From assembly GCA_019748065.1 (NCBI GenBank), contig JAIEQB010000009.1, forward strand, positions 1 to 52,854: a stretch of DNA of 52,854 bases, in the 5' to 3' direction. Origin of the DNA: Alphaproteobacteria bacterium (GTDB lineage: Bacteria; Pseudomonadota; Alphaproteobacteria; UBA9655). The notes below the pieces were generated by a model. That model saw only the letters and a list, made by a program, of their open reading frames with translations. It ran no database searches and was not told the DNA's origin. Of this stretch, positions 1-52,854 are shown piece by piece. Every line of letters starts with the position of its first letter. Positions within the stretch are counted from its first letter, which is position 1. A program made the position numbers and the translations under genes.

Positions 1-350
1 ATTTTATATTTCATAATAATCTCTTATTTTTTTAATTGATCCTAACATTAACATAAGAAATTCGTTTAAAAAGTCAACGATTATATAGTGAACGTATTGT
101 TTCTTCTTATAAAATTTTTTAGTTTATGCCCATTCTCAGACAACTCAATTTACCTCTAAATCTCTTATTCTATGCCTATCTATCAGCAGACTTAGAATGT
201 TTAGGAAAACAAAAAAGAGGAACTAAAGAACAGCTGCAAGGAAGAAGCTTTTTGCAAAAATACTGACTTGACTTGCTGAGATAAAAAGAAAATAATTTTC
301 ATTGATTAAAAACAATTAGAAAATTAAGTCTAATAAAAACAGGAGGTTTT
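1..350. other. AT-rich non-coding left edge
   Basis: I see no convincing gene, RNA or repeat here. The stretch is very AT-rich. The only functional signal is a strong ribosome binding site, AGGAGG at 341-346, just before the ATG at 351. Confidence 0.6.
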
Positions 351-1034
351 ATGATTAAAGATTTTATTAAAGTTGCTCTATTTATTTCAACTTTCTCTCT
401 TTACCCATCCTTACCATTGTTTGCAATGGATGATGAATTTGAGTTAGATGTGGGAAATACGCCATGTGCAAAATTGCGTGAAATCCCCGTAGAGAGTTTT
501 AAAAAACCTCGTATTAAGTTAACAAATATTACTTCATATACAAAACTATCCGAAATAGGACCTAAAATACTTGAATCTATAGAACATGTTATTTCTACAA
601 AACATAATAAGGCTCCCTTTGTTATTAACACAATTGAATATAGCTATGATACAAGCAAGGGAACGAAAGATTGGCAATATCATGTTAATGAATTTATGGA
701 TAAAATAGCGAGAGGGATAAAAGTCGTTAAACGAAGGGATAAAGATAGAAACTGGTATTTCTGTTTTGAAGAATCACATTATCCTGATTTTAGATGTTAC
801 ACTATTGTAGTGATTTGTAATAATGAGGTAAATTATTATACAAGACAATGGCAACAAAAAGAAGAGGCAAAGCTTTTAGGGGCAGTTATGTTTCCATCGG
901 GAGAAGGTGTTTATGAGCAAGTATTTGATATAGACACTGGTGAGATTGGATGGGTTTCTCGGCAAGAAGAGGAAGATGAGGAAAGAAGAGCGGATCGTAG
1001 AGACAGAGGGTTGGATTCTTCTGACGAAGATTAA
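351..1034 (+). CDS. Secreted protein of unknown function
   Basis: I do not recognise this 227-aa protein. Its first 25 residues form a clear Sec signal peptide: a Lys near the N-terminus, a hydrophobic core, and a Leu-Phe-Ala end before an acidic stretch (MDDEFELD). The rest is mixed alpha/beta with several Trp and Tyr residues and no visible membrane segment. The last 25 residues are highly charged, with alternating Glu, Asp and Arg. The start is set by AGGAGG five bases before the ATG. It converges with the small secreted-protein gene at 1134-1322. It sits at the edge of a block of exported proteins, so an envelope or host-directed role is possible, but that is inference from context only. 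Confidence 0.75.
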   Translation: MIKDFIKVALFISTFSLYPSLPLFAMDDEFELDVGNTPCAKLREIPVESFKKPRIKLTNITSYTKLSEIGPKILESIEHVISTKHNKAPFVINTIEYSYDTSKGTKDWQYHVNEFMDKIARGIKVVKRRDKDRNWYFCFEESHYPDFRCYTIVVICNNEVNYYTRQWQQKEEAKLLGAVMFPSGEGVYEQVFDIDTGEIGWVSRQEEEDEERRADRRDRGLDSSDED

Positions 1035-1133
1035 TTAAAGACAGCTCTTATAAGTGGAAATTGTACGCACAGTAATTTACTTTTTTGCATATTACAAAAA
1101 CCGTAAGAGAATGACTGCCCCTAAAAGATTTTG

Positions 1134-1322
1134 CTATTTGCAGCCAGGCTGACCTGGATTATCATAACAACTGACCTCTTTAGATTGTTGGTCATTTTGT
1201 TTAGTAATGGGTGGCTCAGGATGGACGGGCCTCCCATGTCCCCTCGAAAAAGCATTCATTTGAGTTGCGGATAAAACTCCTAAAATAATGGCACAAAATA
1301 CAATTGGTTTGATGGATTTCAT
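1134..1322 (-). CDS. Small secreted protein with Cys-Pro-Gly tail (copy 1)
   Basis: A 62-aa protein with a signal peptide (hydrophobic core followed by MNAFS), a short His/Pro-rich middle, and the C-terminal motif CYDNPGQPGCK. A paralog at 4636-4983 has the same signal-peptide pattern and the same last 12 residues. I chose the ATG at 1322 over one nine codons upstream. It is preceded by AAAGGAG-CTAAGGAA, which matches the spacing at the paralog's start, and the homology begins there. The DNA around the 3' end is nearly identical to that of the paralog, so this is a recent duplication in direct orientation. The two conserved cysteines could form a disulfide-closed loop after export. Function unknown. 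Confidence 0.65.
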   Translation of the reverse strand: MKSIKPIVFCAIILGVLSATQMNAFSRGHGRPVHPEPPITKQNDQQSKEVSCYDNPGQPGCK

Positions 1323-1650
1323 TTCCTTAGCTCCTTTATAAATTGACAATTCATCATGCTTTTAACGGCATCATAAAAATACTTTCATTAATTATATTGT
1401 ACACGCATTTCGTTAATTCAATATTAACAACTGAGAAAGAATTTCTCGAAGTCAAAATTCTCTGTACCTCCATACAAAAACACACCACTTCACTTATTGC
1501 ATTCAATTTGCTCAATTATTGAGAATTGACTTTTGCTGATTTTTACTCTCTAATTAAAAATAATTTTTATTTATTCTCGGGATATAGTGTGATTTACAGT
1601 GGGGCCCTGGAGATCAGCTTTCATATCGAATACAGAGGTTTATTTGTATC
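1323..1650. other. Intergenic region between divergent genes
   Basis: AT-rich spacer between the minus-strand small secreted gene and the plus-strand 975-aa gene. It should hold both promoters, but no -35/-10 pair stands out with confidence. A weak ribosome binding site (AGAGG) lies about ten bases before the ATG at 1651. Confidence 0.5.
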
Positions 1651-4578
1651 ATGAAAAAGCTTTTTCAAGCTGTAGATATTAAAAAATGGGCGAAAAAAAT
1701 AACGGCCTCTACGATTATCGCATCTTTGCTCATGATAGATGCAGCAAAAGCCATGGAGGATGATCATGATCCTCACTTTTCAAAAGTACTTCAAAGAACA
1801 CCCTCTCCAAAGCCCCGAACTACAGATCTGGAAATTATCGACAGTGATTCTTCTAAGCAAAGTTCTAGCTCAGAGGATAGCGGCTCTTCTCCAGAAAAGC
1901 TTACCCCTGAGGGAAATCAAAGTTTACCCATCATTCCCTTCCCCGGTTTTTCACTAAGCCATAGCCAAGATATAGCCTCTACAATTTCTCCTTCTATCGC
2001 TCTTCTAACTTCTTCCCTACAACCGCTTGAAATTGTCCCTCAACCAGATTTTGGGACAACTCCTGTCACAGGGTCTCTGCAAGATAGAGTGCCTTCTCCT
2101 CAAGTTTTTTTTGGCCCCCGTGAGACGAGTTCGAGTTCCCAAGATGTCAATTCCCATGGAAACTCAAGACTGAGTGAAGAAGATCCTCTTTTAGATTATG
2201 ATTCAAATAGCTTTAGCAGCAGTGATTCAAGTTCAGATGAGCCATTTCCTTTTGCCGATCCATCTCACCCTGAAAGTGAGAAGTTGCCTTCTTCTGGCGG
2301 ATTTCGAGATGCTTTCGGGCGCTTCATAGGAAGGTTTACAAGTATTCAGCCACGTGGATATACCGGCTCAAGTCACCAAGATGCGCTTATCCCAGAACGT
2401 TGTAAAAGTACTTCCAATATTATTCCTAGAGGCGATGAGCCGGCTTTCTTATTGAGACAAAACAACGCTTCTATTCAATCGCAAGATCCTCTTCTTTCCG
2501 GGCAAGAGCTTTCCGTGAATGGGGACGTAGAAATTGTCGTTGACAATGGTTCTGTAAATCCAGGTTCCACAGGGCCAGCTTTGCCTCAACTAGATGAAAA
2601 TCCAGCCCCTCGATCAACTTCTTTTTTTGGGCGGCCTTTATGGCCTGAACGTTCTCAATATACTCTTGCTCCAGGGGCCCTTGACAGAGCGTCTCAATTT
2701 CTTATTCGATTTCGAGCCGCACATCACTCTAGTAATGATGATAGCGACAGATCAACGAGCTTTGAAAGTGACTCGCCCCCTCATGGATCTCCAACATTCT
2801 TACGGCATGGGCCGTTTCCAGATTTAGATAATGAGGGAGAAGAAGACGTTGGAGCCCAACTTTTACCAACTGCGCAGCCACTTTTACCAGCTGCACAGTC
2901 CTATGGAGCCCTCAGAACTTACTTGAATTTTGCTGAAATGCCTTCCTCTTCTCAGACTCTTTCTTCCTTTCCTCGGCACAATCAAGGACTTGATTCAACA
3001 GCTGCAGCCCTCTCACCCTCACAGCCTCTTTCACCTCAAGCCACCTGGTTAGAGCTTCTTGATGGCTTAAAAGATCTGCCTGCTACAACAAAAACCCAGT
3101 TAACAGATTTTACGCACCAAATCCTTAACGGTAAAAGTACGTGGTCTCAGCGCATTGGGAAATGGCTTATTGGACCACTTATTGGCGTAGGCTTTGCGTG
3201 GGCAATGGGGCCTGTCTATGATGGTGGACTTATGTACTTAGCTAATATAAGTGAAGGATTTAGTAGTAAATTCTTGAGAACAAATGCCAGCAACTATCTT
3301 GTTTTGTACATTAACTATAGCGCTGGTCCTGATGGTATTTCTCGAAATGCTCATTTGTGGAAAAAGGGAATTGCTTATCTTTCCAAAGAAAAAAAAGAGG
3401 TGGGACGGATGTGTATTGCAGGGGCCATAGCTGCTGTTACTGCCCTTATTCCTGTTGCTTATCTCATTTTAGCTGAAAACATTCCACGAGAAGAGCAGCA
3501 ACTCCCTAACTGGGACAACGGATTTGGAATTATTGTTGCTGCATTTGGTCCTGTTCTCTATATAGACGCTTTTGCAAAGGAGCTTGAAATAGCGCGGAAA
3601 ACCATTACCAATTTAGAAGATTGGTTTAGGCAAGCCAGAGAATTATTTTTTCCTTCATCCTTGCCTTATCAGATGAAGCCTTTTGACACCATTCAAAGAG
3701 AAAAGTTTGATCGTGACCTTATAAAATTAAAACATTTTCTTGTGGGAGCTTCAGGTGCAGTGATTGAAGCTATTTATAAGGATGTTCAAGATGTTATTGC
3801 AGGAGCACGCTCTGAATTAGATCTCAAGACTCAACAAGCTTTTGCGATGCTAAGTTACATGCTTTCTTTAGGGGATGAAGTGCAAGAAGTGGCAAAGAAA
3901 AACTCCAAAAAATCTATTGCTGAGATTGCATTTGATGGCTTGAAATATACCTGTTTAATTTTAGGAGCGCCTACGGTTGGGCTTCTTCTTCAGCTTGTAG
4001 GGTCAACAGTTGCTTCCCTTTTTACATCTACCGTTGTGGCTGATTCCATTGGAGAAGGATTTGCCCTTGTTGCTTTCCTTCCCTTTAACTATGTCCTATT
4101 CCAATCCATGGATAATTTTAAAAATCTTCTGATGAGCAAAGACCCTCAAGGCTATGAAAGCCATCCTGGCGCCCGATTGCCCGTAAAAGTATTTATTGGC
4201 ATTCAATCCTTTGTTTATTTGTTTCAAACCAGCATTGCTGTCCTTCAAAGTTATCAAAAGTGGTTTGGAGACCAGTGGTGGCCTTTTGCGGCAGGGATTC
4301 CTTTCTTTATTCCTAAGCTTATGGGACTTGCCACTAGTTTTAATGAAACTTTTAACGAACTGGTGACAACAGCTGCTATAAACGGGTACCATAAAATAGG
4401 TGGCAAGTGCAGAGGAAATTCTCTTTGTACCCCTTGTCAAAAAGATTGGCTGATTCGACTTGTTGAATCCAGTCGCAATGATTTAGAACATTGGGATCCA
4501 AAATTAATACACGACTTATCAAAAGGGGTAGAAATTTTTAAAAATGAAGAAGCCAATTCTTCCTTTGATGAGATTTGA
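1651..4578 (+). CDS. Large exported protein: Ser/Pro-rich N-terminal half and multi-pass membrane C-terminal half
   Basis: 975 aa, not recognised. Residues 1-35 look like a long signal peptide ending in an Ala-Lys-Ala site before MEDD. Residues about 40-460 are low-complexity, very rich in Ser, Pro, Asp and Gln, and probably disordered and exposed. The C-terminal half is ordered, with hydrophobic segments near residues 505-530, 586-608, 623-640, 765-795, 800-818, 845-868 and 873-895. Charged, helical loops lie between them (for example around 650-760). The tail has a Cys-rich patch (CRGNSLCTPC). It lies between the two copies of the small Cys-Pro-Gly gene, both on the other strand. A surface-exposed or host-interacting membrane protein is plausible, but no domain family was recognised. 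Confidence 0.75.
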   Translation: MKKLFQAVDIKKWAKKITASTIIASLLMIDAAKAMEDDHDPHFSKVLQRTPSPKPRTTDLEIIDSDSSKQSSSSEDSGSSPEKLTPEGNQSLPIIPFPGFSLSHSQDIASTISPSIALLTSSLQPLEIVPQPDFGTTPVTGSLQDRVPSPQVFFGPRETSSSSQDVNSHGNSRLSEEDPLLDYDSNSFSSSDSSSDEPFPFADPSHPESEKLPSSGGFRDAFGRFIGRFTSIQPRGYTGSSHQDALIPERCKSTSNIIPRGDEPAFLLRQNNASIQSQDPLLSGQELSVNGDVEIVVDNGSVNPGSTGPALPQLDENPAPRSTSFFGRPLWPERSQYTLAPGALDRASQFLIRFRAAHHSSNDDSDRSTSFESDSPPHGSPTFLRHGPFPDLDNEGEEDVGAQLLPTAQPLLPAAQSYGALRTYLNFAEMPSSSQTLSSFPRHNQGLDSTAAALSPSQPLSPQATWLELLDGLKDLPATTKTQLTDFTHQILNGKSTWSQRIGKWLIGPLIGVGFAWAMGPVYDGGLMYLANISEGFSSKFLRTNASNYLVLYINYSAGPDGISRNAHLWKKGIAYLSKEKKEVGRMCIAGAIAAVTALIPVAYLILAENIPREEQQLPNWDNGFGIIVAAFGPVLYIDAFAKELEIARKTITNLEDWFRQARELFFPSSLPYQMKPFDTIQREKFDRDLIKLKHFLVGASGAVIEAIYKDVQDVIAGARSELDLKTQQAFAMLSYMLSLGDEVQEVAKKNSKKSIAEIAFDGLKYTCLILGAPTVGLLLQLVGSTVASLFTSTVVADSIGEGFALVAFLPFNYVLFQSMDNFKNLLMSKDPQGYESHPGARLPVKVFIGIQSFVYLFQTSIAVLQSYQKWFGDQWWPFAAGIPFFIPKLMGLATSFNETFNELVTTAAINGYHKIGGKCRGNSLCTPCQKDWLIRLVESSRNDLEHWDPKLIHDLSKGVEIFKNEEANSSFDEI

Positions 4579-4635
4579 CAAAGAAAAATCCTATTTGACT
4601 CCTCGAATAAATTTTCTACCCCGGAAAAGATTTTG

Positions 4636-4983
4636 CTATTTGCAGCCAGGTTGACCTGGATTATCATAACAACTGACCCTTGGCTTAGCTTGGTCCTTTT
4701 GCCCAGTAACGGTAGTGCCACCTTCAGGGACAACAACTTCTTCAGAGATCACACCACCAGGGGTAACAACCTCAGGACCTCTATGTCTGCTTACCTGTGG
4801 GGTGGTCGTTCCTGATGGGGTTCCAGAGGGATGTGCACCCGGATTATTAATGGTATGGGGAACTTCCTGATGTTCAAAGTGTGGTCTGGGCCCCTCACGT
4901 CCTCGCGCAAAAGCATCCATTTGAGTCACGGATAAAGCTGCTAAAACAAGGGTGCCAAATACAATTGGTTTGAGTGTTGACAT
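4636..4983 (-). CDS. Small secreted protein with Cys-Pro-Gly tail (copy 2)
   Basis: 115 aa, paralog of the protein at 1134-1322. The N-terminus is a signal peptide (hydrophobic core ending MDAFA). The middle is longer than in copy 1, rich in Pro, Gly, Thr and Val, with no predicted compact domain. The last 12 residues (SCYDNPGQPGCK) are identical to copy 1. The ATG at 4983 is preceded by AAAAGGAGTTAGGAAA, the same leader pattern as copy 1. The size difference lies entirely in the Pro/Gly-rich spacer, so the conserved parts are the export signal and the Cys-loop tail. That is the pattern of a precursor whose C-terminus is the functional part. This reading is inference. Confidence 0.65.
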   Translation of the reverse strand: MSTLKPIVFGTLVLAALSVTQMDAFARGREGPRPHFEHQEVPHTINNPGAHPSGTPSGTTTPQVSRHRGPEVVTPGGVISEEVVVPEGGTTVTGQKDQAKPRVSCYDNPGQPGCK

Positions 4984-5278
4984 TTTCCTAACTCCTTTTA
5001 CAAAATTAATGCAAATATTTGCATTAATTTTATTATTACATATGTTATTTATTTAATCAATAATAATTTTATAAACATTTGCAGTATTTAAAATAAAAGA
5101 GAATATATAATTAACATTTATTAAAATTACATGAGCCACCTCTTTCTCAATAAGCCCTTTTTGAAAACCACAAAAATCCTTTTTGGATTAAATTTTTTTT
5201 CCCTGGAAGCCTATTTTTAAAGCTTTTTTAATCATTTAGAATTATCATTTTTACAAAAAAATATGGGAAAGTAGATTC
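4984..5278. other. AT-rich intergenic region with weak hairpin
   Basis: Spacer between divergent genes. A short hairpin (AATCC at 5175-5179 with GGATT at 5185-5189) is followed by eight T at 5193-5200, so it could be a weak terminator or attenuator reading towards the S9 gene cluster. No clear promoter pair is visible and the ATG at 5279 has no strong Shine-Dalgarno. Confidence 0.35.
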
Positions 5279-7450
5279 ATGAAAAATATAAAAATTAAAG
5301 CAGTGTTAGTCTCATGGTTTATCCTTGGTGGAATGGAGATACATGCTGAACCTTCAGCAAATAGTTTTTATCAGGATGAATCTTATAAAGAACTCCTCAA
5401 TACAAAAGATATCATTGCCTTAGAGCTTTCCCCAGACAATCATCATGTGCTTCTGACCTATGCGACACCCCAGGTATATGACTCAAAAGAAGGAATACTT
5501 AGTCAATGGCAATTGGTAACGCTTGTGAAGAATGACTATAAATCAGCAAAAAGCCATACGGTTACGTTTCCTGAGGATAAAGGAATTGACCTTGCCACAT
5601 GGATCCCAAATTCTCAGAACATTAGCTATTTAGGGCAAGGAGATAAATACGTAAGCCTCTGGGTAACACCCCATCAGGAATTTAAACCCAAGAAAATCAT
5701 AGAGCTCAATCATGATATTAAAAATTATTGGTGGTCTCCTGATGGTAAGAAATTAGCGATCTTGGTGCATGATCCACTCCCTTCAAGGGATTTAACCGTG
5801 TATGGCGAGGATGAAAGTGTTGCAGCAACCCTTTACATCATGGAGGCCAATGAAAAAGGAGACTTTATTGAAAAGGGGTCTTTTCCTTTAAAGTTTGAAG
5901 AAAAACTTTATCTTAGCTGGGTTCCTAGCAATGAAAAGGTTGTCTTAGGATATAAAGCACAAACTGATGCAATATTTCCTGTTTCCCAAATTATCCTCCT
6001 TGATCTTAAAACAAAAGAACAAAAAGCACTCGTTCAGGGAGAGCAGATGAATGTAAACGTGGTGCCCTCTCCTGACGGAAAATGGCTTGCCTATGTTACA
6101 ACAAGCTTTCCAGGGAACGCCCAAAACCCCATTCCTCTTTATCAAATGGATGCCTCAAGGGTATGCCTTATAAGCTTACAAGATAATCAAAAGCGGTGCC
6201 TTGCTCCAACACCGAATGAAAATTCCGAACTTGTGGGGTGGAAGCACGATGGAAAGTCAATATTTGTTGTTGATCAAGAGGGAATCAGCGATCAAATTTA
6301 CGAACTGGGCTTAGAGGGAGAAAAAACAACAAAACTTACCCAAGGGGAACAGTCTTTTCAGACTGTACAGCTTAACTCGGCTGGAGATGCCATCGTCTAT
6401 TCAAGTCAGAATCTTCAAATGCCAGTTGAGGGATATGTCACACCGGTAGATCGTTTCCTTCCTGAAAAAATAACGTCCCTTTCAAAACCTAACCTCCCAA
6501 GCCATCTTTCTATTGAAAAGGTTAAATGGAAATCGAAAGACAAAAAGTTTGATTTAGAAGGACTTGTGATTTACCCAAGCTCCACTCAAGAAAAAACTCT
6601 CTTTCCTCTTATGATTCTTCTTAAGAATTATTCTTCCCAATCAACTTTAGATTACCTTGGAAAGCTAGGTTCTATTCCTCTTTCGCCCCTGCGTTTACTA
6701 AAAAAAGGATATGCATTGTTTATCCCTACACGGCGAGGGGAAAATGGTTATGGAGTTCAGTTTCGTCAAGCTCTTTATAAGGAGTTAGGTAAAGGAGATT
6801 TTGAAGATATCATGGGCGGAATAGAGGCTGTGATTGAAGAAAAAAAAGTAGATCCAACCAACTTGGCTCTTTGGGGATGGGGGTATGGAGGCTATCTCTC
6901 GGCTTGGACTCTCACTCAAACAGCTCGCTTTAAAACCATCATTGTTGGGCAAGGAATAGCTAATCTTATCTCTCAGGTCGGTACAACCACAAAACCCGAG
7001 TTTCTGGAAGCTGTTATGGGGGGACCTTTTTGGAAGGACTTTAAGTTATGGGATGAAAGGTCTCCCATTTCTTATGTTAAGAATATGAATACCCCCACGT
7101 TTCTTCAATATGTAGATCCAGGTGAAGTTATTCACAAATCTCAAGGGGAAGAACTTTACTTTCCTCTGAGCACACGTGGGATAGCAACTACAATAAGTAC
7201 AGTAACTCCTGCTGAAAAACCTTTGAAACTCTCAGAAATATTGATTTCCGAGGAAGAACCCGAGCGAATACCAATGTTTGACTCAAAAGCTTCATTTGCA
7301 AGCTCACCGAGAGCTACTGAAATATGTAGATACTTAGAAGATGGAGATAACGTTAATGATCCACATCTGGTCTTATTAAGCATTCAAGATCTCGAGACAT
7401 GGCTAGAGGAATACTTCAAAATAGATTCAAACGTAAAAACAGAAAAATAG
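5279..7450 (+). CDS. S9-family peptidase homolog, probably catalytically dead
   Basis: 723-aa protein of the prolyl oligopeptidase (S9) family, with a signal peptide, a beta-propeller-like N-terminal domain (repeated SPDG-type blades) and an alpha/beta-hydrolase C-terminal part. The active-site motif reads G-W-G-Y-G-G at 533-538, so the position of the nucleophilic serine in the G-x-S-Y-G-G motif of the three neighbouring paralogs is Gly535. The C-terminus after about residue 610 does not match the paralogs. The GQGH/GEGH catalytic-histidine block is missing, and a different, acidic 110-residue tail replaces it. This points to a non-enzymatic role or decay, although the reading frame is open throughout. 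It is the first of four tandem paralogs, and the next gene starts 10 bp downstream. Confidence 0.85.
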   Translation: MKNIKIKAVLVSWFILGGMEIHAEPSANSFYQDESYKELLNTKDIIALELSPDNHHVLLTYATPQVYDSKEGILSQWQLVTLVKNDYKSAKSHTVTFPEDKGIDLATWIPNSQNISYLGQGDKYVSLWVTPHQEFKPKKIIELNHDIKNYWWSPDGKKLAILVHDPLPSRDLTVYGEDESVAATLYIMEANEKGDFIEKGSFPLKFEEKLYLSWVPSNEKVVLGYKAQTDAIFPVSQIILLDLKTKEQKALVQGEQMNVNVVPSPDGKWLAYVTTSFPGNAQNPIPLYQMDASRVCLISLQDNQKRCLAPTPNENSELVGWKHDGKSIFVVDQEGISDQIYELGLEGEKTTKLTQGEQSFQTVQLNSAGDAIVYSSQNLQMPVEGYVTPVDRFLPEKITSLSKPNLPSHLSIEKVKWKSKDKKFDLEGLVIYPSSTQEKTLFPLMILLKNYSSQSTLDYLGKLGSIPLSPLRLLKKGYALFIPTRRGENGYGVQFRQALYKELGKGDFEDIMGGIEAVIEEKKVDPTNLALWGWGYGGYLSAWTLTQTARFKTIIVGQGIANLISQVGTTTKPEFLEAVMGGPFWKDFKLWDERSPISYVKNMNTPTFLQYVDPGEVIHKSQGEELYFPLSTRGIATTISTVTPAEKPLKLSEILISEEEPERIPMFDSKASFASSPRATEICRYLEDGDNVNDPHLVLLSIQDLETWLEEYFKIDSNVKTEK

Positions 7451-7460
7451 GAAAGCTCTC

Positions 7461-9521
7461 ATGGCTATCAAAAGAACTTGGAAATTAAGGGGACACGCAT
7501 TCCTTTTGCAGCTCTTCTTCTGTTTTGTATATTCTCCTTGTGTTGCCGAAAAAGAAAATGCCACTGCTCCCTTGAAGCCCCTCTGGACACCGGAAGATTG
7601 CGTGACTCTTCCTGAAGAAACAGTAAAGGACATTTCTTCTGATGGAAAGTATACCCTCATAAGGGTCGATCATACTTCTCTCGAAAATGATAAAGCCAAA
7701 GAATATTCAACATGTGTGTTAGTAAATAATGAGACTTTGAAAGAGGAAAGAATAATTGGAGAGTTCAATTATTCCTGTATCCAGCCTCAATTTATTGGAA
7801 AGGGTCAATTTTTCTCATACATTACGATAGATACTCATGGAGGAGAAAGAACATCTACTCTCTTTGTGCAAGAGATCTCCTCTAAAAAACAAACGAAAGT
7901 ACAAGAGCTCAGCAATGATCTCCAGAACTATATTTTTGCACCCGATGGAAAGAGTTTTGCCTTTTTAACTTATCTTTATGTCAAACAAAGTGACAGCACT
8001 AAAACAGTTCTGGGTTTTCAAAAAGTAAATAAGGATTTCCAGCCCATAGGTTCTGCCTTGTATAAATCTGAATTTGATTTGTATAGCCCCTTTGATTCTT
8101 CCTTTTATCGATGGTCTCCGGATAGTCAGAAAGTTGCTTTTGTTGCAACAACATTATTTTGGAGGAGTGATCCCAAAGCCACGGTTTACATTCTAGATAT
8201 TGGAAAAGATAAACTCACAGAAATCGATGACGTTATTGGAGATATGGGAGATCTAGCTTTTTCACCTGACAGTCAAAAGTTAGCCTTTATAAAGGGAGAT
8301 GGCTATGGAAAACAGAAGACTCCTCTTAAACCCTTCAAAGAGCTAGAGCCTGATACGATTCAAGTCGTTGACTTAAAAACAGAGAATGTGATGAGCATAG
8401 ATGCCGTAGATATAGAGCATATAGCTGGCTGGACAGAAAACAACAAGGCCCTCATTGTCACTAAGCAAGTGGGAACAAAACTACAACTCTATTCTCTTGA
8501 TATAGAGACAAAAAAATTAACCTTAATGGAGGTTCCTGACGTAACTTATATTACCAACGCTATCCTTTCTTCCAATAGTAAATATATAGGCTTTTCCGGA
8601 GAGAATCTTCATCAACCTTCGGCAAGTTATGTTTCTAACCTGGATTCATTTTTTCCTAAGAAGGTAAGCACTGTTAACGAAAAGATAAATTTAACAGCCC
8701 TTAAGGCTACTCCTATTACCTGGAAATCCTATGATGGCCTTGAGATTGAAGGGATCCTTACCTACCCACAAGATTATAAACCAGGTCAAAAAGTTCCTTT
8801 ATTGGTGTCGATACAAGGAGGTCCTGGAGGGGTAGAATCACAACAATTTATTGGTAAAAAGCTATTTGAACCCTTTTCTCCCGCCGTTTTTGCATCTCAA
8901 GGGGTTGCGACCTTGGTAGTGAACTACAGAGGATGCCGCGGATATGGGCAAAAATTTCAGGACAGTGATTATAAAGATTTAGGTGGAGGTGATTATAAAG
9001 ATATCATGACGGGTATCGACTATCTTGTTGACCAAGGAATTGCCGACCCTGATCAGCTCTTCATCAGAGGACCTAGCTATGGAGGTTTTTTAACAGCGTG
9101 GGCGATTGGCCATACGAATCGTTTTAAAGCCGCAATTGTTGAAGCAGGAACGGTAGATTGGATCTCTGATAGTGCGACAACAGATGCTCCCGTTCCTATG
9201 TCAATTCTGTTTGGAGGGGCCTATTGGGAAAATTATGAACTCTGGCGAGAAACTTCTCCTATAAGATACGTAAGTCGCATAGAAACGCCCACTCTTATTA
9301 TACAGGGGAAAAAGGATAAACGTGTTTCCACAACTCAGTCACTACAGCTTTATAGCGCCCTTAAAGCAAGAAACATTCCTACCCGTTTAGTTTATTATGA
9401 TGGACAGGGGCATAGTTTTTCTTCTCCCGTGGCACTCCGAGATGGGATGAATGAGACGTTAACATGGATGAAGACTTATGGGGGGAAGAAAGAAGCCATA
9501 AAAGAAAAACAGGTGAGGTAA
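7461..9521 (+). CDS. S9-family secreted prolyl oligopeptidase-like peptidase
   Basis: 686 aa. The N-terminal signal segment (residues about 5-28) suggests export to the periplasm or beyond. A seven-blade-like propeller region precedes the hydrolase domain. The catalytic triad is visible: Ser539 in GPSYGG, an Asp in the QGKKDKRV block, and His in YYDGQGH. S9 enzymes cleave short peptides, in this subgroup often as acylaminoacyl- or dipeptidyl-peptidases; the true substrate is unknown. It starts 10 bp after the previous paralog and its stop is 2 bp before the GTG of the next, so the cluster is probably one transcript. It shares long stretches with the two copies downstream. Confidence 0.88.
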   Translation: MAIKRTWKLRGHAFLLQLFFCFVYSPCVAEKENATAPLKPLWTPEDCVTLPEETVKDISSDGKYTLIRVDHTSLENDKAKEYSTCVLVNNETLKEERIIGEFNYSCIQPQFIGKGQFFSYITIDTHGGERTSTLFVQEISSKKQTKVQELSNDLQNYIFAPDGKSFAFLTYLYVKQSDSTKTVLGFQKVNKDFQPIGSALYKSEFDLYSPFDSSFYRWSPDSQKVAFVATTLFWRSDPKATVYILDIGKDKLTEIDDVIGDMGDLAFSPDSQKLAFIKGDGYGKQKTPLKPFKELEPDTIQVVDLKTENVMSIDAVDIEHIAGWTENNKALIVTKQVGTKLQLYSLDIETKKLTLMEVPDVTYITNAILSSNSKYIGFSGENLHQPSASYVSNLDSFFPKKVSTVNEKINLTALKATPITWKSYDGLEIEGILTYPQDYKPGQKVPLLVSIQGGPGGVESQQFIGKKLFEPFSPAVFASQGVATLVVNYRGCRGYGQKFQDSDYKDLGGGDYKDIMTGIDYLVDQGIADPDQLFIRGPSYGGFLTAWAIGHTNRFKAAIVEAGTVDWISDSATTDAPVPMSILFGGAYWENYELWRETSPIRYVSRIETPTLIIQGKKDKRVSTTQSLQLYSALKARNIPTRLVYYDGQGHSFSSPVALRDGMNETLTWMKTYGGKKEAIKEKQVR

Positions 9522-9523
9522 CA

Positions 9524-11581
9524 GTGTCCCAAAATCTTATCAAGAAACAGCCTCTCAATTTATTCTTGCTCTTCATTTTAGGAAGTTTTTCACCTGAAAA
9601 ATGTGAGGCTGAGCCTCGTAAGGCTGATCCTCCTCAAAAGCCTCTGTGGACGCCTGAAGATTGTGTGACTCTTCCCGTCGAAACAGTAGAGGATATTTCT
9701 TCCGATGGAAAGTATAGCCTTTTAAAGGTCTATTATACGACTCTCAAAAAAGACAAAGCCGAAGAATATTCAACGTGTGTGTTAGTCAATAATGAGACTT
9801 TAAAAAAAGAAATCATAATTGGAGAGTTCAATCATTCCTGTAACCAACCTCAATTTATTGGAAAGGGGCAATTTTTCTCATACATTATGAACGATACTTA
9901 TGGAGAAAAAGAAACATCAGCCCTCTTTGCTCAAGAGATCTCCTCTAAAAAACAAACAAAAATACAAGATCTGAGTAACGATCTCCAAAACTATATTTTT
10001 GCACCGAATGGAAAGAGCTTTGCTTTTTTAAACAAAAGCGGCTCAAAAAAAGAGGGGACTGTCAAATCAATTCTGGGTTTTCAGAAAGTAAGTCAGAATT
10101 TTCAGCCTATCGATCCTCCCCTCTACAAATCTGAATTTAATTTGTATGGTCCCTTTGATCCTTCTTCTTATCGATGGTCTCCTGATAGTCAGAAAATTGC
10201 TTTTGTGGGAATGATTCCTATTTGGAAAAGTGGGACTAAGGCGACTCTTTATCTTCTCGATTTAGAAAAAGATAAACTCACAGAAATTGATGAACTTGTT
10301 GGATTTCTTGGAGATCTAAGCTTTTCACCCAATGGCCAAAAATTAGCCTTTATAAAGGGAGATGACCGTGGAATACAGGAGACTCCTCTTAAATTCGTCA
10401 AAGATCAAAAATTCACAATTCAAGTGGTTGATTTGAGTACAGGCAAAACGGTGAGTATAGATGCCGTAGATATATGGCATATAGTAGGTTGGACAGAAAA
10501 CAATAAAGCCCTTATCGTCACCAAGCAAATTGGAACAAAGCAGCAACTTTTTTCCCTTGATATTGAAACAAAAAAACTAACCTTAATGGAGGTTCCCGAC
10601 ATCGCTTGTACTTATGGTCCTGTTTGTTCTTCTAATGGTAAATATATAAGTTTTTTGGGAGAGAATCTTCATCACCCCTCGGCAATTTACGTTTCCAAAA
10701 CGGATTTATTTTCTCCTAAGAAGATTAGTGCTCTTAATGAAAAAATCAATTTAACAGCCATTAAAGTAACTTCCATTACCTGGAAATCCTATGATGGACT
10801 CGAAATTGAAGGGATCCTCACCCATCCACAAGGCTATACAGAAGGTCAAAAAGTTCCCCTCATTGTATCGATACATGGAGGCCCTGGAGGGGTAGAATCT
10901 CAGTATTTTATTGGCAAAAATATGTTTGGGTCTTTTTCTCCTGCCGTTTTTGCATCTCAAGGATATGCTACCTTGGTAGTGAACTATAGGGGAAGTATTG
11001 GATATGGAATAAAATTTCAGGAAATTGATTACAAAGATTTAGGTGGGGGAGATTATCAGGATGTCATGACGGGAGTAGACTACCTTGTTAACAAAGGAAT
11101 TGCTGACCCAAATCAGCTCTTCGTTAGAGGACATAGTTATGGAGGGTTTTTGACAGCATGGACCATTGGTCATACGAATCGTTTTAAAGCGGCGGTTGTC
11201 GAGTCAGGAATTACAGATTGGATCTCTGATATTGCGACAACAGACGCTCCTGTTACAATGGAAGGGTATTTTGGGGGAGCCTATTGGGATGATTATGAAC
11301 TCTGGAGAAAAACTTCTCCCATAAGATATGTAAGTCGCATGGAAACCCCTACACTTATCTTGCAAGGAGGAAGTGATAAGCGAGTTCCTACAGGTCAATC
11401 GATGCAGCTTTATAACGCCCTTGAAGCAAGAAACATCCCCACCCGTTTAGTTTACTATGATGGACAGGGGCATGGCCTTGACTCTCCCATAGCAACTCGA
11501 GATGCAATGAACGAAATGCTAACCTGGATGAAGGCTTATGGGGGAAAGAAAGAACCTATGAAAGAGAAAAAGGTAAAGTAG
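9524..11581 (+). CDS. S9-family secreted prolyl oligopeptidase-like peptidase
   Basis: 685 aa, intact S9 peptidase with Ser538 in GHSYGG, Asp in QGGSDKRV and His in GQGHGL. I use the GTG start at 9524, not an in-frame ATG 60 bp upstream. The GTG lies two bases after the stop of the preceding gene, has AGGTGAGG just upstream, and starts the same sequence (SQNxIKKQ) with which the next paralog starts at its ATG. The signal peptide is about 30 residues, with a hydrophobic core of Leu and Phe. It is part of a tandem amplification. Peptide degradation outside the cytoplasm, perhaps on host-derived peptides, is the likely role but is inference. Confidence 0.88.
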   Translation: MSQNLIKKQPLNLFLLFILGSFSPEKCEAEPRKADPPQKPLWTPEDCVTLPVETVEDISSDGKYSLLKVYYTTLKKDKAEEYSTCVLVNNETLKKEIIIGEFNHSCNQPQFIGKGQFFSYIMNDTYGEKETSALFAQEISSKKQTKIQDLSNDLQNYIFAPNGKSFAFLNKSGSKKEGTVKSILGFQKVSQNFQPIDPPLYKSEFNLYGPFDPSSYRWSPDSQKIAFVGMIPIWKSGTKATLYLLDLEKDKLTEIDELVGFLGDLSFSPNGQKLAFIKGDDRGIQETPLKFVKDQKFTIQVVDLSTGKTVSIDAVDIWHIVGWTENNKALIVTKQIGTKQQLFSLDIETKKLTLMEVPDIACTYGPVCSSNGKYISFLGENLHHPSAIYVSKTDLFSPKKISALNEKINLTAIKVTSITWKSYDGLEIEGILTHPQGYTEGQKVPLIVSIHGGPGGVESQYFIGKNMFGSFSPAVFASQGYATLVVNYRGSIGYGIKFQEIDYKDLGGGDYQDVMTGVDYLVNKGIADPNQLFVRGHSYGGFLTAWTIGHTNRFKAAVVESGITDWISDIATTDAPVTMEGYFGGAYWDDYELWRKTSPIRYVSRMETPTLILQGGSDKRVPTGQSMQLYNALEARNIPTRLVYYDGQGHGLDSPIATRDAMNEMLTWMKAYGGKKEPMKEKKVK

Positions 11582-11583
11582 TC

Positions 11584-13629
11584 ATGTCCCAAAATTTTAT
11601 CAAGAAACAATCTCTCAACTTATTCTTGGTCCTCATTTTAGGAAGTTTTTCACCTGAAAAGTGTAAGGCTGATCCTCTTCAAAAACCATTGTGGACAGTG
11701 GAAGATTGTGTGACTCTCCCCGGAGAAGTGGTAGAGGACATTTCTTCTGATGGAAAGTATACCCTTTTAAGCACCTCTTATACGACTCTTAAACGAGATA
11801 AAGCTGAAGAATATTCAACGTGCGTGTTAGTGAACAATGAGACTTTAGAAAAAGAAATAATAATTGGAGAGTTCAATCATTCCTGTGTCCAAGCACAATT
11901 TATTGGAAAGGGTGAGTTTTTCTCATACATTATGAATGATACTCAGGGAGAAGAAGAAACATCAGCCTTCTTTGTTCAAGAGATCTCCTCTAAAAAGCAA
12001 ACGAAAATACAAGATCTAAGCGATGGTTTCCAAGAGTATACTTTTGCACCGGATGGAAAGAGCTTTGCTTTTTTAAACCAGAGTGGTTCCAAAAAAGAGG
12101 GAACTGTCAAAACAATTCTGGGTTTTCAGAAAGTAGATAAGAATTTTCAGCCTGTCGGGCCTGCTCTATTCAAATCTGAGGTTAACTTATATAACCCCTT
12201 TGATTCTTCTTCTTATCGATGGTCTCCTGATAGTCAGAAAGTTGCTTTTGTTGGAATAGCTCCTATTTGGAAAAGTGGTACTAAGGCTACCCTTTATCTC
12301 CTAGATTTAGAAAAAGATAAACTTACAGAAGTCGATGAAGTCATTGGATTTCTTGGAGATCTAAGTTTTTCACCCAATGGCCAAAAATTAGCCTTTATAA
12401 GGGCAGATGGGTTTGGAACACAGGAGACTCCTCTTAAATCCTTCAAAGACCAAGAACCTCCTACAATTCAAATTGTTGACTTAAATACAGGTAAGACGGT
12501 GAGTATAGATGCCGTAGATATATGGCATATAGCTGGTTGGACAGAAAATAATAAAGCCCTTATCATCACTAAGCAAGTTAGAACAAAGCAGCAAGTTTTT
12601 TCCCTTGATATTGAAACAAAAAAACTCACCTTAATGGAAGTTCCTGATCTTGCTTGTGTTTATACTCCTACTTTCTCTTCTAACTCTAAATATATAGCTT
12701 TTTCTGGGGAGGATCTTCATCTACTCTCAGCAAGTTATATCTCAAACATGGATTCATTCTCTCCTAAAAGGATAAGTGCTCTTAATGAAAAAATAAATTT
12801 GACACCTCTTAAAGCAACTCCTATTACCTGGAAATCCTATGATGGACTAGAGATTGAAGGAATCCTTACCACCCCACAAGGCTATACAGAAGGTCAAAAA
12901 GTTCCCTTAGTTGTGTCAATACACGGAGGTCCTGCAGGGGTAGAGTCACAGCGATTTATTGGCAAAACCTCCTTTGGAGCATTTTCTCCCGCCGTCTTTG
13001 CCTCTCAAGGATATGCGGTCTTGTTTGTGAACTACAGAGGAAACCTCGGATATGGGGAAAAATTTCAGGATATTGATTATAAAGACTTAGGAGGAGGAGA
13101 TTATCAAGACGTCATGACGGGAGTAGATCACCTGGTTAACAAAGGAATTGCTGATCCGGATCAACTCTTTCTCAGAGGACATAGCTATGGAGGGTTTCTG
13201 ACAGCATGGGCGATTGGTCATACGAATCGTTTTAAAGCCGCAGTTGTTGATGCAGGAACGGTAGATTGGATCTCTGATATTGCTCTAAAAGATGTGTCGA
13301 CCCCGTGGGAAGCTTTACTTGGAGGGGCATACTGGGATGATTATGAATTCTGGAGAAAAGCCTCTCCCATAAGATATACGGCTAATATAAAAACCCCTAC
13401 ACTTATCTTGCAAGGAGAGAATGATAAACGAATTCCTACAAATCAATCTATGCAGCTTTATAGCGCCCTAAAATCAAGAAAGATTCCGACTCGTTTAGTT
13501 TACTATAAAGGGGAAGGGCATGGACTTCACTCTCCCATAGCACTCAGAGATGCTATGAATGAGATGCTCACATGGATAAAGACTTATGGTGGTAAAAAAG
13601 AAGCTGAGAAAGAGAAACAGAGAGAATAA
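11584..13629 (+). CDS. S9-family secreted prolyl oligopeptidase-like peptidase
   Basis: 681 aa, last of four tandem paralogs. The triad residues are present: Ser534 in GHSYGG, Asp in QGENDKRI, His in GEGHGL. The N-terminal signal peptide is almost the same as in the preceding copy. The ATG at 11584 lies two bases after the previous stop. The propeller part shares many identical blocks with the two upstream copies, so the duplications are recent or the copies have been homogenised by gene conversion. The oxyanion-loop region (HGGPAGVESQ) differs slightly from the HGGPGG of the copy upstream, which may hint at altered substrate preference. Confidence 0.88.
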   Translation: MSQNFIKKQSLNLFLVLILGSFSPEKCKADPLQKPLWTVEDCVTLPGEVVEDISSDGKYTLLSTSYTTLKRDKAEEYSTCVLVNNETLEKEIIIGEFNHSCVQAQFIGKGEFFSYIMNDTQGEEETSAFFVQEISSKKQTKIQDLSDGFQEYTFAPDGKSFAFLNQSGSKKEGTVKTILGFQKVDKNFQPVGPALFKSEVNLYNPFDSSSYRWSPDSQKVAFVGIAPIWKSGTKATLYLLDLEKDKLTEVDEVIGFLGDLSFSPNGQKLAFIRADGFGTQETPLKSFKDQEPPTIQIVDLNTGKTVSIDAVDIWHIAGWTENNKALIITKQVRTKQQVFSLDIETKKLTLMEVPDLACVYTPTFSSNSKYIAFSGEDLHLLSASYISNMDSFSPKRISALNEKINLTPLKATPITWKSYDGLEIEGILTTPQGYTEGQKVPLVVSIHGGPAGVESQRFIGKTSFGAFSPAVFASQGYAVLFVNYRGNLGYGEKFQDIDYKDLGGGDYQDVMTGVDHLVNKGIADPDQLFLRGHSYGGFLTAWAIGHTNRFKAAVVDAGTVDWISDIALKDVSTPWEALLGGAYWDDYEFWRKASPIRYTANIKTPTLILQGENDKRIPTNQSMQLYSALKSRKIPTRLVYYKGEGHGLHSPIALRDAMNEMLTWIKTYGGKKEAEKEKQRE

Positions 13630-13951
13630 GTAAGATGTCCACAAATTTTATTTTTATAGATAAGTTTAACATATCTTTTTTTATGTAAAATATTGTAATG
13701 CCCCCCTAAAAGTAGAGTGTGCCATAGCGAAGCAATAGGAGGTTAAAGATGATGTAACTGAGATATTGAACTAAGGTTTACAAAAAACTTTGAGCCTAAT
13801 CAAAAATAAATTTGGACTCTTTTCTCTTAATTTAGCTCTTCTACATAGAAGTGCCGCTTATATAATTACCATAAGCGGCATGTTTCACAATCTTAATAAA
13901 GATACATGCCGGTTATAGAAAAATTATAAATGGCAAGAGAATAAAAATAAA
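13630..13951. other. Intergenic region with perfect hairpin and possible IS remnant
   Basis: No gene is seen. TGCCGCTTAT at 13852-13861 and ATAAGCGGCA at 13871-13880 form a perfect 10-bp inverted repeat with a 9-base loop. It lacks a following T-run, so it is not a standard terminator. Around 13697-13755, a C-rich start (TGCCCCCCTAAAAG) followed by a GGAGG-type ribosome site and an ATG with an immediate stop looks like the left end of a lost insertion sequence. I am not sure of this. Confidence 0.4.
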
Positions 13952-14772
13952 ATGAGTAAAATTATTGGAAGGGCTAAAGAACGCGAGATCCTAGATCAAT
14001 TACTCAAATCAGGAAAAGCAGAGTTTCTTGCTCTTTATGGAAGAAGAAGAGTAGGAAAAACTTATCTTATAAAGAATTATTTTAATGACGCCTCCTGTAT
14101 TTTCTTCCATGTTACGGGCATTCAGGATGGGAGTTTAGCGGAACAACTTGAGCAATTTGTTAGGCAAATTGGCATAAGTTTTTACAGGGGAGCCATATTA
14201 GCCCCCTGTAAACGTTGGATGGATGCATTTGAAGAACTCACTAAAGCAATTCAACCGCTCGCAAAAAACAAGAAAGTTGTTCTTTTTTTTGATGAATTTC
14301 CTTAGATGACAACAAAAAGATCTCGTCTTCTTCAAGCTCTTGACTATTATTGGAATCGTTATTAGGTTCATGATCCTCGCTTAAAATTAGTTGTGTGTGG
14401 TTCTTCGGCATCCTGGGTCATAAATAATATTATTAATTAATAAGGGTGGTCTTTATAACCGCATTACGAGTTCTCTTAAGCTTGATCCATTTACACTAGC
14501 AGAAACAAAAGCGTACTTAAAATCTCAAGGCGTCCATCTTAAAAATCAACATATTTTAGACCTATATATGATTATAGGAGGAATACCTTACTATTTGTCA
14601 CAGGTAAAGAAAGGCAAATCCGCTTCAGAATGCATAGATGAACTTTGTTTTCAGAAAAATAGTATTCTTTTTGATGAGTTTAATCGCTTATTCAAGTCTT
14701 TATTTTATGAATCAGATATGTATCTCAAACTTTGTCGAATCATAGCGAAGCATCGCTATGGAATAAGCCAAG
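13952..14772 (+). pseudogene. Broken ATPase (ATPase_2/DUF234 type), 5' part
   Basis: The first 117 codons encode the P-loop part of an archaeal-type AAA ATPase: a Walker A-like GRRRVGKT at residues 30-37 and VVLFFDEFP, which is Walker B, at the end. The frame then stops at TAG (14303-14305), where family members usually have Trp (EFPWM). It continues in frame to another TAG (14363-14365), also at a likely Trp. A frameshift follows near 14440-14446 within a GTCATAAATAAT-rich stretch. After it the protein resumes with GGLYNRITSS and a long helical part. The gene is finally cut at 14772 by an IS21-like element. These proteins pair an ATPase with a C-terminal nuclease-like domain; their function is poorly known. 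The gene is dead. Confidence 0.8.
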
Positions 14773-14784
14773 TGCATATTCCGG

Positions 14785-14960
14785 GGCAAAATTGCCGGTG
14801 ATTCCAATTCAAAGTTGCCGCTCATTACGATTCAAAATTGTCGGTGATTACGATTAAAGTTGTCACCGATTCCAATCCAAAGTTGTCGATGATTACGATC
14901 AAAATTGCTGCCCGTTACGATGAAAATGGGCGGCCATTACGATCAAAGTTGTCATTCATT
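14785..14960. repeat. IS21 left-end repeat array
   Basis: About seven degenerate copies of a unit resembling GTCGGTGATTACGATTAAA, spaced roughly 23 bp apart. The right end (about 17505-17560, opposite orientation) carries two or three more copies. IS21 elements have such multiple terminal repeats, which bind the IstA transposase. Confidence 0.75.
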
Positions 14961-15039
14961 AAAAGACGTTCGCGACAGAAGTAATTCTTTAACCGTGGGA
15001 TATTTCTTTCTTCCCAACCGAGAAGAAGGAGATGTCCCC

Positions 15040-16575
15040 ATGACAATGGAGCGAACAACGATGAGAAAAATCAGAGAAGTCTTAAGACTTAAATATACCC
15101 ACAATCTCAGCTATCCCCAAATAGGGACAAGCTGTAACCTCTCTAGAGAATGTGTCCGTCAATATGTGAAGAAAGCTGAGAAGGCTGGATTAAGTTGGCC
15201 TTTACCAGAAGAAATGGATGATGTGGAATTGGAAAGGCGTCTTTTTAAAGACATCGACCAAGCCCTTCAGGTTCCTCACCCAGATTGGTTAATTGTTCAT
15301 CAGGAGATGAAGAAAAAAGGAGTGACGTTGATGCTCCTTTGGGAAGAATATAAGGAGGTATATCCTCACGGATATCAGTACTCTCGATTCTGTGAGCTTT
15401 ATAGATCCTTCAAGGGTAAACTTAACCCCACGATGCGCCAGACGCACAAAGCAGGAGAAAAGCTCTTTGTTGACTTCTCTGGTCTTACAGTTCCTTGGGT
15501 TGATAAACTGACTGGAGAAATTTATAAAGCAGAAATTTTTGTCGCTGTTTTAGGCGCCTCAAATTATACGTATGTCGAAGCCTGTGAGAGCCAGAGTCTT
15601 CCCTGTTGGATTGAAGCCCATGTTCGAGCCCTAGAGTTTATTGGGGGTGTTCCCAATGCAGCGGTTCCAGACAATATTAAGTCTGGCGTGACAAAAGCTC
15701 ATCATTATGACCCTGATATCAATATAACTTATCAGGATTTTGCTTGTCACTATAATATAGCTATTATCCCTGCACGTGCCGGAAAAGCTCGTGATAAAGC
15801 CAAGGTAGAGGTGGGTGTCCAAGGGATACAGAGAAGGATTTTAGCCCCTTTACGTCATCATACCTTTTTTAGTGTTGCTGATATAAACAAAGCCCTTGCT
15901 CCCTTGTTAAGAGACTATAACCACAGATCCTTTCAAGATCTTCCAGGGTCTCGTTTGTCTCAATTCTTACTGATCGACAAGCCTGTTTTACAGCCTTTAC
16001 CGAAAGAGAGATATCAATATGCAGAGTGGAAGAAAGCAAAGGTAAATATTGATTACCACATTGCCTTTGAAAAGCACTTTTATAGTGTCCCCTATGCTTA
16101 TATCAAGGAAGAAGTGACCTTACGGATTACCCGAACAACGATTGAGTGTTACTATCAAAATCAGAGGATAGCTTCTCATCTCAGATCTTTCCGCCCAGGG
16201 CACACAACAATCCGGGAGCATATGCCAAAAGCTCACAGGGCCCATGTTGAATGGACTCCCGAACGATTGTTGAGCTGGGCCAAAAAAATAGGCCCCTCTA
16301 CTGGAAAGCTCATCGAATCCGTCATCCAATCAAGAGCTATTCCAGAACAAGGCTTTCGAGCGTGTTTAGGAATTTTACGTTTAGGAAAAAGCTATGGAGA
16401 GCATCGCTTAGAAAACGCAGCCAAGAGAGCTCTTGTGATAGGAGCAATACGGTATCAGAGCATCGAATCCATCCTCAAGCGAGGATTGGATCAGCAGCCG
16501 CTTCCAGCGGCAGATCTTAAATCTACCTCTCCCACTATACATGGCAATGTTCGTGGGTCTCACTACTACAACTAA
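15040..16575 (+). CDS. istA: IS21-family transposase IstA
   Basis: 511 aa with an N-terminal helix-turn-helix (about residues 8-45) for binding the element ends and an rve-type DDE integrase core. The likely catalytic residues are Asp145 (FVDFSG), Asp211 (VPDNIKSG) and Glu257 (KAKVEVGV). I chose the ATG at 15040 because GAAGGAG lies eight bases upstream and homology to the family begins there. An upstream in-frame ATG at 14905 would lie within the terminal repeat array. The frame is complete with no visible damage. IstA works with IstB, encoded 17 bp downstream. Confidence 0.92.
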   Translation: MTMERTTMRKIREVLRLKYTHNLSYPQIGTSCNLSRECVRQYVKKAEKAGLSWPLPEEMDDVELERRLFKDIDQALQVPHPDWLIVHQEMKKKGVTLMLLWEEYKEVYPHGYQYSRFCELYRSFKGKLNPTMRQTHKAGEKLFVDFSGLTVPWVDKLTGEIYKAEIFVAVLGASNYTYVEACESQSLPCWIEAHVRALEFIGGVPNAAVPDNIKSGVTKAHHYDPDINITYQDFACHYNIAIIPARAGKARDKAKVEVGVQGIQRRILAPLRHHTFFSVADINKALAPLLRDYNHRSFQDLPGSRLSQFLLIDKPVLQPLPKERYQYAEWKKAKVNIDYHIAFEKHFYSVPYAYIKEEVTLRITRTTIECYYQNQRIASHLRSFRPGHTTIREHMPKAHRAHVEWTPERLLSWAKKIGPSTGKLIESVIQSRAIPEQGFRACLGILRLGKSYGEHRLENAAKRALVIGAIRYQSIESILKRGLDQQPLPAADLKSTSPTIHGNVRGSHYYN

Positions 16576-16592
16576 TTTTATGGAGATATACT

Positions 16593-17393
16593 ATGTTAAC
16601 ACACCCTCTACTTGATAAATTACGCCAGTTGCGGTGCCAGGGTATGCTTGAGTCCTTGCAAGAGCAGCTTCAACAAGTTGATATGCAGTCACTTAGCTTT
16701 GAAGACAGGATCTCTCTGATGATCGATCGTGAATGGTGGCTTCGTGAAAACAACCGCATTAAAAAGCGCTTAAAAAACGCCAATCTAAGACAAATGGCCT
16801 CTATGGAGGATATTGACTATGATCCGACCCGAGGTCTCTCAAAAGCCGTCATGCAAACTCTATCTTTCTGCCAGTGGATAAGAGAACATCAAAATCTCTT
16901 GCTGATAGGACCAACGGGAACAGGAAAAAGCTTTCTTGCCTCAGCTTTAGGGCATAAAGCGTGTCTTGAAGGATTTACGGTTCGGTATATGAGATGTCCT
17001 CGTTTATTCCAAGAACTTGCTTTAGCCAAAGGAGATGGAAGGTATTTAAAATTAATCCAGCAAATCTCTAAAAGCCAAGTCCTCATCTTAGATGACTGGG
17101 GTGTTAGTCCTATGGATGAGGGGCATAGACGTGATCTTCTGGAAATTTTGGATGATAGGCATCAATGTGCCTCAACGATTGTCACGAGCCAACTTCCTCT
17201 CAAGCACTGGCATGACTTCATTGGGGATCCGACCCTTGCAGATGCTATCTTAGATCGCTTGATCCATAATGCCCATAAGATTGAATTAAAAGGGGAATCT
17301 ATGCGCAAGAAAAACAACAATTTAAATGAAATAAAGCAATTAAGTAACTCACAGGAAGAGAAACAAGGTTCATCTCAAACACAAAATAAATAG
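16593..17393 (+). CDS. istB: IS21-family ATPase helper IstB
   Basis: 266-aa AAA+ ATPase, DnaC/IstB family. Walker A is GPTGTGKS at residues 106-113 and Walker B is VLILDDWG around 168-175. The N-terminal 90 residues are helical and Arg-rich, as expected for the target-DNA-binding region. IstB forms ATP-dependent oligomers on target DNA and directs IstA. The C-terminal tail is unusually polar and rich in Asn, Lys and Gln, about 25 residues beyond the usual family end. It follows istA by 17 bp and is probably co-transcribed with it. Confidence 0.92.
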   Translation: MLTHPLLDKLRQLRCQGMLESLQEQLQQVDMQSLSFEDRISLMIDREWWLRENNRIKKRLKNANLRQMASMEDIDYDPTRGLSKAVMQTLSFCQWIREHQNLLLIGPTGTGKSFLASALGHKACLEGFTVRYMRCPRLFQELALAKGDGRYLKLIQQISKSQVLILDDWGVSPMDEGHRRDLLEILDDRHQCASTIVTSQLPLKHWHDFIGDPTLADAILDRLIHNAHKIELKGESMRKKNNNLNEIKQLSNSQEEKQGSSQTQNK

Positions 17394-17580
17394 TGATTAG
17401 AAAACTCACTGAAAGGAGGTTCATGGATGAGTGGCAAAAATGATGAAAATATTCTTGCATTTTAGGAGGGATTAAAGAGATAATTTGCACGTCGCTAACG
17501 CTCCGATAAAACGGCAACTTTAATCGTAATCGCCAGCAACTTTGGAGCGGAATCACTGACAATCTTCAGCGGAATGCGCA

Positions 17581-18229
17581 CCAAGTTCAACTTATACAAG
17601 AAAGTAAGTCTCCACTTGGAGGACGGACAATAAATCGTTTAAAAGAGTTGGAAGATGCTGGATTTATTATGAGCTTTGTTCCTTATGGGCATCAAGAAAA
17701 AGGAATCTCCTATAAAACAATTGATGAATATACTCTCTTTTATCTTCACTGGGTTGAGCCGAATATCTCGTCTCTCCGAAAGAAACCTCAAACAAGTAGT
17801 TATTGGCTTTCAAAATCAACAACATCAAGCTGGAAAAGCTGGGCAGGGTATGCTTTTGAAGCTGTGTGTTATAAGCATGTATCAAATATTCGAAAAGCTT
17901 TACAAATAGATCCAGGAGCAGAAGTAGGATCTTGGAGATATACTCCTAAAAAACGATAAGCTGAGGAAGGGGCTCAAATTGATTTATTATTTGACCGACC
18001 AGACGGAGTCGTAACTATATGCGAAATTAAGTATAATCAAAAGCCTTTTATGATAGATAAGCAGTATGCAAAAAATCTTCTTAAAAAAGCCGAAATATAC
18101 CAAAAATATAGTCGCAAAAGAAATCAGCTTTTTACTGCTATGATTACGTCTGGAGGATTAAAGCCAACTATGTATTCAGAAGAAATTATTACTAACCATG
18201 TAAAATTAGGAGATCTTTTTAAAGAGTAA
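17581..18229 (+). pseudogene. Broken ATPase (ATPase_2/DUF234 type), 3' part
   Basis: Continuation of the gene interrupted at 14772. The frame resumes as VQLIQESKSPLGGRT, a winged-helix-like region, then leads to the C-terminal DUF234 part. An in-frame TAA at 17957-17959 (KKR-stop-AEEGAQ) cuts it once more. The remainder encodes AQIDLLFDR and CEIKYN, which resemble the D...ExK core of PD-(D/E)XK nuclease-like domains, and ends at 18227-18229. The gene therefore has at least three nonsense changes, one frameshift and one insertion, and most of them are independent of the IS. Confidence 0.8.
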
Positions 18230-18654
18230 TACCACCCTTTAACACCCGACTTCGACGGAAGTGGACTAAGTTGATGAGTTAAACTATTGAATATATAGAG
18301 TTGAATATTTGGACTCGGTTTATTGCATATTCTTACTGAATTCGCACAGCGATTCTGATTTAATCAATCGGATGATTTACAAAACCTTTGGTATCCAATA
18401 GTCTCAAGAAGTGGAAATTTATCTCCCCTAAAGCTGTGTCTAAATCAATCAACCTATTGGAAAACAAAGATTCTTAAACTCACCTAATTCTATTTTCGTT
18501 GAAGTCGGAAGCAGTTTGAAGGATAACTTTGGTGGATCAAACCGTGGGTGTGCTCACCTGACTTTTGTTTTGCGAGCATTGTTATTTCTTTAGAAAAATC
18601 ATAAAAATAGAATAGGAGAAAAACTGTGCCTCAAATATAACGTTTCAAGGAAAA
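18230..18654. other. Intergenic region, no gene recognised
   Basis: No open frame with family resemblance, no RNA and no obvious repeat. It may be decayed sequence between the dead ATPase and the plasmid maintenance region. Confidence 0.5.
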
Positions 18655-18945
18655 ATGTGGGGAAATGAAGTTTTTCCAATAAATCAACAATTGAGTAGAA
18701 TAGGAATAGGATTAGTATTTTCATCGTTCAGCATAAAAAGCTCCTATTCTTTGGTAGAGATTTTCATACAAGCGAATATAATTTGGAATAAAAGTAATGT
18801 TCTATCTGGGGAAACCATTGGGTCTATACACCTAACATCTGAAGCGAAAGATAAGTTTATTCTTGTATTACGGGAGCAAAATCAACATTTTCAAGTAAAA
18901 ACACAAGGTAAAGTTTTATTCCCTGCTGCTTACGATATAAGCTAG
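18655..18945 (+). CDS. Hypothetical small protein, doubtful
   Basis: A 96-aa frame with AAGGAAAA directly before its ATG. No domain, signal peptide or family is recognised. The composition is unremarkable, with several beta-like hydrophobic stretches. It could be the remnant of a larger gene, because the flanking 400 bases on either side are empty. It ends 45 bp before the first copy of a strong 18-bp palindrome. Listed with low confidence. Confidence 0.3.
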   Translation: MWGNEVFPINQQLSRIGIGLVFSSFSIKSSYSLVEIFIQANIIWNKSNVLSGETIGSIHLTSEAKDKFILVLREQNQHFQVKTQGKVLFPAAYDIS

Positions 18946-18990
18946 TTTTTAGAAAATATTTTTTGGATATTTTGTCTATAAAATTTCTAG

Positions 18991-19008
18991 ATGTCGCCAT
19001 GGCGACAT
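18991..19008. promoter_or_regulatory. 18-bp perfect palindrome, copy 1 (candidate parS or operator)
   Basis: ATGTCGCCATGGCGACAT reads the same on both strands. It is the most GC-rich spot in an otherwise AT-rich kilobase and recurs exactly 166 bp downstream. Being upstream of parA-parB, it is a natural candidate for the ParB centromere site. This is inference; the sequence is not the common chromosomal parS (TGTTTCACGTGAAACA). Confidence 0.6.
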
Positions 19009-19156
19009 TTGAATCTGTTATATGAAAGTGTTAACTGCACAACTTTTCTTCCACTATTTACGCAGAAACAGTACACAAAATTTCGAATAGAATCGAGTTG
19101 TATTACTATTTAGTTGTGTAGCTTAATGTAAACGAAATTAGTTGCAATTTAGCCTA

Positions 19157-19174
19157 ATGTCGCCATGGCGACAT
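19157..19174. promoter_or_regulatory. 18-bp perfect palindrome, copy 2 (candidate parS or operator)
   Basis: Second exact copy of ATGTCGCCATGGCGACAT; here the symmetry extends to 20 bp (AATG...CATT). It lies about 780 bp before parA and 450 bp before the iteron-like repeats. Conservation of all 18 bases in a region otherwise free to drift argues for a protein-binding site. Confidence 0.6.
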
Positions 19175-19489
19175 TTTTCTTAAAAACAGAGGTGTTTTTT
19201 TGCTTAGTGTTGAACATCACTTTGATAAAAACAATGTAATGTATAAATATTACAGTGGATTAATTGTATGTTTTTATCCAAATGTATGTTTCTCCTAAGT
19301 TTTTTTTAGCATTAAAAATCATTGTGTAATTTTTGAAGTTTCATAATAGAGGGAGAAATTTTTATGCTTACTCTTAACACTTTCTTTTAATTCTACGCTT
19401 TCAGAAACATGAGTTGGTGTTGTATAGTCTGATAAATATCTTCTTTTTGATAGATTATGCACTTATCTTTTATTATTAATTGAAATATT

Positions 19490-19750
19490 AATGAATTAAT
19501 TATTATTGTAAAAAATAATATTTTTGGATTTATTAAATTATTTTTATTAATTTTATATATTTTTTATTGTTGTTGTAACAAACAACAGGAATTTCATATA
19601 AAGAATATATATAAAGGATGTTGTACCATTTCTGCGTTGGCTGTGTACCGTTTCTGCGTATCTTCAATAAATATGTGTACTGTTTCTTCGGACCTATGTG
19701 TACTGTTTCTTTGGGGATAAATTAGTTTTCCCGGGTTAATTGTGGATAAA
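19490..19750. other. Candidate replication origin (oriV)
   Basis: Three features of an iteron-type plasmid origin lie together. First, a strongly AT-rich stretch (about 19490-19570, nearly all A and T) that could melt. Second, four iteron-like repeats (19622-19714). Third, an exact DnaA box, TGTGGATAA at 19741-19749 (TTATCCACA on the minus strand). A small inverted repeat (TGTTGTT...AACAACA) lies near 19568-19590. The replication gene is the third gene of the operon that starts at 19938. The combination is seen directly; origin function is inferred. Confidence 0.72.
19622..19714 (+). repeat. Four iteron-like direct repeats
   Basis: Copies start at 19622, 19644, 19676 and 19699, each resembling TGTACYGTTTCTKCGK (16 bp). 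The first reads TGTACCATTTCTGCGT and the last TGTACTGTTTCTTTGG. The start-to-start spacings are 22, 32 and 23 bp, about two, three and two helical turns, so all copies face the same side of the DNA, as expected for binding sites of an initiator protein. Confidence 0.75.
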
Positions 19751-19791
19751 AAAGGTACCTCTAAAATTAGTGTAAGTGTTTCTTTTTAAGT

Positions 19792-19827
19792 GAGACAAAA
19801 ACATAAAAATAAGAAGTTTTTTGTCTC
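19792..19827. promoter_or_regulatory. Inverted repeat upstream of parA (candidate operator)
   Basis: GAGACAAAAA at 19792-19801 is repeated inverted as TTTTTGTCTC at 19818-19827. Two direct copies of TCATATAAAA follow at 19829 and 19849, 20 bp apart. The position 110-145 bp before the parA start suggests autoregulation of the par-rep operon. It could also act as a weak terminator, as T residues lie within the stem. Confidence 0.45.
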
Positions 19828-19937
19828 GTCATATAAAAATGTCTATCTTCATATAAAATAAAAAATTCCATTTTTTTCGTTTTCTTCTGGATGTTTTTAT
19901 GTTATGAAAAATTGTCTTTTATAAGATAGAGGAAAAA

Positions 19938-20981
19938 ATGGACGAAAAAAGAAAAGTTCCCAATCTTTTAATTCCAAGAGAAGCTTTTGTTTTTTCTCAA
20001 TCCCAAATCGGGCGGATGGCAAGAGAAAATAGAAAGATTATCAATAAAAGAGTTCATTCGCTAAGAGAAATGAAGGGAGAGAAAGCCTTACCGAAAGGAA
20101 GTAAAAAACTTGATATCGATCAAACACGAGAAGTTTTTCTAAATCTATTTATGGATATCAAGTCAGATATTAAGCATAAGGTTCATACTTTCTATAACTT
20201 TAAAGGAGGTACAGGAAAAACAACTATATGCTATCAGATTTCTACGATGTTGGCATTTATGGGATTTAAAGTTCTTACGATTGATTGTGATCCTCAAGCC
20301 CACTTAACTTCCTTACTCGGAATTCCCGAACAAGAAGATTACCCAACAATTTATGATGTGCTTGTTAACATGCGTGCTTTAAAAGAAGTGACCATCTCTG
20401 TTTTTAATGGATTAGATATTATTCCGAGTTCTCTATCATTAACACGTATTGAAAGTCCATTAAATCAAATGGTCAGGAGAGAGAATATTCTTTTAAAAAT
20501 GCTGCAGTCTGAGGATTCTAAAACTTCGCAATATGATTTTATTATGATTGATACCAATCCTGCATTCTCCGTTTTAAATCTGAACGCACTTATGGCGTGT
20601 CAGCAATTAAATGTTGTGTGTGAAACCCATCCTCTTAGTCTCTCGGGTCTCTCTCTCATGATTGAAGAGTTGCAAAGAGTTTATAAAGAGCTCCAAAAAG
20701 ATATGAATTTTGTTGTTATTCCAAATAAATATGAAGCTAAGACAGCTACATCTCAAGAAATTCTGGGAGTCTTGAGGAAAGATTATAAACAAGAAACAAT
20801 TCAAACAGTGATCCGAAAGTGTGAAGACATTAATGTTTCAACAAAACGACGATTGCCCGTTCTTTGTTTTGCAAATAAAAACTCAATTGCGATGGAAGAC
20901 ATTATTGATTTAGGGCATGAATTTATTGCCTTATCAAGAGGAAAACCTTTTGTTATTTCCGGACAAGAAGAGGCTGCATAA
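19938..20981 (+). CDS. parA: ParA-family partition ATPase
   Basis: 347 aa. The deviant Walker A motif KGGTGKTT is at residues 89-96, the Walker A' Asp lies in DCDPQ (116-120) and the Walker B-like MIDTNP is near 197-202. The 85-residue N-terminal extension, basic and helical, is typical of large plasmid ParA (type Ia) proteins that bind their own operator. ParA uses ATP-dependent DNA binding to move plasmid copies apart together with ParB, encoded 15 bp downstream. It is the first gene of a parA-parB-rep operon and lies directly after the candidate origin. GAGGAAAAA precedes the ATG. Confidence 0.93.
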   Translation: MDEKRKVPNLLIPREAFVFSQSQIGRMARENRKIINKRVHSLREMKGEKALPKGSKKLDIDQTREVFLNLFMDIKSDIKHKVHTFYNFKGGTGKTTICYQISTMLAFMGFKVLTIDCDPQAHLTSLLGIPEQEDYPTIYDVLVNMRALKEVTISVFNGLDIIPSSLSLTRIESPLNQMVRRENILLKMLQSEDSKTSQYDFIMIDTNPAFSVLNLNALMACQQLNVVCETHPLSLSGLSLMIEELQRVYKELQKDMNFVVIPNKYEAKTATSQEILGVLRKDYKQETIQTVIRKCEDINVSTKRRLPVLCFANKNSIAMEDIIDLGHEFIALSRGKPFVISGQEEAA

Positions 20982-20996
20982 AGTTAGGGGAAAAAT

Positions 20997-21866
20997 ATGA
21001 TAAAAGAGCTACCAGTTAGAGAGCCGACATCTGAGTTTTTAAGGAGGAGAAAAAACATAGAAGAGATCACAAATTTAGACAGAAAAGAATCTCTCTATAC
21101 GGAAGAATTTTATCAACGTATAGAAAATCTCCCACTTAGTAAACTTTGCTCTTATCATAGACAAGCGCGTTCATGTTTTGATGAAGATAAAATTGCAGCT
21201 CTTGCCCAAACAATTAAAGAACATGGTATTCGCCAACCACTTACAGTTATTCCTTGTGAAAAAGAACCAGGAATATTTGAAGTTATAAGTGGAGAAAGAA
21301 GAATGAGGGCTGCGAAGTTAGTTGCTTTAGAAAGAGTTCCTTGCATTGTTATCCATGATCAAAAGCAAGCAAGAGAAATTGCTCTTATAGAAAACCTTCA
21401 ACGAGAAGACTTACACCCAATTGAAGAAGGAGAAGCTTATAAAGGGCTTATTCAAGAAGGTATTTGTTTAACACAAGAAGAAGTCGCACAAAAACTAGGG
21501 GTTCCAAGATCAACAGTTATCGAAAAAATGAAATTTGCTTCTGTTCCTCAATCAATTGCAACCAGAATATTAGAAAATAACATTAAGACTCGTATTTCTT
21601 TACGTAAAATCACTACATGTAAGGATGAGAAAGAGATGCATACCTTGATTAACTATATACTTGGAAATGAAGATTCTGCTCAAATAAAAACATATATTAA
21701 TCGAACTCATACGGCTAAACTTTTAGAAATTAGGCTTTTGGGAGATCGAATTGAGGTGAGAAGAGGACGTACAGAGCATCTTAGCTCAGAACTTTTAGTT
21801 GGCCTTAAAGACACCCTCTTAGCGATTGCAGGGCAACTACCTGATAAAAAATCTGAGAGTGTTTAA
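20997..21866 (+). CDS. parB: ParB-family partition protein
   Basis: 289 aa. The N-terminal ParB/Srx-like domain has GERR at 99-102 (GERRMRAAK), the CTP-binding signature of ParB proteins, and the family motif ENLQREDLHPIEE at 132-144. A helix-turn-helix follows at about 158-180 (LTQEEVAQKLGVPRSTV). It should bind a centromere site; the two 18-bp palindromes upstream are candidates. The C-terminal dimerisation region is shorter than in chromosomal ParB. The gene starts 15 bp after parA, with AGGGG upstream. Its stop is one base before the ATG of the replication gene, so translation is probably coupled. Confidence 0.93.
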   Translation: MIKELPVREPTSEFLRRRKNIEEITNLDRKESLYTEEFYQRIENLPLSKLCSYHRQARSCFDEDKIAALAQTIKEHGIRQPLTVIPCEKEPGIFEVISGERRMRAAKLVALERVPCIVIHDQKQAREIALIENLQREDLHPIEEGEAYKGLIQEGICLTQEEVAQKLGVPRSTVIEKMKFASVPQSIATRILENNIKTRISLRKITTCKDEKEMHTLINYILGNEDSAQIKTYINRTHTAKLLEIRLLGDRIEVRRGRTEHLSSELLVGLKDTLLAIAGQLPDKKSESV

Positions 21867-21867
21867 A

Positions 21868-22788
21868 ATGGATTTGTTGAAGTCTTCATATTCTAAGCAA
21901 CTTGTGAAAAAACTTAATAGAGTTGAGGCATATCAGCAAAATTCTATTGAATTGCGGCAAACGCTAGGATTTATTGCAAAAGTTTTTGTTATTGCAAACT
22001 TACCACATCGTGAACAATTCGGAGAAAAAGAGTGGATACGTAAGAATGGTAAATATGTGCTTCGTTTATCAGCAGGAGAAAAATATGTTAATGAAAAGCT
22101 AGTTTCTGCAGGGCTTCCTTATGGTACTTATGCTCGTTTGCTTATGATGTGGTTGACAACTCAAGCCCTCAGAACAAAATCTCGAAAAGTTTTCCTCAAA
22201 AAAACTTTATCCTCTTTAATGAAAGAGCTCGATATCCAACCGACTGGTGGAAAAAAAGGAACTATTACTTATTTTAAAGAACAATTTGTTCGTCTTTGTT
22301 GTTGCCGAGTCGCTATAGATGAAGTTCAAATGGGGGAAGACCTTATTGGAACCCAATTTTTTATTGTTGAAGATAAATTTGTCAAATGGTTACAAGATCA
22401 TGAATCTAGTTTTGTTGAAGAAGATAGCTACATTATGCTGAATGAAAAATTTTATGAGTTAATTGTAAAAAGCTCTATTCCTTTTGATTTTAATGTTATT
22501 ACAGCATTAAAGCAGTCTTCAATAGCTATAGATGTGTATATCTGGCTAACTTATCGAGCTTTTACACTTAAGCAACCAACTATTATCTCTTGGAGACAAG
22601 TTCAGGAGCAGATGGGAACACAGTATTCTGATCTCAGAAATTTTATGAATAAGATGAAAAAAGTTATTCTACAGATTCGAATGTTTTATCCTGATATAAA
22701 TATTGAATATGTACATGGAGGAATGAAAATTCATCCTTCAGAAGCACATGTTATTCCTCTCAACGATCATGTAAAAGTAGCCGCTTAA
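21868..22788 (+). CDS. Plasmid replication initiator, RepA_C type
   Basis: 306 aa. The C-terminal half carries the pattern of plasmid RepA proteins (RepA_C family): IAIDVYIWLTYRAF, then ISWRQVQEQMG, then a basic helix and FYPDINIEY...GGMKIHPS. These initiators are found on many alphaproteobacterial and Rickettsiales plasmids. I prefer the ATG at 21868, one base after the parB stop, to an in-frame ATG 42 bp upstream within parB. The iterons at 19622-19714 are the likely binding sites. The parA-parB-rep order parallels that of repABC replicons, but the initiator is not RepC-like. Confidence 0.85.
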   Translation: MDLLKSSYSKQLVKKLNRVEAYQQNSIELRQTLGFIAKVFVIANLPHREQFGEKEWIRKNGKYVLRLSAGEKYVNEKLVSAGLPYGTYARLLMMWLTTQALRTKSRKVFLKKTLSSLMKELDIQPTGGKKGTITYFKEQFVRLCCCRVAIDEVQMGEDLIGTQFFIVEDKFVKWLQDHESSFVEEDSYIMLNEKFYELIVKSSIPFDFNVITALKQSSIAIDVYIWLTYRAFTLKQPTIISWRQVQEQMGTQYSDLRNFMNKMKKVILQIRMFYPDINIEYVHGGMKIHPSEAHVIPLNDHVKVAA

Positions 22789-22928
22789 TCTAAACTGCCA
22801 TCAAGAAAAAAAGAAGAAATAGGCTATCAAAATGATAACTGTTCCAAGGAAAAAATTATTCTATGTGATTTCTCATTAATTTACCAGACATAATTTTTAA
22901 TGTTTAACCTTTCTCCTATTAAGACTCT

Positions 22929-23261
22929 CTACAACATCGGAGAGTGCTGATGAGAAGGCGTAAAACCTTTTTTTGCCGTGATGTGAATTTCAAGACCGAG
23001 AGAATCAATAACAGAATGCAGAGACGTTAAGCGAGGATTCCCCTTCTTAGAAAGCATGCGATACAGACTTTCGCGATTTAAGTGACTTCTGTGCGACGTT
23101 TGAGTCACCCCTCCTCCTAAGGCATCAACGACATCCTTTAAAGCCAATGTAAACAAGGGAAGATCACCGGTCTCTAAGGCAGCATTCAAGTATTCTGCGG
23201 CTTCATTGGAATCTCGCAAGGATTCTTTTAAGTAATCCGTATATTTGATCGTTTTTCTCAT
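22929..23261 (-). CDS. Type II antitoxin, HTH (HI1420/HigA-like)
   Basis: 110-aa DNA-binding antitoxin of the addiction-module antidote family: YxxxLKESLRD at the start, EYLNAALETGD, then a helix-turn-helix around residues 60-90 (HLNRESLYRMLSKKGNP) and LHSVIDSLGLEIHITAK. It binds and neutralises the toxin encoded just upstream and represses the operon. The start overlaps the toxin stop by 4 bp (ATGA), so translation is coupled. Toxin first, antitoxin second is the usual order of this family. Confidence 0.88.
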   Translation of the reverse strand: MRKTIKYTDYLKESLRDSNEAAEYLNAALETGDLPLFTLALKDVVDALGGGVTQTSHRSHLNRESLYRMLSKKGNPRLTSLHSVIDSLGLEIHITAKKGFTPSHQHSPML

Positions 23262-23587
23262 GATAAACTCCTATAATCTTGCAGGTATTTCCTGGCTTTC
23301 TCAATATCTTTCTCTTGGGTTTTCTTGCTACCTCCCAGCAGAATAATTTTCTGAGAAGAGGTCTGCGTAAAATAAAGCCGATAACCGGCACCTTCATCGA
23401 TCCTGATTTCATACAGGCCTTTTTTAAGAGATTTCCAGTCTCCTAAATTGCCCAAGCGAATTCTGGCAAGCCTTATCTTTATTTTTGCGCGTATTGCTTC
23501 ATCCTTTAGAGACTCAATCCACTCGATAAATGGTTTCTTTCCCTTCGGATCTTGGTAAATTTCGATATCATATTGGCTTGTCTCCAT
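23258..23587 (-). CDS. Type II toxin, HigB/Gp49-like (RelE superfamily)
   Basis: 109-aa toxin of the HI1419/phage Gp49-like family within the RelE/ParE fold: YQDPKGKKPFIEWIESL at the N-terminus, a helix with many Arg and Lys, GLYEIRIDEGAGYRLYF, and a C-terminal LLGGSKKTQEKDI. These toxins mostly cleave mRNA at the ribosome. The pair lies just after the replication operon on the other strand, which suits plasmid stabilisation by post-segregational killing. The promoter and operator lie directly upstream. Confidence 0.88.
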   Translation of the reverse strand: METSQYDIEIYQDPKGKKPFIEWIESLKDEAIRAKIKIRLARIRLGNLGDWKSLKKGLYEIRIDEGAGYRLYFTQTSSQKIILLGGSKKTQEKDIEKARKYLQDYRSLS

Positions 23588-23592
23588 ACTTA

Positions 23593-23621
23593 AATGTAGC
23601 TAATAAGCTACATTTTGTCAA
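23593..23621 (-). promoter_or_regulatory. Promoter and overlapping operator of the toxin-antitoxin operon
   Basis: On the minus strand TTGACA (23621-23616) is followed after exactly 17 bases by TACATT (23598-23593), a good sigma-70 pair. A perfect 8-bp inverted repeat, AATGTAGC-taataa-GCTACATT (23593-23614), fills the spacer and covers the -10. An antitoxin bound there would block RNA polymerase. Confidence 0.75.
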
Positions 23622-23850
23622 TAAGTGTGTCGCGAAATGACAAAAATTCTTCCATCAATAGCTTTTTTTTGAAATTGTTTTTTGAGAACTTGGAATTCCT
23701 TTCAAACTTATGTAATATAATTATGTTTTAATACCCTATATAGAGCTAAGTTAAAATTACGGGTTAAATGACAATCTTTTGCTGGTTATTTGATTAATTA
23801 AAATTTGTCATATAACCGACCGTTTATGTAATTAGAAAAAAGGGGGAAAA
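23622..23850. other. Region upstream of the serine recombinase, candidate resolution site
   Basis: ATGACAA occurs at 23638-23644 and 23768-23774, and inverted (TTGTCAT) at 23805-23811. The last two form a spaced inverted repeat within 85 bp of the recombinase start. Serine resolvases often act on such a site next to their gene, but the match is short. The ribosome site before the ATG is AAAAAAGGGGGAAAA. Confidence 0.35.
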
Positions 23851-24465
23851 ATGCTTATCGGTTATATGCGAGTTTCAAAATCTGATGGGTCTCAAACAAC
23901 AGATCCGCAGCGAGACGGATTGATAGTTGCTGGTGTAAAACCAGAGCATCTTTACGAAGACATGGCCTCTGGCAAGAAAGATGATAGACCAGGATTAAAT
24001 GCATGTTTGAAAGCTCTGCGAGAGGGAGATACCCTTCTCGTTTGGAAGTTAGATCGTCTTGGCCGAAACCTTAGGCATCTCATTAATACTGTCCATGACC
24101 TAACAACCCGAGGTATTGGACTCAAAGTGTTGACGGGTCAGGGAGCTGCAATTGATACAACAACTTCAGCTGGAAAACTTGTATTTGGGATTTTTGCTTC
24201 TTTGGCAGAATTTGAAAGAGAGTTAATTTCCGAAAGAACAAAAGAAGGCCTTAAGTCTGCTAGAGCCCGAGGGCGCAAAGGGGGAAGGCCTTATAAAATG
24301 ACAGCGGCCAAATTACGACTCGCTAAAGCTGCTATGGGACAGCCAGAAACCAAAATTGGCCCTTTATGCAAAGAACTTGGAGTTACTCGCCAAACTCTCT
24401 ACCGGCATGTTTGCCCCAAAGGTACTCTCAGATCTGATGGAGAAAAATTGCTCAGAAGAATTTAA
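23851..24465 (+). CDS. Serine recombinase (resolvase/invertase family)
   Basis: 204 aa. The N-terminal catalytic domain starts YMRVSKSDGSQ with the nucleophile Ser9, followed by KLDRLGRN (about 71-78), the E-helix stretch SLAEFERELISERTKEGL (about 126-143), the RGRKGGRP hinge (149-156) and a C-terminal helix-turn-helix (CKELGVTRQTLYRHV). Length and layout are those of Tn3-type resolvases and DNA invertases. No transposase accompanies it, so on a plasmid it may resolve multimers. The 3' end overlaps a degenerate minus-strand frame. Confidence 0.9.
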   Translation: MLIGYMRVSKSDGSQTTDPQRDGLIVAGVKPEHLYEDMASGKKDDRPGLNACLKALREGDTLLVWKLDRLGRNLRHLINTVHDLTTRGIGLKVLTGQGAAIDTTTSAGKLVFGIFASLAEFERELISERTKEGLKSARARGRKGGRPYKMTAAKLRLAKAAMGQPETKIGPLCKELGVTRQTLYRHVCPKGTLRSDGEKLLRRI

Positions 24466-24620
24466 TGGATATTGTGTGTGAACAATTCCAACAAAAATCT
24501 CTCAATCTTTTCAAGAAGTTCATTTTTCTCCCATCGGAGGATGGTTTGATGAGCGCCACATCTTTGATATAATTCAGCTACTTGTTTCTTGCTTAAAATT
24601 ACTTTTTTGTTTGCTATTTT
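24462..24620 (-). pseudogene. Remnant of a small helix-turn-helix gene
   Basis: The minus strand reads KKVILSKKQVAELYQRCGAHQTILRWEKNE... (seen in pieces), an AlpA/excisionase-like helix-turn-helix pattern. The frame stays open upstream but has no ATG. The first 47 bases (24608-24561) match plus-strand 30062-30118 next to traD, where the same gene is cut short. It converges with the recombinase gene and overlaps its stop. Probably a fragment; low confidence as an expressed gene. Confidence 0.4.
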
Positions 24621-24755
24621 TAGAGTTAAATTTAAAAATGAAAAGCAGCTAAAATTAGGGAGAAGGTAGGGATTGTGCGGTAGGATAAGCTAAAAACCTT
24701 TTATTACATTGTAAAGCTGGAAAGATTTACAAAAAACAGATCAACATTTAAACTT
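24561..24755 (+). repeat. Inverted partial copy of the LysR 5' region
   Basis: This segment matches, in opposite orientation, the region around 29918-30118: the first ~28 codons of the LysR gene, its leader and the start of the small HTH frame next to traD. Matching blocks include CCAGCTTT...TAATAAAA, CCCTAATTTTAG, TTTTTAAATTTA and GAAACAAGTAGCTGAATTAT. Several substitutions show it is not recent. Confidence 0.7.
24675..24755 (+). pseudogene. LysR regulator 5' fragment
   Basis: Reads GTG CGG TAG GAT AAG CTA AAA ACC, the counterpart of the GTG CAG TGG GAT AGG start of the LysR gene at 29993. An in-frame TAG replaces Trp3. The match ends after about 27 codons, at CATTTAAAC, where a recombinase-like fragment begins. 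Confidence 0.6.
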
Positions 24756-24866
24756 GAGAGTATTCTCTCAGACCGAAAAATAGAGACCCAAATGGCTCGC
24801 CTCTACAATGTAAGTGAAGCCACAGTTTCACGCATTATGTCACAGAACAGACAATCCTTAAGGTAG
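24756..24866 (+). pseudogene. C-terminal HTH fragment of a resolvase-like protein
   Basis: An open frame without a start encodes 36 residues including LSDRKIETQMARLYNVSEAT followed by VSRIMSQNR, a pattern of the C-terminal helix-turn-helix of serine recombinases. It ends at TAG 24864-24866. It differs from the C-terminus of the intact recombinase upstream, so it comes from another member of the family. Confidence 0.45.
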
Positions 24867-24936
24867 GATTTCGCACCCTTCCAGAACGTACCCCTAGAGG
24901 TGAGGCAGTTGGTCTGACGCTTACTCAAGTATCCTG

Positions 24937-25441
24937 CCAATCAAAGAAGTCTCACACTAACGCCTCAATTTCTTCTTCTGAAGTTTCAGGAACAACAATA
25001 ATTTCTTGTTTGACTGATTTCTTTTTTAGCTTTTTTATCGTCGGTTTTGCTTCAATTTCTTGAGTTTCTGTGTAATTCATTTGTTTCTCCGGCTTCAGCA
25101 AAAAAGCCTCCACACTTGACCTCAAAGGCTTTTGATAAGTCATTTGCAGTTTTGTACACGGGTAGTCGCCGGGGAGTTTGATGTAGAACTCTAGATCTTG
25201 AAGCTGGAAAAGCTCTGTAGGCATAATGAGAGATTTTTGACGGGTGTGAACTCAAAGAGACACCATCGTGCATGTTGTTAGCACTGTAGGAGATATTTTG
25301 GGACTCAATCTCTTCTTTATCTCAAAAAACCTTTGAGATCCATATTTGAATTGAGAGTTCAGTACAGCGAAAGAAGATTTTGGTATTGAAAAGATCGAGT
25401 ATAAATTTAGCCTCTTGTCTTCCCTAGATTTTCTCCCAGAA
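24937..25441 (-). pseudogene. Broken duplicate of the traD 3' end
   Basis: About 505 bp match the 3' end of traD (30112-30615) in the same orientation, from TCAAAGAAGTCTCACAC beyond the stop up to the region coding for the Walker B-distal part of the ATPase domain. The last 90 codons are still open (MPTEL... to EEEIEALV), but a small deletion around 25250 (after GVSLS) shifts the frame and no start remains. The divergence is spread over the copy, so it is an old duplication. Together with traD it brackets the amidase-transporter-LysR block. Confidence 0.85.
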
Positions 25442-25502
25442 AATATGTGTTTGATAATCCTAAAAACCGTTGGAAAATAGCTTTTGAGAACGTTATTGAA
25501 TT

Positions 25503-26054
25503 CTAGAGGCTAACAGTGAATTCGTTCTTGGATTTTTCAAGTTTTACCCTTACTTGTTTAAGAGTAGGAAAAAATTTTTGAAGGCAAGCTAATATCACGA
25601 AATCATACTGTCCTATAGATTTAATAGTATCTTTTGGACAATAAAGATCTACTTGCTTACGCTGAGGCAAGAGTGGGCCCAATTGACATTCTGATAACTT
25701 TAAAATGAACAAAGGAGGCATTAGATTTTGAATTTCCATGCACACGTGCTTCCAAAGAGGGTCTTTAATGCTTGAAAGAGGGTTTTCTGCTTTCTTTACA
25801 AAATAATGATCCGTTGTAAAATGCCAAGGAGCTGTAAAAACAGAGAAGGCCTTTCTTCTATGAAAGCCGGTGGAAACATTTCCGGTGGGAAAGTTTATCT
25901 TTCTCGAGATTTTTATTCTTCTACAAGATGTTGATGGCATTTCTATATTTGCATTAAGCATAAGTCCTCTCATGTAGTTCTTAAAATATAACTTGCTACC
26001 CCTCCGTTTTATGCTGTACCTTATTTCAAGGCTTTGATTTTTTAGACAGTACAA
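25503..26054 (-). CDS. Hypothetical protein, possibly a remnant related to the tra-linked replication-like protein
   Basis: 183-aa frame, not firmly recognised. Its C-terminal part resembles the C-terminal region of the 494-aa protein at 49407-50891. Both have SIKDP(L/V)W followed by a helical stretch, then two beta-like segments and FP.(L/V)(K/R).(V/L)R.(K/R)L near the end. The N-terminal 70 residues are basic and unlike that protein. The start is uncertain: ATG 26054 or one near 25961. It lies between the broken traD copy and the amidase, an area of rearrangement, so it may be a truncated fragment. Confidence 0.4.
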   Translation of the reverse strand: MYCLKNQSLEIRYSIKRRGSKLYFKNYMRGLMLNANIEMPSTSCRRIKISRKINFPTGNVSTGFHRRKAFSVFTAPWHFTTDHYFVKKAENPLSSIKDPLWKHVCMEIQNLMPPLFILKLSECQLGPLLPQRKQVDLYCPKDTIKSIGQYDFVILACLQKFFPTLKQVRVKLEKSKNEFTVSL

Positions 26055-26345
26055 CCACTAAACAGCTGAAACTTGCAGAGTATTCCGGAGGCAATAAGAA
26101 CACTCTGCACTCATTTCACAACCAGCACCAACATTATTACCACTAAAAATAAACTGAAATAATTTCATGTATAATATTTATGTTATTGGGGTGCCATCGA
26201 CATTGAAAGAATTATTTTGATATGCCTAGCATCCAATTTTGGAATGCTCCCTTTTTAAAAGGAAAGTTTCACAGCTTTTTTCTTTACATTTATGGGGATA
26301 TTTGAGAGAACCTATTAATGAAAATAAGGAAATGTACTCAAAGAA
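26055..26345. other. Intergenic region upstream of the amidase
   Basis: No gene is visible. TATAAT at about 26170 is a possible -10. A partly palindromic stretch lies near 26228-26250 (CATCCAATTTTGGAATG), followed by a weak CCTTTTTAAAAGG palindrome. Nothing else stands out. Confidence 0.4.
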
Positions 26346-26446
26346 TTTCAAGTTGCCGGGCAGGCGCCCAAGGGTGAACCCGATGAGCGTATTTTAATAC
26401 GTGACAGAGGTCGAATTCCGCTGGACAACATACCCGGAACTTGAAA
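26346..26446 (+). ncRNA. Structured leader element of unknown class before the amidase gene
   Basis: TTTCAAGTTGCCGGG (26346-26360) pairs with CCCGGAACTTGAAA (26433-26446): a 14-bp closing stem with a single bulged base. Inside are three further hairpins: GGG-TGAA-CCC (about 26372-26381), CGTATT/AATACG (26388-26401) and CAGAGG...CCGCTG (about 26405-26423). The whole ends 40 bases before the amidase start. It is locally much more GC-rich than its surroundings. It could be a riboswitch-like leader, a mobile palindromic element or another RNA; I do not recognise a known class. Confidence 0.45.
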
Positions 26447-26485
26447 GGCGAAGAGTATAATAGCATCAGCTTCAGGTTTAAATAT

Positions 26486-27670
26486 ATGTCAACAACCCTA
26501 GATCCTATTAACGCCTTTACCCAACTCATTCCCTCTTCACCCCTTAAAACCCAAAATGATTTCCTCTTAGGATATAACTTTGCTGTTAAGGATGTCTTTG
26601 ATGTGAAGGGATTTCGAACACAAGGGGGAAATCCTGATTATTTTGCTGGGGCGAGTGTTGCTGAAACAACAGCTCCTGCTGTTTCCATTTTGCAAGAAGC
26701 TGGAGCCCATTTAATTGCCAAAACACAAACCGATGAGTTAGGAGGAAGCCTTTTTGGACTTAACGAGCATTACGGCGCTCCCCTGAACTCTCATTCACCT
26801 GACCGCGTCCCTGGCGGCTCTTCGAGTGGGTCGGCAGCTGCAGTTGCAGCTAACCTTGTGGATTTTGCTCTTGGTGCTGATACCAGTGGATCCGTAAGAG
26901 CCCCTGCAAGTTTTTGTGGGATATACGGTCTTCGACCTACTTTTGGTCAAATCCCAACAACTGGGGTTTTGCCCATTTCTTCTCATTTAGACACGGTAGG
27001 GATATTTGGCCGCCATCCTGATGTGATTACTCAAGTTTTAAATGTTTATGGAATAAAAGAACAGAATGAAATCAAGCGGCTTAAAATTATTCCAAGTTTG
27101 ATGAACCACTTACAGGGCTCTCTCCTAAAAGCTTTCCGAGAAAGGTTGGAGGATATTCAACAATTAACATCCTCCTCTGTTGACCTCCTTATTGAAGAAG
27201 AGACACTGATCCACTGGAGCAGTGTTATTAGAACAATTGCCATGTACGATTTATGGCAGGTCCATAAGGACTGGGTTCTAAAGTCAAATCCCATCTTTGG
27301 TGCAATTATCAATGACCGCCTTAAATTAGCCCGCTCAATTTCCTTTGAAGATTACAGAAAAGCTCTGGCCCAACAAAAAAAAATACGCTCTTTTATGGAA
27401 GATCACTTAGAATCAGGAGAGGTTGCTGTGTTTCCAACGGTTCATGATATCCCGCCCCTCCTTTCAAGCTCTCTCCCTCACCTCAAGGACTTTGCCCTTA
27501 AGGCCTCCCGCCATACATGTATAGCAGCTCTCAGCGGTTTTCCAGAAATGACCCTACCACTGCATAATAAACTTGGAAATGGAGCCTTAGGAATGAGCTT
27601 TTTGGCGAGAGCAGGAGAAGATGTATCCTTAGCTACTTTTGCGTCAAAAGTTCATTCAATCCTTTGTTAA
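26486..27670 (+). CDS. Amidase-signature hydrolase
   Basis: 394 aa, amidase signature family (GatA/allophanate hydrolase-like). The Ser-cisSer-Lys machinery is visible: Lys35 in FAVKDVFD, the GGSSSGS loop at 110-116 and the likely nucleophile Ser136 in ADTSGSVRAP. This family hydrolyses amides to a carboxylate and ammonia. The protein is at the short end for the family, and the substrate cannot be told. I use the ATG at 26486 because homology begins soon after it; a TTG 45 bp upstream is possible. It converges with an MFS transporter gene (10-bp gap), and a LysR gene follows, so uptake and hydrolysis of a small amide is a reasonable idea. Confidence 0.87.
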   Translation: MSTTLDPINAFTQLIPSSPLKTQNDFLLGYNFAVKDVFDVKGFRTQGGNPDYFAGASVAETTAPAVSILQEAGAHLIAKTQTDELGGSLFGLNEHYGAPLNSHSPDRVPGGSSSGSAAAVAANLVDFALGADTSGSVRAPASFCGIYGLRPTFGQIPTTGVLPISSHLDTVGIFGRHPDVITQVLNVYGIKEQNEIKRLKIIPSLMNHLQGSLLKAFRERLEDIQQLTSSSVDLLIEEETLIHWSSVIRTIAMYDLWQVHKDWVLKSNPIFGAIINDRLKLARSISFEDYRKALAQQKKIRSFMEDHLESGEVAVFPTVHDIPPLLSSSLPHLKDFALKASRHTCIAALSGFPEMTLPLHNKLGNGALGMSFLARAGEDVSLATFASKVHSILC

Positions 27671-27680
27671 AATTACTTCT

Positions 27681-28952
27681 TTAGAAAGCATAGGAATTGG
27701 CTAAGCTTGGTTTCATAAGAATTCGTTTTTGAACTTTTGAAGAAGCTATAATAGAAACACCCGCAATAAGAGCTCCAAAGAGTATCCAAACCGCCGGCCA
27801 GTTAAGATGTTGAGTCTGATTTATAATATATACAAGAAAAACTGGGGTGAGACCACCAAACAAAGAAATCCCTAAGCTTAAACTAAATGATACGCCTCGA
27901 CAGCGCCCTTTCACATCAAAAAGGCTTGCCGTAAGCCCATTGGCTGGCCCCACGAATAGGCCTGCCAATATGGAAAGGATTATTTCTCCTTGGATCATAA
28001 GTGATAACTCCCCAGATCGTATAAGCCAAAAGGCAGGATATGCGAGCAAAAGAGTGGCTAAAACAATCGTTAACATGACTTTCTGGGGGCCAAATTTATC
28101 GGCCATATATCCGGCTAAAGCAAGGCAAAACATATACACGACAAGTCCAAGCGTGATGATGGAGAGGGTTGTTGACATCGATAGAGAGGTCACAAGCGTA
28201 TGATAATGTCCCATAAAAACAAAGGGAACGTAGTAAAGAACACCGATAAAGCACCCGATTCCAAAAGTGATAAAAAGGGAAGAAAAGTTGTTTTTAATAA
28301 GATCAACAAAGCTTTCAGTCCCTTCTTTCTGTGCTTTATTAAAGGCTGAAGTTTCTTGTGTATTCTTTCGTATATAAAAGCCTATCAAGCCAATAGGAAA
28401 ACTTAAAAGAAAAGGGACCCTCCATCCCCAGTCTGGCATTGCCTCAAGGGCACAAAGAGAGGCCATGCTAGAGGCAGCGAGCATACCCACCACGGATGAA
28501 GCGGTCACCAAACTTCCAGAAAAGTATATTCTATCTTCTTTGGCGTGCTCGATCACAAAAATAGCCGCCCCGCTAAATTCTCCTCCAGCGCATAAGCCCT
28601 GTAATAAGCGACAAAGGGACAGTGCAATGGGGGCTAAAAGCCCTATTTGGCTATAGGTAGGCAAAAGACCGATTAAACTGGTGGGAAGGACAACAGCAAG
28701 AATGGAGATCACCATGGCTTTTTTTCGCCCAAAGGTATCCCCAATATAGCCAAAAACAATGCCTCCAAGAGGACGAATTAAGAAACCGGCTGCAAAAATG
28801 CAATAACTGGCAATTAAAGCTGCAATCGGATCTTCTTTCGGAAAAAAAAGAGTTGAGAATATGGGGGCTAAAAGCCCAAAAAGGGCAAAGTCATAAAACT
28901 CTAAGGCCGTTCCAATAAAAGCAGCTGCAAAGTTTTTTCCTTGTTTTTGCAT
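27681..28952 (-). CDS. MFS transporter, MHS (metabolite:H+ symporter) type
   Basis: 423 aa with about 12 hydrophobic segments. The N-terminus (GTALEFYDFALFGLLAP) and the first cytoplasmic loop motif (GYIGDTFGRKKAM, the G-x-x-x-D-x-x-G-R-[KR] MFS signature) match the MHS subfamily, which includes transporters for proline/betaine, citrate and shikimate. It should import a small organic molecule with protons across the inner membrane. It lies between the convergent amidase gene and the LysR gene upstream on the same strand, a typical catabolic arrangement. Substrate not predictable. Confidence 0.88.
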   Translation of the reverse strand: MQKQGKNFAAAFIGTALEFYDFALFGLLAPIFSTLFFPKEDPIAALIASYCIFAAGFLIRPLGGIVFGYIGDTFGRKKAMVISILAVVLPTSLIGLLPTYSQIGLLAPIALSLCRLLQGLCAGGEFSGAAIFVIEHAKEDRIYFSGSLVTASSVVGMLAASSMASLCALEAMPDWGWRVPFLLSFPIGLIGFYIRKNTQETSAFNKAQKEGTESFVDLIKNNFSSLFITFGIGCFIGVLYYVPFVFMGHYHTLVTSLSMSTTLSIITLGLVVYMFCLALAGYMADKFGPQKVMLTIVLATLLLAYPAFWLIRSGELSLMIQGEIILSILAGLFVGPANGLTASLFDVKGRCRGVSFSLSLGISLFGGLTPVFLVYIINQTQHLNWPAVWILFGALIAGVSIIASSKVQKRILMKPSLANSYAF

Positions 28953-29087
28953 AGTGAACCTCTCTTATTTTTTTCTTTATAGCATAGCGAGTGTTATAGT
29001 TAGTATTAAATTTAAATTAGAGATTTTGGAAGGGGAAAATTTATTTAGAAAATATTTTTATTTGTTTTCAAATAAATATGGATATTT

Positions 29088-29993
29088 TTAAGCTACATAT
29101 TTTCTATGATGATCTCTTACATAAGCTTGAAGATAACTCTCTAATACGTCGATTTTTTTGATTCCTTTAAGTTGTATGGGGTATGTAAAATAAATATCAA
29201 TGCATGGGCCGGATACTTCTGGAAGAATTTCCACTAAACCAGAGTCTTTAAGTAATGGAGATTCTTGTGAGAAAGAGATAATCCCAAAACCATTTATCCC
29301 AAAATGAAACAAAGTTCGAAGAGAGTTTGCGCTAAGGTAGGGTTTGTGAATTGTTTTATTTTTCCCCTTAAGATTTAAATGCCAATTAATGTTATCAAAA
29401 AGATAAATCTTTTCAGGGCCAAATCCAATCAAACGATGATCTTCAAGGTCTTCAATTGTTTTGGGAGTCCCATATTTTTGAACATAATCTTTACTGGCAT
29501 AAAGCCTTCGATTCCAACTCATGAGAAAGTTCTGAATCAATTCGGGTTGATCAGGCACATAAGGTTGAAGGGCAGCATGAACCTCTAAGGACTCCACATC
29601 AAGCGGCCCATCTTTGGCAAAAATCGATAAGTTAATACTTGGATAACGCTTTAAAAAATCAGGAAGAATTGAATAAAGCCAGGTATCAACAAGGCCTATG
29701 TTTGTTCCCAAACTAAGATCTCCGTGAGGTTCAGAGAGTTCGTTTTGAATTTGCGTCAAGGCAAGTTCTGAAAAGACGAACATTTTCTCAGTGTTTTGGA
29801 AGAGGAGCTCTCCATGCTTTGTAAGAACTAAACGTTTAGGTAGTCTCTTAAATAACTTATGTCCAATTTGATGTTCAAGATCGATAATTTGACGGCTAAT
29901 CGCTGATTGAGAGATGTTTAAATGTTGGCCTGTTTTTGTAAAGCTTTCCAGCTTTGCAACATAATAAAATGTTTTTAACCTATCCCACTGCAC
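29088..29993 (-). CDS. LysR-family transcriptional regulator
   Basis: 301 aa. The N-terminal winged helix-turn-helix (residues about 3-62, with FTKTGQHLNISQSAISRQI as the recognition part) is followed by a linker helix and a substrate-binding domain up to residue about 290. The start is GTG at 29993 with AGAGG upstream; the MQWDRLKTF beginning fits the family. It probably controls the neighbouring transporter gene or the amidase in response to their substrate. The first ~28 codons and the leader exist as an inverted broken copy at 24561-24755. Confidence 0.9.
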   Translation of the reverse strand: MQWDRLKTFYYVAKLESFTKTGQHLNISQSAISRQIIDLEHQIGHKLFKRLPKRLVLTKHGELLFQNTEKMFVFSELALTQIQNELSEPHGDLSLGTNIGLVDTWLYSILPDFLKRYPSINLSIFAKDGPLDVESLEVHAALQPYVPDQPELIQNFLMSWNRRLYASKDYVQKYGTPKTIEDLEDHRLIGFGPEKIYLFDNINWHLNLKGKNKTIHKPYLSANSLRTLFHFGINGFGIISFSQESPLLKDSGLVEILPEVSGPCIDIYFTYPIQLKGIKKIDVLESYLQAYVRDHHRKYVA

Positions 29994-30122
29994 AACCTCT
30001 ACCTATCTCCCTAATTTTAGTTGTTTTTCATTTTTAAATTTACCTCTAAAAATAGCAAATAAAAAAGTAATTTTAGCAGGCAGAAAGTAAGAAACAAGTA
30101 GCTGAATTATGTCAAAGAAGTC
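29994..30122 (+). other. LysR leader and truncated HTH remnant at the traD boundary
   Basis: This spacer holds the counterpart of the small HTH frame seen at 24462-24620: AAACAAGTAGCTGAATTATG, then an abrupt switch at about 30112 to TCAAAGAAGTCTCACAC, which also borders the traD copy at 24937. The junction marks a rearrangement breakpoint. Confidence 0.5.
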
Positions 30123-31985
30123 TCACACTAACGCCTCGTTTTCTTCTTCTGAATTTTCAGGAACGACGATGACTTCTTGCTTTACTGGCTTCTTTTTAGT
30201 TCTTTTTACTATCGGTTTTGCTTCACTTTCCTGAGTCTCTTCGTAATTCATTGGTTTCTCCGGCTTTAGCAAAAAAGCCTCCACACTTGACCTCAAAGGC
30301 TTTTGATAAGTCATTTGCAGTTTTGTACAAGGATAATCGCCGGGAAGTTTGATGTAGCATTCGAGATCTTCGAGTTGAGAGAGTTCAGTCGGCATCACAA
30401 GGGGCTTTTGGCGAGTGTGATGGCTCAAGGAAACACCATCGCGCATACTGTTGGCACCGTAGGAGATGTTTTCTTGGGGCTCAATTTCTTCCTTATCGCC
30501 CAGAACCTTTGAAATCCATGCTTGGGTTGAGGGCTCGGTGCAACGAAAGAAGACTTTGGTATTGAAAAGATCGAGCATGGATTCAGCGCCTTGCCGGCCG
30601 TAAATTTCTTCCAGTTGAGGTTTGCTTTGAAAGCCTACGAGGAAACACCCTCCGTATTTCCGCCCCTCCGCAAGGCCCATGTGGAGGCTGGGGAGTTTTT
30701 GAAGAGCAGCTAGCTCATCGATGATAAACCAAAGACGCCTGTTATAATCCTCTGGCAATACCATCAAAGCATTAATGGCCATATCCACCCAAGCAGAGAT
30801 GAGGGGCTTTAAAGTTTGACGCTGGTCAGAGCGAGCAGTAATGAAAATAATCCCTTTCTGTTTCTCATTCATAACCCAATTTCGTAGAGAGAAAGGACTT
30901 ATCTCAGGAGAGAGTGCATTCTCCAACTGTCTCAGACCTTCAACGTAAGAAGAGAGAACACTTCGGATAGATTGGGTTGTTTTTTCATTGCTGGCACAAG
31001 TTAGAGTGGCGGCTTCTGTGCCTTTAAAGAAGTCCTCAAACTCTTTCTCTGAAGAGGAGAGAAGAAATGTTGTGAGTTTGTCTATATCTTGTGTTCCTTG
31101 GAATGCAAACTTGCGGAGAGCCGCTTTCAGGACAGCTCGGCTAGCATTATCCCAAAAAGGATCCTTGATATGCTTGTTTTCAGGGATAAAAGAGTTGGTG
31201 AGGACATCATAATGGGACGCCAAATGACAATCGACCCAGGGATGCCAAAATTGTGATCTGATATCTAAGGGATTGAGGATAAAATCTGTCTTTTTATTGT
31301 AATACCGGGAAATATAGCTCCCTGTCACATCAACAATGATGGCTTTGTCTCCACGTTTTCTTATTTGAGGTAGGAGATTATGAAAAGCATTGGTTTTTCC
31401 TGATCCCGTCGTTCCTGTCATAAGAAGGTGGGACGTTTCCTTGTTTTTAACAAGAGGGAGAGTTTCTAAGGTAAGGTCAGAGGCTTCACCTTTTCTTTTT
31501 AAGAGCCTCGCAAGCTTAGAAAACTCCATAAAGCTATTTCCCCGTTGATGCTTGGCTTGTCTATACGCCCGTCCCAGAAGAAACCACAAAGCCATAAGAG
31601 TTAGAAAAGATAACCCGGCCCATTCCAGGCTTTTATAGGCAATGTCTTTTAAAGCTATTTCCATTTGATCAGTTGTCTTTTTAAGAAACGGGTCTTTTAG
31701 GATACTGAGACAGCTCCTACGATAAGGCTTGCCTTTAAGAGGGAGGTAATCTTGATATAGTTCTGGATGTTTTTGGACAGGATTTGTGGCGAGCATAAAT
31801 CTTGCCCAAGAGGTTTGAGAGAGAGCTCTCCATCCATGTTCCGGAAGCTGATAGCTTTTCCAGGCAAAACATGAAACTCCCATTACAAAGGCTACAACAA
31901 TCCCTGCAACAAAGATTTGCTTGAACATGTGGAGTTGGTGGATATGAACTTGCCCCCCTTGGGTGAGGGTTTTAAAGAAGGCCAT
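30123..31985 (-). CDS. traD: Type IV secretion coupling protein TraD
   Basis: 620-aa coupling protein of the F-type system. There are two N-terminal membrane segments (about residues 24-42 and 122-138), Walker A GTTGSGKT at 191-198 and Walker B LWFIIDELAAL near 415-425. The C-terminal tail is charged, with many Glu, Lys and Val, and ends EEENEALV. TraD brings the relaxase-DNA complex to the secretion channel with ATP. It is the last tra gene of the operon, 2 bp after traG. The relaxase gene traI, which often follows, is absent here. Part of the gene is duplicated at 24937-25441. Confidence 0.93.
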   Translation of the reverse strand: MAFFKTLTQGGQVHIHQLHMFKQIFVAGIVVAFVMGVSCFAWKSYQLPEHGWRALSQTSWARFMLATNPVQKHPELYQDYLPLKGKPYRRSCLSILKDPFLKKTTDQMEIALKDIAYKSLEWAGLSFLTLMALWFLLGRAYRQAKHQRGNSFMEFSKLARLLKRKGEASDLTLETLPLVKNKETSHLLMTGTTGSGKTNAFHNLLPQIRKRGDKAIIVDVTGSYISRYYNKKTDFILNPLDIRSQFWHPWVDCHLASHYDVLTNSFIPENKHIKDPFWDNASRAVLKAALRKFAFQGTQDIDKLTTFLLSSSEKEFEDFFKGTEAATLTCASNEKTTQSIRSVLSSYVEGLRQLENALSPEISPFSLRNWVMNEKQKGIIFITARSDQRQTLKPLISAWVDMAINALMVLPEDYNRRLWFIIDELAALQKLPSLHMGLAEGRKYGGCFLVGFQSKPQLEEIYGRQGAESMLDLFNTKVFFRCTEPSTQAWISKVLGDKEEIEPQENISYGANSMRDGVSLSHHTRQKPLVMPTELSQLEDLECYIKLPGDYPCTKLQMTYQKPLRSSVEAFLLKPEKPMNYEETQESEAKPIVKRTKKKPVKQEVIVVPENSEEENEALV

Positions 31986-31987
31986 TA

Positions 31988-34804
31988 TTATTTCCTATTC
32001 AGTGGTGAGTTGTGAGGTGTTTTGTCTTTAGGCATCTCCTTAGAGGAATCGAACAGTTCATCGAGTCCTACAGTCGAGACAGCAGACCACCCAATTTGTT
32101 TCAGGTTACTGCCCACAACCGTTTGATTTCTCCCTGTCTCCACCTTTTCCTGGAGTGGAATAAGCTCCTGGGCATGTTCTTTTTGCCGGGCTTTAAGCCT
32201 TGCCTTTGCTTGTGCTTGTTGATTAGTAACCTCTTTTTTGAGGCCGGATTCTTGGAATGTTTCTTCCCTTAGCCCTAGGCTTTGTCCTTTCTGTTTTAGG
32301 GATTCCGTATTTTTATCATACTGAGATTCAATTTCGTGATCAGCTTTGAAAGCATTGGATTGACCTTGATACTGACTCTCAATTTCTTGATTGAGTTGGG
32401 ACGTATTGATCCGCCTGATATCGTAGGTGGGATGATCTTTCTTAAATCCATCCACATAGGCTTCATACTCAGCTCCACCTGCATTAAGGATAGCAACAGC
32501 TCGTTGCATGCCAATGGGGTTTGAAACCCCAGGACTAGCCCCTGGTCCAGTATTGATCGGCTGTTTTGCCACATACTCAAGGAGAGCTTGTGTCAGATTG
32601 CGAGATTCTTGGAAGTCTCGTCTTTGACTGCTGGCAACAGAATCGGAAGCCTCTTTCATTTTATTGTGAGCAACTGTAGCTTCTTCTCTTAAATGATGGG
32701 CTTTATTGAGACTTGCGGCTGCACCCGTTGCCAATTCAGCACCCTTGATATCATTCCGGCTTTCCATGTCAGAGTGAGCTGCAGAAACCACTGTGTCCAG
32801 GCTATAGCTGTATCCCTTCTGATCAGCGATGGCTTGAGCCTTTTGCAGTTGTTCCGAGTGGGCTGTGGAGCCTGAAAGACGGGTGCTTCCTTCGATGCTT
32901 GCTCCTAACCATTTTGGCGTTCCTGCCTGGATGCCAATAGCCAACTCATGGGCTCGAGATTTTGAAACACCCAGGTTTTCACTAATATCTTTTGTAAAGT
33001 TATGGTGGTCTTGAAGGGCTTTGACCTCATTACTTGTGAGAGTTTTACTATCACTTTCATGTTTTGAAAAGTCAGAGCCAAGCCTTTCCATGACATTAGC
33101 TGTTTGCTGCACGGCTGTATCCATTGAGTGTCCTGCTGCAATACTTTTTGATTCAGCAACACTTTGCGCTTCATGAAGACGTTGTTGATGCTCTCGGCTT
33201 GTATTGACGGTGCCCATAATTTGAACGCTTAAATGAGACATGGCTTGATCATTAAAGGCCTGTTTGCCGTCGGCAAAGGTGTTGGTCTCAATCCCTGAAG
33301 TTCCCATGGCTTTAAATTGAGAGGCATTATAGCTTGGACTCGTGTTGTGCTGAAAAGCTGTTGTGTTCTGATAGGTTTGGGTGCCCATACTGACATTACC
33401 TAAACTGATATTGCCAGAGACGGCTTCAGAAGCCGCTCCACTGGCTGCACTCTGCATGGCTGAGCCTAAGTGCTGAGCAAGACCCACAAAAGCTGCTGCG
33501 CCTTGTTTGAGTATTCCGTAAGAGATAAAGGGGATACTCACAGAAAGCCACGCCGCTAAAGTTACCATGTCCGCATTGGCATTAATAATGGCGGAGGAGT
33601 TGATAAGAGTGAGTCCATTTTGTGCTCCGAGGCTCATAGTTTCTGACTTTCCATAGAGAGTCATAATCAAATTTAAAATGGCATAAAGAGGAGCCCATAG
33701 CTGGGTCCAAACAAGAATTCCAAAGTAAGTCATCAACACTTTGTATCCATTCGGCAGCAACGCTAGAACCACAATGAAGATAAAGAGCCCATAGCTTAAA
33801 GCTTCAATGACATTCTTAAACAAAGGCAGTGTTCGTGCGGCAATTTCTCCTGCAACCGCATACGCCGTTCGTTGCTGAAGAAGAGCTTTTGTGGCCGCGT
33901 AATTAGATGGGGTTCCTAACTCAGAGAGTTTGTTATTACTGCCATCTTCAATGGCATTGATCATCATTTCTTGCTTGAGAAGAGTGGAGGCATCTTCAGC
34001 AATATCCGTCATAAGCCGGTAGCCCTGATCAAGGTTTGTAAAAAAAGCAGCTCTTGTCAGGTTTTGATTCTGAACACGACTTCCATAAATTTCTATGGCG
34101 CGTTCAATTTCAGCATTCCATAAGTTAGCAAGACTTGTCGCTCCATCCCTGCAGGTCACAATAGTTCCCGGGTTCTTTCCTGCTTTATAAAGAAACCCTA
34201 ATAGGGGGGAGGCTTGTGTTTTTACAAGTGCCCAGATATCAGGTGTATTCTGAAGATCAGTGAGAGTATATTTATGGCCAATCATCGCATCATATACGAC
34301 ACATTGATTCACAAACCGTTCCATATTGCCCTTAAATTCAGGATCCACAATTCGAAATTGCCCAACCTGACTCATCAATGAAGAAGCAAACACGGTTCCT
34401 GTCTGATGATAAGGCATATAATAAGGAAGACTAAAAACCGACTCCATCTGTTCTGTGATTCCTCGCCCGACTTGACTTACCAAACTTGCAAAAGCTCCTA
34501 AGGCAAAAGGCACGTGATCAACCTTGGCTCTCATTTTTGTGAGAGGATCATGAATCCAAATGGTCGTTTTAGGCAAAAAGAGAAGATTGGTTGCAATCAC
34601 AACCCACAAAAGCCACTTTAAGCCTTCTTCTAAACTGCTACGTACGAGCATGAGAATCAGCATATAAACTGACCCCACCATCAATCCAATACGGATGAGC
34701 GGCATCACCAATCCTGTATGATTTGTCTTAAATAATGCGGCTATCCCATTAAAGACCTGGACAAAGAGCTCTCCTCCCCCATAGGTGGTAATAACATGTT
34801 CCAT
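31988..34804 (-). CDS. traG: Conjugal transfer protein TraG
   Basis: 938 aa. The N-terminal half is membrane-embedded (hydrophobic segments near residues 36-80, 340-390 and 405-435), as in the TraG_N family. The C-terminal half is soluble, rich in Ala, Ser, Gln and Glu, and probably reaches through the periplasm. In F, TraG is needed for pilus assembly through its N-terminus and for mating-pair stabilisation and entry exclusion through its C-terminus. The ATG at 34804 follows the traH stop by one base, and traD follows after 2 bp. Confidence 0.9.
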   Translation of the reverse strand: MEHVITTYGGGELFVQVFNGIAALFKTNHTGLVMPLIRIGLMVGSVYMLILMLVRSSLEEGLKWLLWVVIATNLLFLPKTTIWIHDPLTKMRAKVDHVPFALGAFASLVSQVGRGITEQMESVFSLPYYMPYHQTGTVFASSLMSQVGQFRIVDPEFKGNMERFVNQCVVYDAMIGHKYTLTDLQNTPDIWALVKTQASPLLGFLYKAGKNPGTIVTCRDGATSLANLWNAEIERAIEIYGSRVQNQNLTRAAFFTNLDQGYRLMTDIAEDASTLLKQEMMINAIEDGSNNKLSELGTPSNYAATKALLQQRTAYAVAGEIAARTLPLFKNVIEALSYGLFIFIVVLALLPNGYKVLMTYFGILVWTQLWAPLYAILNLIMTLYGKSETMSLGAQNGLTLINSSAIINANADMVTLAAWLSVSIPFISYGILKQGAAAFVGLAQHLGSAMQSAASGAASEAVSGNISLGNVSMGTQTYQNTTAFQHNTSPSYNASQFKAMGTSGIETNTFADGKQAFNDQAMSHLSVQIMGTVNTSREHQQRLHEAQSVAESKSIAAGHSMDTAVQQTANVMERLGSDFSKHESDSKTLTSNEVKALQDHHNFTKDISENLGVSKSRAHELAIGIQAGTPKWLGASIEGSTRLSGSTAHSEQLQKAQAIADQKGYSYSLDTVVSAAHSDMESRNDIKGAELATGAAASLNKAHHLREEATVAHNKMKEASDSVASSQRRDFQESRNLTQALLEYVAKQPINTGPGASPGVSNPIGMQRAVAILNAGGAEYEAYVDGFKKDHPTYDIRRINTSQLNQEIESQYQGQSNAFKADHEIESQYDKNTESLKQKGQSLGLREETFQESGLKKEVTNQQAQAKARLKARQKEHAQELIPLQEKVETGRNQTVVGSNLKQIGWSAVSTVGLDELFDSSKEMPKDKTPHNSPLNRK

Positions 34805-34805
34805 C

Positions 34806-36260
34806 TTATTTTTCTCCAGCCTTTGTTCCTTGTTGAGAAGAAACGAACATGTTCTGCAGTTTGGATTCGACCTGTTGGGTCCTTTCTATTAAATCAAGGG
34901 TGATCGATATCTGTTCAAAAAGGGCTGTTCGCTTGGCATAGAGAAGCTTTCTTGAACTTGCAATGCCAGCTCTTAGCTCTTCAATCATGCCATCATTGAC
35001 TTGGACCTTTTTAAGCTGAGTGACGCTGTCCCACACAAGGGACATGACTTCATCGAGATACTGCAGGAGAATATCGTGAGCAATGGCTTCACTAAATTCT
35101 GTGATACTAAGAGGATTTCCTCCATTTTTAAATGCGACCTCTACAGCGATAATCTTTAACACAGGAATCATGGTTGAGTTGATAAAGCCCTGCTCTTCCT
35201 CAGAGAGCCTTCCATCAACACGAATCTTCTGTGAAATAGAAACCAGTATATTCTGAACTTTTGAAGAAAGGGCACTGACTTGGGGTAAAGATACACTCTG
35301 CAATGTAGGACTAAGACACCTATCTTCACTTTGATCGTCACACCTATAAACCTGAGCAGGGACATTGCCTGTTAACAAGGCTGCTATCAATTGAGGATCA
35401 TTGCTCTTTGAAGGGAGGACCTTAACTTCTAATCCCTCGCCTACACGTCTTGAAACGATGGTGCCGGAGAGAGTCATAAAGAACTCAGCCAGTTCCCTAT
35501 TATGAGCTAAAAAGCCATTCTTTAAAATGGCTTTCCAAGCCACATTAAACTCATCACCCAACATATCTCTAAATCCTGGTCTTTCAGCTTTCCGATTTAA
35601 GACATCTTCTCTTTGGACTTCAGAGCCACATTTTTGCCGTCCTTGAGCCCAATCGGTTGCAATGCCAAGATCTTTACTCATAGCGTTACAAAGCAATTGA
35701 GAGCTGGCATCCGATTGAGGCCACACGCCTCCTACAAGCGTTGCTGCGGCTTCGCAGGAGTTAATGCTTTGATTAGTCATCTTTTGGACCTTAGCAAGCA
35801 GATCATCGAGTACACTCTTAATCTGAGGCGTTACAGTTGCTAGAGCGAGATTAAAGGCATAGCCACTTGCGTTACTTCCAATATTCCGGAGAAGGGTAAT
35901 AAACTGCTGGGCATTGATATAACTAAACCCTCCCATAAAGAGATCAATGCCTCCACACCCGGCACGATAATGAGGCAGCTGCAAAGAAAGCAAATCCGCA
36001 TTATTGACTTTCGATCGAGCAAAGAGACTTCCACCTGTATAAAAGCCGCCTGTTTGATCTTGATAACCTCCTCCCTCAGTGACGTTATGAGCCATGCCAA
36101 GAGTACGAAAAGCTCTCTCAAGATTCGCTTGCATGCCATGGGCTAGAGAGCTGCTCAATATAAGAAGCAATAAAGAAAACTTTGCCCAAATAAGTTTGGT
36201 TTCGATGAAGTTAATTTTTCGCGAACTTATTGATTTTAAATAAATAAAAATCATCGCCAC
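34806..36260 (-). CDS. traH: Conjugal transfer protein TraH
   Basis: 484 aa with a signal peptide (hydrophobic stretch at about residues 24-42, ending LAHG). The TraH family pattern is visible: HYRAGCGGIDLFMGGFSYIN early on, an NSCEAAATLVGGVWPQSD block, and a coiled-coil-like C-terminal region. TraH is a periplasmic protein required for F-pilus assembly with TraF, TraU, TraW and TrbC. The gene is separated from traF by an inverted relBE-like module, so it may need read-through across about 760 bp or its own promoter in 36261-36509. Confidence 0.9.
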   Translation of the reverse strand: MAMIFIYLKSISSRKINFIETKLIWAKFSLLLLILSSSLAHGMQANLERAFRTLGMAHNVTEGGGYQDQTGGFYTGGSLFARSKVNNADLLSLQLPHYRAGCGGIDLFMGGFSYINAQQFITLLRNIGSNASGYAFNLALATVTPQIKSVLDDLLAKVQKMTNQSINSCEAAATLVGGVWPQSDASSQLLCNAMSKDLGIATDWAQGRQKCGSEVQREDVLNRKAERPGFRDMLGDEFNVAWKAILKNGFLAHNRELAEFFMTLSGTIVSRRVGEGLEVKVLPSKSNDPQLIAALLTGNVPAQVYRCDDQSEDRCLSPTLQSVSLPQVSALSSKVQNILVSISQKIRVDGRLSEEEQGFINSTMIPVLKIIAVEVAFKNGGNPLSITEFSEAIAHDILLQYLDEVMSLVWDSVTQLKKVQVNDGMIEELRAGIASSRKLLYAKRTALFEQISITLDLIERTQQVESKLQNMFVSSQQGTKAGEK

Positions 36261-36509
36261 CTCTTCCTTATTGTTGTAATGTCACATCTAGGCCTCCGCC
36301 CAAACTCTTTCTCTCTGCTATGCATATTAAGAAGAAAGAGACTACTCTCTAGGTTCCTTTGAGACACCTCCCTGTGCTCATAGGGATCTAGAGGTTTTTT
36401 TCTCAGTCCTAAGAAAAAGAGTTTTTTAAAATCCAGTTTTTCAAAACGCACTTGTCTTTCTTTTCGATAAGAACCATGTATAATATGAGAATATTTAAGG
36501 AGAAATGTC
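36261..36509. other. Spacer between traH and relB-like gene
   Basis: Divergent intergenic region. The promoter of the relBE-like pair lies at its right end. A minus-strand open frame of 86 codons across it has no family resemblance and its composition is unlike its neighbours, so I do not call it a gene. Confidence 0.5.
36479..36502 (+). promoter_or_regulatory. -10 box and ribosome site of relBE-like operon
   Basis: TATAAT at 36479-36484 is a perfect -10 box. AAGGAG at 36497-36502 lies seven bases before the ATG at 36510. No good -35 is found at 17 bp; TTGTCT lies about 21 bp upstream of the -10. Confidence 0.55.
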
Positions 36510-36743
36510 ATGACTTACCTCACTATTCCCGCTGAGTTGGATAAGCGCTTATCAGCTCTTGCTGCCAAAGCTCACGTTTCCAAAGATGAATATGCTCTTC
36601 ATGCTTTGGAAGAATATCTTGAGGACCAGGAAGATTATTTACAGGCTCTTGAGATTTCCCAACGTGTGGAAAGAGGAGAAGAAAAAACCATTCCGTATGA
36701 AGACGTAATAAGGCAATACGAGAATGACCACTCTTCCCACTAA
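36510..36743 (+). CDS. RelB-like antitoxin
   Basis: 77-aa protein. The N-terminal ribbon-helix-helix-like part (YLTIPAELDKRLSALAAKAH) should bind DNA. The C-terminal half is acidic and helical and should wrap the toxin. Small antitoxins of this RHH/RelB type are encoded directly before a RelE toxin, as here, with a 20-bp overlap of the two frames. The start is set by AAGGAG seven bases upstream. It lies opposite to the tra operon, between traH and traF. Confidence 0.85.
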   Translation: MTYLTIPAELDKRLSALAAKAHVSKDEYALHALEEYLEDQEDYLQALEISQRVERGEEKTIPYEDVIRQYENDHSSH

Positions 36744-37047
36744 ATGGTCTTTGGAGTTTACTGAAAAAGCGACTAAAGAATTCAAAAAACTTGATCCTGA
36801 AACCTACCGCAGAGTTAGAAATTTTCTTGATAAGAACCTTCTGACAGCTGAAGACCCACGAGTGTTGGGTAAAGCTCTTACCGGAAATCTGAAAGAGTTC
36901 TGGCGATATCGGATTGGTGATTACCGGTTGATTTGCGAAATTATGGATCACAAATTGACTATTGTTGCTATAAAAATAGATCATCGCAGCAAAGTTTATA
37001 AAAATGTTCATTTTAAAAATGTTCATTTTTTGAAATCTCCCGCTTGA
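36724..37047 (+). CDS. RelE-like toxin
   Basis: 107-aa toxin of the RelE/ParE superfamily. The body ends KIDHRSKVYK, the usual end of RelE-type proteins, and the LKEFWRYRIGDYRLICEI core is typical of mRNA interferases. Its C-terminus is extended by about 15 residues (NVHFKNVHFLKSPA), from a 15-bp unit repeated twice (37000-37029) that runs into the 3' end of traF on the other strand. The last 25 bp of the two genes overlap. The tail may come from the insertion event that placed the module here. Confidence 0.85.
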   Translation: MTTLPTKWSLEFTEKATKEFKKLDPETYRRVRNFLDKNLLTAEDPRVLGKALTGNLKEFWRYRIGDYRLICEIMDHKLTIVAIKIDHRSKVYKNVHFKNVHFLKSPA

Positions 37048-37988
37048 ACACGTGTTAAGAGGTCTATTCTTTCTTCAATTTCACTTTCAGAAACCAATCC
37101 ATAAGCCAAAGGAATCATTTGTCCTGAACTTGGATGAAAGGCGATCAATGCTGGAACATGAGACACTTGAAGACGCGTTGCCATGCCGTTATCTCGTCTT
37201 GCTTCAGGGAACTCTGGTAACCTCCTTCCATCTAAAGACACTGCAAGAACAGACCATCCATGCTTTTTAGCAAAATCTTTCACAACAGGAGCAAAGTGAT
37301 GACAGTAAGCACATTCACCCTTAAAGAAGAAGAACAACCCATATTCTTGAGCTAAGGCTTTAATGCGCCTTGTAATGTCTTGATGCCTCTCCTGGTAGTA
37401 GATATGCCGAGCATTTTGATCAACGGGATGAACTAAGGTTTCATCTAAGGAAGGGGTCCTTAAAACAACCTGTTTCCATGATTCCGAAAACCGCTCGCTT
37501 TGATCCATCAGCGCTTTTTGCGCAAGAATGTAAGTTATGATATTCTCATGAGAAGGCTCGAGAATGGCTGAATGCAGCTTTGTCTCGAGTTCCTTGCGCT
37601 GAGCCTCAATTTTCTCCGTTGGGGTAGAAGAAGAGAAAGAAGGGTTCCTGCCGGAAGAGTTCTTCTTTCTCTCTTCTATTTTGCTGTTTCTCGAAAACTC
37701 CTCATACCAATGCCAACCCTCTGCATGCCTCTCAAAAAAGGCAAGCTTCAAGCTTGACCCAATTATAGGGGAATTTTTTGATCCAACTTTTAAAGAATCC
37801 TCATGCTTCACATGAGGTTGGGGTAAAGAATGAGAAGTAGCTTTTGCAGCAGTAGGTAGAGATAAAGAGTAAACGTTCAAAAAGAAAACAAGAGAAAAAA
37901 CTACCTGCTTCAAAATCATACTAAGAAGTCTTAGATCCCACCATCTCTCAACGAACTTTCTGATGACTGATAACCGATTACTGATCAC
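37023..37988 (-). CDS. traF: Conjugal transfer protein TraF (thioredoxin-like)
   Basis: 321 aa, F-type TraF, a periplasmic thioredoxin-fold protein of pilus assembly. The redox motif CAYC is at residues 226-229 (KGECAYCHHFAP), so unlike F-plasmid TraF it keeps both cysteines and could be a working disulfide oxidoreductase. The signal segment (MILKQVVFSLVFFLNVYSL) starts at residue 24. The GTG start at 37988 has GGAGG eight bases upstream and lies right after the traN stop. The first dozen codons come from a short dispersed repeat that also occurs in traV. The 3' end overlaps the relE-like gene. Confidence 0.88.
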   Translation of the reverse strand: MISNRLSVIRKFVERWWDLRLLSMILKQVVFSLVFFLNVYSLSLPTAAKATSHSLPQPHVKHEDSLKVGSKNSPIIGSSLKLAFFERHAEGWHWYEEFSRNSKIEERKKNSSGRNPSFSSSTPTEKIEAQRKELETKLHSAILEPSHENIITYILAQKALMDQSERFSESWKQVVLRTPSLDETLVHPVDQNARHIYYQERHQDITRRIKALAQEYGLFFFFKGECAYCHHFAPVVKDFAKKHGWSVLAVSLDGRRLPEFPEARRDNGMATRLQVSHVPALIAFHPSSGQMIPLAYGLVSESEIEERIDLLTRVQAGDFKK

Positions 37989-37991
37989 AGA
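37961..37991. repeat. Dispersed mini-repeat in the traF 5' end
   Basis: The minus strand reads TGATCAGTAATCGGTTATCA and more. The plus-strand core CTGATAACCGATTACTGATC nearly matches, in inverse orientation, a segment at 45547-45577 in traV. In both genes it lies in frame within the N-terminal signal region. Confidence 0.65.
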
Positions 37992-39875
37992 TTACGCCTC
38001 CGGTCTTTGCGGGGTTTGTTTTGCTGTGCTAGAACTTGCTCCAGAAGGACTAGTCCTCGAGGGGCTGAGTCCCCTTTTGATAGTATCGAGACGTTCTCCT
38101 ATTTTTTCTCCCATTCCTTGGAGTTTTTGAGGACTATAGTTTTTCATGAGATCTTCAAAGGCTTCTCGAAGATCCAGCTTAGAAAAGTCAATGCGTTGGA
38201 TTTCATTTATGGTAAAACCTCTGCAGAGGGGCTCTTTTGGACTACCCCAGCCAAGATTGATTTGTCTCCTTCCTTGTTCATGAAAGGCTTTGAGAAGCTT
38301 TGATCCAAAGCAACAAAAGGAAGATTTCTTCTTAACGCACTTGCCTAAAACCTTTTTAGCGCAATAGGTACCTACATAATGACACAAACGCCCTTTACGC
38401 TTTTCCTGAAGAAGTTTTTCATTCGCACTACATCCCCCAAGACCAAGGCTCTTTCCCCAACCCTTTCCTGAACCGCAGCAGTCTTTAAAACTCAAGATAT
38501 GCTTTGAACATTGATGCTCCTTTCCCGTAAAGATAGAGTTGATTTTTCCTTGCATGTCCTTAAGGAGGCTTAATTGAGCTATTGAGGACATCATCTCATT
38601 GTTAGCTTCAAAACTTTGATCCCGGCAGCTTCCATCAAGACAGAAAGGCGTGTTGCCTCCCGTAATATGATAAGAACTTTTACTTCCTCCTTTGCATTGA
38701 TAGGTCTGGGTATAGGCAACACATATGTTACCTACACTTTGTTTACAGACAGAGTTAATCTGAACACAGCCTCGTGCCCTTAAAGGGCCGCAGTTGTCTT
38801 TTGTAGGAAAGTCACAAGCATAGGTTAGTTTTTCTTCCCAACATGGTTTAGTAATTTGGACACCTTCAATAACCCGTGTTTGAGGTCCTTGGGTACATTC
38901 TTTCGTATCATAGTGGCAAAGCCCTTGATCAACGCGCTCCTCTAGTCTTTCGCAATTTGAAACCCATTTATCGGGGAGGATTTCGTAAGAGTCCTCTTCA
39001 TAAGTGATTTTAATGCGGGGCCTGTATGTATACCAACTTTTTTTTCTGCCTAGATTTTTATGTGTATGGCCATCGTAATTGAGGAGAAACCACTGTCTTA
39101 TGCGTCCCCACCGTCCTTTAACAAGTTCCATTTTGATTCTAACTTCTTTAATTTTATCCACTGGAAAACTTAAGGAAGGAATACTTGCACAGCATCCATA
39201 TGTTTCTCCACTAAGTTCTTGCATACAGGCTTTATACGGAGCTGTAATCTCTCCCCCATTATGATAAACTTCCTGAACAGCATTTCTCAAAGCTCCACAG
39301 GAAAGAGAGAAACGTCTCTTTTTTCCATAGGGCAGCCATATATGAAAGTTGGTCTCGAACTCCTTTCTAAGTATTATTTTCCGCACTTCTACGATGAGCT
39401 GGTTTGTACAGCTTTCAAGAGAATCATCGCCTGGCTCTTCACAGGTGAGGATTTCATCCCCTGCCTTCGCAGGGGCAAGCATTATTTCCGTTGTTCCTTC
39501 TCCACCTATCTCTTGTAATGGTGACTTCATAATTTTTTGAGATCCGGTGATAAGAGAATCTTTTGAGGGATCAATTTTAACTTGAGGGCGAGAGTTAGTG
39601 CTGTGATGAAGCATCTGGCTGACAGGGTCAGAGTAATGAAGACTTTGAGCCCGTCCATTAAGGTCTCTGTCTTTAAGTTGAGCCGCATTTGAATGGCCAG
39701 CATAAAAAGGATGGTGTCCTGCCTCAATCTTTTTTGCTTCCAACTGACTCAAAAAATCCTCAGCTGTTTTATCTCCTGACTTAAGGTGAGCTGTTGGGTT
39801 GGCAAGGATCATGCAAGAGAATAAAACAAGCAAAGTCAAAGAATAATAGAGAGAGGAAAGAATTCTCTTCTTCAT
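37992..39875 (-). CDS. traN: Conjugal transfer mating-pair stabilisation protein TraN
   Basis: 627-aa exported protein with a signal peptide and close to 30 cysteines, most in the C-terminal two thirds (for example CCGSGKGWGKSLGLGGCS, a pattern typical of TraN). TraN is an outer-membrane protein that contacts the recipient surface during mating-pair stabilisation. The ATG overlaps the trbC stop by 4 bp, and traF begins directly after its stop. A Ser/Pro/Thr-rich tail (about 25 residues) follows the last conserved part. Confidence 0.9.
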   Translation of the reverse strand: MKKRILSSLYYSLTLLVLFSCMILANPTAHLKSGDKTAEDFLSQLEAKKIEAGHHPFYAGHSNAAQLKDRDLNGRAQSLHYSDPVSQMLHHSTNSRPQVKIDPSKDSLITGSQKIMKSPLQEIGGEGTTEIMLAPAKAGDEILTCEEPGDDSLESCTNQLIVEVRKIILRKEFETNFHIWLPYGKKRRFSLSCGALRNAVQEVYHNGGEITAPYKACMQELSGETYGCCASIPSLSFPVDKIKEVRIKMELVKGRWGRIRQWFLLNYDGHTHKNLGRKKSWYTYRPRIKITYEEDSYEILPDKWVSNCERLEERVDQGLCHYDTKECTQGPQTRVIEGVQITKPCWEEKLTYACDFPTKDNCGPLRARGCVQINSVCKQSVGNICVAYTQTYQCKGGSKSSYHITGGNTPFCLDGSCRDQSFEANNEMMSSIAQLSLLKDMQGKINSIFTGKEHQCSKHILSFKDCCGSGKGWGKSLGLGGCSANEKLLQEKRKGRLCHYVGTYCAKKVLGKCVKKKSSFCCFGSKLLKAFHEQGRRQINLGWGSPKEPLCRGFTINEIQRIDFSKLDLREAFEDLMKNYSPQKLQGMGEKIGERLDTIKRGLSPSRTSPSGASSSTAKQTPQRPEA

Positions 39876-40630
39876 TTGGAGCTGCCTCCCCCTAATTGAG
39901 CATTTGCTAAAAGGAAACGAGCTTCATTCTGCAAATCCCCTTCTTTTGCAAAGGTCTCTAAGGCATATTGGAGACTCACATGACCTTGAAGACGGTCATG
40001 AATTGGTGTTTGAGTTCGCTCAGGAGCCTGTAGCTGAAAAGGACGACTTAAGACATAGGTAGGCACAACTGTTATAGAGAAAAGAGAAAACATCTCTGGG
40101 TCAATGATAAATCCCTGACCTGTTTCTTGAATAATCTTTTGAAGAGTTTTTACGGTTTGAGCATAACTATTATCCTTAAACCCCCTAAGAACAAGAGTCG
40201 CTCCATAAAGTTTAGCCTCATGGGCCAGATTTAAAAGAGCTTTCTCCCCCATTGAGAAAGACACGAAGAGGTTAAGTTCTGCTGGTGTATTTTTTATCCC
40301 TGCGGAATTTTGAGGGTTCTGTAAGGAGTTTTGAACTGGAAGCATTGAAGAACTAAGACTTGCAGCAACATCCTGAAACTCTTTACTTTCTAGAATAGCG
40401 TCTTTTTGTTTAGAGGATTCAGTTAAAAGTGATTGGAAGCTCTTATCCTTTTGAATGGTCTCAACAATCTTTAGAGACCTCTCTAAGAGAGAACACTCTA
40501 AGAGAAAACCATCTTGTAAATGAGAAGGACATGACATAGTCTGAGAGCAAGCAGATTCTGCATCTAATACATTGAAAAGAAAGAAAAAAAGAGGAAAAAT
40601 CAAAGCATACAACAATTGCGTTTCCTCCAA
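39872..40630 (-). CDS. trbC: F-type pilin assembly protein TrbC
   Basis: 252 aa with a signal peptide (residues about 8-27) and the TrbC_Ftype core at about 125-205: LNLFVSFSMGEKALLNLA, ATLVLRGFKDNS and IDPEMFSLFSITVVPTYVLS, a thioredoxin-like fold without a CxxC. It works in the periplasm with TraW (in some systems fused to it). The start overlaps the traU 3' end by 31 bp; no better internal start is seen that keeps the signal peptide. Confidence 0.87.
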   Translation of the reverse strand: MEETQLLYALIFPLFFFLFNVLDAESACSQTMSCPSHLQDGFLLECSLLERSLKIVETIQKDKSFQSLLTESSKQKDAILESKEFQDVAASLSSSMLPVQNSLQNPQNSAGIKNTPAELNLFVSFSMGEKALLNLAHEAKLYGATLVLRGFKDNSYAQTVKTLQKIIQETGQGFIIDPEMFSLFSITVVPTYVLSRPFQLQAPERTQTPIHDRLQGHVSLQYALETFAKEGDLQNEARFLLANAQLGGGSSK

Positions 40631-41589
40631 ATCAAGTAGCCAAAATCTTCTCCTTTATAAGGAAACTCACGTCCAGATCCCCAAATGACCTCCGTACGCC
40701 CCAAAGGATTACAGGCCATGGGGCCACGTGTTGTAGGCCTTGGGTAGGTCATCTGGGTTTTGTATTGGCTCTTCTTAATGATAGGTAAGGGGATTATTTG
40801 GCAAAGAGCCTCTCTGCCACTTGTTCCCCATAAGAGGAGTTCTCTATGAAGTTTAGCTATCATGCGTTGAACCATCAAAAGGCTTGCCTGAACACCCCCA
40901 TTGTGGGCGACATTATTCCCCGTAAAGGGATAAAGACTGCCCTGACATCCACCACACCAGAAGAGGGGATTGAGAGGAAATCCTGCCGTTGCTGCCGTAC
41001 AATCAGCCGCACACGCAGCTTGGGCAATGGGATTACCAAAGAGAACTGCTTCCGGATTTAAAATGAAAGATAGTTCATCTGCATTCCACAAAGGATCAAG
41101 TTCTGTAATATAGGCTACATCGAAGCTTTGTTGCTCTAGACACAGAAAATCGATGAGAAGTTCCAGCCAATAAATGACGGGATACACATACCAATGAACT
41201 TGATAAAAACTGTTCTGAGTTTGTCGATCACCATTAGAAGAATGAACTCCATATCCCACTGTACTATTTCCCATTTTAAGGCCTCCCATACTCACCATGC
41301 AAAAAGGAACCCGGGTCACATCCACAAGTCGTGCAGGCTCCCAAAATCCCACAGGAATACCGGGGACTAAAGGAAAAGGGGGTTTTGGACAAAAACAAGG
41401 GATTTGGCTTGGATTATGGGTATCCTCCCGTCCTCCTCCATTAACTCTCACAGGCCCGATAGAGATCGGAAAAAGACAGGACCAACAGATATCTGTGATC
41501 GGATTGACAAAGCGTCCTGAACACGACGATCCATTGGCATTCAGAGAGAAGCTAAAGAAGATGAAAACTGTAACAATGTGTCTCATCAA
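40600..41589 (-). CDS. traU: Conjugal transfer protein TraU
   Basis: 329 aa with signal peptide. Cys-rich exported protein with the TraU pattern: GRFVNPITDICWSCLFPISI at the mature N-terminus, CFCPKPP, then PLFWCGGCQGSLYPF and a C-terminal YPRP-x-x-GPMACNPLGRT. TraU is a periplasmic factor for DNA transfer and pilus assembly in F. The start overlaps the traW stop by 4 bp (ATGA). Confidence 0.92.
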   Translation of the reverse strand: MMRHIVTVFIFFSFSLNANGSSCSGRFVNPITDICWSCLFPISIGPVRVNGGGREDTHNPSQIPCFCPKPPFPLVPGIPVGFWEPARLVDVTRVPFCMVSMGGLKMGNSTVGYGVHSSNGDRQTQNSFYQVHWYVYPVIYWLELLIDFLCLEQQSFDVAYITELDPLWNADELSFILNPEAVLFGNPIAQAACAADCTAATAGFPLNPLFWCGGCQGSLYPFTGNNVAHNGGVQASLLMVQRMIAKLHRELLLWGTSGREALCQIIPLPIIKKSQYKTQMTYPRPTTRGPMACNPLGRTEVIWGSGREFPYKGEDFGYLIWRKRNCCML

Positions 41590-42251
41590 TCCCCCTGCTT
41601 TTGAAGGTTGATTTCCTCAATGCGTAAATAAAGCCCACGTTGAGTGACCAAAGCAGGAACATGATGAATTCCCAGCTTTTTGCTAAGAAGGCCAGATTGA
41701 TCAAAGTACACAGGTATTTTCAACGCTTCTGAAAGAGCTAAGGGGGCCCCTTTCACAAGAATTAGCCTTAGTGAGCTTTCCGCTAATTTTTCCTTTAGTT
41801 TTTCATTGAGTTTCTCTTTTGCGAAAGTAACCTGATCTTCATCATCACCATCAAAGAAGAGAAGTTCTTGAGAAAGAGTCACTGTCTCAAGAGGATTAAG
41901 TCGCATCCCCTTAGGATGGATGATTTTTCCCGAGTGATCCTTAAGGTCTTCTGGAACAATATAGGTGGGATCGTAATAAAAGATACGGCTCTCTTTGGCC
42001 TTTGAAATTCCTTCTACAGGCTTGGGTCTTTCTATAGCAGCACGGGTTTTCTTTTGAAGATCATGGTTGTGGCGTTCAAGCTCGCCCCTTTCTTCCATAA
42101 TCCTTAATTTGCTTTGAATGAGAACAATTGGATCTTCTTCCTCAATAGGGGCTATTTTTCCATGAACTCCAAAGTCTTTTGCATTGCATGCAAAGAGTTG
42201 TCCGAGGTATAGAAGAAAAAACAGAATTTTTGATGGGATTCCGACTACCAC
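41586..42251 (-). CDS. traW: Conjugal transfer protein TraW
   Basis: 221 aa. Signal peptide up to about residue 24 (ACNAKDFG), then a helical linker and the TraW core: FYYDPTYIVPEDLKDHSGKI, HPKGMRLNPLETVTL, LLFFDGDDEDQV and YFDQSGLLSKKLGIHHVPAL. TraW is periplasmic and acts with TrbC and TraU in pilus assembly. The gene overlaps the end of the upstream S26 peptidase gene by 7 bp and the start of traU by 4 bp. Confidence 0.92.
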   Translation of the reverse strand: MVVGIPSKILFFLLYLGQLFACNAKDFGVHGKIAPIEEEDPIVLIQSKLRIMEERGELERHNHDLQKKTRAAIERPKPVEGISKAKESRIFYYDPTYIVPEDLKDHSGKIIHPKGMRLNPLETVTLSQELLFFDGDDEDQVTFAKEKLNEKLKEKLAESSLRLILVKGAPLALSEALKIPVYFDQSGLLSKKLGIHHVPALVTQRGLYLRIEEINLQKQGD

Positions 42252-42730
42252 TTCAGCAGTGCCTTTCCGTAGATCTTCTCTTTTTTCACCAATCCAAACT
42301 CCTCATAGCGAGAATCAAAGCTGCGGAGATGATCGCCTGTGACAAAGAGATATCCTTGGGGAACAACTTCGAGAGACAGAGGTGTGAGAGGGTGTCCTTC
42401 TTTGCTTTGCGTCAAAAGAGGAAATGTGATGGCAAAAGCTCCGTTTTGTGCTTTGAGAGTCAGATGGGTTTTGTTTCTAATAATCTGGTCCCCTGGGAGA
42501 CCGACAACACGTTTAGTGAAGATATGTTCCCCTGCGTACTGAGGAGTATGACCTTGAATAGAGACAATATCTCCTCGCTTGATCTTAGTGGTTTTAAGAA
42601 TAAGAAGATATCGAACATCATCCAAACTCTCAGAAACATTTTCAAGAAGCTGTGTATAGATAGCAAAGCTGCATAAAATGATGGAAAAGATCCCTATTCC
42701 GATCGCGGCTTTCTTTATTTGAGACCTCAT
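42245..42730 (-). CDS. Conjugative S26-family signal peptidase
   Basis: 161 aa, one N-terminal membrane anchor (residues about 9-27), then the S26 (LepB/TraF-RP4-like) fold. The general-base Lys is in TKRVVGLPGDQI, followed by VPQGYLFVTGDHLRSFDSRYEEFG, the usual last conserved box. The nucleophilic Ser is probably in NVSESLDD (residues about 31-38). Such enzymes process pilin or other tra precursors. The start overlaps the traC stop by 4 bp, which ties it to the pilus-assembly genes. In F a general leader peptidase does this job; a dedicated gene here is typical of Rickettsiales-type clusters. Confidence 0.85.
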   Translation of the reverse strand: MRSQIKKAAIGIGIFSIILCSFAIYTQLLENVSESLDDVRYLLILKTTKIKRGDIVSIQGHTPQYAGEHIFTKRVVGLPGDQIIRNKTHLTLKAQNGAFAITFPLLTQSKEGHPLTPLSLEVVPQGYLFVTGDHLRSFDSRYEEFGLVKKEKIYGKALLKW

Positions 42731-45264
42731 AAAGGAACCTTTGCAATCATTTGAATCGCCTCTTTGAGGCTAAATCCTTGACTTACGAGATTTTGAACAG
42801 CTGTAAATTCTTCAGCCTTAGTGGAGTAAAGAACCTTTGAGAATTCATCGAGAAAAAGTCTTCCCACCGCAAAACCCTTAGGGCCTTTAATCATAATCTC
42901 AGCATATCTGCCTTGTTCTGTATGAAGCGACAGCAGAGTACGCTCCATGGCTGAATCCATTGAGAGCCGTTTAGAACTTTTAAGAAGCTCAATGGACTCA
43001 TCCTTTTGAGAAAGTAAACACATCCAATCGGAGTTATCAAAGGCAGCTTGTGCCCCAGGAGTTGCATAAAAATCGTTGACGGATTGAGTTCCAACAACAA
43101 GACCCCCAAAGTACTTTCGAAGGCGCCTTGCAGCCGTTTCAATAAAAACGTCAGATTGAGCGCCTCTTAACATATCCCACGCTTCATCAAGGATAAGACA
43201 ACTAGGGGTTTTACGGTCTCCCATATAAATGGAATTGGTAATTTGAAGGATCACCATTTGAACAATGACCGACTGGAGATCTTTCCGTTCTTTCAGCTCC
43301 TCCATCTCAATGACAACTAAATTATCGGAAAGATCGATATTTGCTTCTCCATTAAAGAACCTTCCATAAGATCCTTTTTCTGTATAAGGGCGCAAACGCT
43401 TTCCTAAAGTGACAGCAATGCGGTCGGGAAGTTTAAGAAGAACATCCGCCACATCCGTAATAGTGGCCTTGTTTTGCTTTTCATTCCAAGCTTCTTGAAG
43501 AGCTTGCTCCAGATAAGTGTCTTCTAAATCCGTGGTGCCTTCTTTAGGAGCTGCCATCAGAGAAAGAATAGGTTTTAGCATCGCTAAGCCATCGGAAGCT
43601 GCTTCAGTATCATTGGAAGGAATAGAGGAAAAAGGATTAATACAGATGGGGGAATGAGTTGAAAACTCTACAAAGGTGCCCTTCAGGAGTTTGACGGTCT
43701 TTTCAAAGGAACGGCCTACATCTAAAACAAAGACCCGTCCTCCCATACCCAGGATGCTGGTCAGCAGCTCTTGCATAAAGACGGATTTTCCAGATCCGGA
43801 TCTTCCTACAACACAAGTATTATAGTTGCCTTCATTGTTATCAAAGGGCGACCAATAGAAAATCTGACCTCGCCTTCCAGTCAGCATCATGCCGGGAGAC
43901 TTTGTTCCTTGCCATTCTCCTTGAAGGGGTATGAGGTTAGAAGGCTCATGACTCAATGTTGTTTTTGTCTTTTGAAAGACTTTGCTATCTTCAACGGCTC
44001 CTTCTCCCCAGGTCATGGGCAAACAACTTAAGAATGCGGGAAGCTGCAGGTATTTATCCAATACCAGCTCCCATCGTTGAGAGCGATAAAGATTAAAGAG
44101 AGTTTGTTCTTCCCGTGCAATCTGATCAGGAGAATTTAAGAGTCCCACCTGAAAGCGTGTTCGAACAAGCCGTTGTCCTTCTTCAAACTTCTCTCGTACA
44201 TAGGTCCACTCCTCAGCTTCCTTTTTAAGGGATGGAACATATTTAGCGATAGGGCTGGCGGCTTGTTTTTCAACGTTGCCGCATTTAGCCAGCATTTTAG
44301 TTTTAAGGGTCTTTTCATTACAGATATGAACCCCATAGGACAAAAAGAATCCTCCTTGAAGACGGAGGAATTCCTCAAAGGGATCCCCAATAAGATGTCC
44401 CATGGCACTTAAATGCCAAAGAGGCGGTAAAAAGCGCGTTGTGTAAAGCCGAAGAACCCGTTCATCTTCTCCAAAGATCAATTGAGGCGGTTCAATCATA
44501 ACCCGTGTAGCTGGATTCATCAGTTGAGGAGAGAGAGACTCATAAGGATTCCAAAGAGATTGATGATTTCCTAAAAGCCTTTCTGTGGGATTTAAAAGTT
44601 CATCCAAACTCAGTAATAGATCTTCTGCTTGCCACACTTTAACAGGAAGTCCCCAGCCCTTCAGGGTTGTAACCAGCTGTTCTCGTAAAGCCAGGATTTC
44701 CTCAAAGGATTTAAAGATCGTATGGGATTCACTATAGGAAATGAATAAACGAAAGGTCCGTATGGCAGATCTATTTCTAAAGGCAAAACAACGCTCTTTA
44801 GCCAACTCTCTTAAAACATCAGCCCGCTCTGGAGTCGAGGAAAGATTGTATCTGGCTTTTTCCCAAGTTTTGAGCCAAGAATCAATATGGGGGCTGGCAA
44901 TCAATAAACACTGGAGATTAGATCCCAAGGGTAATGCATGTTGAAAAATCCCAGTGAGTTGGCGGGGGACTTCCTCTCCACATCCCACCAAAGGGAGGGT
45001 TTCAAGAACAAAGCCAACGCTAGCACGATTCAAGAAAAGCTGTGTGTTTAGATCAAAGCTACGGTAAGGCAGCAGATCGCTCAGGCTATGAGTTTGTAAG
45101 AACTCATTTGCCAGCTTAAGTATTGCAGATGATGTTCCATAGCGGTGATCAGCTCTGCTTAAAGCAGCTCTACCTGAGGTAGTTCTGCCTAAGGAAGTCC
45201 TACCTGAGGTAGTCTTATCTAAGATAGGACTCAGTGTGCAGTTTTCAGATGAAGAACTGGTCAT
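42727..45264 (-). CDS. traC: Type IV secretion ATPase TraC (VirB4 family)
   Basis: 845 aa, VirB4/TraC ATPase that powers pilus assembly. Walker A is GRSGSGKS near residue 490, Walker B CLILDEAWDM near 690, and an arginine-rich motif (ETAARRLRKYFGG) follows. The N-terminal 40 residues (TTSGR, TSLGR, TTSGR and so on) are 5-residue repeats not seen in the family, encoded by an array of five 15-bp near-palindromic units at 45155-45227. The start at 45264 has AGGA a few bases upstream and overlaps the traV 3' end by 20 bp. Confidence 0.92.
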   Translation of the reverse strand: MTSSSSENCTLSPILDKTTSGRTSLGRTTSGRAALSRADHRYGTSSAILKLANEFLQTHSLSDLLPYRSFDLNTQLFLNRASVGFVLETLPLVGCGEEVPRQLTGIFQHALPLGSNLQCLLIASPHIDSWLKTWEKARYNLSSTPERADVLRELAKERCFAFRNRSAIRTFRLFISYSESHTIFKSFEEILALREQLVTTLKGWGLPVKVWQAEDLLLSLDELLNPTERLLGNHQSLWNPYESLSPQLMNPATRVMIEPPQLIFGEDERVLRLYTTRFLPPLWHLSAMGHLIGDPFEEFLRLQGGFFLSYGVHICNEKTLKTKMLAKCGNVEKQAASPIAKYVPSLKKEAEEWTYVREKFEEGQRLVRTRFQVGLLNSPDQIAREEQTLFNLYRSQRWELVLDKYLQLPAFLSCLPMTWGEGAVEDSKVFQKTKTTLSHEPSNLIPLQGEWQGTKSPGMMLTGRRGQIFYWSPFDNNEGNYNTCVVGRSGSGKSVFMQELLTSILGMGGRVFVLDVGRSFEKTVKLLKGTFVEFSTHSPICINPFSSIPSNDTEAASDGLAMLKPILSLMAAPKEGTTDLEDTYLEQALQEAWNEKQNKATITDVADVLLKLPDRIAVTLGKRLRPYTEKGSYGRFFNGEANIDLSDNLVVIEMEELKERKDLQSVIVQMVILQITNSIYMGDRKTPSCLILDEAWDMLRGAQSDVFIETAARRLRKYFGGLVVGTQSVNDFYATPGAQAAFDNSDWMCLLSQKDESIELLKSSKRLSMDSAMERTLLSLHTEQGRYAEIMIKGPKGFAVGRLFLDEFSKVLYSTKAEEFTAVQNLVSQGFSLKEAIQMIAKVPL
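45155..45227. repeat. Five 15-bp near-palindromic units at the traC 5' end
   Basis: 13-bp near-palindromes start exactly every 15 bp at 45155, 45170, 45185, 45200 and 45215: CTGCTTAAAGCAG, CTACCTGAGGTAG, CTGCCTAAGGAAG, CTACCTGAGGTAG, TTATCTAAGATAG. In the traC frame they code for five-residue repeats. The spacer is two bases each. Confidence 0.75.
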
Positions 45265-45631
45265 CTAAATCCTGTGTTTGACACTTTTCATTGTGTATCA
45301 CCTCGAAACCAGGCGCATACCAGATTTCAGGAGAGGTAGCACACGATCCAGATCCCTTTTTACAAACAGGCTCATTATCTTCTGTCTTTTGTGGATCAGT
45401 TCCTAATGATGGACTTTTATGTCCTAACCCTTGATCTACCATTTGGTTAACTTCAGAGATGGATTTACAGCCTACGCCTTCACCAGGAGGACATTCAAAC
45501 CCTCCTTCGTAAACGCCCATGCAGCCGCTTAACGCTAGCGCTAGCGTGGTCATCAGTAATCGGTAATCAGTGATCAAATGAAGGGTTGAAGCAACTGAGT
45601 TTCTATGGATTTTTCTTGAAATTTGAGACAT
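45245..45631 (-). CDS. traV: Conjugal transfer lipoprotein TraV
   Basis: 128 aa. A lipobox LALSGC gives a lipid-anchored Cys at residue 37. The mature part has the TraV pattern GGFECPPGEGVGCKSISEVNQMV and a C-terminal EIWYAPGFEV. TraV is the outer-membrane lipoprotein of the TraB-TraK-TraV core channel. The start ATG at 45631 has AAAGGA upstream, giving a long signal region that contains a dispersed mini-repeat. An ATG at 45553 directly before the lipobox core has no ribosome site. Confidence 0.88.
   Translation of the reverse strand: MSQISRKIHRNSVASTLHLITDYRLLMTTLALALSGCMGVYEGGFECPPGEGVGCKSISEVNQMVDQGLGHKSPSLGTDPQKTEDNEPVCKKGSGSCATSPEIWYAPGFEVIHNEKCQTQDLDDQFFI
45547..45577. repeat. Dispersed mini-repeat in the traV signal region
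   Basis: The plus strand reads ATCAGTAATCGGTAATCAGT, matching inversely the repeat at 37961-37991 in traF. It lies in frame between the start and the lipobox of traV. Confidence 0.65.
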
Positions 45632-45645
45632 GGTTTTTTCCTTTC

Positions 45646-47001
45646 TTAATTCTGAGGTTGAGTTGCTGAAGACTGAGCACTGGAATCTCTCTGTCCTTCA
45701 ATCTGTTCTTTCACGTCTTGACTTCCAATGAAGGTGCCTTGAGTGAACACAATATCGACCACTTGGCCGGCTGCGACTTGAATGACGGGTTGGAGTTGTT
45801 CAGCACGGTCAATGTAATATTGGGACAAGCGATCAAGAGCCGTTGAAACACCGGAGGTCATACCAGCAGTAAAGATATCGCCAATATTGGGAGGAGAAAC
45901 TTGATTTGGTGCAAAGGGATTAACTTGGGCTTGACGATTTTGAGGATTGGCTACGTTGCTCAGACCTGCAAAGATACCTCCTACAAGACTGCGCCCTAAG
46001 AACTGACCATCTTTAGAAGCGACAACGCCTCGAATGCCGGCTTTACCATCGGATCCAGCAATATAGCCGGCGACTTGGGTTTCAATGATCTCTCCAGTAG
46101 ACCTCTCAATACAGGTGAGTTTTTCAAGGCGGGCATAGACGCGCTCTGAGGAAAGGTCCCCATAGGCACTTGCCGTGCAGTGACAATCCTTCAAATCGCT
46201 TTGGAACCGTCTTGGAAGTGTTCCTGGGTCAATGAGTCTCAATAGCATAGGACGGGGATCACTTGATGCAGTCATGGCAGAAGAAGCATCAAGTCCTGAG
46301 AGAAGAACTGTCTTAGCAAAAGCGCCCGCTGGAATAGTTGTGTCTACAGTTTTAGGGAGCTTTAGCTTAAGATTTTCCGTAAGTCCTAATGAGACCTTTT
46401 GAATAAGGTGGGGCTCGCCCCTTTCTTCTTCCTGCCCAGCCTGATAAGGAAAAGGTTGTGAAGGTAGTTGTTGTGAAGACAATGGATTATTTTTTTGCAT
46501 GTCCAGCTGATGTTCCAACTGGAGGATTTTTGTTTCTAATTCTTGAACAAGGGTCGGTTTAGAAAAGGAAGAATCCTGGCTTTCTTCCTCAGTGTTTGAG
46601 CTTTGGGAGGATAACTCTCCGCGTTTCACGCCTTCTTGAAAGAGTGTTTCAAGTGCCGTTATTTTATCAGTGATAGCTTTAAGTTTAGTCTCAATGCCAT
46701 TACGAAAAGCTTCCTCTAGATTTACTTTTTTCGTTACTGTTTCAATGGAGGTAGAAGTAATTTTGACTTCCTCTTCTTGTTTTGAAAGAGGGGTTTTTTC
46801 AAATAAAAACGTCATTATGCCATAGGCAAAAGCTATAATGATCACACCTCCGCAACTCAGCCAAAAGAACTGTAGTCTCCGAATGTTCTGAGGCGATTCA
46901 GGTTGGAAAAAACGTGTCCATGCCCTCGCGGAGTTAATGAACACAGGAAGTCTGGAGATCCAGGAAGAGAACCTCTCTTTAATTTGCTCGAATTGCAACA
47001 T
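45646..47001 (-). CDS. traB: Conjugal transfer protein TraB (VirB10-like)
   Basis: 451 aa. One membrane anchor near residues 46-66, then a coiled coil with many Glu and Lys (about 95-185), a Ser/Pro/Gln-rich linker, and a C-terminal TrbI/VirB10-type beta domain (about 215-430) with IPAGAFAKTVLLSGLDAS and VYARLEKLTCIERSTGE as landmarks. TraB spans the periplasm and links inner membrane and outer-membrane core. The start overlaps the traK 3' end by 23 bp, with AAGGA about ten bases upstream. Confidence 0.92.
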   Translation of the reverse strand: MLQFEQIKERFSSWISRLPVFINSARAWTRFFQPESPQNIRRLQFFWLSCGGVIIIAFAYGIMTFLFEKTPLSKQEEEVKITSTSIETVTKKVNLEEAFRNGIETKLKAITDKITALETLFQEGVKRGELSSQSSNTEEESQDSSFSKPTLVQELETKILQLEHQLDMQKNNPLSSQQLPSQPFPYQAGQEEERGEPHLIQKVSLGLTENLKLKLPKTVDTTIPAGAFAKTVLLSGLDASSAMTASSDPRPMLLRLIDPGTLPRRFQSDLKDCHCTASAYGDLSSERVYARLEKLTCIERSTGEIIETQVAGYIAGSDGKAGIRGVVASKDGQFLGRSLVGGIFAGLSNVANPQNRQAQVNPFAPNQVSPPNIGDIFTAGMTSGVSTALDRLSQYYIDRAEQLQPVIQVAAGQVVDIVFTQGTFIGSQDVKEQIEGQRDSSAQSSATQPQN

Positions 47002-47716
47002 GAACGTCCGTTCCTTCTCCAGGGGTTAAGTTTTTTTTGGAAATCAAAAGGGCAACAAGCACATTGAGATTGAGTTCCTTGGCTAATTCAGCCTCGTGTA
47101 AAACAAGAGTCTCTTTCGTGTTATTTTGAATCCGATAGGTCAGACCACGCAGTTTGTGTCCTTGAATCTCCCTCATTCTTTGATAAGGTCCCTTAAGTGT
47201 GATCAAGTTGATGGGCATCTCTTTATAGCCCAAAGGAATACGTTCTTCTTTTAAAGCAAGGATTAAACCTTCAACTTCCTCACGAAAGAGGGGTGCTAAA
47301 GCGAGTTTGTTCTTTTCGAGCTCTTGGTTAAGGTCCGTATTTATTTTAAGAATAAGCGTTTCCGGCACTTGCTTCTTAGGAAGAAGACGGAGATCTTGGG
47401 TGTAGCCTGCCTCTGTTGTTAGCGTAAGGCTAATCGCCTTTGAGGGTATAGCGTCTAAAGAAGGCATGGGACGGATAAAGATCTGGCCCTGGTAGTCATC
47501 GGTCTCGAGAACATACTCTCCTGCATTCCCAAACACTTGAAGAATTCGGTCATCTTGAATCTTAATGCGGGTCAGGGCGTCTTGGGCAATGGGAATTTCC
47601 AAGACCTTCATCTCATTAAGGGGACGTACGATGGCTGAATTGGCTGCCGTTCCTGTTAACAACAAAATCGCAAGTTTATTCATTATGAATTTACTCATCA
47701 TGGATCTATTCTTCAT
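46979..47716 (-). CDS. traK: Conjugal transfer protein TraK (VirB9/secretin-like)
   Basis: 245 aa with signal peptide (hydrophobic LAILLLTGTAANS). The TraK family pattern follows: RIKIQDDRILQVFGNAGEY, DYQGQIFIRP and a C-terminal beta part ending PGEGTDVHVA. TraK is the VirB9-like ring component, bound to TraV and TraB. Of several ATGs at the N-terminus I use the first (47716), which has AGGAGG eight bases upstream. It overlaps the traE end by 11 bp. Confidence 0.92.
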   Translation of the reverse strand: MKNRSMMSKFIMNKLAILLLTGTAANSAIVRPLNEMKVLEIPIAQDALTRIKIQDDRILQVFGNAGEYVLETDDYQGQIFIRPMPSLDAIPSKAISLTLTTEAGYTQDLRLLPKKQVPETLILKINTDLNQELEKNKLALAPLFREEVEGLILALKEERIPLGYKEMPINLITLKGPYQRMREIQGHKLRGLTYRIQNNTKETLVLHEAELAKELNLNVLVALLISKKNLTPGEGTDVHVAIRAN

Positions 47717-48266
47717 GGGGTATGCCTCCTGTGACCTTTTCTAAAAGAAGCCCGGCACCTCGCAGCGTAAATTGCAGTGAGACCGTCTCTAAAGAAGAAC
47801 TGATCTCTTTTCCGGCTACATAACTGGTGAGATTCCCTTTGACCTCAACTTTGAGTTTGCTTGGATGGGCCTTAACTTCTGTGGGTTTAAAATGGGTAGA
47901 AAGTTGAAGTTTTGTATATTCTTCCCCATCATCCATGAATTGCTTTTTCAAAGCCCCATAAGCTTCTGGCGTTGCATATCTTAAAAGCGTCTCATGATTG
48001 TAAGGAAAGCTTGTTGGTGAAAGGTCTAAAAGAAGCTTTGACATATAAAGGCCCATTTCTTCTAGATACTCTTTTGAAACCGCTCCTCCCTCTACCCACA
48101 GAGTCTTTGTGATGTGGGGAGGGACCAAAATAGTGCGTTCCTTTTTAAAAAAAAGCCCTGTACTTAAGAGAATGTTACTCACCGCCATAAGCGCAGATAT
48201 TCCAATCCACACATTGCGCTGAGAAATGAGTTTCAGAATACTATGATGGAGAAACTCTGCTTTCAT
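47706..48266 (-). CDS. traE: Conjugal transfer protein TraE (VirB5/8-like position)
   Basis: 186 aa. One N-terminal membrane segment (VWIGISALMAVSNILLSTG, about residues 20-38), then a periplasmic domain with TKTLWVEGGAVSKEYLEEM and an FTLRGAGLLLEKV end, the TraE family pattern. I start at the ATG at 48266, which overlaps the traL stop as ATGA, instead of an in-frame ATG 69 bp upstream that lies inside traL. TraE is an inner-membrane pilus assembly component. Confidence 0.9.
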   Translation of the reverse strand: MKAEFLHHSILKLISQRNVWIGISALMAVSNILLSTGLFFKKERTILVPPHITKTLWVEGGAVSKEYLEEMGLYMSKLLLDLSPTSFPYNHETLLRYATPEAYGALKKQFMDDGEEYTKLQLSTHFKPTEVKAHPSKLKVEVKGNLTSYVAGKEISSSLETVSLQFTLRGAGLLLEKVTGGIPHEE

Positions 48267-48553
48267 CCAATTGTCTCCCGAATATGGGAAGGGACGGGCA
48301 GTTTCATCGACTTTCTTGGCGTTGGAAGATGCCAATAAAGAGCATGAATTAAAGCAGATCCTTCATTCTGTTTCTTAATGGTGCGCAGAAGGGAAAGGGC
48401 TCCAATCCCCACAATAAAGCCAGAGACAATCCAGCCCATAAACAATCCTCCAAAGAGAGGAATAATGACAACAAGGGCTTCGTCCTTATTAATCCCCAAA
48501 AACCGTAAGGGCTTATCTAAGCGATTGAGAAGGAAGTTTTCGCTACGATCCAT
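48263..48553 (-). CDS. traL: Conjugal transfer protein TraL
   Basis: 96 aa with the TraL pattern: RLDKPLRFLGINKDEA, two closely spaced membrane segments (about 26-60, VVIIPLFGGLFMGWIV and ALSLL), then YWHLPT near the end. TraL is a small inner-membrane protein of pilus assembly (VirB3-like position). It lies 12 bp after the pilin-like gene and overlaps traE by 4 bp. Confidence 0.9.
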   Translation of the reverse strand: MDRSENFLLNRLDKPLRFLGINKDEALVVIIPLFGGLFMGWIVSGFIVGIGALSLLRTIKKQNEGSALIHALYWHLPTPRKSMKLPVPSHIRETIG

Positions 48554-48565
48554 GGTTCTCCCTCC

Positions 48566-48889
48566 TCACGCACAAATGGCATAGGTAGTGTTGATCCACA
48601 CTTTCGCAAAGCCAAAGCTGATGCTCGTGACAATGGCGACAATAAAGGGTGTTGGACTGGACTTCATAAAGGAAAGGGCTATTGCTGCAAGACAACCCGA
48701 AATAAGAATGATGGGAACAAGGCTATTATTGATAATACCCACAAGGTTGTTGGTACTTTGGTTAAGTCCTGCATCAGTTGTCTGAGCAACGCCAAAGACC
48801 TCTGGTGTAAATACAAGAAAGGCAAAGGCGCAAAATAGCAGGAATTTAATTTGTTCAGAGGATGGAGTAAATTTTGGGTAAGTTTTCAT
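48566..48889 (-). CDS. traA: TraA/VirB2-like pilin candidate
   Basis: 107 aa. The N-terminal hydrophobic signal segment (about 17-34) is followed by AQTTDAGLNQSTNNLVG and two hydrophobic helices (about 52-72 and 78-98) with a short basic-Pro loop (MKSSPTPF). Size, topology and position directly before traL are those of an F-type (TraA) pilin. Sequence similarity of pilins is too low to be sure by eye. The dedicated S26 peptidase in the operon could process it. The gene start has GGAG a few bases upstream. Confidence 0.7.
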   Translation of the reverse strand: MKTYPKFTPSSEQIKFLLFCAFAFLVFTPEVFGVAQTTDAGLNQSTNNLVGIINNSLVPIILISGCLAAIALSFMKSSPTPFIVAIVTSISFGFAKVWINTTYAICA

Positions 48890-48918
48890 CGGGGATTCTC
48901 CTTTTGTTGATGAATGGG

Positions 48919-49410
48919 TTATTGTTTTGGATGAATTTGTTCTTGTGAAAGTTCAAAAGAGACATCCTCTTCATTCTCTTCAGAATTAGAAGAGAGAACT
49001 TCTTGCTCAGAATTTGAATTTGCTAAATTTTGATTTGAATTCAGGTTAGAAAATTGCTTTCCATTCTTATTCGAAGCAAATTGGAAGAGTTCAACTTTTC
49101 CTTCTGCTCTTGTAATTACAACTTGGGGAGTTGACCTTGATTGACCTAACTTATCGGTCCAATACTGATAGGAAAGCTTTCCTTCCACAGAAACAGGGTC
49201 ACCGCGCTTGAGAACATCCTTAACCCACCGAACTGTAGATTCACGAAAGACTGAGACCTGATGCCAGTCCGTGGCTGATTGCCATTCACCCGTTTCATCC
49301 TTCCATGAATGAGAGGTTTCTACAAAAAAAGTTGCAATTTCCTTTCCTTTTTGATTTAGGCAGGTTGTTGGCGCACGGCTAACATTTCCAATTAAAATGA
49401 CTTTGTTCAT
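48919..49410 (-). CDS. ssb: Single-stranded DNA-binding protein
   Basis: 163 aa with an OB-fold at residues 1-105 (MNKVILIGNVSRAP, a Trp-rich strand DETGEWQSATDWHQVSVF, GKLSYQYWTDKLGQSR). The C-terminal 50 residues are low complexity, rich in Asn, Ser and Glu. The canonical acidic DDDIPF-type end is missing; the protein ends EQIHPKQ. Plasmid-borne SSBs coat transferred single strands and are often found at the head of tra regions. The start overlaps the preceding stop by 4 bp. Confidence 0.9.
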   Translation of the reverse strand: MNKVILIGNVSRAPTTCLNQKGKEIATFFVETSHSWKDETGEWQSATDWHQVSVFRESTVRWVKDVLKRGDPVSVEGKLSYQYWTDKLGQSRSTPQVVITRAEGKVELFQFASNKNGKQFSNLNSNQNLANSNSEQEVLSSNSEENEEDVSFELSQEQIHPKQ

Positions 49411-50891
49411 GAGAGTTCTCCGAGTTGTTGAGGGATTTCTTTTTGAAGGGTAGAATGGTCTTCGCAGAGGCGAGTTCTGAGGTTTCGGACTTTAGGAAAA
49501 GTCCGTTGAGTCAAAGGCAAAATCTTTAACCTCAAGTCTTCAATGCGGGAAAGAACTTGCAGATTTGAACTTCCAATCCAGACGAGTCGATCTCCTTCAA
49601 CTTCTAAGAACCTAGCATTGGCTATGCTCTTCAGTTCTCCCAAAGAGATTGCGTTTCGTGAGTCAAAATCCAATTGGGAGCACCATTCTCTCCACACCGG
49701 ATCCTTGATGGAAGCGAGAGTTGTACTGATTTCCTTGATTCTCTCTGTGTTGCTTGTGGAGGTTTGTTTTTGGTCAATGCCTGTTGGATCATCGAAGTTT
49801 CCCTCCAGGACTTTGATGAGGTTTTCCTCAACAAGAATCCAATCCAAGCTGATACGCCATTTCCGAGGCCCTTGACCCATCAAGAATGGCGACTGGGCTA
49901 TTCGTTCACAAAATCGCTGCCATTGGGTTAAATCGTTCCGGAAATGAAGGGCAAGAACGGAGTGAAGGCGCTGCTTTCGTTCGTTTGTGAGGTGGGCAGG
50001 CCTTTCTTGAGGTGCGCAGCTTTTCCAAATGCCAAGAACTTCTTCAAAAAAATCTTTTTCCTCGCGCGCACGCGTTCTCTGTGTGTGCTCTCTGTTTGTA
50101 ATCTCTGTTGTATTCTCTGTATAGGTATATGAAGGCAAGATTTTGGTCTTCGGAGATAAGATTTTGGACTCCGAAGATAAATTTTCGGTCTTCGAAGGCA
50201 GGATTTTTGCCTTCGATGATAAAATCTCGATCTTCGAAGATAAAATTTTGGACTCCGAGGATAAATTTTTGATCTTCGATGCTTCTTCATTTTTTGGTTG
50301 ATTTTTAAGGTCTGTAGCGTCGTTACTTGAAGGTACGGCCTTGAGATGTTTAGGGAGTTGTTTCGCCCATAAAGCAGCTGAAAACGCTTTTAAATAAACC
50401 CCAGGCAGCTGACGGCCAATATTCATCAGATCGGCGTGTAGCTTCCTGATATTGACCCGGTATTGAGTTGTCTTCTTCCATTTTTCAAGGGTGTTTGCTC
50501 TTTCCTCGACCCATCCTTGATCAATCAGTACCTTTAAGTATTTTCGCATCGTTGTCTTAGAAATCCCAAGCAGGGTCTCTTCACTAAGATCAGTGGCTGT
50601 TTTATAAATCCACCCATACTGAGAAGATTCGTTTGATTCAGGATGAACGGGATGATCCTGGATATTCGATCCAAAAACTTTCTCTTCCTCTAAAAAAAGA
50701 TCAAAATCCTTAACTCGTAAGGTCCAATATAAGAGTTGGTTCAAAACAACCGCACTGAACGGATCTCCTGTGAGCAGGACAAATTCTTTGCGAATCACAG
50801 CGACTTGTTCATTATCAGAGTGAACGGTTACAGGGGATATAGACCTTTGAGAAGAGTCTCTCTCCTCTACAATCATATTTTGTAAAGTCAT
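49407..50891 (-). CDS. Winged-helix-like DNA-binding protein with heptad repeats, replication or regulation
   Basis: 494 aa, function not certain. Residues 30-170 are a DNA-binding-like module (VAVIRKEFVLLTGDPFSAVV...LLYWTLR, then SKTTMRKYLKVLIDQGW as a winged helix), shared with the next gene upstream. Residues about 205-255 are seven 7-residue repeats (KILSSKx type). The C-terminal part (about 385-460) has IKDPVWREWCSQL and DRLVWIGSSNLQ, reminiscent of the DnaA N-terminal-like regions of plasmid replication proteins. It sits in the same operon as ssb and the tra genes, overlapping both neighbours by 4 bp. Confidence 0.65.
   Translation of the reverse strand: MTLQNMIVEERDSSQRSISPVTVHSDNEQVAVIRKEFVLLTGDPFSAVVLNQLLYWTLRVKDFDLFLEEEKVFGSNIQDHPVHPESNESSQYGWIYKTATDLSEETLLGISKTTMRKYLKVLIDQGWVEERANTLEKWKKTTQYRVNIRKLHADLMNIGRQLPGVYLKAFSAALWAKQLPKHLKAVPSSNDATDLKNQPKNEEASKIKNLSSESKILSSKIEILSSKAKILPSKTENLSSESKILSPKTKILPSYTYTENTTEITNREHTQRTRAREEKDFFEEVLGIWKSCAPQERPAHLTNERKQRLHSVLALHFRNDLTQWQRFCERIAQSPFLMGQGPRKWRISLDWILVEENLIKVLEGNFDDPTGIDQKQTSTSNTERIKEISTTLASIKDPVWREWCSQLDFDSRNAISLGELKSIANARFLEVEGDRLVWIGSSNLQVLSRIEDLRLKILPLTQRTFPKVRNLRTRLCEDHSTLQKEIPQQLGELS
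50131..50277 (-). repeat. Seven 21-bp tandem repeats within the 494-aa gene
   Basis: Seven units of 21 bp, each resembling GAAGATAAAATTTTGGACTTC on the plus strand, code for 7-residue repeats (for example KILSSKT). They lie between the DNA-binding part and the C-terminal part and are a likely site of length variation. Confidence 0.8.
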
Positions 50892-51409
50892 GATCTGCTC
50901 CTCCCATAGGGAAGGCTATAGCCCTTCTTCTGAAGATCATGGTTCAGTTTTCTCAGGTTTACTCTATACTGTCTTCCCCCCGTCCATTTATTTTGAGAAT
51001 TAAGGCGAGTCTGTACCCACCCGCGGTCTACCAGAAAACGTAAATAGCGACGGAAAGTAACGATGGTTACACGGAGCATGGTTTCTTCCATGAGAGCTAT
51101 GACTGGCCTATGAAACCACCCACGCTCAAAAACATGATCTTTTGAATAAGAGTTCCTTTCTTCTTCCAAAAAAAGATCAAAATCTTCTACTTGCTGACTC
51201 CAATACAAGAGGTGTCCCAGAATTGCTGCTGTTCTTGGATCACCCGTCAAAGCAATAAGCTCTCCTTGAATGATATGAGGGGTAGGGTTATGAGAAGGGG
51301 AGGGAGAGAGGATTTTCTCTCCCCCCTCAGGCTGGCACTCCTTCTGCTCTTCAGGAAGGCACTGATGAGCAGAGAGAGCTTTGTCCATATGATGAGGGAA
51401 GGATATCAT
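50888..51409 (-). CDS. Winged-helix-like protein, short paralog of the downstream gene
   Basis: 173 aa. Residues about 45-165 align with the N-terminal module of the 494-aa protein. They share GELIALTGDPRTAAILGHLL against EFVLLTGDPFSAVVLNQLL, then DFDLFLEEE, TFRRYLRFLVDRGWVQTR and QYRVNLRKLNHDL. It lacks the repeat and C-terminal regions. It may be a regulator of the tra operon or a replication accessory protein. Overlaps by 4 bp with genes on both sides. Confidence 0.65.
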   Translation of the reverse strand: MISFPHHMDKALSAHQCLPEEQKECQPEGGEKILSPSPSHNPTPHIIQGELIALTGDPRTAAILGHLLYWSQQVEDFDLFLEEERNSYSKDHVFERGWFHRPVIALMEETMLRVTIVTFRRYLRFLVDRGWVQTRLNSQNKWTGGRQYRVNLRKLNHDLQKKGYSLPYGRSRS

Positions 51410-52110
51410 TGGACAAACCTATCGGTTGGATTTTGAAGATTTTGATATTGAAGATCGTCATCTTGATCATCCAAATCATCTTCGTCGTCTAAATAGAATT
51501 CTTCTTCGGTATCTTCATCGTCAACTCCATCATCAGAGACATCCTCTCGAAAGAATTTAGTGCCAGAGATTTTGTCTTTACCCTCTTTCTTGGAGCTTAG
51601 TGCTAAAAGACCATGAAAATGATAATCAGAAGAATCGTAAGGACTTATTCCTAAAAGGTATGACCAACGACCATAGTTAAGAGTATTCTGATGGTCTTGA
51701 GTACGTAAAGTAAGAGCAAAATAGGGCGTTCTTTTCTTTTGGCCTAACGCACACAAGATTTTATAAAGATTCACATAGAAATCTTCACACAATGCAAGGG
51801 TTTCTAAAATTAAAACCCTATCGTTTTGATCAGCATTGAAACAAAGACGTACGCACCAAATTTGCTCTTTCTTTGGAAGAAATTCTAAAAGGGGAGCGGC
51901 AAGTTTATGATAAAGTCTCTTTACGTCCTGGAGATAAACAACAGCTCCTCCATAAACCCCAAACTTTTCATTCTCAGCGATGATAAAGGTGGCAGCCTCT
52001 TTTTCTTCAGGCAGGAGAGAAAATTTCTGATAGATCTTTAGAAAATTCAATAACGAGCTAATTTTAGACGTATGTAAATGATGATCTCTCGGTTCAATAA
52101 TATTAAGCAT
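51406..52110 (-). CDS. First gene of the tra operon, unknown acidic protein
   Basis: 234 aa, not recognised. The N-terminal 185 residues look like a compact alpha/beta fold with Trp, Tyr and Cys residues (IWCVRLCFNADQNDR, CEDFYVNLYKILCAL, RWSYLLGISPYDSS). The last 45 residues are extremely acidic (runs of Asp and Glu). No signal peptide. GAGGAG lies seven bases before the ATG at 52110. Its position at the head of a tra operon, with a leader full of inverted repeats, suggests a regulator or DNA-mimic role, which is speculation. Confidence 0.65.
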   Translation of the reverse strand: MLNIIEPRDHHLHTSKISSLLNFLKIYQKFSLLPEEKEAATFIIAENEKFGVYGGAVVYLQDVKRLYHKLAAPLLEFLPKKEQIWCVRLCFNADQNDRVLILETLALCEDFYVNLYKILCALGQKKRTPYFALTLRTQDHQNTLNYGRWSYLLGISPYDSSDYHFHGLLALSSKKEGKDKISGTKFFREDVSDDGVDDEDTEEEFYLDDEDDLDDQDDDLQYQNLQNPTDRFVQ

Positions 52111-52295
52111 AATGACTCCTCATAAGTTCGTTTTTTTTATTCGAACCCAAGAAAGAGCCTTCACAGACAAGTCTGTTCGGAGAGGTAGACGTTTAGAGAT
52201 TTATTCGCTAAACTCTTTGACGTGTAGGCCTTTACGGGTTCTGTACATGTGAGCATCTGTGGTTGTCGGAAAAACATGTCACAGGTGCTCTGTTT
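52111..52295. promoter_or_regulatory. Leader of the tra operon with several inverted repeats
   Basis: ACAGAC-AA-GTCTGT at 52163-52176, GTTTAG...CTAAAC at 52191-52213 and GTTCG...CGAAC around 52126-52145 are inverted repeats in 185 bp upstream of the first tra-operon gene. They could be operator sites or RNA hairpins. No clear promoter pair is visible. Confidence 0.5.
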
Positions 52296-52305
52296 TTATT
52301 TTTTT
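52251..52305 (+). terminator. Terminator-like hairpin reading rightwards
   Basis: GAGCATCTGTG (52251-52261) pairs with CACAGGTGCTC (52280-52290), 11 bp with one G-U pair, followed by TGTTTTTATTTTTTTG. This is a good intrinsic terminator for plus-strand transcripts, yet no plus-strand gene lies upstream, so a small plus-strand RNA antisense to the tra leader is possible. Confidence 0.5.
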
Positions 52306-52567
52306 GTTTCTATGACTTCATTTTGCCTTGCTCCTTTTTCTTCTTTTTGAGTTCTAATTTGTGAAAACACCTCATCAGTTGCCTCTTTTTCTTGATGCTG
52401 TATAGCCAAGACTTCAAACTGCTCAATATCTTCAATACGGTACAAAACTAACGTACCAGCGTAAAATATGGAGGCCCTTTCCCAAACCATCTCCATTGAC
52501 CTAAGGTGCTTTCTTTGACACCCCAACGAGCCGTTAAATTTTTTGATTTTAGGCGTAACTTTTTCAT
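52296..52567 (-). pseudogene. Small helix-turn-helix gene with frameshift
   Basis: From the ATG at 52567 the frame reads LTARWGVKESTLGQWRWFGKG then PPYFTL, an excisionase/MerR-type HTH_17 domain. It stops after the next codons. The rest, YRIEDIEQFEVL and a charged tail to 52296, lies in the next frame. A single lost base near 52455 (GGT in a CTGGTACG context) would explain this. Probably inactive unless the error lies in the sequence itself. Confidence 0.6.
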
Positions 52568-52640
52568 AGGTTTTCCTTTTTAGAATCTCCACTTTTTACA
52601 AGCCCTAGTTTCAAAAATTCTGTTTCACATAAAATAATTG

Positions 52641-52796
52641 TTAACAAGTACATTCATAAAACCCTTGTTTATTAAACTCATCAAGGATAAATTTTAACCC
52701 TTTTTTGAGCCATCTCCATTGCCGTAAGGTCGCAATTGGAATCTGCCAACGCTTGGATAATTATTTTGGTGTTAAAAAAGATTTAGAGTCGTTCAT
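52641..52796 (-). pseudogene. Second small helix-turn-helix gene, broken
   Basis: The ATG at 52796 has GGAGGAAACA before it. The frame reads SFLTPK, then a TAA where the family has Gln, then LSKRWQIPIATLRQWRWLKKG, the same HTH pattern as the neighbour at 52567. The end (FILDEFNKQGFYE) does not match. Nonsense mutation and lost C-terminus: a dead relative of the adjacent gene. Confidence 0.55.
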
Positions 52797-52854
52797 TGTT
52801 TCCTCCATTTCGTTAAAATAGATGTAATTTTGATAAATCACCGACAACGATCTT

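What the first reader, a model, noticed from the sequence alone, without database searches (positions are those of the whole stretch)
1134..4983. Two related small secreted proteins with an identical Cys-loop tail flank a large membrane protein
Both small proteins keep the signal peptide and the ending CYDNPGQPGCK, while the middle differs in length from a few dozen to about 80 residues. The conserved, Pro-rich, two-Cys tail looks like a functional peptide with a disulfide loop. They bracket a 975-aa surface-like protein and lie beside four prolyl-peptidase-type genes. This could be a previously undescribed secreted peptide system; the link between these genes is speculative.
Basis: partly seen in the sequence, partly recalled or inferred. 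Interest (0 to 1): 0.65.

Follow-up and report, generated by a model that had tools for sequence, protein, structure and literature searches.

The report
Tail-to-tail secreted peptide and membrane-protein pair
A small secreted-type protein ending in a two-cysteine loop is encoded tail-to-tail with a large membrane-type protein, an undescribed, fast-reshuffling gene pair that may be a toxin-and-protector or signal-and-receptor system of one little-known group of bacteria.

Summary
The 62-aa and 115-aa proteins are paralogous, secreted-type proteins ending in CYDNPGQPGCK, and both look like genuine genes under selection. The large gene's partner is the 115-aa gene, which converges on it (57 bp between stops). 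The 62-aa gene is an orphan; in a related genome its counterpart is paired with a second large gene. Searches found 24 large-gene places (plus one read by eye) in 11 of 17 genomes of the order, all in one genus, and none outside that genus in sampled class and phylum genomes. A convergent secreted-type partner with C-terminal cysteines follows 18 of 22 large genes, against 0 of 69 other genes in the same loci. The exact tail differs between relatives; a C-x(4-8)-C loop recurs. In the closest comparisons the Cys tail, the gap and the large C-domain form one DNA block that duplicates together; tails are also swapped alone. No library names either protein; AlphaFold failed. Best reading: a rapidly exchanged cognate pair, most like a polymorphic (perhaps pore-forming) toxin with a secreted immunity protein on the opposite strand. 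Function is inferred, not shown.

The parts
4636..4983 (-). Small secreted-type protein, 115 aa, Cys tail CYDNPGQPGCK; convergent partner of the large gene (57 bp between stops)
   Evidence: dN/dS
4625..4678 (-). 54-bp tail tract (Cys tail, stop, 11 bp beyond), 53/54 identical to that of the 62-aa gene; lies in a block of local divergence against G010
1651..4578 (+). Large protein, 975 aa: signal-peptide-like start, about 430 residues rich in Ser/Pro/Asp, then a C-terminal domain with about 7 hydrophobic segments (family-averaged hydropathy, several weak)
   Evidence: no family found
3052..4575 (+). C-domain of the large protein used as the family query (dN/dS 0.12-0.27 in three comparisons)
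1134..1322 (-). Orphan small secreted-type protein, 62 aa, same Cys tail, no large gene of its own here; its 60-aa counterpart in G010 is convergent with a second large gene
1123..1176 (-). 54-bp tail tract of the orphan gene, matching the one at 4625-4678
351..1034 (+). 227-aa secreted-type protein beside the unit in G000, G003, G010 and L095; no family found
5279..13629 (+). Four Peptidase_S9 (prolyl oligopeptidase family) ORFs; loosely linked, not shown to belong to the unit

Best explanation
A polymorphic, convergent two-gene antagonism or recognition module. The large protein is Sec-exported, carries a long disordered stretch and inserts its helical C-terminal domain into a membrane; the most likely role is a membrane-active (pore-type) effector against related cells. 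The small Sec-exported protein is its cognate extracytoplasmic partner, most likely the immunity (neutralising) protein, with the C-terminal disulfide loop as a specificity element. Because the two genes face each other, the two C-termini lie in one stretch of DNA, so one recombination event can replace effector domain and partner tail together. Shown here: the two families, convergent pairing, modular exchange, selection on the reading frames. Inferred: export, disulfide, physical contact, toxicity, immunity.
For: Pairing: 18 of 22 large genes against 0 of 69 control ORFs (Fisher 1.5e-15; genes are related, so not independent). Without demanding Cys, 18 of 23 against 2 of 66, and all 18 partners have at least 2 Cys in the last 40 residues. 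Loop C-x(4-8)-C in 20 of 20 small proteins compared. Modular large proteins: G008 C147 and C140 share the N-half (83%; DNA 89.6% over 1.74 kb) but not the C-domain (30%). Same-genome pairs have N more similar than C by over 5 points in 6 of 14 cases, cross-genome pairs in 1 of 24 (Fisher 0.006; rank test 0.077; pairs not independent). Unit: in G010 the duplicated block starts inside the small gene (last 71 bp, the Cys tail) and ends 22 bp upstream of the large start; G003 C65 against G000 and against G010 shows one block of tail end, gap and C-domain. G008 C147 and C148 share the 5' half of the small gene but have different tails and very distant C-domains. dS between G000 and G010 is 0.51 in the C-domain against 0.16 (115-aa gene), 0.29 (large N) and 0.24 (227-aa gene). 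Orphan small genes exist, as immunity genes do. Immunity genes of ionophoric colicins lie on the opposite strand with their own promoter (PMC9517006, passages).
Against: No match worth naming in Pfam, NCBIfam or PDB for 16 C-domains, nor in PHROGs or PADLOC for the window proteins. A partial Mantel test does not single out the C-domain: tail~C given N r=0.17, p=0.085; tail~N given C r=0.35, p=0.004. The joint block is not universal: DNA matches of C73 (both genes) to C65, and among C140, C36 and C22, cover the large gene but not the small tail. Between G000 and G010 the tail was replaced while the C-domain stayed about 85% alike, and the two G010 copies share a tail while their C-domains differ at about 17%. 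dS is also raised in one S9 gene (0.42). G008 C82 has no partner that I could find, and in C140 and C36 the small gene's 5' part is lost to mobile-element sequence. A Sec signal on a multi-spanning protein fits no delivery system found here. AlphaFold gave no usable model.
Confidence: 0.4

Rival explanations
1. Peptide and receptor: the small protein is a secreted pro-peptide (signal or bacteriocin-like), its C-terminal disulfide loop is the active part, and the large membrane protein is its cognate receptor, exporter or self-protection; the S9 peptidases process or clear the peptide.
For: Secreted-type start, variable middle (up to 330 aa in G013) and short Cys loop near the end; an [HR]P[ED][STA] motif in 11 of 20; S9 genes near large genes in the window/G010, G014 C4, G008 C148, G004 C257 and, as a below-cut-off fragment, G005 C29.
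Against: No exporter or modification gene was recognised by eye in the ORF lists, though most neighbours were not annotated. S9 and large genes do not co-occur strictly: by strong S9 matches, 7 genomes have both, 2 S9 only, 3 large only, 5 neither (my count, weak G011 as neither). A receptor with a 400-700 residue disordered region would be unusual.
Confidence: 0.25
2. Host-facing pair: both proteins are secreted or displayed toward a protist host, and the reshuffling is antigenic or host-specificity variation rather than bacterial antagonism.
For: Multi-copy, seen only in one genus, diverged middles of both genes, Ser/Pro-rich region in the large protein. TraC on this contig is nearest, among plasmid records, to Protochlamydia naegleriophila from Naegleria, at 41%.
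Against: The host of these MAGs is unknown; no eukaryote-like domain stood out. Does not by itself explain the one-to-one convergent pairing.
Confidence: 0.2
3. The small protein is a periplasmic assembly factor or subunit of the large membrane protein with no conflict role.
For: Near-regular pairing and co-duplication in G010; C-domain under purifying selection.
Against: Orphan small genes, tail swapping alone and patchy presence within a genus are unusual for a housekeeping complex.
Confidence: 0.1
4. Two unrelated cargo genes that travel together on mobile DNA; the pairing has no functional meaning.
For: The window contig is plasmid-like (RepA_C, ParA/ParB, F-type T4SS), and MFS or conjugation-type genes lie near several other pairs.
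Against: Pairing holds for C-domains only 20-26% identical to the window's and in different surroundings, against 0 of 69 controls; only two contigs hold both a TraG match and a large gene (contigs are fragments).
Confidence: 0.05

Closest known systems
Pore-forming (ionophoric) colicins with their immunity genes
   Same: Large effector gene with a membrane-type C-terminal domain and a small partner gene on the opposite strand, expressed separately (review PMC9517006, passages).
   Different: No colicin domain in Pfam scans; the large protein has its own signal-peptide-like start and about 7 hydrophobic segments; the small protein is secreted-type with a Cys loop, not a polytopic inner-membrane protein (that colicin immunity proteins are polytopic is recalled).
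Polymorphic toxin systems (CDI, Rhs, MafB and others)
   Same: Shared N-terminal part with exchanged C-terminal domain (here G008 C147/C140), adjacent small partner; Sec-exported forms with lineage-specific N-termini and tandem immunity genes are described (PMC3482391, abstract and passages).
   Different: No known toxin or immunity domain; partner gene is convergent, whereas these systems are described with the immunity gene directly following the toxin gene (PMC8163844 passage); the exchanged DNA can also carry the partner's own C-terminal tail.
CRCT/CRCA toxin-antidote modules of Rickettsia and relatives
   Same: Cryptic C-terminal domain with an adjacent small antidote gene, thought to circulate in a mobile gene pool, in intracellular Alphaproteobacteria (PMC9111745, abstract and passages).
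   Different: Their C-terminal domain is about 145 aa and the antidotes, about 140 aa, are encoded upstream; no sequence comparison was made here.
Polymorphic toxin loci of Ca. Bodocaedibacter vickermanii (Paracaedibacter-like endosymbiont)
   Same: Several putative toxin-partner loci with orphan modules in a protist endosymbiont (PMC8163844, abstract and passages).
   Different: Toxin and antitoxin domains are recognisable in part; no Cys-tail partner is mentioned in the passages read ('cysteine' does not occur in the text).

Membership tests
Polymorphic toxin system | Constant N-terminal region joined to different C-terminal domains | tested here: met
   C147/C140: N 83%, C 30%; DNA match 1.74 kb then stops. 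Not general: 6 of 14 same-genome pairs have N above C by more than 5 points, 6 have the reverse by 18 or more.
Polymorphic toxin system | Recognisable toxin domain | tested here: not met
   No Pfam, NCBIfam or PDB match worth naming for 16 C-domains; PADLOC none for four window proteins.
Polymorphic toxin system | Cognate small gene next to the 3' end | tested here: met
   18 of 22 against 0 of 69, but on the opposite strand.
Polymorphic toxin system | Partner neutralises the toxin | not testable with these tools
   Needs expression experiments.
Pore-forming colicin | Colicin pore-forming domain | tested here: not met
   No such family among the Pfam matches.
Pore-forming colicin | Immunity gene on opposite strand | tested here: met
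   Position only; feature from PMC9517006 passages.
Pore-forming colicin | Immunity protein is a multi-spanning membrane protein (recalled) | tested here: not met
   The partner test excluded ORFs with a later hydrophobic 19-mer and still found 18 of 23.
Class II microcin | Double-glycine leader and dedicated exporter (recalled) | tested here: inconclusive
   Starts read as Sec signal peptides, and no exporter was recognised, by eye only.
CRCT/CRCA | Similarity to the CRCT C-terminal domain | not tested
   No CRCT sequence was fetched for comparison.

The most novel reading that the evidence does not exclude
A new class of polymorphic recognition system in which the specificity parts of both partners, the Cys-loop tail of a secreted protein and the C-terminal membrane domain of its large partner, are encoded tail-to-tail in one exchange cassette, so that one recombination event changes lock and key together while shorter tracts re-tune the tail alone.
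Probability: 0.25. Interest if true: 0.85.

Novelty: new variant of a known kind. Interest (0 to 1): 0.6.

Why it matters
If right, convergent orientation would be explained by recombination logic: both interacting ends sit in one DNA segment. It would add an unrecognised conflict or recognition system, unnamed by the family libraries searched, in a poorly known genus of Alphaproteobacteria, and it gives a cheap experimental handle: a short putative disulfide loop with many natural variants and known neighbours to test as partners.

Tried and rejected
Exact tail as a conserved peptide: rejected, because relatives carry other loops and the window's identity is a recent tract.

Structure: two AlphaFold jobs on the C-domain (508 aa, and its last 225 aa; 9 sequences each) gave mean pLDDT 39.2 and 44.0, so no fold search was run. 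They support only 'mostly helical'.

C-domain-specific co-variation by Mantel test: not supported.

Relatives elsewhere: 289 class genomes (3 with a match, all of the same genus) and 398 phylum genomes (only the window's own), overlapping samples; none in viral contigs with the closer alignment A4 or in plasmids with the window's C-domain. No Rfam family or tRNA in the window. Promoter and terminator scans were no better than shuffles.

Literature: the listings (10, 12, 0, 0, 4 and 8 papers shown) held nothing that describes this pair; passages of four papers were read. Most subscription papers and all preprints are outside the library.
Full report
What is there. The minus strand of the window carries two small ORFs, 62 aa (1134-1322) and 115 aa (4636-4983), with alike signal-peptide-like starts and the same last 13 residues, VSCYDNPGQPGCK. 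Signal peptides are judged here by inspection and a hydropathy rule, not by SignalP. Between them on the plus strand lies a 975-aa ORF (1651-4578) with a signal-peptide-like start, about 430 Ser/Pro/Asp-rich residues and a C-terminal domain with about seven hydrophobic segments by family-averaged hydropathy, several of them weak. Against the 95%-identical locus L095 the small genes give dN/dS 0.14 and 0.15 on few changes; against G010 the 115-aa gene gives 0.71, its replaced tail included. The large C-domain gives 0.12-0.27 in the three cross-locus comparisons.

How far the family reaches. The C-domain profile found 24 places in 11 of 17 genomes of the order, all in the window's own genus; a second large gene in G005 was found by reading its neighbourhood, making 25. 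One of the 24 (G011) is weak and looks degenerate, and two are fragments at contig ends (G004 C257, G008 C148). Overlapping samples of 289 class genomes and 398 phylum genomes gave no match outside the genus. The genome-contig scan, which may leave out the window's own genome, returned 7 loci: six from MAGs named 'Alphaproteobacteria bacterium' and one contig filed under a Flavobacteriales MAG that carries the window's layout at 95% identity and is probably misbinned.

The pairing. For 18 of 22 large genes a convergent, secreted-type ORF of 45-350 aa with at least two Cys in its last 40 residues ends within 150 bp of the large stop; the same test gave 0 of 69 other ORFs of 250 aa or more in those loci (Fisher 1.5e-15). 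The 22 include the near-identical G003 copy of the window locus, and the genes are related to each other, so the p-value overstates independence. With a stricter signal rule, a 200-bp limit and no Cys demand the result is 18 of 23 against 2 of 66; all 18 partners have the Cys; of the two controls one has two Cys by chance and the other is a Cys-less member of the small family itself. The 23rd large gene, in G005, has a 70-aa Cys-tailed ORF 175 bp away whose start fails my hydropathy rule. The four misses are G006a (a frameshifted partner remains), G008 C82 (a helicase/Toprim-domain gene, perhaps of a conjugative element, sits there), and G008 C140 and C36 (5' part of the partner replaced by mobile-element sequence by eye, Cys tail still readable). 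G004's small gene lies about 0.5 kb from a large fragment. The pairing holds for C-domains only 20-26% identical to the window's.

The tail. Twenty small proteins were compared; all 20 have a loop C-x(4-8)-C, for example CYDNPHC, CAHNPNC, CGHDPSSPGC, CIDDPEGC, CSYIAPC, CSPYGNPTC, CSLNGC. Four have extra Cys, and in five 8-21 residues follow the last Cys. Left out of that set were the intact 105-aa member of G000 C66, which has no Cys tail, G003 C140, cut by a contig end, and a degenerate 51-aa frame in G000 C74. Eleven of the 20 have an [HR]P[ED][STA] motif, usually shortly before the tail. In the window the two tails share a 54-bp tract (53 identical) that crosses the stop codon, between dissimilar flanks. 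Against G010 the same place is a block of about 70 bp of low identity (about 60% by eye) between nearly identical stretches. So tails are replaced by short tracts. In L095 the two tails differ from each other only at two silent sites and the stop codon, which hints that the tail sequence matters once acquired.

The unit of exchange. In G010 two copies lie in tandem. The duplicated block (88.4%) begins inside the small gene, in its last 71 bp, and ends 22 bp upstream of the large start codon. I read it as inserted into another small gene, whose 5' part now carries the new tail and whose 3' part remains as a decayed remnant next to the 227-aa gene; the window is continuous across that place, so its 62-aa gene would be the undisturbed counterpart. 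Between G003 C65 and G000 or G010 the contiguous block is the last 30-48 bp of the small gene, the gap and the large C-domain (80-81%), with the middle of the small gene and part of the large N-region diverged. Other comparisons do not include the tail: both C73 genes against C65, and C140, C36 and C22 against each other, match over the large gene but not the small tail. In G008, C147 and C148 share the 5' half of the small gene (171 bp at 72.5%) but have different tails and very distant C-domains (normalised similarity 0.03, both still in the family by profile); C147 and C140 share the large N-half but not the C-domain. Over all pairs with enough similarity, N exceeds C by more than 5 points in 6 of 14 same-genome and 1 of 24 cross-genome pairs (Fisher 0.006, rank test 0.077). 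dS between G000 and G010 is 0.51 in the C-domain, 0.29 in the large N-region, 0.16 in the 115-aa gene, 0.24 in the 227-aa gene, 0.25 and 0.42 in two S9 genes; between the two G010 copies it is 0.46 in C and 0.16 in N.

Against a tight lock. A partial Mantel test on 17 pairs does not single out the C-domain as the part that tracks the tail. The G000 and G010 orthologs have different tails on C-domains about 85% alike, and the two G010 copies have one tail on C-domains about 83% alike. The coupling is by DNA linkage and joint transfer in some cases, not by a demonstrated one-to-one code.

Mechanism. I put 0.4 on an effector-immunity pair, because of the constant-N, variable-C cases, orphan small genes, multi-copy patchy presence and the colicin-like opposite-strand partner (PMC9517006 passages; PMC3482391 abstract and passages). 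A peptide-receptor pair (0.25) and a host-facing pair (0.2) remain open. Export, disulfide formation, contact, toxicity and protection are all inferred.

Surroundings. The window contig looks like a conjugative plasmid or integrated element: RepA_C, ParA, ParB, IS21 IstB, and F-type TraD, TraG, TraC. The G010 counterpart is also on a contig with TraG, about 19-25 kb away; other large genes are on contigs without a TraG match, but contigs are fragments. Peptidase_S9 genes lie within about 8 kb of large genes in five contexts: window/G010, G014 C4, G008 C148, G004 C257 and, as a below-cut-off fragment, G005 C29. A hand estimate (24 large places, about three S9 clusters per 2-Mb genome, 16 kb each) gives about 0.6 expected. 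That suggests a shared island, not a shared pathway.

Noticed in passing
window 14905-48335: Contig is plasmid- or ICE-like: IS21 genes, ParA/ParB, RepA_C, a resolvase-like ORF (by eye), then an F-type conjugation gene set (TraD, TraG, TraC confirmed by Pfam).
   Followed up: partly
window 5279-7450: First of the four S9 peptidases reads GWGYGG where the others have GxSYGG, and its S9 match stops early; it is probably catalytically dead.
   Followed up: no
window 351-1034: 227-aa secreted-type protein with no family found, conserved beside the unit in G000, G003, G010 and L095.
   Followed up: partly
L025 2037-2354 (G000 C66): Member of the small-protein family without a Cys tail, ending after a poly-Ala stretch, with no large gene beside it.
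   Followed up: partly
L054 6845-7837: Small-family member of 330 aa with internal repeats, still ending in a two-Cys loop.
   Followed up: no
L095: Contig JALEGO010000178 filed under a Flavobacteriales MAG carries this alphaproteobacterial locus at 95% identity; probably misbinned.
   Followed up: no
L055, L056, L060, L061, L063 and window 27681-28952: An MFS transporter recurs near these gene pairs (Pfam), in some loci with a methyltransferase-like or LysR-like gene (by eye); may mark a shared genomic island.
   Followed up: partly
window 25503-26054, L056 14439-14891, L024 2758-3267: Short related-looking ORFs (ends alike by eye) near mobile genes; no Pfam match for the two that were scanned.
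   Followed up: no
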